Virus record (IMG/VR): IMGVR_UViG_3300038701_002738
Coordinates: 1 to 38,862 of that record
From: a virus
Reading direction: 5' to 3' (one strand)
Length of the DNA: 38,862 bases
In this document: positions 1-38,862 of the stretch, piece by piece
How the letters are laid out: the number at the start of each line of letters is the position of its first letter
How positions within the stretch are numbered: position 1 is the first letter of the stretch
Notes under the pieces: model-generated
The model's database searches: none
What the model was told of the DNA's origin: nothing
Seen by the model: the letters and a program-made list of their open reading frames with translations, nothing else
Program-made: the position numbers and the translations under genes

Positions 1-126
1 CGTGGATCCTCGCGGCGGAGTCGAGCGACGTGGAGGTGCGCGCCGAGGATCCGATCATCGTCGGGCTGGACCCCGCCGGCGGCGGCAAGGACGAGACGGC
101 GGCGTACGCGCTGCAGGGCGGGGTCA
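1..126. repeat. Terminal direct repeat, left copy
   Basis: Bases 1-126 are identical to 38736-38861. The copy lies inside the large terminase gene and both copies are read in the same frame, so joining the ends gives one uninterrupted protein. This is what a circular contig with an assembly overlap looks like. True phage terminal repeats within a conserved terminase core would be unusual. The next base differs (A at 127, T at 38862). Confidence 0.95.
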
Positions 127-662
127 ACGTCGGCGAGCTGTTCACGCCGAGCCCGGACCCGCGCGCAAAGGTGCTGAACTGGCTCTCGGGGCTCGGTGGC
201 CCGGAGAAGGTCGCGTGGATCAACGGCGACAAGAACGGCGTCGGGTACTACCTGCTGCGGTACCTCGAGGACCAGGGGTACCGGGTGCGCGACATGCACG
301 CGCAGCACAACGCGGCGAACTCGGACCGCTTCGAGAACCAGAAGGCCGAGACCTACTGGCAGCTCCGGGAGGCGTTCGAGAAGGAGCGCATCCACGGGAT
401 CACGGACCCGAAGACGCAGAGCGAGGCGTCGACGATCAAGTGGAAGTTGCTGCCGAGCGGCAAGACCGCCATCGAGAGCAAGCCGGAGCGCGAGAAGCGG
501 GGCTTGAAGAGCCCGAACCGCCTTGAGGCGCTCGTGCTGGCGAACGCCGGGCAGGAGCGGGTGAGTCTCCGGGTGATTCTCGGGGATCTGTCTGATACAG
601 GCGCCGACGACGAGGCGCAGCACGCCCCGCCGCTGGCGGGCATTCGCCGGAAGAGGTGGTGA
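1..662 (+). CDS. terL: Terminase large subunit, C-terminal nuclease part (gene continues from window end)
   Basis: This is the 3' part of the packaging motor gene that starts at 37622. Codons run in the frame beginning at base 3 and stop at 660-662. It carries the RNase H-like nuclease that cuts concatemeric DNA at headful or unit length. The first acidic motif GLDPAGGGKDET has its aspartate at about residue 395 of the joined 591-residue protein. A second motif, WINGDKNGVGYYLL, follows, and the C-terminal acidic helix reads SPNRLEALVLA, with Glu where many relatives have Asp. The portal gene starts 2 bases downstream. Family assignment is firm; the start of this fragment is set by the contig edge. 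Confidence 0.93.
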   Translation, partial: WILAAESSDVEVRAEDPIIVGLDPAGGGKDETAAYALQGGVNVGELFTPSPDPRAKVLNWLSGLGGPEKVAWINGDKNGVGYYLLRYLEDQGYRVRDMHAQHNAANSDRFENQKAETYWQLREAFEKERIHGITDPKTQSEASTIKWKLLPSGKTAIESKPEREKRGLKSPNRLEALVLANAGQERVSLRVILGDLSDTGADDEAQHAPPLAGIRRKRW

Positions 663-664
663 CG

Positions 665-2866
665 ATGGGCAAGGTGTTGAACGCGATCTCCGGGCTCTGG
701 GGCGCGCCCGTGAAGCCCGTCAAGGTCGATGTCGACGACGAGGAGCGCCCGGGGCGCTCGGCGCTCGGCGAGCTCGGCGCGGTCGGCTCGGACATCTTCG
801 GGGGGCTGCTGCAGCAGCAGGACTACAACCCGGTGTGGTCCTACGACAACCGCTACAAGCTGATCGAGGAGATGATCGTCTCTTCTGACGTGCACTCGGC
901 GCTCGAGGCCGTGAAGGGCCCGCTGAAGTCGGCGAACTGGGAGATCGTGCCGGGCGACGAGAGCGCCGCGGCGAAGGAGGCCGCGAAGCTCGTCGAGGAG
1001 GATCTGTTCGCGAGCCCGACGCACACCTGGGAGTACGTGCTGCGTCACGCGCTGATGATGATCGAGTACGGCAACATGCTGTTCGAGAAGGTGTGGAACC
1101 TCGACGGTGAGCGCGTGAGGCTGGCGAAGCTCGCGCCGAGGTTGCCGCGCACGATCTGCGAGTATGTGATGACGGATCAAGGCGTGCTGCAGTCGGTCGT
1201 GCAGCAGGTCGGCTCGCGGTCGGACGGCCAGCCGACGCGCGTCGAGATCCCGGCGCATCGGCTGCTGCTCTTCGTGCACGACCAGCGCGGCGCGGACATG
1301 CGCGGTCGGTCGATCCTGCGCGCGGCCTACAAGCCGTGGTACATGGTCGACAAGCTCGAGATCATCGACGCGATCGGTGGCGAGAAGCACGGCATGGGCA
1401 TCGACGTGGCGTCGATCAAGTCCGGCGCGAAGGACGGCGACATCTCGGCGATCCGCGCGGCGATGCGCTCGCTCACGCACCGCGACAAGCAATACGTGAT
1501 CGAAGACCCCGAGCGGTGGACGTACCGCATCGAGACGCCGCAGGGCACGGTGCACGACGTGAAGGGCTCGGTGAAGCACCACCAGCAGAAGATCTTCCGC
1601 GCGATGTTCGCGGACTTCCTCGGGATGGGTGAGGGTCGGCTCGGGAGCCACTCGCTGAGCGAGGACAAGACCTCGATGCTGATGCTCAAGCTCGTCGGGC
1701 TCGGGCGCGACATCACGGGCACGTTCAACCGGCAGCTGATCGCGCCGTGGCACCGCTGGAACTTCGGCGACGACGTGCCGCCTCCGAAGCTCAAGCACAA
1801 CCGTCTCGACACGCGCGACCTCGTGGCGTTCGTCACGGCGCTTGCGCAGGGTGCGAACTCCGGGCTGCTCACGCCCGACGACGACCTGGAGAACGAGATC
1901 CGCGAGGCTGGCTCGATCAAGCGGAAGGAGGCGGGGCGGCCCCGGGCGAATCGCCCCGGCGGCGTGGCTCCGCGTCCCTTTCCAGGCGCCGGGCGAGGGC
2001 GGGGCTCCGAGGCTGCCGGTGTCTCGGAGGCGAGACTCGCCGGCGCCGACGTAGCGGGCGAGGAGGTCCCGTTCTCGGACCTCGAGCGGCACGTCAACTT
2101 CGCGCGGATGGAGTCGGTGCTCGACGGCGCAGAGGAGGAGGCTGTGTCGAGCGCGCGTGCGGTGCTCGAGGTCGTCATCGACGATCTGATCGGGCAGGCC
2201 GAGGAGGCGTTCGAGTCGGAGGCCGGAGGGCTGCGCGATCTCGAGTCGATCCAGCCCATCGGCGAGGACGAGCTCGAGGAAGCGATCTCGGGCGTGCTGC
2301 GCGGGCTCTACGTGCAGGGCCGCAAGGAGGTCGTCGAGGAGAGGGCGAGGCAGCGCGGGGAGACGGAGCTCGCGCTCGACGAGCCCATCGACCCGGCGGA
2401 CCTCGCGGAGATCGACGAGTACCTCGGGGTGCGCGGGCGGTCGGTCGCGGTGCGGCTGCTCGAGCGGTTCCGTGCGGCGTTCTTGCTCGAGGTCGTGCGC
2501 CAGGCGAAGGCGGGGCGCGGGCTCGAGGCGGGGCTGCTGCTCACGCTGATGCAGAACCTCGCGGACACGGAGCTGCGGAAGGACGTGCGGCTGCTGTCGA
2601 GCGAGGCGCTCGGGCTGGGGCGGCAGGCGCAGCAGAAGGAGTTCGAGGGCGGCGCGGTGGACGCGGAGCTATCGGCGCGGCTGGACAGCAACACGTGCTC
2701 ACCGTGCCGTGAGGCGAACGGGCTGCACTTCAAGCCGTTCTCTGCGGAGTACGAGGCGCACTACCCGCCGTTCAGCGACCCGAGCAAGGCGGTGTACTGC
2801 GAGGGTCGCGACCAGTGCCGGTGCCTGATGCTCGTGCGGTACGAGACCGAGCAGCCGGCCTCGTAG
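665..2866 (+). CDS. Portal protein fused to MuF-type head morphogenesis domain
   Basis: The protein has about 733 residues. The N-terminal two thirds match the Mu gp29/DUF935 portal type: an early SSDVHSALEAVKGPLKSANW segment, then GNMLFEKVWN and a DKLEIIDAIGGEKHGMG region. The C-terminal part is a MuF-like domain ending in a Cys-rich motif (NTCSPCREANG, then CEGRDQCRC), typical of minor capsid proteins that occupy the head at the portal. A low-complexity linker lies near 1920-2060. ATG 665 is preferred to GTG 656 because AGAGG lies 8 bases before it. Mu encodes the two functions as separate genes, whereas here they form one open frame. The portal forms the dodecameric DNA gate. Confidence 0.9.
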   Translation: MGKVLNAISGLWGAPVKPVKVDVDDEERPGRSALGELGAVGSDIFGGLLQQQDYNPVWSYDNRYKLIEEMIVSSDVHSALEAVKGPLKSANWEIVPGDESAAAKEAAKLVEEDLFASPTHTWEYVLRHALMMIEYGNMLFEKVWNLDGERVRLAKLAPRLPRTICEYVMTDQGVLQSVVQQVGSRSDGQPTRVEIPAHRLLLFVHDQRGADMRGRSILRAAYKPWYMVDKLEIIDAIGGEKHGMGIDVASIKSGAKDGDISAIRAAMRSLTHRDKQYVIEDPERWTYRIETPQGTVHDVKGSVKHHQQKIFRAMFADFLGMGEGRLGSHSLSEDKTSMLMLKLVGLGRDITGTFNRQLIAPWHRWNFGDDVPPPKLKHNRLDTRDLVAFVTALAQGANSGLLTPDDDLENEIREAGSIKRKEAGRPRANRPGGVAPRPFPGAGRGRGSEAAGVSEARLAGADVAGEEVPFSDLERHVNFARMESVLDGAEEEAVSSARAVLEVVIDDLIGQAEEAFESEAGGLRDLESIQPIGEDELEEAISGVLRGLYVQGRKEVVEERARQRGETELALDEPIDPADLAEIDEYLGVRGRSVAVRLLERFRAAFLLEVVRQAKAGRGLEAGLLLTLMQNLADTELRKDVRLLSSEALGLGRQAQQKEFEGGAVDAELSARLDSNTCSPCREANGLHFKPFSAEYEAHYPPFSDPSKAVYCEGRDQCRCLMLVRYETEQPAS

Positions 2867-3017
2867 CCGCGCGTGTGAGTCGATCCGCCTCGCGGGCGAC
2901 GGCGTCACACGCGCGCTTGAATGCGTCGACTGCGCTGGCAGCCGCTGGCCCAAGGGTGGCGATGGACCGGCAGGCGGCGCGCGCGAGCTCTTCGTCATAC
3001 TGCTTGAGTGACTGCAT
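2772..3017 (-). CDS. Small antisense protein, possible moron component
   Basis: This 81-residue frame starts at ATG 3017 with AGGAG seven bases upstream. The first 50 residues are helical and alanine-rich (SLKQYDEELARAACRS). The Arg/Ser/Gly-rich C-terminus is read antisense to the last 95 bases of the portal gene. It lies 62 bases downstream of the leftward membrane-protein gene, so the two probably share a transcript. I recognise no family. The good ribosome site supports the start; the overlapping tail may be an unselected read-through of portal DNA. Confidence 0.55.
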   Translation of the reverse strand: MQSLKQYDEELARAACRSIATLGPAAASAVDAFKRACDAVAREADRLTRAATRPAARSRTARASGTGTGRDPRSTPPCSGR

Positions 3018-3079
3018 GGTGTCGCTCCTGTGGTCGCGTAGGACACACGGTACGAGACCGAGGCGTCGGTGCGCTAGGG

Positions 3080-3595
3080 CTAGCGGCCCGGGATGACCCA
3101 TGCCCTGATGGCTTCTCCGCCATCGATGAATCTCACCGCGACTGTAGACCCGTCGTCTCGGTCCCAGTATCGCGTGACCACGTACGGCGCGTAGACCTTG
3201 CCGAACTGCTCTATCTGCTGCGTCTCGGTGAAGAAGAACTCGCGGCTTGACTCGCTTCCGATGATCTGAGCCGCGCGGTGCTCGGTGAGCGTCCCGAACT
3301 CCGTCTCGCGCATGATTTCCGAGAGGGCCGCTGCAGCAGCCCGCTCCTCTGCGGCTCCCGTACTGCCTATGGCGACTGCCGCGACGCAGGCCACGGGGAG
3401 GATCACGCACCCAGTCACCGCTTTGAGCCAGTTGCGCTTCCAGAAGGCCACGTTCTCGCGCCGTTTCAGGTCTTCGACGTACGCCTTCTCGAGCGCGCGC
3501 TGGCGAACGGCCCGCTTCGCGTCCCGGTGGAGCTCCTTGTCGCTGGCCCAGTCCCCTCCCTCCAGCAGGTGCGCGTAGTGCTCCTTTGGCTTCAT
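3080..3595 (-). CDS. Single-pass membrane protein, antisense in head operon (moron candidate)
   Basis: This is a 171-residue protein from ATG 3595 with GGAG seven bases before it. The order is a charged cytoplasmic N-terminus (residues 1-55, many Lys/Arg/Glu), one membrane helix (about 57-78, VTGCVILPVACVAAVAIGS), then a 90-residue extracytoplasmic domain with aromatic-rich strands (SREFFFTETQQIEQFGKVYAPYVV). The positive-inside rule gives N-in, C-out topology. It is transcribed against the head genes on both sides. That position, with its own upstream gap, is typical of prophage-expressed cargo such as superinfection exclusion proteins. The function is not recognised from sequence. Confidence 0.75.
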   Translation of the reverse strand: MKPKEHYAHLLEGGDWASDKELHRDAKRAVRQRALEKAYVEDLKRRENVAFWKRNWLKAVTGCVILPVACVAAVAIGSTGAAEERAAAAALSEIMRETEFGTLTEHRAAQIIGSESSREFFFTETQQIEQFGKVYAPYVVTRYWDRDDGSTVAVRFIDGGEAIRAWVIPGR

Positions 3596-3611
3596 GTCCG
3601 GGCTCCGGCGT

Positions 3612-3633
3612 GACTCTCTCCCCCTGGAGAGTC
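3612..3633. promoter_or_regulatory. Inverted repeat upstream of the antisense gene
   Basis: GACTCTC (3612-3618) and GAGAGTC (3627-3633) form a perfect 7 bp inverted repeat with an 8-base spacer. It lies 16 bases upstream of the leftward start at 3595. It could be an operator for the antisense pair, or a hairpin in its leader. There is no U tract to suggest a terminator. Confidence 0.4.
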
Positions 3634-3698
3634 TGCCCCACATCGGCCAACCCGGCCAGCGACTCCAAGAATCGGCCAGAAAAATCCGGGAATCGGGG

Positions 3699-3728
3699 TT
3701 GACCATAGCGGAACCCGTTGATCTAGAC
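3699..3728 (+). promoter_or_regulatory. Promoter of head genes, shared motif copy A
   Basis: TTGACC (3699-3704) is followed by 17 bases and TCTAGAC (3722-3728). The same layout, including the 11-mer TTGATCTAGAC, occurs before the TerS-like gene at 35053-35082. Two GAATCGG copies 21 bp apart (3669-3675, 3690-3696) lie just upstream of the -35 and could bind an activator. The protease gene starts 33 bases downstream with a normal ribosome site. The -10 element departs from the standard consensus, so a phage-modified or host-specific sigma factor is possible. Confidence 0.6.
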
Positions 3729-3760
3729 GCCGCCGCCCAAGGGGCAGTGGAGCGGTGCAC

Positions 3761-4948
3761 ATGGCCGATCTGGCCGTCGTCGACATCCCGGGAGTCGAGA
3801 TCCTCGCTGAGGGCAAGTGGGATGCGTCCACCGGCGAAGTCACGATCACCCGCGACGACCTCGACGCGCTCGTCGCGTCCGCTGCCGAGACCGCCGACCT
3901 CTTCGAGGCGCCGATCCGGCTCGGGCACACCGAGGACCAGAAGGTGCTCTGGGGCGACGGGCTCCCGCGCGCCGGCGTCGTGCGCAACCTGCGCCGCGTC
4001 GGCAGCAAGCTCGTCGCCGACCTCAAGAGCGTCCCGGGCAAGCTCGCCGCGCTGCTGAAGGCGGGCGCCTACGGCCCGCGCTCCTCGGGCATCTCGCGCG
4101 ACTACGAGCTGGGCGGCAAGAAGTACCCGCTCATGCTGACGCACCTGGCGCTGCTCGGTGAGCAGGCGCCGGCCGTCGCGGGGCTCAATGACCTGACGGC
4201 CCTGTTCGCAGGAGCGAGCAGCGAGCCGACCGAGTGGGTCCCCTGCGACCTCGCGCTCACGAGCGCGCCGTCGCAGCTCGCCGTCGATCTCGGCGACGTG
4301 GTGCACCGACTCGAACTTGCCGCGCACGGTCGCAAGGGGGCGCCTGCGATGCGCGCGCTCCTCTCGAAGGTGGCGGCCTCCGCGAACGACTACCTGCTCG
4401 CTGCTGGAGACGACATGGACGACGAGCGCGAAGACGAACCGAAGCCGAGGGGTGACATGCCCAGCGGCGAGAAGCCCAGGGAAGAGGAAGACGAGATGGC
4501 TCTCGAGAAGTCGCTCCGCGAGGAGCTGGGGCTGGACGAGGGTGGCGACATCCTCGCCGCCGTGAAGGCGCTGCGCTCGAAGGGCGACGCCGCCCTGTCG
4601 CGCGACGAAGAAGTCATCGCGCTCAAGGCGAAGGTCGAGGCGCTCGAGAAGAACGACGCCCGCTCTCGTGCGGAGGCGGTCGTCAACAAGCACCGCACCC
4701 GCGTTGCGCCGTCGATGCGCGACGAGTGCATCGAGTACGCGCTGTCGCACGGCGCCGAGAAGGCCGACGCCTTCTTCGCCAAGCTCCCCGAGTTCGCGAG
4801 CTCGACCGAGCTCGGCGCGGGCGGCGACCCCTCCGACGACGAGGTGAAGCTCACCGCCGCCGAGGAGCGCGTGGCGAAGCAGATGGGCCTCGACCCCGCG
4901 AAGCAGCTCGAAGCCAAGAAGGCGCTGCTCGCCTCCGCCAAGTCGTAA
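3761..4948 (+). CDS. Mu gpI-like prohead protease with C-terminal scaffold region
   Basis: The protein has 395 residues. The N-terminal half is the gpI-like maturation protease: strands at GVEILAEGKWDASTGEVTIT, then LPRAGVVRNLRR, a GPRSSGISRDYEL segment and the MLTHLALLGEQAPAV segment typical of this family. After an acidic linker (DDEREDEPKPRGD), the C-terminal third is coiled-coil and Glu/Lys-rich, as in a scaffold. The protease cuts scaffold and head proteins during prohead maturation. ATG 3761 has GGAG eight bases upstream; GTG 3755 has no usable spacing. It is the first gene after promoter copy A and is followed by the decoration and capsid genes, the usual Mu-like order. Confidence 0.85.
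   Translation: MADLAVVDIPGVEILAEGKWDASTGEVTITRDDLDALVASAAETADLFEAPIRLGHTEDQKVLWGDGLPRAGVVRNLRRVGSKLVADLKSVPGKLAALLKAGAYGPRSSGISRDYELGGKKYPLMLTHLALLGEQAPAVAGLNDLTALFAGASSEPTEWVPCDLALTSAPSQLAVDLGDVVHRLELAAHGRKGAPAMRALLSKVAASANDYLLAAGDDMDDEREDEPKPRGDMPSGEKPREEEDEMALEKSLREELGLDEGGDILAAVKALRSKGDAALSRDEEVIALKAKVEALEKNDARSRAEAVVNKHRTRVAPSMRDECIEYALSHGAEKADAFFAKLPEFASSTELGAGGDPSDDEVKLTAAEERVAKQMGLDPAKQLEAKKALLASAKS
4496..4948 (+). CDS. Nested scaffold protein from an internal start (Mu gpZ analogue)
   Basis: An in-frame ATG at 4496 within the protease gene is preceded by AGGGAAGAGG, whose GAGG lies eight bases before it. Translation from there gives a 150-residue protein, MALEKSLREELG and onward, that is almost wholly helical and charged. 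In Mu, the scaffold Z is made from an internal start in the protease gene I. The position at the boundary between protease and coiled coil fits the same arrangement. Use of this start is inferred. Confidence 0.5.
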   Translation: MALEKSLREELGLDEGGDILAAVKALRSKGDAALSRDEEVIALKAKVEALEKNDARSRAEAVVNKHRTRVAPSMRDECIEYALSHGAEKADAFFAKLPEFASSTELGAGGDPSDDEVKLTAAEERVAKQMGLDPAKQLEAKKALLASAKS

Positions 4949-4969
4949 CCCGAGGACAAGGAACAAGCC

Positions 4970-5401
4970 ATGACGGCACTCTCCGCAGACCGCAAGGTCA
5001 CCGTGCGCGGGCAGGTCACGATCACGAGCTACCTCGTGGCGGCCAGCACCACGCTCTACAAGGGCGGGCTCGTCGCGATCAACGCGGCCGGCTACGCCGT
5101 TCCCGCCGCCGACACCTCCGGCCTGATCGTGGTCGGTGTCGCGCAGCAGAAGTACGACAACTCGTCGGGCGCGAACGGCGCCATCCGCTGCCAGGTGGAG
5201 AGCGACGCGCTCTTCCTCATGGGTGCGACTTCCATCGCCCAGGCCGCAGTGCCCGAGGTCATGTACGTCGCCGACGACCAGACCGTCGACGAGACCGACC
5301 CCGGCAACAGCGTGATCGCCGGGAAGCTGACCGAAGTGGTGAGCGCGACCTCGGGGTGGGTGTACATCCCGGGTCACGGCCGCACCAAGGAACTCACGTA
5401 A
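4970..5401 (+). CDS. Head decoration (capsid cement) protein
   Basis: This 143-residue, beta-rich protein lies between the protease/scaffold and the capsid genes, where lambda gpD-type or DUF2190-type cement proteins sit. The Gly/Val-rich N-terminal arm (ADRKVTVRGQVTITSYLVA), AAGYAVPAADTSGLIVVGVA and DGQ-less beta strands fit that class. It would bind the expanded capsid lattice to stabilise it against DNA pressure. AAGGA lies seven bases before the ATG. The family is inferred from position and fold-like pattern. Confidence 0.7.
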   Translation: MTALSADRKVTVRGQVTITSYLVAASTTLYKGGLVAINAAGYAVPAADTSGLIVVGVAQQKYDNSSGANGAIRCQVESDALFLMGATSIAQAAVPEVMYVADDQTVDETDPGNSVIAGKLTEVVSATSGWVYIPGHGRTKELT

Positions 5402-5413
5402 GGAGCGGCTGAC

Positions 5414-6364
5414 ATGGCCATCGTTTCACCGGACACCCTCGCAGCGGTCCGCACGAACTTCCAGCTGCTCTTCGCCAGCGAGTTCGCGGCGAAGGACGCC
5501 CAGCAGGGCTGGCGTGACTTCACGTCGGAGATGCCGAGCAACGCAGAGGTCGAGTCCTACAACTGGCTCGGCGTGCCCCCGCAGATGCAGGACACGACCC
5601 ACAAGCCGCTCGACCTGAGCGACCTGGAGGGCTTCAACTATTCGATCACGAACGCCACCTACCAGGCGGCGCTTCGGATCAAGCGCGAGGCCATCGAGGA
5701 CGACAAGCTCGGGCAGATCTCGCCGCGCGTGTCGCAGCTCGCCGAGGAGGCCGCGGCGCACCCGGGCCGACTCGTGCTGAGCCTGCTCGAGAGCAACCCC
5801 ACGGCCTACGACGGCGTGGCGTTCTTCTCGAACTCGCACACGAACGGCGACGGCGAGACGGTCGACAACACGCTCACGGCGACGGTGTCGAGCCTGAGCG
5901 CGGTGACGATCTCCGAGATGCAGGACGCCATCGACGAGGCCCGCGCGACGATGCAGCTCTTCCAGGATCGCCAGGGCCGCCCGATGGGCAAGGTCCCGGA
6001 CACCTGGGTCTGCTCGCCGCAGCGCGCGCCGCTGCTCTACCGCGCGCTGAATGGTGCGGGCACGCCCGGCTCCGTGTCGCCGATGCTGCCGGTCTCCGCG
6101 AACGGCATCATCAGCGTGGGCACCTACAAGATCTTCACGAACGTCCTCTCGACGAACGCGAACGTCATGTACGGCCTGCACACCACGAGTTCGGTGAAGC
6201 CGCTGATCTTCCAGAACCGGCTCGCGCCGTCGATGGAGTCGGTCAACTCGCCGGACTCCGAGAGCGCGATCCTGCGGAACGAGTTCATCGAGGCGGTGCG
6301 CGCCCGTCGCGCTGCCGGCGTCGGTGACTACACCAGCGCGATCCAGCTCACGCTCTCCGAGTAA
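5414..6364 (+). CDS. Major capsid protein, Mu gpT-like
   Basis: The 316-residue protein has features of the Mu gpT major head subunit: an N-terminal ATLAAVRTNFQLLF-like arm (here DTLAAVRTNFQLLFASEF), a WRDFTSEMPSNAEVESYNWLG stretch, and ALRIKREAIEDDKLGQ. A later DGVAFFSNSHTNGDGETVDN loop and KVPDTWVCSPQ follow. It assembles the icosahedral shell and would adopt the HK97 fold. The order decoration-capsid after the protease is standard. The start has GGAG 9 bases upstream. Confidence 0.9.
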   Translation: MAIVSPDTLAAVRTNFQLLFASEFAAKDAQQGWRDFTSEMPSNAEVESYNWLGVPPQMQDTTHKPLDLSDLEGFNYSITNATYQAALRIKREAIEDDKLGQISPRVSQLAEEAAAHPGRLVLSLLESNPTAYDGVAFFSNSHTNGDGETVDNTLTATVSSLSAVTISEMQDAIDEARATMQLFQDRQGRPMGKVPDTWVCSPQRAPLLYRALNGAGTPGSVSPMLPVSANGIISVGTYKIFTNVLSTNANVMYGLHTTSSVKPLIFQNRLAPSMESVNSPDSESAILRNEFIEAVRARRAAGVGDYTSAIQLTLSE

Positions 6365-6377
6365 CGGGAGCTGATCC

Positions 6378-6683
6378 ATGGCAGGCGTCGGCACCATCAC
6401 GACAACCGACGGCGAGTACGTGCAACTCGCCGGGGCACGGGAAGGTCGCCGGCGCCTGCTGATCCAGAACATGACGGCGGGCGCGACGGTCAACAGCTTC
6501 GCCGCCATCGTCCCCGCTGCCGAGCGACCGGACTCCTCGACGGTGGGATACACGCTTGTCTCGGTGTTCAGCCCGGCGACTCTCACCAACGGCATCCCGG
6601 ATCTTGTGCTCGAGACGGGCGGCGCGGTCTGGGGCAAGCGGACGACCGCAACGAACGTCACCTTCCGCGTCATCGACGAGTGA
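6378..6683 (+). CDS. Small beta-rich head-associated protein
   Basis: This 101-residue protein directly follows the capsid gene. The pattern EGRRRLLIQNMTAGATVNSF resembles small phage proteins with alternating strands often found beside capsids as minor decorations or head-fibre bases. It has no membrane segment and no cysteines. GGGAG lies close to the ATG. The function is inferred from position only. Confidence 0.6.
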   Translation: MAGVGTITTTDGEYVQLAGAREGRRRLLIQNMTAGATVNSFAAIVPAAERPDSSTVGYTLVSVFSPATLTNGIPDLVLETGGAVWGKRTTATNVTFRVIDE

Positions 6684-6686
6684 GCC

Positions 6687-7172
6687 GTGGCGTACGCGAC
6701 CCACGCCGACGTGGAGAAGCTCATCCGCGCGACGCTCGGCAAGGGCGGCGCCGCGAAGGAGCTGAGCTCTAGCACGACCGTCACCGTCACCGACGCCGAG
6801 GCAATCATCGCGGACGTCGAGGGCGAGGTGAACGTAGCGCTCAGTTCGCAGCGGGTACTCGTGCCGGTTACGGAGCCCGCGCACTTCCTCGCGTCGGTCA
6901 AGGCGCTTGTGACGAACGGGGCGGCGGCGCGCGTGCTGCGCTCGTTCTTCCCGGACTCGAAGGGCCCGGGCGAGCAGCCGGCGTTCGCTTACTGGCAGGC
7001 GCTCTACGACAAGGCGCTGCTGCGGCTCTACAAGGGCGAGGGCATCCCGAACGACGCCGTGCTCAGCGGGGGGCGTGTCGTCGCGGAGACGCACCTCAGC
7101 GAGAACCCCGACCAGGACGTGGACTTGGGCGCCCACGCGAACCCGTTCTTCACGGGGGCGATGAAGGGCTGA
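6687..7172 (+). CDS. Head-tail connector / neck protein
   Basis: This 161-residue protein starts with GTG 6687, 3 bases after the previous stop. The opening AYATHADVEKLIRATLG and the helical body (HFLASVKALVTNGAAARVLRSF) resemble the gp6/gp36-like adaptor proteins that dock on the portal after packaging. The tail-completion gene follows with a one-base stop/start overlap. Assignment rests on position, size and the helical pattern. Confidence 0.6.
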   Translation: MAYATHADVEKLIRATLGKGGAAKELSSSTTVTVTDAEAIIADVEGEVNVALSSQRVLVPVTEPAHFLASVKALVTNGAAARVLRSFFPDSKGPGEQPAFAYWQALYDKALLRLYKGEGIPNDAVLSGGRVVAETHLSENPDQDVDLGAHANPFFTGAMKG

Positions 7173-7669
7173 TGTTCACGTTCGAGCTCCAGGTTCCCGG
7201 CGACGAACTCCCGCAGATCAAGGTCGGGTTCGCCCGCGCCGGTCTGCGCGTGAAGGATCTGCGCCCGGCGTGGGTGAAGGTGCACGACCTGCTGCGCGAG
7301 GAGTCGCGCAAGCAGTTCTCGAGTGAGGGCTCGCACGGGTCCGGCGGCTGGGCGTCGTTGTCGCCGGAGTACGCGGCGCGCAAGCTCAAGGCGTTCGGCC
7401 CGCGTCCGATCCTGCACGCGACGGAGCGACTGCGCCAGGCGTACACGCGCAAGAGCGCCGATCACGTCGAGGTCAGCAAGCCGCTCGAGCTGCGTCACGG
7501 CGCGAGCTCGCGGCTGGACTACGCGAAGTTCCACCAAGGCGGCACGCGCCGGATGCCGCGCCGCCCGCCGATGCAGCTCACGGCGAAGGCCCGCAAGCAG
7601 ATCGAGGTCGAGATCACCGAGACGATCCGCGACGAGTTCCTCGCCGCGCGCCGGGGGGGTGTCGCGTGA
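7172..7669 (+). CDS. Phage virion morphogenesis (tail completion) protein
   Basis: The 165-residue protein contains the family pattern: a RPAWVKVHDLLREESRKQF segment, then GGWASLSPEYAARKLKAFG and a late FHQGGTRRMPRRPPMQL. This is typical of the Mu gpG/P2 gpS-like virion morphogenesis group (PF05069), where the W..L...Y...K and H..G....P.RP motifs are conserved. It helps join tail to head or finish the tail end. It overlaps both neighbours by one or four bases, so translation is coupled. Confidence 0.8.
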   Translation: MFTFELQVPGDELPQIKVGFARAGLRVKDLRPAWVKVHDLLREESRKQFSSEGSHGSGGWASLSPEYAARKLKAFGPRPILHATERLRQAYTRKSADHVEVSKPLELRHGASSRLDYAKFHQGGTRRMPRRPPMQLTAKARKQIEVEITETIRDEFLAARRGGVA

Positions 7670-8166
7670 CCTGGGGCCTGGGCGAGGCGCTCGTCGATGC
7701 GGTGATCGCGGTCCTGCAGGCTGGGATGCCGGACAAGCTCGCGGAGCTCGACACGCGCTACGGCGACGGTGAGACGTTGGCGGTGCCGGCGGACGAGTCC
7801 TACCTCCGCACGGAGAAGGGGCTGGAGTCGGTCGGCGTGGATGTCGCCTTCGGCGTGCTCCACGACACGACGACGATGAACCAGTGGGGCTGGAATCGCG
7901 ACGTGAACGGGGCGCACGCGCTTCGGATCGTCGTGATCGTCATCGGTGGCGACCACGAGGCGCTCGACCGGCACGCGCATCGCCAGCTCCTCGCCGCGTG
8001 GGAGGTGCTGAACGAGACGCTGAGCACGTCGGGGCCGGGCGGGTTCCAGATCGTCAGGCAGCCGGTGCCCACGATGACCTTCGGGGGCGTGTTCGCGCGC
8101 GACGACGACTACGAGCAGTCGGCGGTGCTCTCGATCTCCTTCGCCAAGCACGAGAACAAGTCATGA
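7666..8166 (+). CDS. Tail terminator-like protein
   Basis: This 166-residue alpha/beta protein starts at GTG 7666, overlapping the previous stop in a GTGA junction. The order of neck genes (connector, virion morphogenesis, this gene, tube) and its size suggest the terminator that caps the tube and sets its length. Typical features are an N-terminal helix (GEALVDAVIAVLQAGMP) and a central strand (ALRIVVIVIGG). No diagnostic motif is visible. Confidence 0.5.
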   Translation: MTWGLGEALVDAVIAVLQAGMPDKLAELDTRYGDGETLAVPADESYLRTEKGLESVGVDVAFGVLHDTTTMNQWGWNRDVNGAHALRIVVIVIGGDHEALDRHAHRQLLAAWEVLNETLSTSGPGGFQIVRQPVPTMTFGGVFARDDDYEQSAVLSISFAKHENKS

Positions 8167-8420
8167 GCAAGCGCACGCGCAAGGTCTGGGAGTACCAGGG
8201 CGACTTGATGTCGAGCATCCCCGGGGTTCCGGCGGACGACCTCACGGCGACTGAGTACGAATACTACTGCGAGATCCACGGCGAGGCTGCGATGCGAGGC
8301 ATCTGGCGGCACGTCAACGACCGCAAGGAGTCGCCGGAGGCGCGCGCTGTGCGCGAGGCCGCGCGGGCGGAAGAGGCAGCCGACGCCGAGGAGGCTGAGG
8401 CGGGAGGTGACGACGAATGA
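8163..8420 (+). CDS. Small acidic protein before tail tube
   Basis: This 85-residue protein is joined by ATGA overlaps at both ends. Residues 1-50 look folded (VWEYQGDLMSSIPGVPADDL, then YEYYCEIHGEAAMRGIW). The C-terminal third is a low-complexity Ala/Glu tail. Similar short genes sit between neck and tube genes in many siphoviruses. I recognise no family. Confidence 0.65.
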   Translation: MSKRTRKVWEYQGDLMSSIPGVPADDLTATEYEYYCEIHGEAAMRGIWRHVNDRKESPEARAVREAARAEEAADAEEAEAGGDDE

Positions 8421-9466
8421 CGAACACGAACACGGCAGCGCGCACCTACCAGTGGGGCAAGGAGTCGTCGGCTGGCACGGCGGTCGCGGCGACCGAGCGC
8501 GTGCTCATGGAGCTCGACTTCGAGAGCGCCGACGAGCTGATGCGGCCGCAGATGGCGCGTGGGCTCCAGGCTCGCAACGGCGCCGATGAGTTCTTCGGCA
8601 AGCGCAGCGTCAACTTCACGGGCACGAACAACCTGCTCTTCGAGCAGTTCCACACCTGGCTCGCGATGAGTGTCGCGGGCGGCGTGAGCGCTTCGGGCTC
8701 GGGCACGTCGCGGACGTGGGACTTCGCGCGCACGGCGTCGGGCATCCCGTCGCTGGACGCCTTCACGCTCGAGCGCCGCCTGACCGACGGCTCGAACCAC
8801 CTGGACAACGAGTTCGCGTACGCGCAGCTCCGAAGCTGGGAGATCGCCATCGCGGACGGCGAGGCGGCGCAGCTCTCGGTGGATGGGTTCACGCGCCGCA
8901 AGCAGTCGAGCACGCTGACCTCGCTCTCGGGCGTGGACGCGCAGCCGGCGGTCGAGTACCCGGTGCACCCGCGCGTGAGTGTGTTCATCGACGACAGCAG
9001 CTCGTTCGGCAGCACGCAGATCTCGTCCCAGGTGCTCGCGCTGTCCTACGCCTTCAACACGGGACTGACGCCGCTCTGGACGTGCGACAACCGCGCGGAC
9101 CTCGACTGGACGCTCCCGGTGTTCAGCTCTCGCGAGAGCAGCCTCGAGATCACGGCCACGATGCTCGTGGACCCGGGCAGCTCGAACGGCGACTACGCGA
9201 CCGAGGTGACGAAGGCTGACGCTGCGGCGCTGCGCTACCTGCGCGTGCTGCTGCAGGGCCGCGACATCGACGGCGGCACGCGGACGAGCATCACGCTCGA
9301 CTCGACGGTGAAGCACGAGGGAGTGCCGCTCAAGGTCGGCACCCAGGACGGCCAGGACATCATCGAGTTCAAGTTCGTCGAGTCGCTCACGGCTTCGACG
9401 CCGTGGATCGACGTGAGCGTTGTGAACACGCGAGCTGCGCTGGCGGACGGCACGGCGGCGGCGTAA
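8417..9466 (+). CDS. Major tail tube protein
   Basis: This 349-residue beta-rich protein sits between the neck genes and the chaperones, where the tube gene lies in siphoviruses. The start TNTNTAARTYQWGKESSAGT resembles tube proteins that open by describing a reference state. Later strands follow, such as WEIAIADGEAAQLSVDGF and RTSITLDSTVKHEG. The tube forms the DNA conduit polymerised on the tape measure. It is larger than the usual 150-250 residues, suggesting an added outer domain. There is no sheath gene beside it, so the tail is non-contractile. Confidence 0.75.
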   Translation: MTNTNTAARTYQWGKESSAGTAVAATERVLMELDFESADELMRPQMARGLQARNGADEFFGKRSVNFTGTNNLLFEQFHTWLAMSVAGGVSASGSGTSRTWDFARTASGIPSLDAFTLERRLTDGSNHLDNEFAYAQLRSWEIAIADGEAAQLSVDGFTRRKQSSTLTSLSGVDAQPAVEYPVHPRVSVFIDDSSSFGSTQISSQVLALSYAFNTGLTPLWTCDNRADLDWTLPVFSSRESSLEITATMLVDPGSSNGDYATEVTKADAAALRYLRVLLQGRDIDGGTRTSITLDSTVKHEGVPLKVGTQDGQDIIEFKFVESLTASTPWIDVSVVNTRAALADGTAAA

Positions 9467-9491
9467 CCAAACAGGCACGGAGGAGGATCTG

Positions 9492-9887
9492 ATGCCACTG
9501 CGGAGCATGATGGCGGAGCGCGTGACGCTCCGGGAGGGCGAGTGGGTTGAGGTCATGCCCGCGACGCTCGTGCAACTCGAGCGCGCGCGCCGTGCTCGCG
9601 CCGGCGAGGCGATGGAGCAGGGCCTGCGCGCGCTGTCGGCGGTGAAGGCGCTCGAGGGCATCGACTTGGGCGAGCTGCTGGCCGGCCACAAGCCGAAGGA
9701 GAAGAACGACGGCGGCGACGGCAGCCTCGACCTCGCGGACTACGACGTGCCGGAGCTGGTGGACGGCAGCGTGAGCGGGTGGAGCTTCGACGAGAAGGTC
9801 GGCACGCCGTCGGAGCAGCTCACGGCGGAGGACTGCCGGGTGGTCGCGCAGAAGGTGCTGGAGCTGTCCCTGCGCCCCCCGGAGTGA
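9492..9887 (+). CDS. Tail assembly chaperone, first frame (gpG-like)
   Basis: The 131-residue protein lies directly between tube and tape measure, the fixed place of lambda G-type chaperones. It is acidic and helical, as those proteins are (ATLVQLERARRARAGEAMEQ). AGGAGG lies before the ATG. Six cytosines at 9875-9880 followed by G, just before the stop, make a slippery heptamer C CCC CCG in the zero frame, so a -1 shift would join it to the next frame (see 9884-10084). It would bind the tape measure and recruit tube subunits. Confidence 0.7.
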   Translation: MPLRSMMAERVTLREGEWVEVMPATLVQLERARRARAGEAMEQGLRALSAVKALEGIDLGELLAGHKPKEKNDGGDGSLDLADYDVPELVDGSVSGWSFDEKVGTPSEQLTAEDCRVVAQKVLELSLRPPE

Positions 9888-10084
9888 GGGCGAAGATCCG
9901 TGCAGTGCTGAGGCAGGGGCGGGTGCCCCGGGAGGTAGCGATGGCCGCGATGATCCGCAGCGCCGACGTGAGCCTCAGCATGGAGGACGGCTTCGCCAGG
10001 TTGCCCGCGTGCGTGTTCTTGGATCTCGCGCAGATCCGTAGCGACTACGTGTCGCGGAAGAAGCCGGGAGGCCGCGCGACGTGA
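9884..10084 (+). CDS. Tail assembly chaperone, second frame (gpT-like, by -1 shift or coupled start)
   Basis: This frame encodes VRAKIRAVLRQGRVPREVAM followed by DVSLSMEDGFARLPACVFLDLAQ, ending four bases into the tape measure gene. A -1 slip at CCCCCCG (9875-9881) would extend the first chaperone to about 197 residues, as lambda G does into GT. Alternatives visible in the DNA are the GTG 9884 that overlaps the upstream stop as GTGA, and ATG 9941 with GGGAGG five bases upstream. The frame is real; how it is translated is open. Confidence 0.6.
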   Translation: MRAKIRAVLRQGRVPREVAMAAMIRSADVSLSMEDGFARLPACVFLDLAQIRSDYVSRKKPGGRAT

Positions 10085-12066
10085 CGGACGTGATCGGGCT
10101 CATCATCAAGGCGCGCGATCAGGCGAGCGCGGAGCTGTCGAAGGTCGGCAAGTCTCTCGGCGCGCTCGAGGGAGACATCAAGAAGGCCGAGAAGGCGATG
10201 CTCGCAGCCGGCGCAGCCGGCGCGGGGCTTCTCGTCGCACTCGGAGCCGCGGCAAACGGAGCTCGCGACGAAGCGCGCACCAAGCGGCAGCTCGCCAAGG
10301 CGCTCGACAGCGTGGGCGAGAGCTACGCCAGCCTTGGCGGTCAGATCGAAGGCGTGATCGCGCAGCAGCAGTTCAAGACAGCCACGAGCGACGAGCTGCA
10401 GCGACAGGCCCTTGTCCAGTTGCTCGCTCTCACGGGCGACTTGAACGCAGCGATGCAGGCGCTCTCGTTGAGCATCGACGCCGCCGCAGTAACGCAGACG
10501 GGGCTCGGCGAGATCACGCGCCAGGTGGGCAACTTCCTGGAAGGCAACATCAGCACGCTCGAGACCCTTGGGCTTCGGGTGGATGAGACGGCAACGGCCA
10601 GCGAGAGGCTGGCGAAGCTCGAAGAGGCCGTGGGCGGTCAAGCGTCCGCTGCGGCAGACGACATCGCAAGGATGCACGAGGCTCTCGCCGACACGTCGGA
10701 CAGCATCGGCGGGATCGTGCTTCCTGCGCTGAATGAGCTAGCAGGGGCAATCGCGGGCGTGCTTCAGCGCTTCAATGAGCTCGAACCCGCCGTGCAGCGC
10801 GTCATCGTGTCGCTTGGGGTTGGCGCTGGCGTGGCTGGCGTACTCACGGGGCTCGTGGCGCTGATTCCGAAGGTGATCGCTGGAATCACTGCGCTGAAGG
10901 CCGCGCTCGCGTTCCTGACAGGGCCTCTCGGCCTCGTGATCGCTGGCGTCAGCGCCCTCGTCGGCGCGCTCGTCTGGTTCATCTCCGACGAGGAGCAGGC
11001 CGTCGAGCAGAACCAGCTCGACCTCGCCAAGAACATGGAGGTGCTCAAGGCGAGCTCCTCCGACGCGCGCGAGAGCATCGAGCTCCTCGCCAACCGATTC
11101 GTTGAGTTCGGGCGCGAGGTCGAGGCGTTCTTGGGACTCGGCGACGACCTCGAGTCGCTCTTCAGGCAGAAGTTCGGTGAGATCCCCGAGGAGGTTGCCG
11201 CCGTCCTTGAGGAGCTCGGCGTGCTCGTCGAGGACCGCACGCAGTTCACCAAGTCGGCCATGCTCGACACGCTCGACGAGATGCTCGCTCAGGTCGGCGT
11301 GATCCTCGGGCCTGAGTTCGACGGCACGCTCGCTGAAGCCGGCGAGACGATCCGCAGGGCGTGGCAAGACGGCCCCCAGCAGGCCGTCGAGGAAGGCGTC
11401 GACGCCGTGGTCGCGGAGGTCGAGAAGCTCCCCGAGGTCGTGTCGCTCGCGTCGGTCGAGACCGGCGGCATCCTCGTCGACAAGTGGGCCACGATCACGC
11501 CGCTCATCGCCGACCCGGTGATCTTCGAGGTGGACCGCGCGATCTCGAAGCTCGCGGAGCTCCCCGAGTTCGCCGCCGCCGTCGTCGCGCAGACCCAGCA
11601 GAAGCTCAGCGCGTTCGACGGCGGGCAGATCGGCACGGCCATCAGCACCGGCGGTCAGTTCGGCGACCTCGGCGACGCCGCGTCGGTGCAGGCGGCCATC
11701 GCCGCGACCCAGACGCAGATCTCGAACCTGCAGAAGGTGCTCCAGGGCGGCACGGGGCCGTTCGGCTCCGGGCTCGTGGCGCAGGCGAATCTCGACGCCG
11801 CGAAGCTGCAGCTCCAGGAGCTGCTCGCGCTGCTGGCGAGCTTCAACCAGCCTCAGCAGTTCGCTGCGGGCACGAGCTTCTTTCAGGGCGGCTTCGCCAG
11901 CCTCAACGAGCAGGGGCCGGAGAAGGTGCTCTTGCCGCGCGGCTCGCAGATCCAGAGCGCCGGCCAGGGCGGCGGCGGCGGGTTCACGAACTACGGTTCG
12001 CTGCACATCGAGGCCGGGTCCGCGATGGACGCCGAGCTCGCCGACATCCTCTCGGTGGCGGTGTAG
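10081..12066 (+). CDS. Tape measure protein
   Basis: This 661-residue protein starts at GTG 10081 in a GTGA overlap. N-terminal helices (LIIKARDQASAELSKVGKSL) form the coiled coil that sets tail length. Hydrophobic segments follow near residues 38-60 (AAGAAGAGLLVALGAAANG) and 238-300 (VSLGVGAGVAGVLTGLVALI and GPLGLVIAGVSALVGALVWF). These are typical of tape measures, which later enter the cell envelope. At 661 residues, the tail would be short to medium. It follows the chaperones and precedes the Dit gene, as expected. Confidence 0.9.
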   Translation: MTDVIGLIIKARDQASAELSKVGKSLGALEGDIKKAEKAMLAAGAAGAGLLVALGAAANGARDEARTKRQLAKALDSVGESYASLGGQIEGVIAQQQFKTATSDELQRQALVQLLALTGDLNAAMQALSLSIDAAAVTQTGLGEITRQVGNFLEGNISTLETLGLRVDETATASERLAKLEEAVGGQASAAADDIARMHEALADTSDSIGGIVLPALNELAGAIAGVLQRFNELEPAVQRVIVSLGVGAGVAGVLTGLVALIPKVIAGITALKAALAFLTGPLGLVIAGVSALVGALVWFISDEEQAVEQNQLDLAKNMEVLKASSSDARESIELLANRFVEFGREVEAFLGLGDDLESLFRQKFGEIPEEVAAVLEELGVLVEDRTQFTKSAMLDTLDEMLAQVGVILGPEFDGTLAEAGETIRRAWQDGPQQAVEEGVDAVVAEVEKLPEVVSLASVETGGILVDKWATITPLIADPVIFEVDRAISKLAELPEFAAAVVAQTQQKLSAFDGGQIGTAISTGGQFGDLGDAASVQAAIAATQTQISNLQKVLQGGTGPFGSGLVAQANLDAAKLQLQELLALLASFNQPQQFAAGTSFFQGGFASLNEQGPEKVLLPRGSQIQSAGQGGGGGFTNYGSLHIEAGSAMDAELADILSVAV

Positions 12067-12069
12067 TCC

Positions 12070-15000
12070 ATGGCGATTGAGGTGCAGAGCTTCGCGGGCA
12101 CTAGCCTCATCAGCGGCACGGGCTACTTCGCCTGGCTCGGCGTGGACGACGCGCCGTTCTCGAGGCAGGTGCAGTCGGTGTTCCACCGCCCGCCGGGCAG
12201 GCACCCGAACCTCGTCCGCACCCAGCAGCAGGAGCACACGTTCCCGCTGCACGTCACGATCACGAGCGGGTCGCTCCAGACGCAGAGGGATGCGCTCGCG
12301 GGTCTCTTCCGCAAGGGCGTCACCGGCGACCTGATCGTGAAGTTCGACGAGAGCCTGCGGAAGCTGTCGTGCACGGTCACGCGGGTGCTGCCCTACGACA
12401 AGTCGGCGAACCAGTTCACGGCGATCCTGACCGCGCCTGACCCGCGCTGGAAGTCGTCGCTCTCGTCGACCTTCAACAACGGCGGGATTCAGTTCTCCGG
12501 CGACCTCATCAACGACACGCTGCGAAGCGCAGGTGATGAGGGTGACGGCATCGCGCCCATCGACGGCGGCAGCACGGGCATCTGGCAGGGCACGACGAAC
12601 CTCTGCGACAACGGGTCAATCGAGACGACGACCGACGGTTGGAGCACGTTCGGCACCAACGGCATTGCGAAGACATCGCTGATCTCGAAGTTCGGATCGA
12701 GCTCGCTGCTGGTTTCGTATGGGAACAACGCTAACCTCGCGCGCCACGACAACGGCGGGATCGGGATCTCGTTCGGCGCGGGCCGCACCTACATCTTCTC
12801 GGCGTGGGTGTACTTGCCGTCTGGGTGGGACGGAGGCGACGTGCGCGTGCGTGCCGTCGGCCTGGGATCGAACGTCACCGAGAGCGACTACCAGGATGCG
12901 GACGGAACGCTGACCGACACCTGGCAGCATGTCCAATGCGTGGGCCTAGTGACCTCTGCGGACACGGGTGGAATCCGCCTGCAGGCGCTCGGCACGCCGT
13001 CGGGCGGCAAGCTCATGGCGATTGACGGCGTGCAGATCGAGGAGGTGTCGGGTGCGGCGCTGCTCAAGACGGGCACGCCGTTCGTGGAGACCGACGGGGC
13101 CTCGGCGAGCCGTGACGCCGCGCGGGTGCAGGTCAACGCCCGCGACATGGAAGAGGCCGAGGGCTGGCGCGCGTTCCGAGTTCGCCTGGACTGGGTGAGC
13201 GACGAGACGAACACGAAGCCCGACGCCTACCTGATGAGCTGGGAGGTCGACGCCAGCAACCGGATCGACCTGCGCTACGACGACGCCACGGAGACCTTCA
13301 TCGGGCGCCGTTCGAACTCGGGGTCCGACGACACGGTGTCGGTCGCGGCAACGGTCTCGAGGCAGCAGTTCTTCACGGTCGTCTTCGCGTGGGAGTCAGG
13401 CGAGCTCAAGCTGAGCGTGGACGGCTCGGCGTTCACGACGGCGTCGACCTCGGCGGGCACGCCGGATCTGAGTTCGGCGCCGCTGCTCGACATCGGCAAC
13501 CGGGGCGGGGCGAGCCAGCTCGGCGGCGATGTGGTCTGGGCCGTCGGTGGAAACGGCACGCTGACCGACACGGATGCCGAGAACTTCCACCTCGATGGTG
13601 GCGGTGCGGGCAACCTGCTCAAGATGACCGAGCAGCTCGACGACACGGGCACTTGGGCGCGCACGGGAACGAACCCGCCGACGCTGTTCTCGACGGACAC
13701 GGAGAACGACCCCGACGGCAACGCGACGGCGGAGGTGTTCGACTTCGGTACGACGCAGTCTGTTCTCCGGCAGTCGAGCATCGGGCTGGCGAACGGGACC
13801 ACCTACAACCTGTCGGTCTACTGCAAGATCGAGGATGCGGGCGGCGCGCTGAATCTGAACCTCAACGTGGACAACGGCAGCTCCTCGCTCGCGGTGGCGG
13901 ACGACGGTTCCTGGCACCGGGTCAACGTGGATGCGGTCGCTGGCGCGAGCGATCTCTTCGACATCGAGATCAACCCGGCGGCGTCGCGCCGGATCGCCCT
14001 CTGGGGCGCCCAAGTCACCGAAGGCTCGGGAGTGCAGGACTACGGTCGCGTCTCAGCGGGCAATGACCCGCCGGTCGACTTCGAGGCTGCCGCCCAGAAG
14101 GACTTCGAGTGGGACGGCTCGGGTCTCGGCGACGCGGGCAGCACGAGCTTCAAGCTCTTCAACTCGGGAAACACGACCGAGGACCAGGCGGTCTTCACGG
14201 TGAAGCCGACGGCGGCGAAGGCGGCCTCGGCGTCGTGGATCTACAAGCGCGAGGTCGTGGTCGCGAACCGCGTGAAGAACGTGTTCTCCGACTACGCCAT
14301 CGAGCTGACGGACGGCGGCTGGGACCACGCGACGGAGGTCGGTGCCGGGCGCTCGCTGTCGAGCGGTAACGACGTGCGCGTGCTCGTGGACGGTGTCGAG
14401 GTGCCGCGCTGGGACGGCGGCGGCTCGAGCACGTCGTGGAACGACAGCGGCACGAAGATCTGGGCGAACCTGAACCTGAGCGCGGCGTTGATCGCGGAGA
14501 AGAGCGCGCAGACGCTCCCGAGCGACGGTGGCGAGTGGCTCGTGCACAAGGGTACGGCGGGATGGCCGGAGAACGGCGCGTTCCTGATCGAGGACGAGGT
14601 CGTCGAGTACACGGGCAAAACGGCCACGAGCTTCTTGAACGTGAGCCGAGGCGCCCGTGGGACATCGTCGGCGGGTCACTCCGACGGCACGCCGATGTAC
14701 TTCGTCGAGCACCGGGTGCAGATCGTCTACGGCTGGACGGGGTCCGGCGCGCCGGAGGACAACGACGACCGGCAGCCGATGATCGACCTGGACGACAGCA
14801 CGAACACGACGCACGTCTGGGCGGACTTCGCGCACGCGACGGACCCGCGTTCGATGCAGTGGTCGCGGAGCCTCGTCGAGAGCGACACGTTCCAGGACCG
14901 CATCCTCGCGGCGACGGGCAGTCCGGCGGACGAGCTGACCTTCTACTACAACAACCTCGGCGCGCAGCCGGGGAAGCCGAACTTCAACGCCTGGACGCGC

Positions 15001-16110
15001 CCGATCCCGAGCGGCACGGGCAGCAGCGGCGGCGATGTGGTCGACGCGACGGTGACGGGCACGGGGTTCAACCTGTACCTCGGCTTCGGTGGCGGGAACG
15101 CCGGCGCGCTCGACCTCGGGCTCTACGGGGTGAGTTCGGACGGCGCGGAGTTCCTGATCGCGAACAAGGGGTTGGTCGACGACGGCGCGCAGGACTTCGA
15201 CGCCTCGAGCACGGCCTACTCGCTGCAGTTCCGGGCGCGGAGTTTCATCGCGGCGCAGGCGCCGTTCGGGGCCGAGGGCACGCACGGCGAGATCGCGTCT
15301 CCTGGCGCGACGATCCTGCGCCAGCCGTTCATCGTGCCGAGCTCGTCGGGCAAGACGGCAACGGTCCTCGGGATCTCGATGCTGCTGCGGCACGCGGGCT
15401 CGTCGTCGACGGATTCCGTGCTCACGGTCAGCCTGTCGAAGAGCGACGGAGCCGATTCCCCCACGTACAACCAGATCGCTAGCAAGCAGGAGACGATCAC
15501 GTTCGGCGTGGGTGCGGGCAGCCTCGTCGGCAACTCGACGTTCCTCGAGGCCGCCTTCGAGTTCGACACGCCGGTTGTCGTGACGCCGGGCGACACGCTT
15601 TACATCGAGCTGGAGTGGGACTCCGGCACGGATGTCAGCGATATCGAGTGGTACCAGTACCTGCAGAGCTACGCCGGCGCGAGCGAGGTCTACGACTTCC
15701 GGGTCTACTCGCGCACGCTCGACTTCGACGAGGCGGCGGGCCAGCTCGACGAGCAAGAGATCACCATCGACGACCTGAGCGTCTACCTCAGCTCGTCGGG
15801 GGTGCCGTACGTCGGCTTCGGGTCCCAGGAGTCGGCGTACTTCCTCGACGGCACGCTCACGAACACGACGACGGGTCAGTCGGTGGCGCTGTACGGCGCC
15901 GTCGATGTCGACGACGTGATCGAGGTCGACGTGGACCTGCGCCGCGTGAAGAACCTGACCACGGGGCAGCGCGTGCCGTTCATGGCGACGCTGAGTGACA
16001 AGGACCGCTGGATCGACCTCGAGGCCGGCGACAACGCATTCACCTACACCGAGGACGGGCTCGTCTCCGTGGAGCTCGCCGCGACTTACTCGCACCGCTG
16101 GGAGGCTTGA
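12070..16110 (+). CDS. Distal tail protein (Dit) with inserted carbohydrate-binding-like domains
   Basis: The protein has 1346 residues against about 250-300 for a plain Dit. Residues 1-127 look like the Dit ring-forming half, ending in the DPRW signature. Residues about 176-340 resemble a CBM4/9-type jelly roll (LCDNGSIETTTDGWSTFG; DTWQHVQCVG; MAIDGVQIEEV). Residues about 347-507 resemble a LamG/concanavalin fold (ASRDAARVQV; QQFFTVVFAWESGELKLSVD). Residues about 514-664 form a second CBM-like jelly roll (NLLKMTEQLDDTGTWARTGT; HRVNVDAVAG). Near residue 694, FKLFNSGNTTEDQAVFTV resembles the Dit return strand, so the modules appear inserted within the Dit core. The C-terminal 600 residues are further beta domains. 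It likely contacts host surface sugars. Confidence 0.8.
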   Translation: MAIEVQSFAGTSLISGTGYFAWLGVDDAPFSRQVQSVFHRPPGRHPNLVRTQQQEHTFPLHVTITSGSLQTQRDALAGLFRKGVTGDLIVKFDESLRKLSCTVTRVLPYDKSANQFTAILTAPDPRWKSSLSSTFNNGGIQFSGDLINDTLRSAGDEGDGIAPIDGGSTGIWQGTTNLCDNGSIETTTDGWSTFGTNGIAKTSLISKFGSSSLLVSYGNNANLARHDNGGIGISFGAGRTYIFSAWVYLPSGWDGGDVRVRAVGLGSNVTESDYQDADGTLTDTWQHVQCVGLVTSADTGGIRLQALGTPSGGKLMAIDGVQIEEVSGAALLKTGTPFVETDGASASRDAARVQVNARDMEEAEGWRAFRVRLDWVSDETNTKPDAYLMSWEVDASNRIDLRYDDATETFIGRRSNSGSDDTVSVAATVSRQQFFTVVFAWESGELKLSVDGSAFTTASTSAGTPDLSSAPLLDIGNRGGASQLGGDVVWAVGGNGTLTDTDAENFHLDGGGAGNLLKMTEQLDDTGTWARTGTNPPTLFSTDTENDPDGNATAEVFDFGTTQSVLRQSSIGLANGTTYNLSVYCKIEDAGGALNLNLNVDNGSSSLAVADDGSWHRVNVDAVAGASDLFDIEINPAASRRIALWGAQVTEGSGVQDYGRVSAGNDPPVDFEAAAQKDFEWDGSGLGDAGSTSFKLFNSGNTTEDQAVFTVKPTAAKAASASWIYKREVVVANRVKNVFSDYAIELTDGGWDHATEVGAGRSLSSGNDVRVLVDGVEVPRWDGGGSSTSWNDSGTKIWANLNLSAALIAEKSAQTLPSDGGEWLVHKGTAGWPENGAFLIEDEVVEYTGKTATSFLNVSRGARGTSSAGHSDGTPMYFVEHRVQIVYGWTGSGAPEDNDDRQPMIDLDDSTNTTHVWADFAHATDPRSMQWSRSLVESDTFQDRILAATGSPADELTFYYNNLGAQPGKPNFNAWTRPIPSGTGSSGGDVVDATVTGTGFNLYLGFGGGNAGALDLGLYGVSSDGAEFLIANKGLVDDGAQDFDASSTAYSLQFRARSFIAAQAPFGAEGTHGEIASPGATILRQPFIVPSSSGKTATVLGISMLLRHAGSSSTDSVLTVSLSKSDGADSPTYNQIASKQETITFGVGAGSLVGNSTFLEAAFEFDTPVVVTPGDTLYIELEWDSGTDVSDIEWYQYLQSYAGASEVYDFRVYSRTLDFDEAAGQLDEQEITIDDLSVYLSSSGVPYVGFGSQESAYFLDGTLTNTTTGQSVALYGAVDVDDVIEVDVDLRRVKNLTTGQRVPFMATLSDKDRWIDLEAGDNAFTYTEDGLVSVELAATYSHRWEA

Positions 16111-16113
16111 TCC

Positions 16114-17205
16114 GTGGCAGGCGAGCAGGCGCGCGTCTACCTGCACGACGGGACGCTACGGCGTGTCGGCCAACTCTCGACCGCCGAGGGAGTGAACCGG
16201 AGCTACGTGCTCGGCGGCCAGGGCGTGGCGACGGTCACCGTCAGCCCGACGGATGACTTGATCGCGGACGCGGACCCGAGGCTCGGTCGCATCCTCGTCA
16301 TCGAGAGCACGATCTACCCGGAGCCGTGGGTCGGCAAGCTGACCGAGGCACGGATGTCGGGGGGGCGCGACGCCGTGCAGCTCCGGGCGGTCGGGTTCGA
16401 CCGGGTGCTCGAGCAGCGCATCCTCGGCGCGGGGTCGACCTTCAAGGCGACGGCGCCGAGTGTCGTCGAGCAGATCCTGCAGTCGGCCAACGGGGTCAAC
16501 CCGACGGGGATCGAGGTTGGCGCCGTCGCGGACACGGGCGTCGTGTTCGAAGGCTCGTTCCCCCAGACCTCGGCGCGCCAAGCCATCGACTCCGTGGCGG
16601 CGCACGCCGGGCTCGAGTGGTGGCTGGAGTTCGGGGTGACGTCGAGCTCGCTCAGCATCGAGCTTCACGCCGACGTGGCGCGTGGCGAGGACCGCTCCGG
16701 CGAGGTGGAGATCGCGGACGGCGGCACGGGCGACTGGACGGAGTGGGTCATCAACGCCGAGGCGCTCGCGCTGTCGCTGTCGGTCGTCGGAGGGCAGGCG
16801 AACGCGACACAGGCGTTCAACGACCAGCCGGCCTCGAAGGCGGACTTCTCGGGCGTCGAGGTGTTCGCGCCGCACGGGTACGCGGTCGAGGGCGAGGGGC
16901 TCGTGGGGTCGACGCTGACGGCGGCGGAGAAGGTGGCGTTCGCCGACTACGTGCAGTCGAAGGGGCAGACGGCGAAGCTCGCGCAGGAGCTGTTGAAGCG
17001 CGGTGGTGTCACTCGCTCGATCCGGGTGACGTGCCCGAGTAACCGCGACATCTGGGGTGACCTGCGCGTCGGCAACGTGGTGAACCTGCGGGCGCCGGGC
17101 GCGTTCCTCGGCGACTTCGAGGGGCCAGTGCGGATCCTCGGCGTGCAGCCGAGCGAGGAGTCGGGGCAGGCGTCGGTCGTGACTCAGATCCTGGTGCCGC
17201 GATGA
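16114..17205 (+). CDS. Tail tip / baseplate hub protein
   Basis: The 363-residue protein starts at GTG 16114. It sits after Dit, where Tal- or gp27-like hub proteins are found. Strand-rich segments (QARVYLHDGTLRRVGQLS; YVLGGQGVATVTVSPTDDLI) are followed by an ATAPSVVEQILQSANGVN stretch and SARQAIDSVAAHAGLEWW. That pattern of a helix before a strand in a duplicated barrel resembles hub proteins. It would close the tube and hold the tip. No lytic domain is visible. Confidence 0.6.
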   Translation: MAGEQARVYLHDGTLRRVGQLSTAEGVNRSYVLGGQGVATVTVSPTDDLIADADPRLGRILVIESTIYPEPWVGKLTEARMSGGRDAVQLRAVGFDRVLEQRILGAGSTFKATAPSVVEQILQSANGVNPTGIEVGAVADTGVVFEGSFPQTSARQAIDSVAAHAGLEWWLEFGVTSSSLSIELHADVARGEDRSGEVEIADGGTGDWTEWVINAEALALSLSVVGGQANATQAFNDQPASKADFSGVEVFAPHGYAVEGEGLVGSTLTAAEKVAFADYVQSKGQTAKLAQELLKRGGVTRSIRVTCPSNRDIWGDLRVGNVVNLRAPGAFLGDFEGPVRILGVQPSEESGQASVVTQILVPR

Positions 17206-18029
17206 CTCAGCTTCACGACCTCCTCCGCGATCTGTACGAGCCGAACACGCCGACGAGGGCGATTGGGAGCCTGCGCCGGGACGTGGAGGCGCTCAAGCGT
17301 CGCGGGTTCGTGCGGCGCATGGTCGAGGACGGCGACGCCGACGCGGTGAGCCTCTCGACGCTCGCGGAGTTCCCGTACTTCACGGGTCCGAATCAGCTCA
17401 TCGGGTCGGACAACTCGGGCGAGCCGTTCGTGTTCGACGTGCCGCAGTACGGCTTCGTCACGCGCGACAAGACGGGCGTCATGGGTGCGGGTGCGTTCGG
17501 GTCGAACTCGATGCTGGCGCGCACGAGCAACGGCGCGCTGGCGGTCGACGACGACGTGTACGTGCTGAACATGCCGACGGGCTCGACGATTGTGCGGTCG
17601 CGCGAGAACGGGCCTGTGTTCGGCGACGACGTGATCGCGCCGATGACGTTCGCGCAGCACATCGTGGAGGTCGCAGACGCGACGGGGTTTGACCACGGAA
17701 ACCCCTCCATCGACCTCGACTGGGACGGCCCGTACTTGTACGTGGTCAACGGGAGCGCGAACTCGGCGAAGACCTTCAATCTTCCGACGAGCGGCACTTT
17801 CAGGCCTGGCGTGTCGTGGACGATTCTGAACCCGAGGCAGGACTGGGACGCTACGCGAGCCATCGTCATCAACGCCTCGTCGGGCCAGCAGATCAACGCG
17901 CTGGCGTCGGCCGCGAACTTCAGCGTGACGGGCGGCTCGAAGATCGGCGTGAAGGTTACGGCGGTGCTCGAGGGCACGATTGGCGACGACCGGTTCATGG
18001 CGTGGGACTGGACGGACCGCAACGCATGA
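17202..18029 (+). CDS. Tail tip protein, possible receptor-binding component
   Basis: This 275-residue protein overlaps the hub gene by four bases (ATGA). The N-terminus is helical and charged (LHDLLRDLYEPNTP; DVEALKRRGFVRRM), which suits tail attachment. The rest is Gly/Asn-rich beta strands (FVFDVPQYGFVTRDKTGVMG; YLYVVNGSANSAKTF) as in tip adhesins. It is the last clear structural gene before the lysis genes. The assignment is inferred from position. Confidence 0.55.
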   Translation: MTQLHDLLRDLYEPNTPTRAIGSLRRDVEALKRRGFVRRMVEDGDADAVSLSTLAEFPYFTGPNQLIGSDNSGEPFVFDVPQYGFVTRDKTGVMGAGAFGSNSMLARTSNGALAVDDDVYVLNMPTGSTIVRSRENGPVFGDDVIAPMTFAQHIVEVADATGFDHGNPSIDLDWDGPYLYVVNGSANSAKTFNLPTSGTFRPGVSWTILNPRQDWDATRAIVINASSGQQINALASAANFSVTGGSKIGVKVTAVLEGTIGDDRFMAWDWTDRNA

Positions 18030-18382
18030 CGGTCGCGAAGATCCTCGCCGCGCTGGGTCTGCTGCTGGTGCCGGGGTGCGTCGGCGACGATGGCGGGCTA
18101 CACCCGCTCGTGCAGGGCCTGATCGACGTGGCTCTTCCGGCGGGCGGCGGGGGCGTCTTGGGCACGCTCGTCGCGGGGCGGTCGCTCAAGAAGGGCAGCA
18201 GCCGCTCGCAGCCGCAGATCGACCACCTCGTCTGCGACGTGTCAGAGCTTCGAGCGGAGTGCGCTGGATTCGAGCGCGCGCTGCAGGTGGAGCGCGAGGA
18301 GCGCCGGATCGCCCAGTCCGAGGTCTCTGCGCTCCGGGCTTCACTTGAGCGGTCTCGACAGATAGAGGGGCGGTCGCCATGA
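18026..18382 (+). CDS. Lipoprotein-like coiled-coil protein in lysis region
   Basis: The 118-residue protein overlaps the previous stop (ATGA). A signal-like N-terminus, MTVAKILAALGLLLVPGC, places Cys18 at a lipobox-like site, though proline at -2 is atypical. A Gly/Ala/Val-rich hydrophobic stretch spans about 28-50, then a charged coiled coil spans 65-112 (LQVEREERRIAQSEVSALRA). This could be an outer-membrane spanin subunit or a holin-like membrane protein. It pairs with the next gene, which also starts with a lipobox. Confidence 0.6.
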   Translation: MTVAKILAALGLLLVPGCVGDDGGLHPLVQGLIDVALPAGGGGVLGTLVAGRSLKKGSSRSQPQIDHLVCDVSELRAECAGFERALQVEREERRIAQSEVSALRASLERSRQIEGRSP

Positions 18383-18696
18383 GGACCACCCTCTACTTGA
18401 CCTTGCTGCTGCTGCTCGCCTCGGGGTGCGCCTCGAGCGGCGAGCAGCAGCCCGCCCCTGCGGTCGGTGAGACGAGCGCGGAGATCTACTTCCCCGACGG
18501 GCTCGTGGTCGTGCTGAGTGCGCTGGCTCGATCCGTGGCGCCGCAGGGCGCGCCGAGCGACGCCGGATGGCCGTGGTGGGTGTGGTGCGCCGTCTCGGTC
18601 GCCGTGGGCGTGCTGTGCGCCGCTGGCGGTGTCTGGTGGGCCGTGCGCCACCACGAGCAGGCGAAGCGCCTACCGGTTATCGGGAGCGCGACGTGA
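18379..18696 (+). CDS. u-spanin-like lipoprotein with C-terminal membrane helix
   Basis: The 105-residue protein has a lipoprotein signal (YLTLLLLLASGC, Cys17) and a strong C-terminal membrane helix (residues 64-89, WPWWVWCAVSVAVGVLCAAG), followed by a short basic tail. A protein lipid-anchored in the outer membrane and tethered in the inner membrane is the topology of unimolecular spanins such as T1 gp11. These fuse the two membranes at the last step of lysis. The span between anchors is only about 45 residues, short for this role. The topology is seen; the function is inferred. Confidence 0.6.
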   Translation: MRTTLYLTLLLLLASGCASSGEQQPAPAVGETSAEIYFPDGLVVVLSALARSVAPQGAPSDAGWPWWVWCAVSVAVGVLCAAGGVWWAVRHHEQAKRLPVIGSAT

Positions 18697-18800
18697 GCGG
18701 CATTCCTCTTGGCCCGCCCCTCGCCATTGGGGCTCCCTCCTCCATCCCGAAGCGTAAAGCGCGACGGGGCGGGCCTCTTCACCGGGGAGTGACACCGTGA
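18693..18800 (+). CDS. 35-residue micro-ORF in lysis region
   Basis: GTG 18693 overlaps the previous stop as GTGA, and its own TGA overlaps the next GTG (18797) in the same way. It encodes 35 residues, basic at the C-terminus (IPKRKARRGGPLHRG). It is the only frame that fills this gap, and the overlap pattern matches the rest of the operon. It could be a coupling peptide without further function. A 10 bp inverted repeat lies inside it. Confidence 0.45.
   Translation: MSGIPLGPPLAIGAPSSIPKRKARRGGPLHRGVTP
18711..18775. promoter_or_regulatory. Long-loop GC inverted repeat
   Basis: GGCCCGCCCC (18711-18720) and GGGGCGGGCC (18766-18775) are perfect reverse complements with a 45-base loop. The second arm ends 21 bases before GTG 18797. 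In mRNA it would fold into a very stable stem near the large downstream gene and could modulate its translation. There is no U tract, so a simple terminator is unlikely. Confidence 0.5.
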
Positions 18801-20440
18801 CGCGCGTCGCCGCAGAGATCCCTCCGCAGTCCGGCCTCCGCATCCCGCCGGGGCTCTACACCGCCGACCTCCCCGATGACGGGAGTGAGCGGTGGGCTCA
18901 CCTCGAGTTCCGTGGCCACAAGAGCCCACTTTTGGTCTCGTTGGCCCCGAATGGCGAAGTCGCGCTCTACAACTGCGACCTTCGTGAGAACGGCTGGCTC
19001 GGCTGCGACCCACTGCAGGTCGAGGTGACGTGCTCGACGCTCGGCCACCAGGCGAAGACGCCCGGGCTTGTGCCGATCTTCGATGGCGGCCACCGGATCA
19101 TCCGCGAGGGCGTGTTCACGCCGAACCCGGAGTACGCCGAGCTCGCGACGCTCGGCGGGCCGGAGGATCGCGGCTTCCTCGAGGGGCTCGAGCTGACCCT
19201 CTACCCGAACGCGCCGAGCGGCTACCACGACAACGGCGCGAGCGGCTCGCCGGCGAACCACGCCCAGTGGGAAGGCGCCGTACGCAAGGCGTTCGTGACG
19301 GGCCAGTGCCCGCCGCACGCGATGGCGCAGGCGAACGTGGACGGGTGCCGCCCGGTGCTCGGGTTCTTCGGTCTCGGGGAAGACGGCGCGCCGGTGCCGT
19401 GCCTGGCGAGCGAGCACCCGACGGCGTCGGCGGCCGGGCGCTACCGTTCCGCCGGCGGCTGGGGCACCGAGGTCTACGGGACGACGGAGCACTTCGGGCG
19501 GCCTGCGGGCGTGTACCCGAGCCCGTGGTACCCGAACGACTACTACCACTTCGCCGTGCATCAGATGATCGGCTATGCGGCGATGGGCAGCCTCGCGGCG
19601 GCGTGCTGGGTGCGCGGCAGCTTCGAGTCGATCTTCATCGCGTTCAAGAAGGGCAAGCTGCCCGCCGCGCGCGCGTACCGGATCTTCGGCGACATCGCGG
19701 ACGCGGTGGTAGTGTTCCGGGGTATGGGTGGTCGCTGGGCGGAGTACGCCGACCACCTGCTCGGGGTGTACCTGCCTGCGGTGCTGGACAAGCTCGACGG
19801 GGAGAGCGACCGGCTTGCCGTCGTCGCGAGTGAGAAGGGCGAGGAGCCGAGCTGGGAGTGGAACTGCGGCGAGCGCGGCGACACGGACCACCTCAAGGAC
19901 TCGCAGTGCTCGTGGATGACCGGGCAGCTCGTGATCGGCGGGCTGCGTCTGATCTACACGCTGAGGCGCATCGAGCACGACGGCGACGCGGTGTACGGGC
20001 GCCTGCGCGTGCAGATGCAGCGCGCCGTAGCGATCCTCGTGGATCACGCCTGGGGCGACCCGCAGCGCGGCTGGTTCGAAGACGTGACGCCGTGGGGCGA
20101 CGCGAAGCCCGGCACGACGCACGCGATCACCGGGAAGTACCGCCAGTACGTGCTCCCGGCGCTCGAGGTCGCACGCTACTGGCTTCTGGGGGAGTCGGCG
20201 AGGGCCCCGACGCCGCGCGCACGGAACGTGCTGGTGAAGGCTGCGAACCGCGCAGGCGCGCGCGCGAACTGGCTCGCCGCCAAGCTGCTCGAGGCGGGGT
20301 GGTTCGGCACGAGCAGCACGCCAGACAAGGGCTGGTCGGCGGCGTGCGCGGACGAGTTCTGGTTGACGTGTGGGCGCTTGGGGGCGACGACGCGAGAGGG
20401 GTGGGCAACGGCGCTGGGACAGGCGCAGGAGGTTGGTTGA
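18797..20440 (+). CDS. Large uncharacterised enzyme-like protein (alpha-toroid pattern)
   Basis: The 547-residue protein starts at GTG 18797, with GGAG seven bases upstream. It carries many Trp, Tyr and His residues. Residues 250-480 show repeated long helices separated by aromatic loops (YYHFAVHQMIGYAAMGSLAA; CSWMTGQLVIGGLRLIYTLR; HAITGKYRQYVLPALEVARY). That resembles an alpha/alpha-toroid of glycoside hydrolases or polysaccharide lyases. The N-terminal 150 residues are beta-rich. It has no signal peptide. Placed after tail tip and lysis-like genes, it may be a virion depolymerase or an endolysin of unknown type. No catalytic motif can be named. Confidence 0.7.
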   Translation: MTRVAAEIPPQSGLRIPPGLYTADLPDDGSERWAHLEFRGHKSPLLVSLAPNGEVALYNCDLRENGWLGCDPLQVEVTCSTLGHQAKTPGLVPIFDGGHRIIREGVFTPNPEYAELATLGGPEDRGFLEGLELTLYPNAPSGYHDNGASGSPANHAQWEGAVRKAFVTGQCPPHAMAQANVDGCRPVLGFFGLGEDGAPVPCLASEHPTASAAGRYRSAGGWGTEVYGTTEHFGRPAGVYPSPWYPNDYYHFAVHQMIGYAAMGSLAAACWVRGSFESIFIAFKKGKLPAARAYRIFGDIADAVVVFRGMGGRWAEYADHLLGVYLPAVLDKLDGESDRLAVVASEKGEEPSWEWNCGERGDTDHLKDSQCSWMTGQLVIGGLRLIYTLRRIEHDGDAVYGRLRVQMQRAVAILVDHAWGDPQRGWFEDVTPWGDAKPGTTHAITGKYRQYVLPALEVARYWLLGESARAPTPRARNVLVKAANRAGARANWLAAKLLEAGWFGTSSTPDKGWSAACADEFWLTCGRLGATTREGWATALGQAQEVG

Positions 20441-20703
20441 TGTCGATTCTTGACTCGGGCGAGAAGCTCCCGCGCTGGGCGCAGCTCGCCCTCTTCGGGG
20501 TTGTCGCGTTCCTTCTCGGGTACGTGATTCATCTCGCCGACCGGGGGTTCAGCAAGATGGCGACGACTCAGGAGGGAGTCGTCAAGAATCAGGCTGCGAT
20601 CATCGAGAACGTGAAGGCCCTCCAGTCATCGGACACGCGGCACGAGCGCGAGATCGAGCGACTGCAGGATGCCGTGTTCCGCGCCTACAGCGACGCGAAG
20701 TAG
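20440..20703 (+). CDS. Small membrane protein, holin or i-spanin candidate
   Basis: The 87-residue protein has one N-terminal membrane helix (13-33, WAQLALFGVVAFLLGYVIHL) followed by a coiled coil (VVKNQAAIIENVKALQSSDT and EIERLQDAVF). Inner-membrane spanins have this N-in topology with a periplasmic coiled coil; some holins are similar. It overlaps the preceding large gene by one base. The lysis-like neighbours support a role in release, but holin and spanin cannot be told apart here. Confidence 0.65.
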   Translation: MSILDSGEKLPRWAQLALFGVVAFLLGYVIHLADRGFSKMATTQEGVVKNQAAIIENVKALQSSDTRHEREIERLQDAVFRAYSDAK

Positions 20704-20707
20704 GCCC

Positions 20708-21022
20708 ATGGTCATGTCCCTCCACGATCTCGCGGTGCATCGGCGCGAGACCATCGGCGAGCAGTGCTACGGCCCGTGGAACCCGGCCGAGTACCGCAAG
20801 GACTCGTTCGTCGAGGTTCGCGATGAGGCCGCCGACAAGCTGAACTACTACGAGGTGTTCCGCGAGCAGTATTGCTCGACGGAGTCCGAGCACGCTGCGC
20901 TCGACCACATCATCTCGATGGAGACGGAATCCGACGCGCGCCTTCGGCTGCTCTGGACGAAGTGCCGCGTGCGCCAGGCGGAGGAGAGGCATGGCCCGCA
21001 GCAGGAAGACCGAGGCTGCTGA
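20708..21022 (+). CDS. Uncharacterised 104-residue protein
   Basis: From ATG 20708 (ATG 20714 is also possible) this frame encodes a charged, mostly helical protein (SLHDLAVHRRETIGEQCYGP; AADKLNYYEVFREQY). Its 3' end overlaps the next gene by 32 bases and carries that gene's ribosome site. No family is recognised. The ribosome site before it is weak, so it may be translated by coupling. Confidence 0.65.
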   Translation: MVMSLHDLAVHRRETIGEQCYGPWNPAEYRKDSFVEVRDEAADKLNYYEVFREQYCSTESEHAALDHIISMETESDARLRLLWTKCRVRQAEERHGPQQEDRGC

Positions 21023-21263
21023 GGCGGTCGCCGGCTTGATCGAAGCGACGAAGAGGGCGCCTCCGGGTGGGCGCACGGCGCGGCTCGACCTCCCGATGCA
21101 TGAGGACGCTCGAGCCAGGTGCACCGAGTACCTGATCGCGTGCCGGGAGCAGCAGTGCCCGCCGAGCTACTCGGTGCTCGCGGCCCATCTCGCGGACCAC
21201 TTCGACCTCGAGGTCGCGCCGAGGGCGATCCGGGAGTGGGCGCGGAAGAAGGGGCTCGCGTGA
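20991..21263 (+). CDS. Small helix-turn-helix-like protein
   Basis: The 90-residue protein has GGAGGAGAGG before its ATG. The N-terminus is basic (ARSRKTEAAEAVAGLIEATK) and the C-terminal half reads as a helix-turn-helix (PPSYSVLAAHLADHFDLEVA then RAIREWARKKGLA). It is encoded directly ahead of the HTH-metallophosphoesterase with a GTGA overlap. A DNA-binding partner is likely; it could also act like a small terminase-type recogniser. Confidence 0.65.
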   Translation: MARSRKTEAAEAVAGLIEATKRAPPGGRTARLDLPMHEDARARCTEYLIACREQQCPPSYSVLAAHLADHFDLEVAPRAIREWARKKGLA

Positions 21264-22339
21264 CGAGGAGGCGGCGCGAGGTCGACGAGCTGGTCGAGCA
21301 GACGCGCGACGCCGAGCGCGACACCGTGGACTACGACAAGCTGCGGCGTAGGTGTCTGCGCCGCGCGTCGTCGCTCGAGGATCTCGCGTCGCTGCTCAAG
21401 GTCTCACAGGGCGCCGTGCTCGACGCGCTGCACGAGCTCAAGCGTCGCGGCGTCAACGTGCGCGAGGTCGAAGGCGCGGGGTGGCTCGTCGATAAGACGC
21501 CACTGCAGACACGCCCGAACGATCCCAGGTTCTCGTGGGAGTCCGATGACGACGGGTGGTTCCGCTTCGGGCTGATCTCGGACCAGCACTACGGCAGCAA
21601 GTTCTGCCGGGAGGACGTGGCCGAGGAGCTCTACGACTGGTTCGCCAGCGAGGGCGTGGGGCGCGTCTACAACGCCGGCAACTGGATCGACGGCGAGGGG
21701 CACGCGAACCGGATGGACCTGCTGCCCGAGGCGCACGGGATGCAGCGGCAGCTCGACTACTGCGCGGCGCGCTGGCCGCACAAGCCGGGCATCCAGACCT
21801 TCCACGTCTCAGGCGACGATCACGAGGGCTGGTACGTGCAGCGCGAGAACGTGAACATCGGGCGAATGCTCGACGACGCGCGCCGTGAGGCCGGTCACGA
21901 CGACCTCACGCACCTCGGCTACGTCGAGGCGTATGTGCGGCTGCGCCGGCCGGACAGCGAGGCGACGAGCTCGATGCTCGTGCAGCACCCGGGCGGCGGC
22001 AGTAGCTACGCCTACAGCTACAAGCCGCAGAAGCTCGTGGAGTCGCTGCAGTCGGGCGAGAAGCCCGGGTTCTACGTCGCCGGCCACTACCACAAGATCA
22101 ACTACTTCCAGGTGCGCGGTGTGCACACGGTCATGCCGGGGAGCTGCAAGGAGCAGGACACCTGGATGCGAAAGAAGGGGCTCGACTCGCAGCTCGGCGG
22201 CGCGATCATCGAGATGAGGATGGACCACAAGGGCGCCATCGGCGAGTTCATCCCGCGCTTCAAGGTCTACCGGGACCGGCGCTACTACGCGAACGGGTTC
22301 GACCCGGGTGGTGACGCGGGGCCGAGGGTCGAGGTGTGA
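21260..22339 (+). CDS. Calcineurin-like metallophosphoesterase with N-terminal HTH
   Basis: The 359-residue protein starts at GTG 21260 in a GTGA overlap. Residues about 20-75 form a winged-helix-like unit (SSLEDLASLLKVSQGAVLDA, LHELKRRGVNV, GWLV). The esterase core shows ordered metal ligands: ISDQH (D108, H110), GNWIDG (N141, D144), GDDHEG (D186, D187, H188) and GHYH (H276, H278). This is the calcineurin-like family, which includes SbcD-type nucleases and phage phosphatases. The fused HTH suggests action on nucleic acid. It lies at the end of the rightward late arm. Confidence 0.85.
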   Translation: MTRRRREVDELVEQTRDAERDTVDYDKLRRRCLRRASSLEDLASLLKVSQGAVLDALHELKRRGVNVREVEGAGWLVDKTPLQTRPNDPRFSWESDDDGWFRFGLISDQHYGSKFCREDVAEELYDWFASEGVGRVYNAGNWIDGEGHANRMDLLPEAHGMQRQLDYCAARWPHKPGIQTFHVSGDDHEGWYVQRENVNIGRMLDDARREAGHDDLTHLGYVEAYVRLRRPDSEATSSMLVQHPGGGSSYAYSYKPQKLVESLQSGEKPGFYVAGHYHKINYFQVRGVHTVMPGSCKEQDTWMRKKGLDSQLGGAIIEMRMDHKGAIGEFIPRFKVYRDRRYYANGFDPGGDAGPRVEV

Positions 22340-22635
22340 GCGACGACGGGATCCCGCCGACGATTGACGAGGCGCTGGACCGCTTCTCAGGGCGAGCGGG
22401 GCGCCCGTACCTCGTGCTGTTCCGCGACGGCCTCTCGAGCATCGTGGTCGCGGAGAAGCCGCCGAGGGTTCGGCTGGACGTGTCGCCGGAGGGTGACTTG
22501 CGACCGTCGGTGCAGTGCGTCACGAAGCCGTCGTGGTCGTGCTTCCGGGCCGACCAGGTGCTGAGCATCGTGGAGCTCGACTGGCCGGCGCGCGAGGCGG
22601 ATGAGGACGACGAGTCCGAGGCCGACGAGGGCTAG
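22336..22635 (+). CDS. Uncharacterised acidic-tailed protein, end of late arm
   Basis: The 99-residue protein starts at GTG 22336 (GTGA overlap). Residues 1-80 form a compact alpha/beta pattern (LDRFSGRAGRPYLVLFRDGL; VRLDVSPEGDLRPSVQ). The tail is strongly acidic (READEDDESEADEG). It is the last rightward gene; its stop meets the stop of the leftward operon in a 3-base overlap. The function is unknown. Confidence 0.7.
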   Translation: MSDDGIPPTIDEALDRFSGRAGRPYLVLFRDGLSSIVVAEKPPRVRLDVSPEGDLRPSVQCVTKPSWSCFRADQVLSIVELDWPAREADEDDESEADEG

Positions 22636-22832
22636 GGTTCGTTCACCCCCTCCGCCGAATCCGCGCGATCTTCGGGGGTTGGGGTGAACGTGCGCTGGTA
22701 GATCGCGTCGAGCGAGACGGACTCCAGCACCGCACCATCTGGGGCAACCAGTTCGCGCTGGAGGGTGTTCGGGTTGTCGCGCCACTCAGCAAGCAGCAAG
22801 CGCCGCAGATGCTCTCGCAGGGCACGTCCCAC
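22632..22832 (-). CDS. Last leftward early gene, uncharacterised
   Basis: The 66-residue protein starts at GTG 22832 with GGGGGAG close upstream, one base after the preceding stop. It has a basic helical start (GRALREHLRRLLLAEWRDNP) and a beta segment (RELVAPDGAVLESVSLDAI). The hairpin thought to end both operons lies in its last codons. No family is recognised. Confidence 0.65.
   Translation of the reverse strand: MGRALREHLRRLLLAEWRDNPNTLQRELVAPDGAVLESVSLDAIYQRTFTPTPEDRADSAEGVNEP
22641..22689. terminator. Hairpin between the converging operons
   Basis: GTTCACCCC (22641-22649) and GGGGTGAAC (22681-22689) are perfect reverse complements with a 31-base loop. They lie just past the rightward stop (22635) and inside the 3' end of the last leftward gene. 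A stem here can act on both strands. The lack of a U run makes it an imperfect intrinsic terminator, so a Rho-type or roadblock role is possible. Confidence 0.4.
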
Positions 22833-22833
22833 G

Positions 22834-23154
22834 CTACTCCCCCTCCACGACGCGGCAGCGGAGGCGGCGGACGGTGTAGCCGAGGGCCATCTCGCTCTTG
22901 CACAGCACGGGGTCGTGTTCTATCCGGCGAATGTCGCTCAGTTCATCGCCGCAGTTCGGGGTCGCGGATGGGTAGTACACCGCCCAGCAATCGAACTCCC
23001 CGCCCTCGCGCGCCTGGAGCGCGGCGTGGAGGTCGCGGAGGGTGCCCATGAGCGCGATCTGTTCGTCGACGTTGAGCATCCGGCACTGTGCGTCGGCCAG
23101 CTCCCACGCGGCTTCTGCCTCCGCCACCCGCGCGTCGAGGTCGGGGGTCGTCAT
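22834..23154 (-). CDS. Uncharacterised 106-residue early protein
   Basis: It overlaps the preceding gene's stop as ATGA. The N-terminal 50 residues are heptad-like helix (DARVAEAEAAWELADAQCRM; LMGTLRDLHAALQAREGG). The C-terminal half has four cysteines spread over 55 residues (FDCWAVYYPS, PNCGDELSD, DPVLCKSEM, RLRCRVVEGE), which could bind zinc. The function is unknown. Confidence 0.7.
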   Translation of the reverse strand: MTTPDLDARVAEAEAAWELADAQCRMLNVDEQIALMGTLRDLHAALQAREGGEFDCWAVYYPSATPNCGDELSDIRRIEHDPVLCKSEMALGYTVRRLRCRVVEGE

Positions 23155-23363
23155 GGCTCAAATCCGGGTTGGAGTGTGTATGGCAACGCGACCACCTTGT
23201 AGTACCTGGGTGCATCCAGAGCTACATCCTTCGGGCCATTGAAGATGGCCGCTGCCGCCCGGCAGCGTTCTTTGCTCATCGGGGGCCCGTGGAAGCTCTC
23301 GTCGGGATAGTCGCCGCCGAAGTTATCGGTCTCTACGATCCGATACCACTTCGCCTCACCCAC
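23151..23363 (-). CDS. Uncharacterised 70-residue early protein
   Basis: It joins both neighbours by short overlaps. The sequence is aromatic-rich (GEAKWYRIVETDNFGGDYPD; FHGPPMSKERCRAAAAIF). The KWYRIVETDNFGGDYPDESF block reads like small phage accessory proteins with one strand-helix unit. No family is named. Confidence 0.7.
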   Translation of the reverse strand: MGEAKWYRIVETDNFGGDYPDESFHGPPMSKERCRAAAAIFNGPKDVALDAPRYYKVVALPYTLQPGFEP

Positions 23364-23769
23364 CGCTCACCTCCTCCCACCGCGAGAGCGCGGCGCGAAG
23401 CTCGCACCCCTCGAAGTGTCCGTGGTCCGGGCCGCTCGTCGTGTATCCCGGATCCTCGTGTTGCGCCGAGCCGCACACAGGACAGGCGTGTCCGTAGCGC
23501 GTCCCACGCGCCCACTCAAGCCGCTTGAGCAGGCCCCGCAACCGCGCCACCTCGGCGGGCAGGGCGTCGAGCAGGGCGAGGAGGCGGGTGAACTCATCCG
23601 CTCTTTCCGAGGCGCCGCAAGTGCATGGCGTGTCTGGATCGTCCCACACAAGGTCGTCGTTGCTGCGCGGGCAGTAGAAGTCCGCGTCTCGTGGGTGATC
23701 GTCATGGCGCACTTCGCGCCGCAGCACCCCCCGCGCCTCCTCCAGCGTCATCGGCCTCTCGTCACTCAT
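23356..23769 (-). CDS. Zinc-finger-like early protein
   Basis: The 137-residue protein starts at ATG 23769, which overlaps the preceding micro-ORF stop as ATGA. It has a helical leucine-rich middle (DEFTRLLALLDALPAEVARL) and two metal-site-like clusters: CTCGASE near residue 50 and CPVCGSAQHED followed by HGHFEGCEL. The second resembles the C-terminal cysteine-histidine knuckle seen in phage proteins of unknown role. GTG 23778 is an alternative start without a ribosome site. Confidence 0.7.
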   Translation of the reverse strand: MSDERPMTLEEARGVLRREVRHDDHPRDADFYCPRSNDDLVWDDPDTPCTCGASERADEFTRLLALLDALPAEVARLRGLLKRLEWARGTRYGHACPVCGSAQHEDPGYTTSGPDHGHFEGCELRAALSRWEEVSGG

Positions 23770-23846
23770 CGCTCGCACCAGTGCGGGAACGTGAAGGACA
23801 GCCGCAGCCCACAGCGGGGGCAGCGTCCGGGGTCGTCAGCGGGCAT
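23766..23846 (-). CDS. 26-residue CxxC micro-protein
   Basis: ATG 23846 lies inside the end of the upstream gene and the stop overlaps the next ATG (ATGA). The 26 residues contain CPRCG and, 11 residues later, HWC, a minimal zinc-ribbon arrangement. The frame exactly fills the gap between two early genes, and the overlap at each end matches the rest of the operon. It is very short, so expression needs proof. Confidence 0.5.
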   Translation of the reverse strand: MPADDPGRCPRCGLRLSFTFPHWCER

Positions 23847-24042
23847 CGGTCTCCTCCATCCGTGTGAACTCCGGGCAGCTCTCGCCCTTCCCAGGCGGCT
23901 CGTGCCAGCGCTGTCGGTCGGGGTGCGGCTCGCGAGCGTGGTGCCAGCAGCGGTCGCGGACCCAGCAGGCGTCGCCGTCGCACATGGAGATGTCAGCGTT
24001 CATCCTCGGCCTCCTCGGCGACATCTCACGTTCATCGCTCAT
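23836..24042 (-). CDS. Cysteine-rich 68-residue early protein
   Basis: From ATG 24042, with GGAGG upstream, it reads MSDEREM, then MCDGDACWVRDRCWHHARE and, near the end, ESCPEFTRME. The C-x4-C-x4-C-x(~30)-C spacing resembles small phage proteins with a metal-bound or disulfide core. The MSDER start recurs at the neighbouring gene 23769. The function is unknown. Confidence 0.7.
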   Translation of the reverse strand: MSDEREMSPRRPRMNADISMCDGDACWVRDRCWHHAREPHPDRQRWHEPPGKGESCPEFTRMEETDAR

Positions 24043-24431
24043 GCCCGCCCCTCCGCGTCGCGCCACTTGCCGAAGCAGGTGGCAGGCATGTGAGCTTGGG
24101 CCTCGGGGTGCGAGTGCTCGTAGGCGGTTCCCGTCCAACGCCACTCCCCAGCCGCGGAGACCTCCGGGTACTCAGCGCACTCGTCACAACGCCAGCACCA
24201 CACGTCGAAGTCCACGCGCCCGAGGTCGTCAGCCCGCCCCTCCGCGTCGGTGTCCTCGAAGGTGGCGAGGAGGCGGATCAGGGACTCGCGCAGCCGATGG
24301 TTCTCTGTGTCGCGCGCCATGATCTCCCGCGGCACGACCATGGCGGGAGGCGGTCGCTCGTCGTCGTACCACCTCTCCAGCGCCGCCCGCGCCGCAGCGT
24401 TCACGCGCGGGGTGTCGTCAGCGGTCGGCAT
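24039..24431 (-). CDS. Uncharacterised early protein with CxxC pair
   Basis: The 130-residue protein starts at ATG 24431, with GGAG eight bases upstream. The first 70 residues are helical (VNAAARAALERWYDDERPPP; LRESLIRLLATFEDTDAEGR). A compact WCWRCDECAEYP motif follows, then GEWRWTGTAYEH. The CWRCDEC cluster may bind zinc. It overlaps the 58-residue gene before it by 14 bases. Confidence 0.7.
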   Translation of the reverse strand: MPTADDTPRVNAAARAALERWYDDERPPPAMVVPREIMARDTENHRLRESLIRLLATFEDTDAEGRADDLGRVDFDVWCWRCDECAEYPEVSAAGEWRWTGTAYEHSHPEAQAHMPATCFGKWRDAEGRA

Positions 24432-24594
24432 CGGCGGGCTCCACTTCGAGGGTGTCGAGGAGCTTGCTTCGCAGCCAGAGATGCGCGTCTCTGCGTATGT
24501 CGTAGGATGCGCTCCCCTCGAACGCCCTGATGCACTCCTGCACCGTGGCTTCAATCGCGTCCATCGCCGCCCGGCTGATCCTCGGCTTGCTCAC
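24418..24594 (-). CDS. 58-residue helical early protein
   Basis: GTG 24594 overlaps the preceding gene's stop as GTGA. The frame reads MSKPRISRAAMDAIEATVQE, then CIRAFEGSASYDIRRDAHLW and LRSKLLDTLEVEPADADR, an amphipathic helical protein. It fills the 160-base gap between two better known frames exactly. Its first ten bases (GTGAGCAAGC) match those of the gene before it (24827). The function is unknown. Confidence 0.65.
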   Translation of the reverse strand: MSKPRISRAAMDAIEATVQECIRAFEGSASYDIRRDAHLWLRSKLLDTLEVEPADADR

Positions 24595-24827
24595 TTGGGG
24601 GCCTCCGTGCGCGGCTCGTGGTCACCGCACTTGGTGTTGAGGAATGGGAAGCTGCGCAGATGCATGGCGCTGCTGCGAACCGAACACTCCCACCATTCGA
24701 TGTGCGGCATTTCCCAGCTCTCATATTCGTGTGACAGGTGGCGGCAGCCGTAGCAAGACCGCGCACCCTGACGCTGCGCTCGCGAGTCGTTCCACGCACC
24801 CAGAAGTCCATCCGGCAGCTTGCTCAC
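24591..24827 (-). CDS. Cysteine-rich 78-residue early protein
   Basis: The protein starts at GTG 24827 (GTGA overlap). It has CYGCRHLSHEYESWEM, then WWECSVRSSAMHLRSFPF and TKCGDHE. This is the spacing of small phage proteins with a four-cysteine cluster, C-x2-C...C...C, usually read as a zinc-binding fold of unknown role. Confidence 0.7.
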   Translation of the reverse strand: MSKLPDGLLGAWNDSRAQRQGARSCYGCRHLSHEYESWEMPHIEWWECSVRSSAMHLRSFPFLNTKCGDHEPRTEAPK

Positions 24828-25186
24828 GCCCGCCCCTCCCCAGCCACCGCGCGGACGTAGGCGACCGCGAGGGCGCGGGGCCAGTCATCGGCGTCGGAGT
24901 ACGACACGTCAGCGAGGATGCACTTGTCGCTCCACCGGACAATCTCGAAGGTGCCCATCGCCAGCACCCGCCACCCGCGCCGCTCGCACTCAGCAAGCAC
25001 CTCCCCGAACGCCGCCCACTTGCCGGGGCCGGTGAAGTCGAGGGGGCCATCGGAGGTGCCCTCCGGGTTGGTCCAGCGCGTGACCGTGTAGCCGTTCGTC
25101 AGCTTGTGCCCTGGCGCGTACCAATGCATCGCGCGCATCACCGCCTCCCCCAGCGCCTCGCCGTCCATGTGAGCGGGGTCAGTCAT
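24824..25186 (-). CDS. Phage ABA-sandwich-like early protein
   Basis: The 120-residue protein starts at ATG 25186. The pattern is a helix (GEALGEAVMRAMHWYAPGHK), strands (NGYTVTRWTNPEGTSDGP), a WAAFGEVLAECERRGWRV helix and a closing ALAVAYVRAVAG helix. It resembles the small phage proteins with an alpha-beta-alpha sandwich that often occur in early operons. The function is unknown. Confidence 0.65.
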   Translation of the reverse strand: MTDPAHMDGEALGEAVMRAMHWYAPGHKLTNGYTVTRWTNPEGTSDGPLDFTGPGKWAAFGEVLAECERRGWRVLAMGTFEIVRWSDKCILADVSYSDADDWPRALAVAYVRAVAGEGRA

Positions 25187-25463
25187 CGGTCACCACCTCG
25201 TAGGTCGCCTCGAAGATGTCGGGCTTGCACGGGTAGTGCTCTCCCTGCACGCCACGGATGATCCAGTCTCCCACCTTTGCGCGCATGTCGCCCTCAAGCG
25301 TGGGAATCACAAGCTCGGGTGCGTCATCAGCTCCGTGAGCCGCGTAGGCGTATCGCGTACCGCTCGCGCGCACCCACGAAAAACAGGCGTCCTTGCTCTC
25401 GTTCGTGAACCGCATGGCCTCGACCAAGACCGGCCGCTTGCGGTACTTCGCGGGGTCAGTCAC
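25179..25463 (-). CDS. Conserved phage protein with GDWIIRGVQGE motif
   Basis: The 94-residue protein opens KYRKRPVLVEAMRFT and ends GDWIIRGVQGEHYPCKPDIF then EATYEVV. This combination occurs in a widespread family of phage early proteins of about 90-120 residues that lacks a known function. GTG 25463 overlaps the previous stop. Of the accessory genes in this stretch, this is the one I recognise most clearly. Confidence 0.8.
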   Translation of the reverse strand: MTDPAKYRKRPVLVEAMRFTNESKDACFSWVRASGTRYAYAAHGADDAPELVIPTLEGDMRAKVGDWIIRGVQGEHYPCKPDIFEATYEVVTDD

Positions 25464-25600
25464 AGCTCCTCCTTGATCGCTTTCAGGGCCTCATCGAACT
25501 GGTGGCTGAACTTCCACGGCGAGATGATCTGCACCATCAGAAGGATCAGCCGCACCGCAACACGCTCGCGCATGGTCAGCTCTGGTCTCGGGTCAGTCAT
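25460..25600 (-). CDS. 46-residue early protein with hydrophobic helix
   Basis: ATG 25600 follows a strong GGAGGTGAGG. The protein reads MTDPRPELTMRERVAVRL, then ILLMVQIISPWKFSHQFDEA and a short charged end. A hydrophobic helix at about 15-32 may insert in the membrane. The 34-base gap upstream holds a 7 bp GC hairpin (25614-25629). The function is unknown. Confidence 0.65.
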   Translation of the reverse strand: MTDPRPELTMRERVAVRLILLMVQIISPWKFSHQFDEALKAIKEEL

Positions 25601-25634
25601 CCTCACCTCCTCCCGCCGCGCTCGCGGCGATGTC

Positions 25635-25913
25635 TTAGTTACCTTCGATCTCTGCCGCCAGCGCGACCACGCGCTCGCGCACTCCCTCCGGCGCGCTGAA
25701 CCCATCGCACCGCGCCAGCTCGCACACCAGGGCGCGAGCCTCGATGTTCCGCAGCTTCAACCGCACTCGTGACGCACGGTCGATGGTCGCCTTGCACGGC
25801 TTGCAGTAGGCGTGGACGCCGTGCTTGCCGTTGCGCAGCGGCGTGAAGCACTCAAGCGGCTTGAGCTTCCAGCACGCCGCGCACTCTTTCGCGTGGGTTC
25901 CGGCCGCGCTCAC
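25635..25913 (-). CDS. Zinc-finger protein, endonuclease-associated type
   Basis: The 92-residue protein starts at GTG 25913 (GTGA overlap). Residues 10-39 read ECAACWKLKPLECFTPLRNG then HAYCKPC, the CxxC-x(~22)-CxxC finger that precedes HNH or endonuclease VII-type nucleases in many phages. Here only a basic helical tail follows (IDRASRVRLKLRNIEARAL), so it may be a stand-alone DNA- or RNA-binding finger. Confidence 0.75.
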   Translation of the reverse strand: MSAAGTHAKECAACWKLKPLECFTPLRNGKHGVHAYCKPCKATIDRASRVRLKLRNIEARALVCELARCDGFSAPEGVRERVVALAAEIEGN

Positions 25914-26086
25914 TTCACCGCCTTCCTGAACCGCCACTCGTCCTCTCGGTCCCGCACCACCGCGTACTCGCCTTCGCACAACAAGTCCGCCTCGACCGGG
26001 CCGACCGCGCGCCGCATCTCCTTCGACGTGCAAGGCTCCCAGCGCTCGGGGTCAGAGACCGGGGCGCGTTCGTAGGTCGTGGTCAC
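25910..26086 (-). CDS. 58-residue early protein, uncharacterised
   Basis: GTG 26086 overlaps the previous stop as GTGA, and the stop overlaps the next GTG. It reads VTTTYERAPVSDPERWEPCT, then SKEMRRAVGPVEADLLCEGE and YAVVRDREDEWRFRKAVK. The alternating charged/aliphatic pattern looks like a folded small domain. No family is recognised. Confidence 0.65.
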   Translation of the reverse strand: MTTTYERAPVSDPERWEPCTSKEMRRAVGPVEADLLCEGEYAVVRDREDEWRFRKAVK

Positions 26087-26733
26087 TTCGAGCCTCCCCC
26101 GGGCATCCGCAGCACCGGCGGCGGCTTCGTCGGATCGGGGCGGCAGCGGAACACGCCGTCTTCACCGAGCGCGCAGCTCTCGCGCGAGTCCTCGTCCGCC
26201 TCGCCACCGTTGCCGATCCGGCCAAGGTCCACGCCAGGCAGCGCGCCCAGCTCCCGCGCACGCTCGACCCTCTGCGTCCGCTGCTCGCGGTCGTTCCACG
26301 CCTTGCAGAACTGCGACCGCTGCACGCCGCGCGCCGTCACGTCCGCCGCCGGATCCGTGAGCGTCCACTCGCCGTGCGTGCCGAACGTGCGTGCGACCGC
26401 CAGCACCTCGGGGTCCAGGTCGTCGAGGTGGCAGTAGCCGTCCGCGCGCGGGTGCTGCCGCCAGCGCTGCAAGTGCTCGTAGGCGCCGTCGGCGGTGAGC
26501 GCGTGGGGGTTCTGTAGCTCGCGGCAGCGCTCCCGGATCTTGCCGATGGCCGGGAGGAAGCCCGTCGTGTTCTCGCGGATCAGCGAAACGCAGGCGCGGT
26601 ACAGCAGCGCGACCGGCTCGTCCTCGAGCGCGGCGACGTAGGTCAGCACGTTGCGCTCGGTCACGCGGCCAGCCGGGCAGCCGCCAGCGAGGAACTCGAT
26701 CACGTCGAGCACGGTTTCGGGGTCACTGGGCAC
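26083..26733 (-). CDS. Helicase-loader-like replication protein (G39P type)
   Basis: The 216-residue protein starts at GTG 26733 after AGGAGG. The N-terminal half is helical: VLDVIEFLAGGCPAGRVTER, YVAALEDEPVALLYRACVSL and ENTTGFLPAIGKIRERCREL. The last segment resembles the motif of SPP1 G39P-type loaders that deliver DnaB-like helicase (short protein, helical N-domain, no Walker box). The C-terminus is charged and disordered. It sits directly downstream of the replication initiator. A frame extending to 27198 exists, but the upstream part only mirrors the initiator gene. Confidence 0.6.
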   Translation of the reverse strand: MPSDPETVLDVIEFLAGGCPAGRVTERNVLTYVAALEDEPVALLYRACVSLIRENTTGFLPAIGKIRERCRELQNPHALTADGAYEHLQRWRQHPRADGYCHLDDLDPEVLAVARTFGTHGEWTLTDPAADVTARGVQRSQFCKAWNDREQRTQRVERARELGALPGVDLGRIGNGGEADEDSRESCALGEDGVFRCRPDPTKPPPVLRMPGGGSK

Positions 26734-27661
26734 TGAGCTTCCTCCTGGCGGCGGCGAAGGCGTCTTCGGTGGGGGTGGGCTTCCGGGCGCCGTTCTGCCT
26801 CCCGCGCTCCCACGCGGCCTTCGAGTCGGCGATGCGCTCCCACTTCTCGCGGAGCCCGGCGCACGACTGCACGACGAAGCCCCACGAGGCGCCGTCGGAC
26901 CAGGGCGGCTCGTCGTGGCGCATCCAGGACAGCACTTCGAGGGCGCGCTCAGCGGGGATCGGCTTGCCGTCGGCGGGGCTGAGCTGCCCGAGCCGCAGCA
27001 GCTTCTCGACGTCCTTCCGCCACGCGCCAAGCCGCCCTGGGATCTTGTCGGCCTTGTCGGGGTGGTGGTGCTGGAACAACTCGACGAAGGCCGACAGCAC
27101 TTGATCGATCTCGGTGTGTGGCGCAGCCGCAGGCTCGACACCATCGGCATTGGCATCGGCATTGGCAACGGCAACGGCACCGGCATTGGCAACGGCACTA
27201 GCTGGCACTTTTCGGCAATCTGCCGCGTTCTGCCGCGAAACGCGGCACACTACGCGCGTAGTGTTTGCGAGATCCTTGGCCGAAACCTCCCCGGTAAGGT
27301 CAGTCCAGCCCTCCGGAGGGTCGATCTTGCTCGGGTAGGCCCGTCGCATCGTATGCTGGTACTCCCACCAGTTGGTCATCTGGAGAGCTTCAGTGCCGGC
27401 CGCGTCGTAGAGGTGGATCAGCTCGGCGTCGTGGAGCTCGCGGAGCCACTTGGCGACGTTCTTGGCGGTGACATCGAGCAGCGGGAAGCAGGCGGCCTTC
27501 ACGAGCGCGACAGCGGCCTCTCTGCGGCCTTGGTCGTCGCAGGCGGTGAGGAGCCGGGTCCAGAGGAGCTGCGCCTGCATGGAGCACTCAGCGAGCTTCA
27601 TGCTGGTGGCGGCATCCGGGGAGAGGATGCGGGGGCCGGGGGTGCCGTAGCGCTTGGCCAT
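26723..27661 (-). CDS. Replication initiator / replisome organiser
   Basis: The 312-residue protein starts at ATG 27661, one base into the previous stop. Residues 1-120 fit the winged-helix N-domain of phage replication organisers (PRILSPDAATSMKLAECSMQ; LLTACDDQGRREAAVALVKA; VAKWLRELHDAELIHLYDAA). A low-complexity Ala/Asn/Asp linker follows, and the C-terminal half is helical (EIDQVLSAFVELFQHHHPDK). Lambda O is built the same way, with a DNA-binding N-domain, linker and helicase-interaction C-domain, and with origin repeats inside the gene. The hexamer repeats here encode the linker. Confidence 0.7.
   Translation of the reverse strand: MAKRYGTPGPRILSPDAATSMKLAECSMQAQLLWTRLLTACDDQGRREAAVALVKAACFPLLDVTAKNVAKWLRELHDAELIHLYDAAGTEALQMTNWWEYQHTMRRAYPSKIDPPEGWTDLTGEVSAKDLANTTRVVCRVSRQNAADCRKVPASAVANAGAVAVANADANADGVEPAAAPHTEIDQVLSAFVELFQHHHPDKADKIPGRLGAWRKDVEKLLRLGQLSPADGKPIPAERALEVLSWMRHDEPPWSDGASWGFVVQSCAGLREKWERIADSKAAWERGRQNGARKPTPTEDAFAAARRKLSAQ
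27146..27199. repeat. Nine tandem GGCANN hexamers (candidate origin iterons)
   Basis: Nine consecutive 6-base units begin with GGCA (GGCATT, GGCATC, GGCATT, GGCAAC, GGCAAC, GGCACC, GGCATT, GGCAAC, GGCACT). Two 16-base blocks recur at a 24-base period (27158 and 27182). They encode the Ala/Asn/Asp-rich linker of the initiator. Together with the palindromes just to the right, they form a candidate phage origin. A purely protein-level repeat is the alternative reading. Confidence 0.6.
27221..27264. other. Inverted repeat and 18 bp palindrome, origin candidate
   Basis: TGCCGCGTT (27221-27229) and AACGCGGCA (27239-27247) form a perfect inverted repeat with a third TGCCGCG between the arms. Directly adjoining is a perfect 18 bp palindrome at 27247-27264 (ACACTACGC and its complement). 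These lie 22 bases from the hexamer block, inside the initiator gene. Such clusters are typical of origins; binding by the initiator is inferred. Confidence 0.6.
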
Positions 27662-28179
27662 CAGGCGCTCACCCCCGCCACCAGCTCCAGCCGCGCCGCC
27701 TCCGCGCACCAGAGCGCATCGGCCTCGTCCTCGCCGACCGAGTCCAGCGACCACCGCTCACGCGCCGCGGCGATCATCGCCGTCTTGCTCGCGTTCCCCT
27801 TCCCCGTCGCGTGCTTCTTGATCTCGCCCACGCCGACACCGACGTAAGCCGACTCGCCGAGCGACTCGAGCTCGCCCAGGACCGCGCCGAGTAGCTCGCC
27901 GTGCACCTGGGCCGCGTAGGTCGCGACGTGGCGCTTGACCTCCTCGTAAGCCCACTGAATCCACTCGCCGGGCTTGAGCTGTGCGGTGAGTTCGGCGTGC
28001 AGATCGGCGACGAGCCGGCGCAGCCGGAGCGCGCGCATCCCGTGGCCCTCTCCGCGCCGGATAGAGCAGACCCAGGTGCCGGACTGGATGCGCTCGCCGG
28101 TGGCGGAGTCGAGCACGGCCCACCCGCACTTGCTGGCGATGTCGAAGCCGACGGTGAAGCGCGGTGCTGGTGCGGTCAC
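27661..28179 (-). CDS. RuvC-like Holliday junction resolvase
   Basis: The 172-residue protein starts at GTG 28179 (GTGA overlap). It shows the RNase H-like RuvC pattern: FTVGFDIASKCGWAV (D13), a central QWAYEEVKR (E79/E80), the GVGVGEIKKHATGKGNASKT loop, and GEDEADALWCAE (D151, D154). These four acidic sites match the family catalytic set. It would cut branched DNA formed in recombination or at concatemer forks. It lies next to the initiator and near the Sak4-like ATPase. Confidence 0.85.
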   Translation of the reverse strand: MTAPAPRFTVGFDIASKCGWAVLDSATGERIQSGTWVCSIRRGEGHGMRALRLRRLVADLHAELTAQLKPGEWIQWAYEEVKRHVATYAAQVHGELLGAVLGELESLGESAYVGVGVGEIKKHATGKGNASKTAMIAAARERWSLDSVGEDEADALWCAEAARLELVAGVSA

Positions 28180-28340
28180 GGGCGCCCCCGCAGCCGCCGC
28201 GCCCGGTGCGCGACGTAGAGCCGCCACGGCAGCTCGAAGATGGCGCCGACGCGGGAGCCGAGGATGACGAAGGCCGCGAGGATCAGTGCCGTCGTCACGA
28301 TGACGGCGAACAGGTCGGCGGGGGTCGTGGGGTCAGGCAC
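28176..28340 (-). CDS. 54-residue single-pass membrane protein
   Basis: GTG 28340 follows AAGGAGG by six bases, one of the best ribosome sites in the operon. The protein reads PDPTTPADLFAVIVTTALIL then AAFVILGSRVGAIFELPWRL and a strongly basic end (YVAHRARRLRGRP). One membrane helix (about 9-28) and a basic C-terminus indicate N-out, C-in topology. The function is unknown; membrane-directed early takeover is one idea. Confidence 0.7.
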   Translation of the reverse strand: MPDPTTPADLFAVIVTTALILAAFVILGSRVGAIFELPWRLYVAHRARRLRGRP

Positions 28341-28590
28341 GGGTGGCCTCCTTGATGTGCCGCAGAGCGATCTCCGCCGCCGCGCCGGGTGTATTGCCCG
28401 AGAACCCGAGCCCGCCTGCGAACACAGTGCAGCGGAACAGCTCGGGGCCGTCGCGGCGCTCGATCTTCAACTTGGCGTGCGGCTCGTGGTTCATCAGCTC
28501 CGCCAGCGCGCGGGACGTGACGCCCTCGCTCGCGATGCGCTCGCGCACGCGGGTGGCGTAGCCGAGCATGTCGTCGTCGAGTGCGCTCAC
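28333..28590 (-). CDS. Uncharacterised 85-residue early protein
   Basis: The protein starts at GTG 28590 with GGAGG upstream. The helical start (SALDDDMLGYATRVRERIAS) is followed by an ALAELMNHEPHAKLKIERRD strand pair and a Gly-rich loop (FAGGLGFSGNTPGAAAEI). No family is recognised. It overlaps both neighbours by 4 to 8 bases. Confidence 0.65.
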   Translation of the reverse strand: MSALDDDMLGYATRVRERIASEGVTSRALAELMNHEPHAKLKIERRDGPELFRCTVFAGGLGFSGNTPGAAAEIALRHIKEATRA

Positions 28591-29168
28591 CGCTTCCCCT
28601 CCCACAGCCCGGGGTGCTGGCGCAGGTAGGCGCGAACGGCTTCGGTGCGGGTGGGGCGCGTCGGTCCCGAAGACCACGGCCCGCCGTTCCGGTCCACGAA
28701 GTAACCATCGCTGTCGGCGGCTTCGCGGATCCACGAGTCACCCGGCAGCCACTCCTCCATCTCCTCGAACGTCGCGGCGTCGAGCCACGTCGCGTCGTGG
28801 GCGGCGGGGGTGATTCGCGAGAGCAGCGTCTTGAGAGCGTCGGTGTAGCTAGACGCGATGACATGCTTTGCGTCTGGCTCGCCTACGTCCGCTGCGGCCT
28901 TGAATCCCTCCAGGTCGCGCCAGAGTCGTATCGTCGGCCACATGCCGCGCTCATGGCTCCACACGCGGTAGCACTCCTCCATCAACCCCTCCACGCTGTC
29001 GCCCGGCTCTTGCGCGGCCTTGGCCTCGGCGCGCTCGGCGGCGGCGATGGCGTTCTCGAAGTGGTCCATCATCGTCGAGCACACACCGACAGTCTCACCG
29101 ATGAGACGCGCCTCTCGCAGCCACTCGCTGCCCGCCTTCGCCGTCGGCGCCTTCTTCGGCGTTGTCAT
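28587..29168 (-). CDS. Uncharacterised 193-residue early protein
   Basis: From ATG 29168 the frame encodes a long amphipathic helix region (WLREARLIGETVGVCSTMMD; ENAIAAAERAEAKAAQEPGD) and a Trp-rich C-terminal half (YFVDRNGGPWSSGPTRPTRT). The first 22 bases nearly repeat those of the next upstream gene at 29386 (MTTPKKA in both). The function is unknown. Confidence 0.65.
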   Translation of the reverse strand: MTTPKKAPTAKAGSEWLREARLIGETVGVCSTMMDHFENAIAAAERAEAKAAQEPGDSVEGLMEECYRVWSHERGMWPTIRLWRDLEGFKAAADVGEPDAKHVIASSYTDALKTLLSRITPAAHDATWLDAATFEEMEEWLPGDSWIREAADSDGYFVDRNGGPWSSGPTRPTRTEAVRAYLRQHPGLWEGKR

Positions 29169-29386
29169 CAATACTCTCCGGGGTTGGGGTCGATGTCGCT
29201 GATGGCCTCGGCGTACTCATCGAGGTACGCGCGGCGGCGAGCCTCGATCACATGCGCCGCACACGGCGGATCCACGCCCAACTGGCGAAGCTCTTTGGAG
29301 CGTGCGCGCCACTCATTGGATCCGACCTTCATGCGGCCGAACGAGCGCAAGAGCCATGCGATGCGCGCCTTCTTCGGCGTGGTCAT
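29168..29386 (-). CDS. Uncharacterised 72-residue early protein (MTTPKKA start)
   Basis: This basic helical protein (IAWLLRSFGRMKVGSNEWRA; AAHVIEARRRAYLDEYAEAI) shares an almost identical 5' end with the downstream gene (29168). It overlaps neighbours by 1 and 4 bases. No family is recognised. Confidence 0.65.
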   Translation of the reverse strand: MTTPKKARIAWLLRSFGRMKVGSNEWRARSKELRQLGVDPPCAAHVIEARRRAYLDEYAEAISDIDPNPGEY

Positions 29387-29625
29387 GGGGCCGGCTCCGT
29401 GAATCGAATCGTGATGTCGTCGTCGCTCACAAACTCATGCGGACCAGCATGGGCATCCGGCAACATGCATGTACGGCCAGTCACGGAGTCGTCGTAGTAC
29501 CTCTCCGACACATAGGCGATGTACTGCTCCGACACATAGGCGATGTACTGCTCGGATAGGTAGCCATGCTCTTCCTCGATGGCATCAAGCTCGTCGGTCC
29601 AGCAATGCACCACGCGGTCGCTCAT
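29383..29625 (-). CDS. 80-residue protein with in-frame 8-residue tandem repeat
   Basis: From ATG 29625 the protein begins SDRVVHCWTDELDAIEEEHG, then carries two exact copies of an 8-residue unit around SEQYIAYV and a degenerate third. The repeat is DNA-level: two identical 24 bp units lie at 29505-29552. The rest ends in an acidic strand region (SDDDITIRFTEPAP). The function is unknown. Confidence 0.65.
   Translation of the reverse strand: MSDRVVHCWTDELDAIEEEHGYLSEQYIAYVSEQYIAYVSERYYDDSVTGRTCMLPDAHAGPHEFVSDDDITIRFTEPAP
29505..29552. repeat. Exact 24 bp tandem duplication inside a gene
   Basis: Two identical 24-base copies (29505-29528, 29529-29552) lie head to tail and keep the reading frame. 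Their identity suggests a recent slippage event or a copy number that varies between phage genomes. Confidence 0.85.
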
Positions 29626-29705
29626 CCCTCGCCCTCCACGAAGTCGCGCAGGATCAGCTCGGCGTCGGGCTTGCCGGGGCCGGTGACGGTTGTCTTGGTC
29701 TTCAT
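29622..29705 (-). CDS. 27-residue micro-protein
   Basis: ATG 29705 has GGGAG eight bases upstream and the stop overlaps the next ATG (ATGA). It reads MKTKTTVTGPGKPDAELILR then DFVEGEG. It exactly fills the gap between two early genes in the same overlap pattern. The size is small, so expression should be treated as likely but unproven. Confidence 0.55.
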   Translation of the reverse strand: MKTKTTVTGPGKPDAELILRDFVEGEG

Positions 29706-30022
29706 GCGTTGGTCTCCCGCGCGCCCAGCGCGTTGCAGTAGGCGTCGGCCCAGCGGACGGCGTCTGTGACGTTTCCATCCACATCCCAGAAAGCGACTGG
29801 CTTGGTCTCCGGGTTCCCGGCCTCCGAGAACCGCGCGGCGAGCAGCTCCAGCGTCGCGTGCTCGTGGATCGTCATGCCGGTAGAGAACGCGCGCGGCGGC
29901 TGGGCGGGGTAGCTCGGCATGACGCCGTGCGGCGGGTCCGGCACGCCCACGGGCGGCACCGCGATCTCCGTCGGAAACGCGGGCCTCTCCGCCACGCGGC
30001 GGCCTTCGTCGGTGAGGGTCAT
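29702..30022 (-). CDS. Uncharacterised 106-residue early protein
   Basis: ATG 30022 follows GAGGAG. It has a proline-rich middle (AVPPVGVPDPPHGVMPSYPA) and a C-terminal domain with MTIHEHATLELLAARFSEAG and ADAYCNALGARE. The C-terminal half resembles short helical phage regulators but shows no diagnostic motif. Confidence 0.65.
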   Translation of the reverse strand: MTLTDEGRRVAERPAFPTEIAVPPVGVPDPPHGVMPSYPAQPPRAFSTGMTIHEHATLELLAARFSEAGNPETKPVAFWDVDGNVTDAVRWADAYCNALGARETNA

Positions 30023-30231
30023 CGCCTGCTCCTCTTTCGCTTGAACAACAGTCGTCCCGTGCGGTTCGAGATGATCTCGAGCACCCCCGCATCCATCAGT
30101 CGCTTGAGTCGCGGGATGCACTGCGACCGCACGACCGCCCCCGTGGTCTCCTCCCAAGTCGCGGTGTCGTCGCGACTCAGGAGGTAGACCGACGGCTTGT
30201 TGAACCGGTGCAGGTTCTCCGCGACGCGCAT
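30019..30231 (-). CDS. Small winged-helix-like DNA-binding protein
   Basis: The 70-residue protein contains LSRDDTATWEETTGAVVRSQ, IPRLKRLMDAGVLEIISNRT and a basic GRLLFKRKRSRR end. This reads as helix, recognition helix, then a basic wing. It may bind DNA as an early regulator or accessory replication factor. It lies beside the SSB-like gene. Confidence 0.6.
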   Translation of the reverse strand: MRVAENLHRFNKPSVYLLSRDDTATWEETTGAVVRSQCIPRLKRLMDAGVLEIISNRTGRLLFKRKRSRR

Positions 30232-30761
30232 CAGAACGGCGGGTCGGCGTTGGGCTCCTGCTCACCAGCCTCGGGACGCTGCGGCTCCTTGCGGTACTGC
30301 GCCGCGAACGCACGCGCCTGGCTCCCGAACTGCTGCGCCAGCACGCCGGCCTCCTCGACCGAGGCGCCGCCACCGCCGCCCGGAGTCGAATCGAACGGCG
30401 CCAGGAAACTCGCCTTGTGCCGCGTCTTCCCCTCGTACGTCTCGGCCTTCACGCGGAACGACACGAGCGCGTCGAGCGTCGGATTCGCCGCGACCGTCGC
30501 AGGGTCTCCGTCCCAGCCGAGCAACCCGCACAGCTCCTCGAACGCGCGCTCGCTCAGCGTGCCGTCCTTCTTCCGCACCCACCACGCGCCCTCGGTCTCC
30601 CAGGGGCCGCCAGCGAGCGTCTCCCACTCGCGCGAGCTGCGGTTGAACTCCTCCGTCGCGATGAACATCACACCGATGCCGACGCTCTGGCTCCCCTCCG
30701 GCGCGATCACGCGCCAGCTGGTCGCCATGCCTCGGAAGTTGCCTTCGACCGTCAGGTCCAT
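30231..30761 (-). CDS. SSB-like protein (single-stranded DNA-binding candidate)
   Basis: From ATG 30761 (GGAGG nine bases upstream; GTG 30767 is also possible) the protein has about 176 residues. The N-terminal 110 residues are beta-rich (MDLTVEGNFRGMATSWRVIA; SVGIGVMFIATEEFN). A disordered Gly/Pro/Glu region follows, and the last residues are PNADPPF, like the acidic ...DIPF tip by which SSB recruits partners. It neighbours the Sak4-like ATPase, as is common in phages. The OB fold cannot be confirmed from sequence alone. Confidence 0.65.
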   Translation of the reverse strand: MDLTVEGNFRGMATSWRVIAPEGSQSVGIGVMFIATEEFNRSSREWETLAGGPWETEGAWWVRKKDGTLSERAFEELCGLLGWDGDPATVAANPTLDALVSFRVKAETYEGKTRHKASFLAPFDSTPGGGGGASVEEAGVLAQQFGSQARAFAAQYRKEPQRPEAGEQEPNADPPF

Positions 30762-30763
30762 AC

Positions 30764-31618
30764 TCACTTGCCTCCGTTGAAGATGTGGTTCCAGAAAGTG
30801 GGCTCACCCCGCTTCCACGGGATCGAGCCGAGATCACCGACCGCGCCGCGGCCCTTCGCCCAGTAGTGCGGGCGCTCCGTGACGTGGATGCTGCGCGTGC
30901 CACCACCGATGGCCTTGCCGTCCTTGTTGATCGCCACGTCCATCTGCACGAACGCCAAGTGGTCGAGCCACTCCTTCACGAGGTGGCGCACGCTCGACTT
31001 GCCCTTGCCGGTCGGCCCCTGCAGGCGCGGCTCGTAGCGGTTGAAGTCCGACCCCTCGGGGTTCGGCACGCTCGCGACGCAGTCGTGCGCGATGAGCACG
31101 ATGGAGCGGCCCGCGTCGAAGTGCCGCTCGAGCTCGTGGATGAGCTGACAGAACGTCTCGTAGACGCGCTCGTACCCCTTGCCCCATCCGCCGCCGACCT
31201 CCTCGATGCTCTTCTTGCTCTCGGACGCGCAGACGTGCGTGCGGATCAGCTCCTCGGCCTTCGTCACCGAGTCGAGCGCGAGCACGTCGTAGGGCTTCCA
31301 GACCGACTCGTTGCGGAGGAGTGCGAGCAGCTCGTCGAAGGTGGTCACGCTCGACACGCGGTCGATCTCGACCTTGCTCGATCCCCGCTCCAGGTCGATC
31401 AGCAGCGGGCGCTTGCCGGCCAGCGCGCACTCGGCGACGAGCGTCGTCTTGCCGACGCCGCCGGAGCCGTAGATGCCGACGCGCTCGGGCGTCTGCTGCA
31501 CGCCGGACGTGATCGCGAACTCGGCCTTCGTCGCTGCGCCAGGCGCTCGGGTGCCAGCGGTCGCGCCACCTCCAGGCAGGCGCGCTTGCTTCGGTGCTGC
31601 GGGTGCTGCGGTGCTCAT
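30764..31618 (-). CDS. Sak4-like RecA-fold ATPase
   Basis: The 284-residue protein starts at ATG 31618. Walker A is GSGGVGKT (residues 51-58), Walker B includes DVLALDSVT (D116), and RSIVLIAHDC lies in the sensor region. The pattern and size match Sak4-type single-strand-annealing recombinases or related phage AAA ATPases. The neighbours are a PD-(D/E)XK nuclease upstream and the SSB-like protein downstream, a typical recombination trio. It would pair DNA ends during replication-linked recombination. Confidence 0.85.
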   Translation of the reverse strand: MSTAAPAAPKQARLPGGGATAGTRAPGAATKAEFAITSGVQQTPERVGIYGSGGVGKTTLVAECALAGKRPLLIDLERGSSKVEIDRVSSVTTFDELLALLRNESVWKPYDVLALDSVTKAEELIRTHVCASESKKSIEEVGGGWGKGYERVYETFCQLIHELERHFDAGRSIVLIAHDCVASVPNPEGSDFNRYEPRLQGPTGKGKSSVRHLVKEWLDHLAFVQMDVAINKDGKAIGGGTRSIHVTERPHYWAKGRGAVGDLGSIPWKRGEPTFWNHIFNGGK

Positions 31619-32664
31619 GCTTCCTCCAGCTCGGGGTGGGCCGACTCCAGCCGCACGAAGCCGTCCGGCACGCGCTCGCTGCAGTCGATGTGGTTCGTGC
31701 ACAGCGCGAGGTACTCGCACTCGCGGCGGCCCATCCGGTGGCACGCCTCGTCGTTGCGCGGCCAGACGCCGGACTTCACGCGGAAGCGGTGCTCGCGCGC
31801 GCTGTCGGCCAGTTCTGACTCGAAGGCCTCCACGTCGGCGCGGAGCCTCGGAATCTCCATGCGCGCGAAGTACGCCTCGGGCTTCGCTTCGATGCCTGCG
31901 CGCAGCCGCGCCGCGTACTCGGCGAACGTCTCGGGGTGCGACGCCAGCGTGCGGCCCTTCTTGCTGTCGGCGCTCACGAGGGGCTCGCCCGTGCGCGTGT
32001 TCATCGCCCGCGAGCCGTCGGCCTCCAGCACGATGCGGCGCCCCTGCTCGTCGAGATCGGGTACGCTCGCGCGCGGGTTGATCGTCGGCTTGCGCGTCAC
32101 GTCGTAGACGACGGTCTGCACGTCGCGCCCGAGCTGGCGTGCCGCTGCGAAGTAGCGCGTGATCTGCGAGTCGAGCCGCAGCTTGTCCCAGTACGGCGAG
32201 GCCGGGCCGATGTCCTGCGCGGTCGTCTTGTGCTCCAGCAGCGCGACACGCCCATCCGCGAGCCGCACGAGGCCGTCGATCTTGCCGGCGTTCCGGTAGC
32301 CGTGGATGCCGGGGATCATCAGCTCGAACGGCAGCTCGGTCGCGATGCGCTCGAGCCCGTCGTCGGAGTAGTGCAGGAGCCAGCCGCGTAGCAGCTCGTG
32401 GATCTTGAGCTGCTCGAATCCGAGATCGCGGTGCCGTTCCTCGGGGAGCGCGGCGAGCTTCGCTTCGTAGTACGCCTCGACGGCTCCGTGCGCGTCCTGG
32501 CCGTTGCCAGCGGCCTCGAGGCCCGCGTGGTAAGCCGAGCCCATGCGGAGGGCCTCGGGCTCGTCAGCGGGCGCCAGGCGCAGCTCGTAGCGGTACTGGT
32601 GGCGCTTGGCACAGTCGCGGAGGGTGCGCGTGCGCGAGTGCGTGAGCAGGACGGGGGCGCTCAC
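31615..32664 (-). CDS. PD-(D/E)XK nuclease, Cas4/RecB-like
   Basis: The 349-residue protein starts at GTG 32664. Motifs in order are GSAYHAGLE (H46), GKID (D130), EHKTTA (E144, K146) and QITRY (Q167-Y171), which is the RecB/Cas4 nuclease set. Cys18 and a C-terminal cluster (EACHRMGRRECEYLALCTNH, then DC) are placed like the four-cysteine iron-sulfur site of Cas4/AddB. It would resect DNA ends to feed the annealing ATPase encoded next. No CRISPR array is present, so a CRISPR role is not implied. Confidence 0.85.
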   Translation of the reverse strand: MSAPVLLTHSRTRTLRDCAKRHQYRYELRLAPADEPEALRMGSAYHAGLEAAGNGQDAHGAVEAYYEAKLAALPEERHRDLGFEQLKIHELLRGWLLHYSDDGLERIATELPFELMIPGIHGYRNAGKIDGLVRLADGRVALLEHKTTAQDIGPASPYWDKLRLDSQITRYFAAARQLGRDVQTVVYDVTRKPTINPRASVPDLDEQGRRIVLEADGSRAMNTRTGEPLVSADSKKGRTLASHPETFAEYAARLRAGIEAKPEAYFARMEIPRLRADVEAFESELADSAREHRFRVKSGVWPRNDEACHRMGRRECEYLALCTNHIDCSERVPDGFVRLESAHPELEEA

Positions 32665-32825
32665 TCGTCGTCGCCCTCCATCACGGCCTGGGCGAGCGTG
32701 ACGAGGCAGGTCGCCTCGAAGGCGATTACGGTGAGAAGGCGCACGGCGATCTCTGGCGTAGGCTCATCCGTGACCATCGCCGTCACGGCGCACAGCCACA
32801 CAACGAGCCTTAGGTAGCTCTTCAC
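32661..32825 (-). CDS. 54-residue two-helix membrane protein
   Basis: GTG 32825 overlaps the previous stop as GTGA, and the stop overlaps the next GTG. It reads KSYLRLVVWLCAVTAMV, a short polar turn (TDEPTPEI), then AVRLLTVIAFEATCLVTLAQ and an acidic end. Two hydrophobic segments suggest a hairpin in the inner membrane. It lies between the first early gene and the nuclease. The function is unknown. Confidence 0.65.
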   Translation of the reverse strand: MKSYLRLVVWLCAVTAMVTDEPTPEIAVRLLTVIAFEATCLVTLAQAVMEGDDE

Positions 32826-33142
32826 TGAACACCTCCCACACCCGCCGCACGGCCACCGCCATCAGGGGCCGCGCGACGGGTCGCCGCTGCGAACTGGATC
32901 GGGAGACCCTGGTGAGCGTCGACGAAGCGCGCGAGCGCCTCCTTGCTTGTCCAGGTCTCCATGGGCACACCCTCGGCGCGCCGGAAGTTGATCGAGTCGA
33001 GCCGGATCTCCCGGCTGCCCGTGCTCACCCAGCGACGCAGGTCGTTCTCGGTGAAGGTCTTGCCGTCGGGGAGCGAGAACGCGGTGGCGAACTCGGTGAT
33101 CGGCCAGATGCGCTCGCTCAGTAGGTCGATGCCGCCGCTCAA
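32822..33142 (-). CDS. DUF1580-like DNA-binding protein, first leftward early gene
   Basis: The core reads GGIDLLSERIWPITEFATAF, then LPDGKTFTENDLRRWVSTGS and, further on, ETWTSKEALARFVDA. The DLL...P...W...G......TS.EAL.RF pattern matches DUF1580, small HTH or excisionase-like proteins known chiefly from Planctomycetota. TTG 33142 with GGAGG seven bases upstream gives a normal family start. GTG 33229 with GGAGG eight bases upstream would add 29 low-complexity residues. As the first gene of the operon, it may regulate early transcription or act in excision. Confidence 0.65.
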   Translation of the reverse strand: MSGGIDLLSERIWPITEFATAFSLPDGKTFTENDLRRWVSTGSREIRLDSINFRRAEGVPMETWTSKEALARFVDAHQGLPIQFAAATRRAAPDGGGRAAGVGGVQ

Positions 33143-33229
33143 GCCGCCGCCTCCGAAAGTGGGGCGAGTCGCCGAGAGACACCCTGACGACGACTCGCCC
33201 CGGACCAGCTCAGCGAGGCCGGACGGCAC

Positions 33230-33593
33230 TCGCTGCTCCTCCCCGGAGCCACGCCGCTCGCCAGCGACGCCATGTGTGTGAAGGTGCCGCCACGCAGCTC
33301 TCGGCGCGTCCGATCAGGCGCGCGCGTGGATTGGTGGAGCGCGTCACCTACCGCGTGGCGGCCCGCCGGGAGTAGGCGGGAGGATTCCACCGCCCAGGTC
33401 TCCCGGAGGCTGGAGAAGGTGAGCCGACGGCCCGGAGGGGGGGGCGTGGCGCCGGATTCATGGCGCCGGGGTCGTCGGCTCGTGGGAATGCCCGGGTCTG
33501 CGGCCCACCGACTCGCGTCGACGGTGCGATCCAGGCGAATGTGGTGCGGAACGTCGGAGGATCGTGCGCTTCGGCCGACGATTCGGTCAGCGC
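33230..33593. other. Gene-free region between integrase and early operon
   Basis: No convincing gene is seen in these 364 bases; open frames here are shadows of GC-rich DNA. It must hold the leftward early promoter, but I see no clear -35/-10 pair on that strand. A 9 bp inverted repeat (GAGCCGACG 33421-33429, CGTCGGCTC 33473-33481) encloses two TGGCGCCGG copies 14 bases apart (33447, 33461). These look like operator sites. Confidence 0.55.
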
Positions 33594-34466
33594 CTACGCG
33601 CCGGGGTGACTCTCCAGGTGCGCTGCGCGCAAGAACCTCTGCGACACCGCCACGTAGCCCTGCGTCGTCCCTAGGTCCGCGTGCCCGAGCAGCTCCTGCA
33701 CCACCCGCACGTCGGCCTTGTGCTCGAGCATGTGCGTCGCGCAACTGTGCCGCAGCGAGTGCGCCGTCGCGTCCGGCATCCCCGCCGCATCGAACGTCGC
33801 CCGCAGGCAGCGGCTCATGCCGCTCTTCCGCAGCTGCGCGCCCGTTTTCCCGATGAACACCCAGCTCGACAGCCGCCCGGCCTGCGCGAGCTGCTCCCGG
33901 CGCACCTCGAGCCACTCCCGCAGCGCAGCCCACGCCTTCGGGCCGATCGGGATGACGCGCTCCTTCTCGCCCTTCCCGAGCACCCGCATCAGCCCGCTTT
34001 CCAGGTCCACGTCCTCGAGCCGAAGCCCGAGGAGCTCCGAGATCCGCGCCCCCGTCGAGTACGCGACCCGCACGAACGCCAGTGTCCGCCGCGCGACGAA
34101 GCCCTCGCCCCGCTCCGCCACCTCGAAGAGCGCCGCGACCTGCGCCTCGGTCAGAGGCCTCGGGACGCGCCGGCGCTTCTTGGGGGCCCTCAAGCGCGCC
34201 GTGGGGTCGTCCTGTCGCAACTTCGACTCGACGGCCCAGCGGAAGTACCCACGGAGCGCAGAGAGGCGCCTCGCGGTCGTCGCGGCCTTCACGTCGTCCC
34301 GCATGAGCCAGCCCTCGAGCTCGACCCGCGTGCACGCCTCCATCGACGACCCGCGCTCCCGGATCCAGCAGCGCAGCAGCATCAGGTCCGACCTGTAGGC
34401 GGCGATCGTCGCCGGCGACAGCCTTGCTGCGCGCAAGTGGCGCAGGTACTCCGAAACCTTGCCCAT
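33594..34466 (-). CDS. int: Tyrosine recombinase / integrase, Xer-like
   Basis: The protein has 290 residues, the normal length of XerC/D-type recombinases. It has an N-terminal SAM-like core-binding domain (KVSEYLRHLRAARLSPATIA) and a catalytic domain. The full set is present: R141 (GARISELLGL), K165 (GKGEKER), H236 and R239 (HSLRH), H262 (LLGHADLGTTQ) and Y271. ATG 34466 has GGGAG six bases upstream; longer frames to 35048 run into the attP region. It lacks a separate arm-binding domain. It catalyses integration, and the rnpB-like segment upstream is the likely site. Confidence 0.93.
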   Translation of the reverse strand: MGKVSEYLRHLRAARLSPATIAAYRSDLMLLRCWIRERGSSMEACTRVELEGWLMRDDVKAATTARRLSALRGYFRWAVESKLRQDDPTARLRAPKKRRRVPRPLTEAQVAALFEVAERGEGFVARRTLAFVRVAYSTGARISELLGLRLEDVDLESGLMRVLGKGEKERVIPIGPKAWAALREWLEVRREQLAQAGRLSSWVFIGKTGAQLRKSGMSRCLRATFDAAGMPDATAHSLRHSCATHMLEHKADVRVVQELLGHADLGTTQGYVAVSQRFLRAAHLESHPGA

Positions 34467-34631
34467 CCTCGGCTCCCGAACCGACCCGTCCTCTCCGGTG
34501 AGAATAACGCGTCGATTCCATGAGGGCGACGCGGCGGGCGAAGTACCCATCCGGGCGGCGGCTCCGTCCATCGCGGCTTCCTCGTGGGCTCGGCATGGGC
34601 CAGGTGGGCTCCGGTCGTCGTGACCGCCCGC

Positions 34632-34720
34632 CGAGTTCTGTTGCGGCGACGTAACGCGCACCGTCCCTGCCGAAGTGAGATCCCCAGTCGCCCTGTAAGC
34701 CGGGTTCTGTCGCGGCTGAC
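34632..34720. repeat. Imperfect direct repeat around attP
   Basis: CGAGTTCTGTTGCGGC at 34632-34647 and CGGGTTCTGTCGCGGC at 34701-34716 agree at 14 of 16 bases, 69 bp apart. The second copy is part of the rnpB-like segment. Repeats of this size at attP are typical recombinase or accessory-factor sites. Confidence 0.55.
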
Positions 34721-34760
34721 TGGCGAGGGGCTCGATCACTCTGGCCTGGGGAGGCCGCGC
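34690..34760 (-). other. attP candidate: 3' end of rnpB (RNase P RNA) homology
   Basis: On the minus strand, 34710-34696 reads ACAGAACCCGGCTTA, the highly conserved 3' segment of bacterial RNase P RNA. Flanking bases stay similar in layout (GTGATCGAGC and CGACAGAACCC before it, CAGGGCGACTGG after it). The 5' conserved region of rnpB is absent, so this is only the tail of the gene. It lies 230 bases upstream of the integrase start, in the same orientation. Integrases commonly use RNA-gene 3' ends and rebuild them on insertion, so this is the likely attP core. Its exact limits need the host sequence. Confidence 0.7.
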
Positions 34761-35052
34761 CACGTCGCCACCGAGCAGCGCCCGGAAGGCGTCGTAGCTG
34801 TTCTGCATCGCACTGGATTCCATCCCAACCGCTGCGACGCAACCAACGCCGCACAGTGAGCCTACAACAAGCTCAACCGTCAAGCCCGCACTTCGGACTG
34901 CGCGTTCCCGGCACATCGTTCCAAATGCATGCCGCACCGATACCGCCAGCGAACGCACAAATCCTCGCGCGCAACTTTTCTCACACTTTCTGTCGTGCCC
35001 TCCCGTCCGACCCCATCCCAGCGCCCCGCCGCCGGGAATCTCGCGCACTCCC
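34761..35052. other. Gene-free region between attP and TerS promoter
   Basis: No gene is supported here; frames on both strands lack ribosome sites and family features. The stretch 34960-35010 is locally less GC-rich. Integrase promoter and further recombinase sites may lie here, but I cannot define them. Confidence 0.5.
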
Positions 35053-35082
35053 TTGACACGGTGCGCTGAGATTGATCTAGAC
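35053..35082 (+). promoter_or_regulatory. Promoter of TerS-like gene, shared motif copy B
   Basis: TTGACA (35053-35058), 17 bases, then TCTAGAC (35076-35082). The 11-mer TTGATCTAGAC (35072-35082) is identical to that of promoter copy A at 3718-3728. The ATG at 35090 begins only 8 bases after the -10 element and no ribosome site precedes it. Transcription would therefore start at or next to the ATG, a leaderless message. Confidence 0.65.
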
Positions 35083-35089
35083 CCGCGCC

Positions 35090-35590
35090 ATGGCTAGCGA
35101 GGAAGCCACCGACTCAGCCCTCACCCCCTACGTCCCCGAGCACCGCCAGGTCGCTCGCGGCGGGCAGGACGAGCACCTCTGCCTCGTGAACCCCTGGCTG
35201 CCCTCCGAGGTCGCCGCACAGCTCGCCTCCGGCATGCCCATGGGCCTCGCCGTCGCACTCTTCGGCGTGCACCCACGCACCGCACAGAAGTGGCTCGAGA
35301 AGGGCGCCGCCTCCGACGACCCGACCGACCCGAATCGCGCCTTCTTCCTCATCACCACCGCCGCGAAGGCCGAGTTCGTCCGCGCCGCCCTCCGCCGCAT
35401 CCGCACGAAGTCCGGAGAGCGCGACGCCGGCCGCGAGGCCACCTCCCACCCCGGCGACTGGAAGGCCGAGCTCACCGTGCTCGAGCGACTCTGCCCCGAG
35501 TACTTCGCCAAGCAGACCGTCCTCACCACCTCCACCGCCGCCGGCCGCCTACCCTTCGACGCCATCGACCCCTCGATCCCCAGGGACTGA
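35090..35590 (+). CDS. terS: Terminase small subunit-like protein
   Basis: The 166-residue protein has an HTH at about residues 45-75 (QLASGMPMGLAVALFGVHPR, TAQKWLEKG), a helical middle (RAFFLITTAAKAEFVRAALR) and GDWKAELTVLERLCPEYFAK. That W.A....LER..P..F pattern is common in small-terminase-like phage proteins that recognise the packaging site. The ATG appears leaderless. Its plus-strand codons are C-rich, unlike the G-rich late genes. Confidence 0.7.
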   Translation: MASEEATDSALTPYVPEHRQVARGGQDEHLCLVNPWLPSEVAAQLASGMPMGLAVALFGVHPRTAQKWLEKGAASDDPTDPNRAFFLITTAAKAEFVRAALRRIRTKSGERDAGREATSHPGDWKAELTVLERLCPEYFAKQTVLTTSTAAGRLPFDAIDPSIPRD

Positions 35591-35594
35591 CCCC

Positions 35595-35993
35595 ATGGCC
35601 CTCATCGGCTCCACCCAACTCGTCGACATCCCCCACGAGCCCGGCAACCAAGTCGCCATCCGACCCCTCTCCGGCCACGAACTCGACCAAGCCATCAAGC
35701 ACAAGAAGTTCGCCAACGCCGAACTCGAGGCCGCAGCCAAGACCTCACTCACCGCCAAGGGCGAATCCCCCACACCCACCCCCTCCCGCACCGACACCTA
35801 CGACCTCGACGCCGTCCTCCTCCCCGGACTCCAGGCCTTCGCCGGACCGCTCTACCTCGACTCCGCCGCAGGCCCCGACACCCACCACACCGTCACCCCC
35901 GACCTCATCAAGCACAAGCTCGACGCACCCACCCGGCTCTCCACCTTCCACTCCATCCTCGACATCACACCCGGTGCCCTCCCGAACTCGTGA
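35595..35993 (+). CDS. Uncharacterised 132-residue protein downstream of TerS
   Basis: The protein starts 4 bases after the TerS-like stop. It has a structured N-terminus (TQLVDIPHEPGNQVAIRPLS; HELDQAIKHKKFANAELEAA), a Pro/Thr-rich linker and a helical end (LIKHKLDAPTRLSTFHSILD). The same C-rich composition as the TerS-like gene suggests the two moved together. No family is recognised. Confidence 0.65.
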   Translation: MALIGSTQLVDIPHEPGNQVAIRPLSGHELDQAIKHKKFANAELEAAAKTSLTAKGESPTPTPSRTDTYDLDAVLLPGLQAFAGPLYLDSAAGPDTHHTVTPDLIKHKLDAPTRLSTFHSILDITPGALPNS

Positions 35994-36483
35994 TCCCCAC
36001 ACGACTTCCAACCCCCGCACACTCCCCCCCGCACCCCTCCGTGCACCTCCCCCAACACCCACTCCGCACCCCTCCAGCACCTGCTTGGCGCGCCCCTCGC
36101 TCGCCGCGCCAATCACCTGTCATCCAGGCGGCCCGGCAGGATACTTCCGGGCGCGGGAAGGGACCTGCCAGCCAGGGTGGCGGTGGGCGCCGCGCCCTCT
36201 CGCTCGCATGCCCCCTCCGAGCTGGCGCGCGTAAGCCCTTGCACTCACCCGCACTATGCACGCCGCCGTCGCCGCCATGCCCTCGCGGGCATGCCTCACT
36301 CGGCCACACTGGCAGCCACGTAACGCGTGCTACGCGGCGCGCCCTCGCACCATGCCAGTGCGGCGGCAGCGTGCATATGCACCGCGCGACCCCGCCGGCG
36401 CCTCGGAAAGTTGTCGGGGGTGCCGGGGTCGGTGCGGGCACCCCCTTCGCCTACCGACCTGGAAATCCTGAGGGAGCGCATTC
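35994..36483. other. Palindrome-rich gene-free region (candidate packaging or control region)
   Basis: No supported gene lies in these 490 bases. Visible structures are a hairpin CATGCCC-TCGC-GGGCATG (36276-36293), a 12 bp palindrome GTGCATATGCAC (36371-36382) and the stem noted at 36416-36445. It lies between the TerS-like gene and TerL, where cos or pac sites are often found. The first 120 bases are C-rich like the gene before them. Confidence 0.55.
36416..36445 (+). terminator. GC hairpin before the terminase arm
   Basis: GGGGGTGCC (36416-36424) and GGCACCCCC (36437-36445) are perfect reverse complements with a 12-base loop. Only two T follow, so it is a weak intrinsic terminator. It could end the TerS transcript or attenuate entry to the genes from 36484. 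Confidence 0.4.
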
Positions 36484-36684
36484 GTGCTGACGTACCAGAA
36501 GGAGGTCGCGAAGGACGCGCAGTACGCCTCGACTGCGAGCCTGCCGATCAAGCCGCTGCCGGATCGACTGGCGGAGGTGGCGCGCGACCGCGAGCGCCTG
36601 CGCCGCACGGTGGGGGAGTGGGAGTCGCGCAGTCGCCGTCGCGCCCGAGCGTCCTCGGCCTACTTCCGGGAGATGCCGAGCTGA
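36484..36684 (+). CDS. Uncharacterised 66-residue basic protein
   Basis: GTG 36484 has GGGAG seven bases upstream. The protein is helical and strongly basic (LTYQKEVAKDAQYASTASLP; LAEVARDRERLRRTVGEWES; RSRRRARASS). Its stop overlaps the next ATG by one base. It may bind nucleic acid; no family is recognised. Confidence 0.65.
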   Translation: MLTYQKEVAKDAQYASTASLPIKPLPDRLAEVARDRERLRRTVGEWESRSRRRARASSAYFREMPS

Positions 36685-37295
36685 TGGCCCGCGTGGATCT
36701 TAGGTCGCGGGCTGGTGCTGGTGGAGCGTACGCCGCCGGTGCGGAGTCTGGGCGTGGGTCGAGCGTAGGGGTGGAAGGCGGAGGGCAGGATGAAGGTGGG
36801 GCCAGCCCCTCGCCCGTTCCGGGCTCACCCCGCGCGTCGGTCCAGCGTGAGGTGCCCTCCGCGCCCGCGAAGCGGGCTAAGGTTCCCGCCAGGAAGAGGG
36901 GTGTTCAAGGGGGAAATCCGAAAACCTCGAGGCAGTACCTGGAGAGGGTGGATCTGAACCTGCATCCGGGTCGGAGCTTGATGTGGTGGACGGTGCTTGC
37001 GCTGGTGAGCTTGAGGCCGGACGACATCGGGTTTGAGGGGTATCTGCGGAAGGCGCTGCCGGGGGTGGAGTGCAACCACGCGACGGTGCGGAGTCAGCTG
37101 CGGAAGTTGCTCGAGCAGGGGTTGGTGGGGAGCTACGAGCCCCCGGGGGCGAGGCGGAGGTGCCGTGGGTACCGGATGACGGAGGAGGGGCTCGAGCTGT
37201 TGATCGAGGGGGCGCAGCAGGTGTCGGCTGTGGCGGCGATCATGTCGCGGGCGGTGGCGGAGCACGTCAAGGGGCAGAGGGAGGAAGCGTCGTGA
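36684..37295 (+). CDS. Winged-helix protein upstream of terminase
   Basis: The 203-residue protein starts at ATG 36684. The first 100 residues are low complexity (Gly/Ala/Ser, then Lys/Arg-rich KRAKVPARKRGVQGG). The C-terminal half is a winged helix: SLMWWTVLALVSLRPDDIGF, NHATVRSQLRKLLEQGLVGS, then GYRMTEEGLELLIEGAQQ. This fits a transcriptional regulator of the packaging arm. A second TerS-like role is an alternative, given the position before terL. Confidence 0.7.
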   Translation: MARVDLRSRAGAGGAYAAGAESGRGSSVGVEGGGQDEGGASPSPVPGSPRASVQREVPSAPAKRAKVPARKRGVQGGNPKTSRQYLERVDLNLHPGRSLMWWTVLALVSLRPDDIGFEGYLRKALPGVECNHATVRSQLRKLLEQGLVGSYEPPGARRRCRGYRMTEEGLELLIEGAQQVSAVAAIMSRAVAEHVKGQREEAS

Positions 37296-37432
37296 CCCTC
37301 GACCCGAGCGAAGTGATCGACCGCCTCCGGGGCAATCCTGAGGGCGAGAGCGAGGACGACATGCGGGGCAGCCCGACGGAGGCGCAGCTTGCGCTCGTCG
37401 CGGGGCTGCTCACGAAGGCGGTGCGGAGGTAG
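37292..37432 (+). CDS. 46-residue uncharacterised protein
   Basis: GTG 37292 overlaps the previous stop as GTGA. It reads TLDPSEVIDRLRGNPEGESE then DDMRGSPTEAQLALVAGLLT and a basic end. It is helical and charged. It fills the gap between two genes in the same operon style. No family is recognised. Confidence 0.6.
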   Translation: MTLDPSEVIDRLRGNPEGESEDDMRGSPTEAQLALVAGLLTKAVRR

Positions 37433-37435
37433 GGC

Positions 37436-37618
37436 ATGGAGGATCTGCCGGAGCTGGGAGCGGTGGTGCTGATCGGCTCACCGCGAGCTGACATCGCAGC
37501 GACAGTGATCGCGCGCCTCGAAGGACTCGACGGGGAGCGCCAAGTGCGCGTCGCGTACTGGCACGAGGGCAACCGCAAGACCGAGTGGCTCTCGGTGCAC
37601 GAACTGGTGATCCCGTAG
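37436..37618 (+). CDS. 60-residue SH3-like phage protein
   Basis: The protein reads MEDLPELGAVVLIGSPRADI, then a helix (AATVIARLEGLDGE) and RQVRVAYWHEGNRKTEWLSV. The strand pattern ending in W..G..K.EWL...E is typical of small SH3-like phage proteins that describe a surface patch. It ends 3 bases before the terminase start. The role is unknown. Confidence 0.65.
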   Translation: MEDLPELGAVVLIGSPRADIAATVIARLEGLDGERQVRVAYWHEGNRKTEWLSVHELVIP

Positions 37619-37621
37619 CCC

Positions 37622-38862
37622 GTGGTCAAGGGCCGCGAGATCGCCGAGCCACTGCGCGAGCGCGTGAAGGCCGAGTGGGCGAGCGGTCAGCTCACGGCGC
37701 CGCAGATCGCCGAGCGCCACGACATCGGCGAGTCGACCGTCCGCAAGATCTGCAAGGGCGTCGACAAGGGCAGCCGCCCGCTCACCGACGACGACCCGAT
37801 CCTGCGGAGGCCTCGGCGCCGGCTGCGGCTGACGCCCGACCAGCGGCGTGCACGGGAGCGCGCGAAGCAGGACGCCAGGCACGCGCGGGACGACTGGGTG
37901 GATCCGTCGTGGAAGCTCGCCGACGTGACCGCGGCGAGCTTCGAGAGCCCGGTCAGGTTCGGGCGCGAAGTGTTCGGGATGAACTTCTACGACAAGCAGG
38001 TCCGGGCGCTCGATGCGATCAACGTGCCCGGGGCGCGCGTGTCGCTGCGCGGGTGCCACGGTTCGGGCAAGACGCTCGTGCAGTCGGTGGCGAGCCTGCA
38101 CTTCCCGTGCAAGCACGCGGAGGGGATCTCCGTCGACACGGCGCCGACCTTCAAGCAGGTGCGCGGGCAGATCTGGAAGGAGATCCACCGGCTGCTCAAC
38201 AGCCCGGCGATGAAGCGCTCTGGCGCTCCCGAGTTCGAGGTGCTCGAGCGCACGCTGTTCGCTCCGGTGCGCGCGAGCAAGAGCTACCGGCACGCCGTCG
38301 GCGAGACCGCCGAGGAGGAGGCGCACTTCCAGGGGCGGCACGGCACGTACTTGTTCTTGCCGAACGAGGCGCAGGCCATCGGGAACCACATCTTCTCGGC
38401 CATCGACAACAACCGCTCGGCGGGTGACATCCGCGAGTTCAGGGTCGGGAACACGTACGGCCAGGACGGCGCGTTCTTCGACAGCTTCCACAAGGAGTCG
38501 CACCTGTGGGAGGGGATTCGGATCTCGGTCTGGGACACGCCGAACCTGTGGGGACTCGACGAGCAGTCGCTGCTCGAGCTGAGCGACGACGAGCTCGACT
38601 TCAACCCGTGGCCGACGGTCAACCGGCGTTGGGTGCGGGAGAAGCTCGACCTCTGGGGCACGAGCTCGCCGCTGTGGAAGGTGAAGTGCGAGGCCGAGTT
38701 CCTCGAGCTCGACGAGTGGCACCTGTTCGCGATGCCGTGGATCCTCGCGGCGGAGTCGAGCGACGTGGAGGTGCGCGCCGAGGATCCGATCATCGTCGGG
38801 CTGGACCCCGCCGGCGGCGGCAAGGACGAGACGGCGGCGTACGCGCTGCAGGGCGGGGTCAT
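37622..38862 (+). CDS. terL: Terminase large subunit, N-terminal part with HTH and ATPase (gene continues at 1-662)
   Basis: GTG 37622 opens a frame that runs off the window end and continues at base 3. Residues about 10-50 form an HTH (RVKAEWASGQLTAPQIAERH, then DIGESTVRKICKG), followed by a basic linker. The ATPase has VSLRGCHGSGKT (Walker A, residues 144-151), GISVDTAPTFKQVRGQIWKE and a later GTYLFLPNEAQAI in the Walker B region with Asn where Asp is usual. With the nuclease in 1-662 the joined protein has 591 residues. An N-terminal HTH in a large terminase is uncommon and might recognise the packaging site. Confidence 0.92.
   Translation, partial: MVKGREIAEPLRERVKAEWASGQLTAPQIAERHDIGESTVRKICKGVDKGSRPLTDDDPILRRPRRRLRLTPDQRRARERAKQDARHARDDWVDPSWKLADVTAASFESPVRFGREVFGMNFYDKQVRALDAINVPGARVSLRGCHGSGKTLVQSVASLHFPCKHAEGISVDTAPTFKQVRGQIWKEIHRLLNSPAMKRSGAPEFEVLERTLFAPVRASKSYRHAVGETAEEEAHFQGRHGTYLFLPNEAQAIGNHIFSAIDNNRSAGDIREFRVGNTYGQDGAFFDSFHKESHLWEGIRISVWDTPNLWGLDEQSLLELSDDELDFNPWPTVNRRWVREKLDLWGTSSPLWKVKCEAEFLELDEWHLFAMPWILAAESSDVEVRAEDPIIVGLDPAGGGKDETAAYALQGGV
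38736..38861. repeat. Terminal direct repeat, right copy
   Basis: These 126 bases are identical to 1-126 and in the same reading frame of the terminase gene. They show that the contig closes into a circle. Confidence 0.95.

Follow-up and report, generated by a model that had tools for sequence, protein, structure and literature searches.

Several replication origins have been located within the gene of their own initiator. In phage lambda, oriλ lies within the initiator gene O (PMC6022878). The Bacillus phage SPP1 carries oriL in gene 38, where the initiator binds direct repeats in its own gene, and the SPP1 helicase loader acts together with the initiator (PMC6316719). In the staphylococcal plasmid pSK41, which encodes a RepA_N initiator, the N-domain binds four Rep boxes in the centre of rep, and the protein can do without the linker that the ori encodes; the plasmid pPR9 combines a phage-like N-domain with a different origin region of its own (PMC5703833). 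For mycobacteriophages, repA (Miko, Jeeves) suffices for autonomous replication, and the ori is only presumed to lie within or beside repA (PMC7157519). In-gene phage origins are already known, and the case described here would belong among them or be a variation on them.

The window, which is the whole stretch of DNA analysed here, is a viral record of 38,862 bases. With the known in-gene origins (oriλ, SPP1 oriL and, above all, pSK41) serving as the model, we infer that positions 27146-27264 are very likely the core of a phage replication origin inside its own initiator gene. The original prediction had placed a candidate origin here, and it was supported by the initiator family, by repeats that are constrained as DNA and by a place in the gene that is conserved in the family. 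The features of the region are listed below.

26083 to 26745, minus strand: downstream gene, possible helicase loader (PHROG 9804 of unknown function, 1.1e-11; P-like helicase loader at 0.009 only)
26723 to 27661, minus strand: replication initiator gene, 312 aa (translation; PHROG 1408, E=1.7e-13; PHROG 2149, E=7.5e-13)
27134 to 27247, minus strand: part coding for the disordered linker, residues 139-176 (AlphaFold2 pLDDT <50)
27146 to 27199, plus strand: nine GGCANN hexamers in tandem, a candidate array for opening or helicase loading
27219 to 27237, plus strand: direct repeat TCTGCCGCG, two copies at 10-bp spacing, candidate iterons (TRF; helical spacing common to the family)
27221 to 27247, no strand assigned: inverted repeat TGCCGCGTT/AACGCGGCA, overlapping the TCTGCCGCG element
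27247 to 27264, no strand assigned: perfect palindrome of 18 bp, ACACTACGCGCGTAGTGT, a candidate site for an initiator dimer (family dyads enriched here)
27359 to 27622, minus strand: part coding for the winged-helix domain, residues 14-101 (AlphaFold2 pLDDT mostly >90; winged-helix fold matches)
27661 to 28179, minus strand: upstream RuvC-like resolvase gene (PHROG 159, 1e-16)

The PHROG matches of the initiator, which belong to several replication initiation protein families, covered the N-terminal domain, and the C-domain was predicted by AlphaFold2 to be helical with mixed confidence. The fold search returned generic winged helices only, including Rep and ORC chains, all with a Z-score below 8; the match of the N-domain to the Rep chain 5kbj_C (Z 6.7) was of this generic kind. 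Searches with the initiator gave no sequence match in the PDB, no Pfam family at E<=0.1 (RepA_N included) and no O-like PHROG; two of its relatives, L005 and L009, matched the O-like PHROGs 391 and 277. The initiator gene starts where the RuvC-like resolvase gene ends, Sak4-like and exonuclease genes lie upstream of the initiator region, and an integrase gene is found further on. The joint presence of RuvC-like, loader-like, Sak4-like, exonuclease and integrase genes places the initiator among the early genes of a temperate tailed phage. Elsewhere in the window, we observed a portal gene (656-2866, 736 aa) whose C-terminal part extends past the portal profile match, and a 24-bp tandem repeat of 2.4 copies (29497-29553; TRF) in a small minus-strand ORF encoding YVSEQYIA repeats.

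The nine GGCANN hexamers, the 9-bp inverted repeat with a third internal copy and the perfect 18-bp palindrome that had been claimed for this region were confirmed at 27146-27199, 27221-27247 and 27247-27264, respectively. Their location at the linker-coding part of the initiator was likewise borne out, as the predicted disordered residues 139-176 are encoded there. The hexamer run was uninterrupted, and every exact triple-hexamer match in the window fell within it; at up to two mismatches, 19 matches were present in the window versus 6.3 expected, and the largest number in a shuffle was 13. TRF also detected the array, with the best score as a 12-bp unit, and a run of six hexamers appeared in none of 600 codon shuffles of the gene, in which the maximum was four. 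The arms of the inverted repeat (TGCCGCGTT, 27221-27229; AACGCGGCA, 27239-27247) are unremarkable alone, since a 9-bp-arm inverted repeat arose in 8% of codon shuffles. The third copy of this element produces TCTGCCGCG at 27219-27227 and at 27229-27237, exactly 10 bp apart; a 10-bp-spaced direct repeat of a 9-mer was seen in 0.8% of codon shuffles, and the same fraction (0.8%) contained a perfect 18-bp palindrome. The clustering of these elements, together with the codon evidence described below, makes a chance origin of the repeats unlikely. An Rfam search of window positions 26000-28500 gave no match.

Scans of IMG/VR with single proteins (initiator, portal or loader) and a scan of GTDB revealed no close relatives, and the comparison of the repeats was therefore moved to distant family members. 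An N-domain alignment provided 80 loci, and from these and from phage records 42 non-redundant initiator genes were kept as the first sample. Arrays were scored in all genes by one fixed measure, the highest self-match of a 30-nt window at lags of 4-9 and 12. In 41 of the 42 cases, the best tandem window lay between 0.40 and 0.65 of the gene length, and the array exceeded codon shuffles at p<=0.01 in 37/42 initiators versus 7/145 flanking ORFs (Fisher 1.4e-26); against synonymous shuffles, 34/42 initiators passed at p<=0.05. A second sample of 38 further non-redundant genes, taken from a different alignment with thresholds unchanged, showed the array at 0.40-0.65 in 32/38 and passed the codon test at 0.01 in 26/38, the two samples being one protein family with common ancestry and not fully independent. 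As evident from these results, most of about 80 distant relatives share a two-part layout, spelled in different letters, at the equivalent point of the gene. In order, the gene presents a winged-helix domain, repeats phased at 10/11 bp or dyads, a linker array of 5-8-bp units and a C-domain. The tandem array in the linker was recognised as a family feature in this analysis and does not come from a published definition of the initiators. We found no description of this family-wide layout in the literature covered, in which subscription journals were largely missing, so that this is weak evidence of novelty. The array units varied widely and included (GGAGAA)n, (GGAAGT)n, (TCGCCC)n, (GAATCC)n, GGGAACA and GGGAA, next to (GGCANN)n in the window. 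An initiator relative with a purine array of 5-bp period was also observed on the 1.9-Mb Azospirillum argentinense plasmid AbAZ39_p1 (L092), where it is probably a prophage.

Most of the arrays consisted of GG or GGG runs spaced 5-8 bp apart on one strand with a strong purine bias, and their absolute purine skew was 0.31 versus 0.08 at random places. Such arrays would suit an explanation in which the tandem GG units form a G-quadruplex or R-loop and the origin opens there with no need for recognition of a specific sequence. We consider this unlikely, as the array of the window has two-G runs only and that of one relative (L017) contains hardly any GG or CC. The window array showed no purine bias and its GG strand was the template strand, while the GG strand was the coding strand in 32 of the 42 genes. 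Since the strand and bias of the window array differ, a single strand-specific mechanism for all of the arrays is not assured.

In the 90 bases before each array, read in the coding sense, we scored exact 8-mer direct repeats. These were present at helical spacings in 27 genes of the first sample, and 36 of the 42 spacing counts fell at 10, 11, 20-22 or 31-33 bp; codon shuffles gave a mean of 0.6 helical counts (maximum 3), and the region downstream of the arrays gave 1. The second sample agreed, with 19 of 20 upstream spacings being helical versus 0.29 in shuffles. An origin of these spacings as spill-over of the arrays was rejected for 11, 22 and 33 bp, because array periods of 5-8 bp would also give 12, 14, 15 and 18 bp, which were absent; a few of the 10- and 20-bp cases, L004 among them, could still have arisen by spill-over. 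Inverted repeats were also enriched just upstream of the arrays (12 versus 1.3), and the palindrome and the 10-bp-spaced TCTGCCGCG pair of the window gene conform to this upstream pattern. In two relatives, L029 and L055, the dyad consisted of two perfect inverted DnaA boxes, TGTGGATAA...TTATCCACA, inside the initiator genes and upstream of the array by 129 nt and 108 nt, respectively. This is strong circumstantial evidence that the place of the dyad serves as an origin in these two genes, and it suggests that host DnaA participates in some members of the family; no DnaA box was found in the window. As a separate observation, six relatives (L005, L009, L016, L052, L057 and L069) shared a near-palindrome around TGAGGACTCA, which was repeated ahead of the array with a spacing of 11 or 33 bp and occurred once more about 200 nt further upstream, within the part coding for the winged helix.

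In translation, the hexamers give a linker of Ala-X dipeptides, (Ala-X)9. GCC is used for every one of the nine Ala residues, and the nine X codons (AAT, GAT, GTT, GGT) without exception have T at the third position, although these T-ending codons are rare in this phage, each accounting for only 4-12% of the codons for its amino acid. The product of the X-codon usages was 4e-11 under an assumption of independence that duplication would break. In the nine TGCCRN units, the synonymous positions were invariant and variation occurred only at positions that change the amino acid, which is opposite to the outcome of protein selection. The repeat score of the window gene was reached by 0.3% of synonymous shuffles (p=0.003) and by 0 of 300 codon shuffles. 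Comparison between related genes pointed in the same direction: among 428 pairs, most of them enterobacterial, codons for the same residue differed in 12.3% of cases within the array versus 33.8% outside, and for 32 other pairs the corresponding values were 6.5% and 22.1%. With amino-acid identity equal inside and outside, synonymous codons were 2.8-3.4 times better conserved in the arrays than in the rest of the genes, a value to be read as an effect size and not as a p-value because the gene pairs are not independent. Thus, among the distant relatives on which the comparison was run, the DNA repeats were not lost and synonymous codons were conserved in the arrays. The Ala-X linker is a by-product of the DNA repeats, as the original prediction had suggested for its Ala/Asn/Asp composition; the rare T-ending X codons and the synonymous conservation in relatives both support this.

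These data bear directly on the explanation that the repeats are coding matter only; in this view, replication slippage would have expanded a flexible linker of low complexity, and the repeats would have no function as DNA. A disordered linker tolerates repeats, and slippage yields identical codons, so that codon probability alone proves little. However, the hexamer units vary only at non-synonymous positions, the synonymous sites of the arrays are about three times more conserved than other sites, the upstream repeats track the helix pitch, and the flanking genes are without arrays. In particular, periods of 5 and 7 bp are common in the family and an 8-bp unit occurs in mycobacteriophage Beakin; these periods do not fit codons, and therefore no protein repeat could produce them. 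The coding-only explanation is largely refuted for the family and appears very unlikely for this locus.

We also considered whether the palindrome and repeats are an operator for early transcription or for autoregulation, bound by the initiator or a phage repressor, with the origin lying elsewhere. A perfect 18-bp palindrome is typical of operators, and the identical 18-mer is present in the viral contig L003, where it adjoins a terminator and precedes a gene. However, the site here is in the middle of a gene with no promoter-like site nearby in a sigma-70 scan, the 18-mer occurs once in IMG/VR (L003) and once in GTDB (an Okeania MAG, L093), which is within chance, and the tandem array and the DnaA boxes of the relatives would be left unexplained. 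Overall, an operator role in place of an origin seems quite improbable. The palindrome was also rejected as a known host operator, its single exact matches in IMG/VR and in GTDB being at chance level. A partition (parS-like) or packaging site lying in the initiator gene by happenstance is hardly credible. An array of eight direct repeats of 8 bp does serve as parS in some mycobacteriophages (PMC7157519), but an integrase is encoded by this phage, and the array remains within the initiator gene across diverse phages.

The site is best read as an in-gene theta origin akin to those of lambda, SPP1 and pSK41, but one in which helically phased iterons adjoin a short tandem array and no AT-rich element is present. 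No AT-rich opening element was present in the linker region, where the lowest GC content over 40 nt was 0.55, compared with a gene mean of 0.68. The hexamers are probably not the binding sites of the winged helix themselves; the TCTGCCGCG repeats and the palindrome are predicted to be better candidates, because helical phasing and dyads suit such binding. A role of the array in opening or strand recognition is proposed because its 5-8-bp units are too short for side-by-side binding to duplex DNA and because the arrays are often strongly strand-biased. In the proposed mechanism, an oligomer of the winged-helix domain would bind the phased TCTGCCGCG repeats and the palindrome (27219-27264) and strain the adjoining DNA, the strands would open at the short tandem array (27146-27199), and the C-domain and the downstream loader would place the host replicative helicase at this array. 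The linker would need flexibility only, so its sequence could follow the DNA. The assignment of initiator binding to one part and of opening to the other is a hypothesis that we regard as about evenly balanced. Cumulative GC skew, which had been suggested as a check, did not have its minimum at 27.2 kb; the maximum was near 23 kb and the minimum near 36 kb. We took the skew as uninformative because it follows the gene strand. Unlike the rest of the window, positions 35200-36080 were very C-rich on the plus strand (GC skew -0.35), and runs of C occurred near 36005-36075.

It is possible, although we put it forward only tentatively, that the layout represents a large and widespread class of phage origins within initiator genes, in which iterons phased at 10/11 bp are combined with a 5-8-bp GG-type array that replaces the AT-rich element in a DnaA-trio-like manner. 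If the array is DnaA-trio-like, it would serve both strand opening and helicase loading, and if the class is widespread, the phage-specific array would dictate the dipeptide-repeat linkers (EK, SP, ET, GS, AN). Origins are seldom mapped in uncultured phages; should the pattern hold, many could be read from one gene, and odd low-complexity linkers of initiators would be explained as DNA sites. The layout also offers a test of opening at an origin without an AT-rich element, and it predicts that the N-domain and the origin travel as one module, as plasmid pPR9 suggests.

Upon comparison with the known systems, the locus resembled lambda in having a probable in-gene origin, a candidate DNA-binding N-domain joined to a C-domain via a flexible linker, and dyad repeats. 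The C-domain of the lambda protein binds P, whose helicase loader gene lies downstream, as does the possible loader gene here. In contrast, lambda has four iterons of 18-19 bp and a 39-bp AT-rich region, whereas the site here has short repeats phased at 10 bp, a palindrome and a hexamer array, without an AT-rich region. The parallel to lambda O that had been drawn at the outset therefore holds for place and logic, but not for sequence or the AT-rich element. The SPP1 origins likewise differ, with an AT-rich unwinding element and a second origin, oriR. The initiator of pSK41 is a plasmid protein of another family, and the fold match of the window N-domain to Rep is generic. Among the mycobacteriophages, gp71 of Beakin is a relative of the window initiator, and its gene carries an 8-bp GGAACAGA array at the corresponding place.

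Follow-up and report, generated by a model that had tools for sequence, protein, structure and literature searches.

A putative phage attachment site matching the 3' end of a planctomycete RNase P RNA gene

Upstream of its tyrosine integrase gene, a phage genome carries 38 bases that are identical to the 3' end of a bacterial RNase P RNA gene (rnpB) and the bases just beyond it. We consider it about 90% probable that these bases serve a temperate phage as its attP core, and that its integrase recombines attP with the rnpB 3' end in the host and keeps the RNase P RNA intact. The observations behind this reading are an identity block with exact edges, an adjoining integrase gene, a host gene that is restored when the two parts are joined in silico, and counterparts of this arrangement that were seen both free and integrated in other elements. 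tRNA and tmRNA genes are favoured landing sites of phages, and RNase P RNA is encoded by an essential, nearly universal ribozyme gene. All coordinates below are numbered on the window, that is, the whole 38,862-nt stretch analysed.

34673 to 34710, minus strand: attP identity block, matching the rnpB 3' end of DHS20C15 (locus L009, genome G001) at 38/38 bases, with a covariance model match at 34680-34723.
34467 to 34853, minus strand: non-coding leader that holds attP, with a GC3 of 0.74 in the integrase frame versus 0.92-0.95 in the phage genes.
33594 to 34466, minus strand: XerC/XerD-like tyrosine integrase of 290 aa (Pfam PF00589 and PF02899; TIGR02224), with a GC3 of 0.94 counted from the ATG at 34466.

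The block, read from 34710 to 34673 on the minus strand, is ACAGAACCCGGCTTACAGGGCGACTGGGGATCTCACTT. It comprises the 3' strand of helix P4 and that of helix P1 in RNase P RNA, followed by a few bases beyond the mature 3' end. Its first 15 bases (34696-34710) are the 3' signature that is conserved among bacterial RNase P RNAs, as the first-pass annotation had recognised, and they form the sole match in the window at two or fewer mismatches, with a chance expectation of 0.01. The last positions of the class A model RNaseP_bact_a of Rfam aligned to 34680-34723 on the minus strand (25.2 bits, E value of 7.5e-8 for this record). The 5' nine-tenths of rnpB are missing from the phage copy, again as had been noted, and the Rfam search of the window returned no match at the gathering score, indicating that there is no full-length rnpB in it. 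That annotation had placed the resemblance at 34690-34760 with rnpB-like bases around the signature; the observation was real, with the coordinates shifted. The likeness continues downstream of the 15-mer to 34673, while 34711-34760 holds no rnpB-like sequence.

Comparison with bacterial rnpB genes carried the match well past the 15-mer. A genome scan with a 25-base piece of the block hit five loci, and at one of them, the rnpB of the uncultured Planctomycetota bacterium DHS20C15, the match extended to all 38 bases. Within the class of this bacterium, 11 of 13 rnpB genes were alignable at the motif, namely that of DHS20C15 itself and ten others, which shared 21-24 of the 38 bases. An rnpB on a misplaced contig (L010) reached 36/38. 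This small contig, JAJFHW010000385.1, gives a metagenome-assembled genome labelled Hyphomicrobiales (G002) a second rnpB of planctomycete type, and is probably misbinned there. Both edges of the block were sharp: towards the 5' side of rnpB the identity ended exactly at the first A of ACAGAAC, and at the other edge it ended just beyond the RNA end. When the host rnpB up to this first A was fused in silico to the 38 phage bases, the native 400-nt gene was restored exactly, and helix P1 of the hybrid RNA paired fully. Judged from these 38 bases, the host would be close to DHS20C15, which bears out the expectation that the site might reveal it.

The integrase, already noticed as Xer-like, is of XerC/XerD size, and from its ATG at 34466 the distance to the block lying upstream of it is 206 bp rather than the 230 bases first given. 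Its only domains are a SAM-like core-binding domain (PF02899) and a catalytic domain (PF00589), without an arm-binding domain. The nearest curated model is XerC (TIGR02224), which it matched with 267 bits against a cut-off of 335; for the XerD model the values were 251 and 330 bits. The protein resembles the Xer recombinases in size and domains, and it shares 36-42% identity with its best Xer-type homologues from the host class. It differs from them in being phage-borne, in staying under both cut-offs and in having the rnpB end instead of dif as its putative site. Among 392 sampled Planctomycetota genomes, no integrase was more than 39% identical to it at the cut-off used. The integrase frame remains open across the 387-bp leader, and we considered an integrase gene that starts further upstream and crosses attP, an arrangement that occurs in phages whose attP is intragenic; this was rejected on the leader's GC3.

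Two short repeats lie in the leader.

34699 to 34716, minus strand: 18-nt crossover-like unit GCCGCGACAGAACCCGGC, one copy of direct repeat D1, composed of 6 phage bases and 12 rnpB bases across the left edge of the block.
34630 to 34647, minus strand: second copy of the unit, GCCGCAACAGAACTCGGC (16/18, from repeat comparison), with an inferred function.

Written out for the proposed mechanism, the unit at the left edge is GCCGCRACAGAACYCGGC. Its six-base outer arms are near inverted repeats flanking ACAGAA, a pattern that may fit a Xer-type core site. The second copy lies 69 bp closer to the integrase and lacks the remaining rnpB sequence; it could serve the recombinase as a second site or be left over from an earlier att.

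We propose that the integrase would pair attP with the rnpB 3' end and exchange strands at or just after ACAGAAC, a position we infer because the left edge of the identity lies there. Integration would then join the 5' nine-tenths of the host rnpB to the 38-nt phage copy, which would supply the 3' strand of each of the helices P4 and P1, giving a complete RNase P RNA. The native 3' end of the host gene would be shifted to the far end of the prophage. Without the 38-nt copy, integration would sever an essential gene. Identity with the end of an RNA gene of the host and a tyrosine integrase gene next to the block are among the features of a gene-restoring attP. Together with the free and integrated forms of unrelated elements, they support the first-pass proposal of an attP aimed at rnpB, and this particular phage would accordingly form lysogens.

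At the DHS20C15 locus the site is empty. The search revealed no lysogen of this phage or of a close relative, and none of the 392 sampled Planctomycetota genomes carried a second exact rnpB 3' motif, which is weak evidence given that only 73 of them match the motif at all. Similarly, no two-copy genome was seen among 396 Actinomycetota, of which only 53 match the exact motif, and this too is weak evidence. Prophages that split and rebuild rnpB had been suggested as a check; integrated forms with an intact rnpB were found for unrelated elements, including inserts with both ends in complete E. coli genomes, and none for this phage.

The window contains genes for a portal, a head protease, a head protein, a tape measure, an exonuclease and a small terminase, and we therefore regard it as a tailed phage. 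Three of these are placed as follows.

35090 to 35590, plus strand: terminase small subunit (phrog_4102).
656 to 2866, plus strand: portal protein (PF06074, phrog_113).
5414 to 6364, plus strand: Mu gpT-like major head protein (PF10124, phrog_371).

Mu-like portal and gpT-like head genes (656-6364) thus occur alongside a tyrosine integrase in one phage. No close viral relatives were found among the viral contigs through the integrase or the portal, and the head-protein homologues in Planctomycetota were distant only (at most 32% identity).

In E. coli, islands at rnpB were observed in integrated form. In strain Z1323CEC0007 (L176), rnpB is intact and an integrase gene lies 277 bp beyond it on the same strand. 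About 6 kb further, before yhaC, there is a displaced 20-nt copy, CTTATCGGTCAGTTTCACCT, followed by sequence near the native downstream stretch. In strain YZ22PE67 (L177) the island has the same ends and measures about 8 kb, and O157:H7 strain PV15-279 (L175) has the native arrangement with no insert. The island integrase (WP_089597294.1 / WP_000737208.1) was detected in 12 of 5426 genomes, and in 11 of these the match covered at least 80% of the query. These islands use the target proposed for our phage, rnpB, likewise have an integrase beside it, and leave the gene restored. They differ in that their integrase is unrelated (25% over 162 aa) and in being small (about 6 and 8 kb) and not a phage genome. 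Their sub-site is different as well: the E. coli identity block (CTTATCGG...) begins about 11 nt further on than that of the planctomycete, and the elements therefore use more than a single sub-site within rnpB.

A 66-nt query of the rnpB 3' end gave lower-coverage matches in about 670 E. coli genomes. As the island integrase occurs in only 12 genomes, we rejected these matches as occupied sites; of two inspected, H55 had no integrase at rnpB and H56 had the island. The rnpB 3'-end query matches up to eight places per E. coli genome. In this species, tandem repeats of about 113 bp that each contain the last rnpB bases come after the gene (L175:5000-5200, L177:22708-22960), and these repeats could be extra attB sites or att remnants.

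Scans of viral contigs with ACAGAAYCCGGCTTAYNG gave 60 loci. Most held a complete rnpB, in many cases as part of a tRNA array, and had no integrase at the junction. Complete copies in tRNA arrays were set aside as a different phenomenon; among them, the large phages L002, L003, L004, L006, L017, L030 and L032 carry a complete or reduced rnpB within long tRNA arrays, and in Microbacterium phage A3Wally an unannotated rnpB (L112:2242-2603) lies between two tRNA-Pro genes (record 93852-94072). Acinetobacter-type prophages beside coaD-fdx-rnpB (L013, L014, L024, L025, L029, L034, L036, L037 and L113) were rejected as 3'-end cases, their integrase being about 1.1 kb away on the 5' side of rnpB. Two further contigs, L019 and L129, were rejected as chance motif matches, and in L134 the contig breaks off at the locus.

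Only the 3' end of rnpB is present in L026, L043 and L149, each with a tyrosine integrase about 20-170 bp away, and a fourth such case, L157, was found through its integrase. In L020, L139 and L132, rnpB runs to a convergent integrase, the stop codon of which lies 15-31 bp past the RNA end; the L139 contig starts inside rnpB, and L135 retains an integrase remnant at the junction. Of these, L020, L135, L139 and L157, together with L137, form a group with partly homologous DNA and related integrases, which are 45-95% identical where aligned, the comparison for L137 covering its last 20 residues only. Downstream of ACAGAA, all five enter the integrase end. Upstream of it there is phage sequence in L137 and L157 and rnpB in L020, L135 and L139, and this is a switch from attP to attL. 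L137, in the attP state, and L135 and L139, in the attL state, are homologous phages that differ on the upstream side of the junction. Based on the resemblance of their rnpB end to L008, this group is probably of actinobacterial type.

The integrases of the window, L026, L043, L132, the L020 group and the E. coli islands shared less than 30% pairwise identity over long alignments, indicating that at least six lineages converge on the rnpB end; the window and L149 integrases were 29.5% identical. Two layouts were seen, with the integrase reading away from rnpB (the window, L149 and E. coli) or convergent with it (the others). We lean towards the view that the rnpB 3' end constitutes a general class of attachment site on chromosomes, at which these lineages arrived independently in several phyla (Planctomycetota, E. 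coli and, judged from sequences, probably Actinomycetota and Clostridia). Such a class would be uncatalogued because island surveys sort targets as tRNA/tmRNA, protein gene or intergenic.

Other explanations of the block were weighed. As the window is GC-rich, the match might be due to chance or to a coding coincidence; the integrase frame is open across the block, and chance motif matches did occur in L019 and L129. However, the longest chance match to any piece of the 38-mer was 16 nt in 200 Markov-shuffled windows, and GC3 marks the region as non-coding; the length and edges of the identity refute this explanation, to which we assign a negligible probability. The block might also be transcribed as a copy of the rnpB 3' end that binds or diverts the host RNase P or its protein, and it does include a P1 strand and the conserved P4 strand. 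Yet most of rnpB is missing, the match extends beyond the mature RNA end, and the genuine fragment-only copies in unrelated elements all adjoin integrases, which makes such mimicry very improbable.

Somewhat less remote, though still improbable, is a relic: the phage or an ancestor would have gained the rnpB end through recombination or an imprecise excision, and would now integrate elsewhere or nowhere. The lack of an integrated copy in the sampled Planctomycetota fits this history, as does the nearby diverged 18-nt repeat, which could be an older att remnant. Against it, all 38 bases are identical, both edges are sharp with no decay, and the block adjoins an apparently intact integrase. We therefore favour a functional attP.

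Gene-restoring integration into tRNA and tmRNA genes has long been known (PMC4383910). In the TIGER/Islander survey, targets were tRNA or tmRNA genes (33.8%), protein genes (43.4%) and intergenic sites (22.8%), with no class of its own for rnpB (PMC12424338). Like the RNA-gene elements in that survey, the present one has the 3' end of a structural RNA gene copied next to its integrase, and it would likewise split and restore the gene and displace the native end; the difference is the target, rnpB. We found no description of rnpB as an attachment site in the open-access literature, where an earlier mention is possible (e.g., Mageeney et al. 2020). The principle of integration at RNA-gene 3' ends is thus known, and the target appears to be new as far as we found.

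As a target, rnpB would widen the tRNA/tmRNA rule and offer a test of ideas on why RNA-gene ends serve as sites. An rnpB core could also be a handle for host prediction in uncultured phages, here indicating one planctomycete lineage. Island surveys should inspect rnpB, since the present target classes would conceal such elements. If our reading is true, every integration and excision at rnpB would make and break an essential ribozyme gene.
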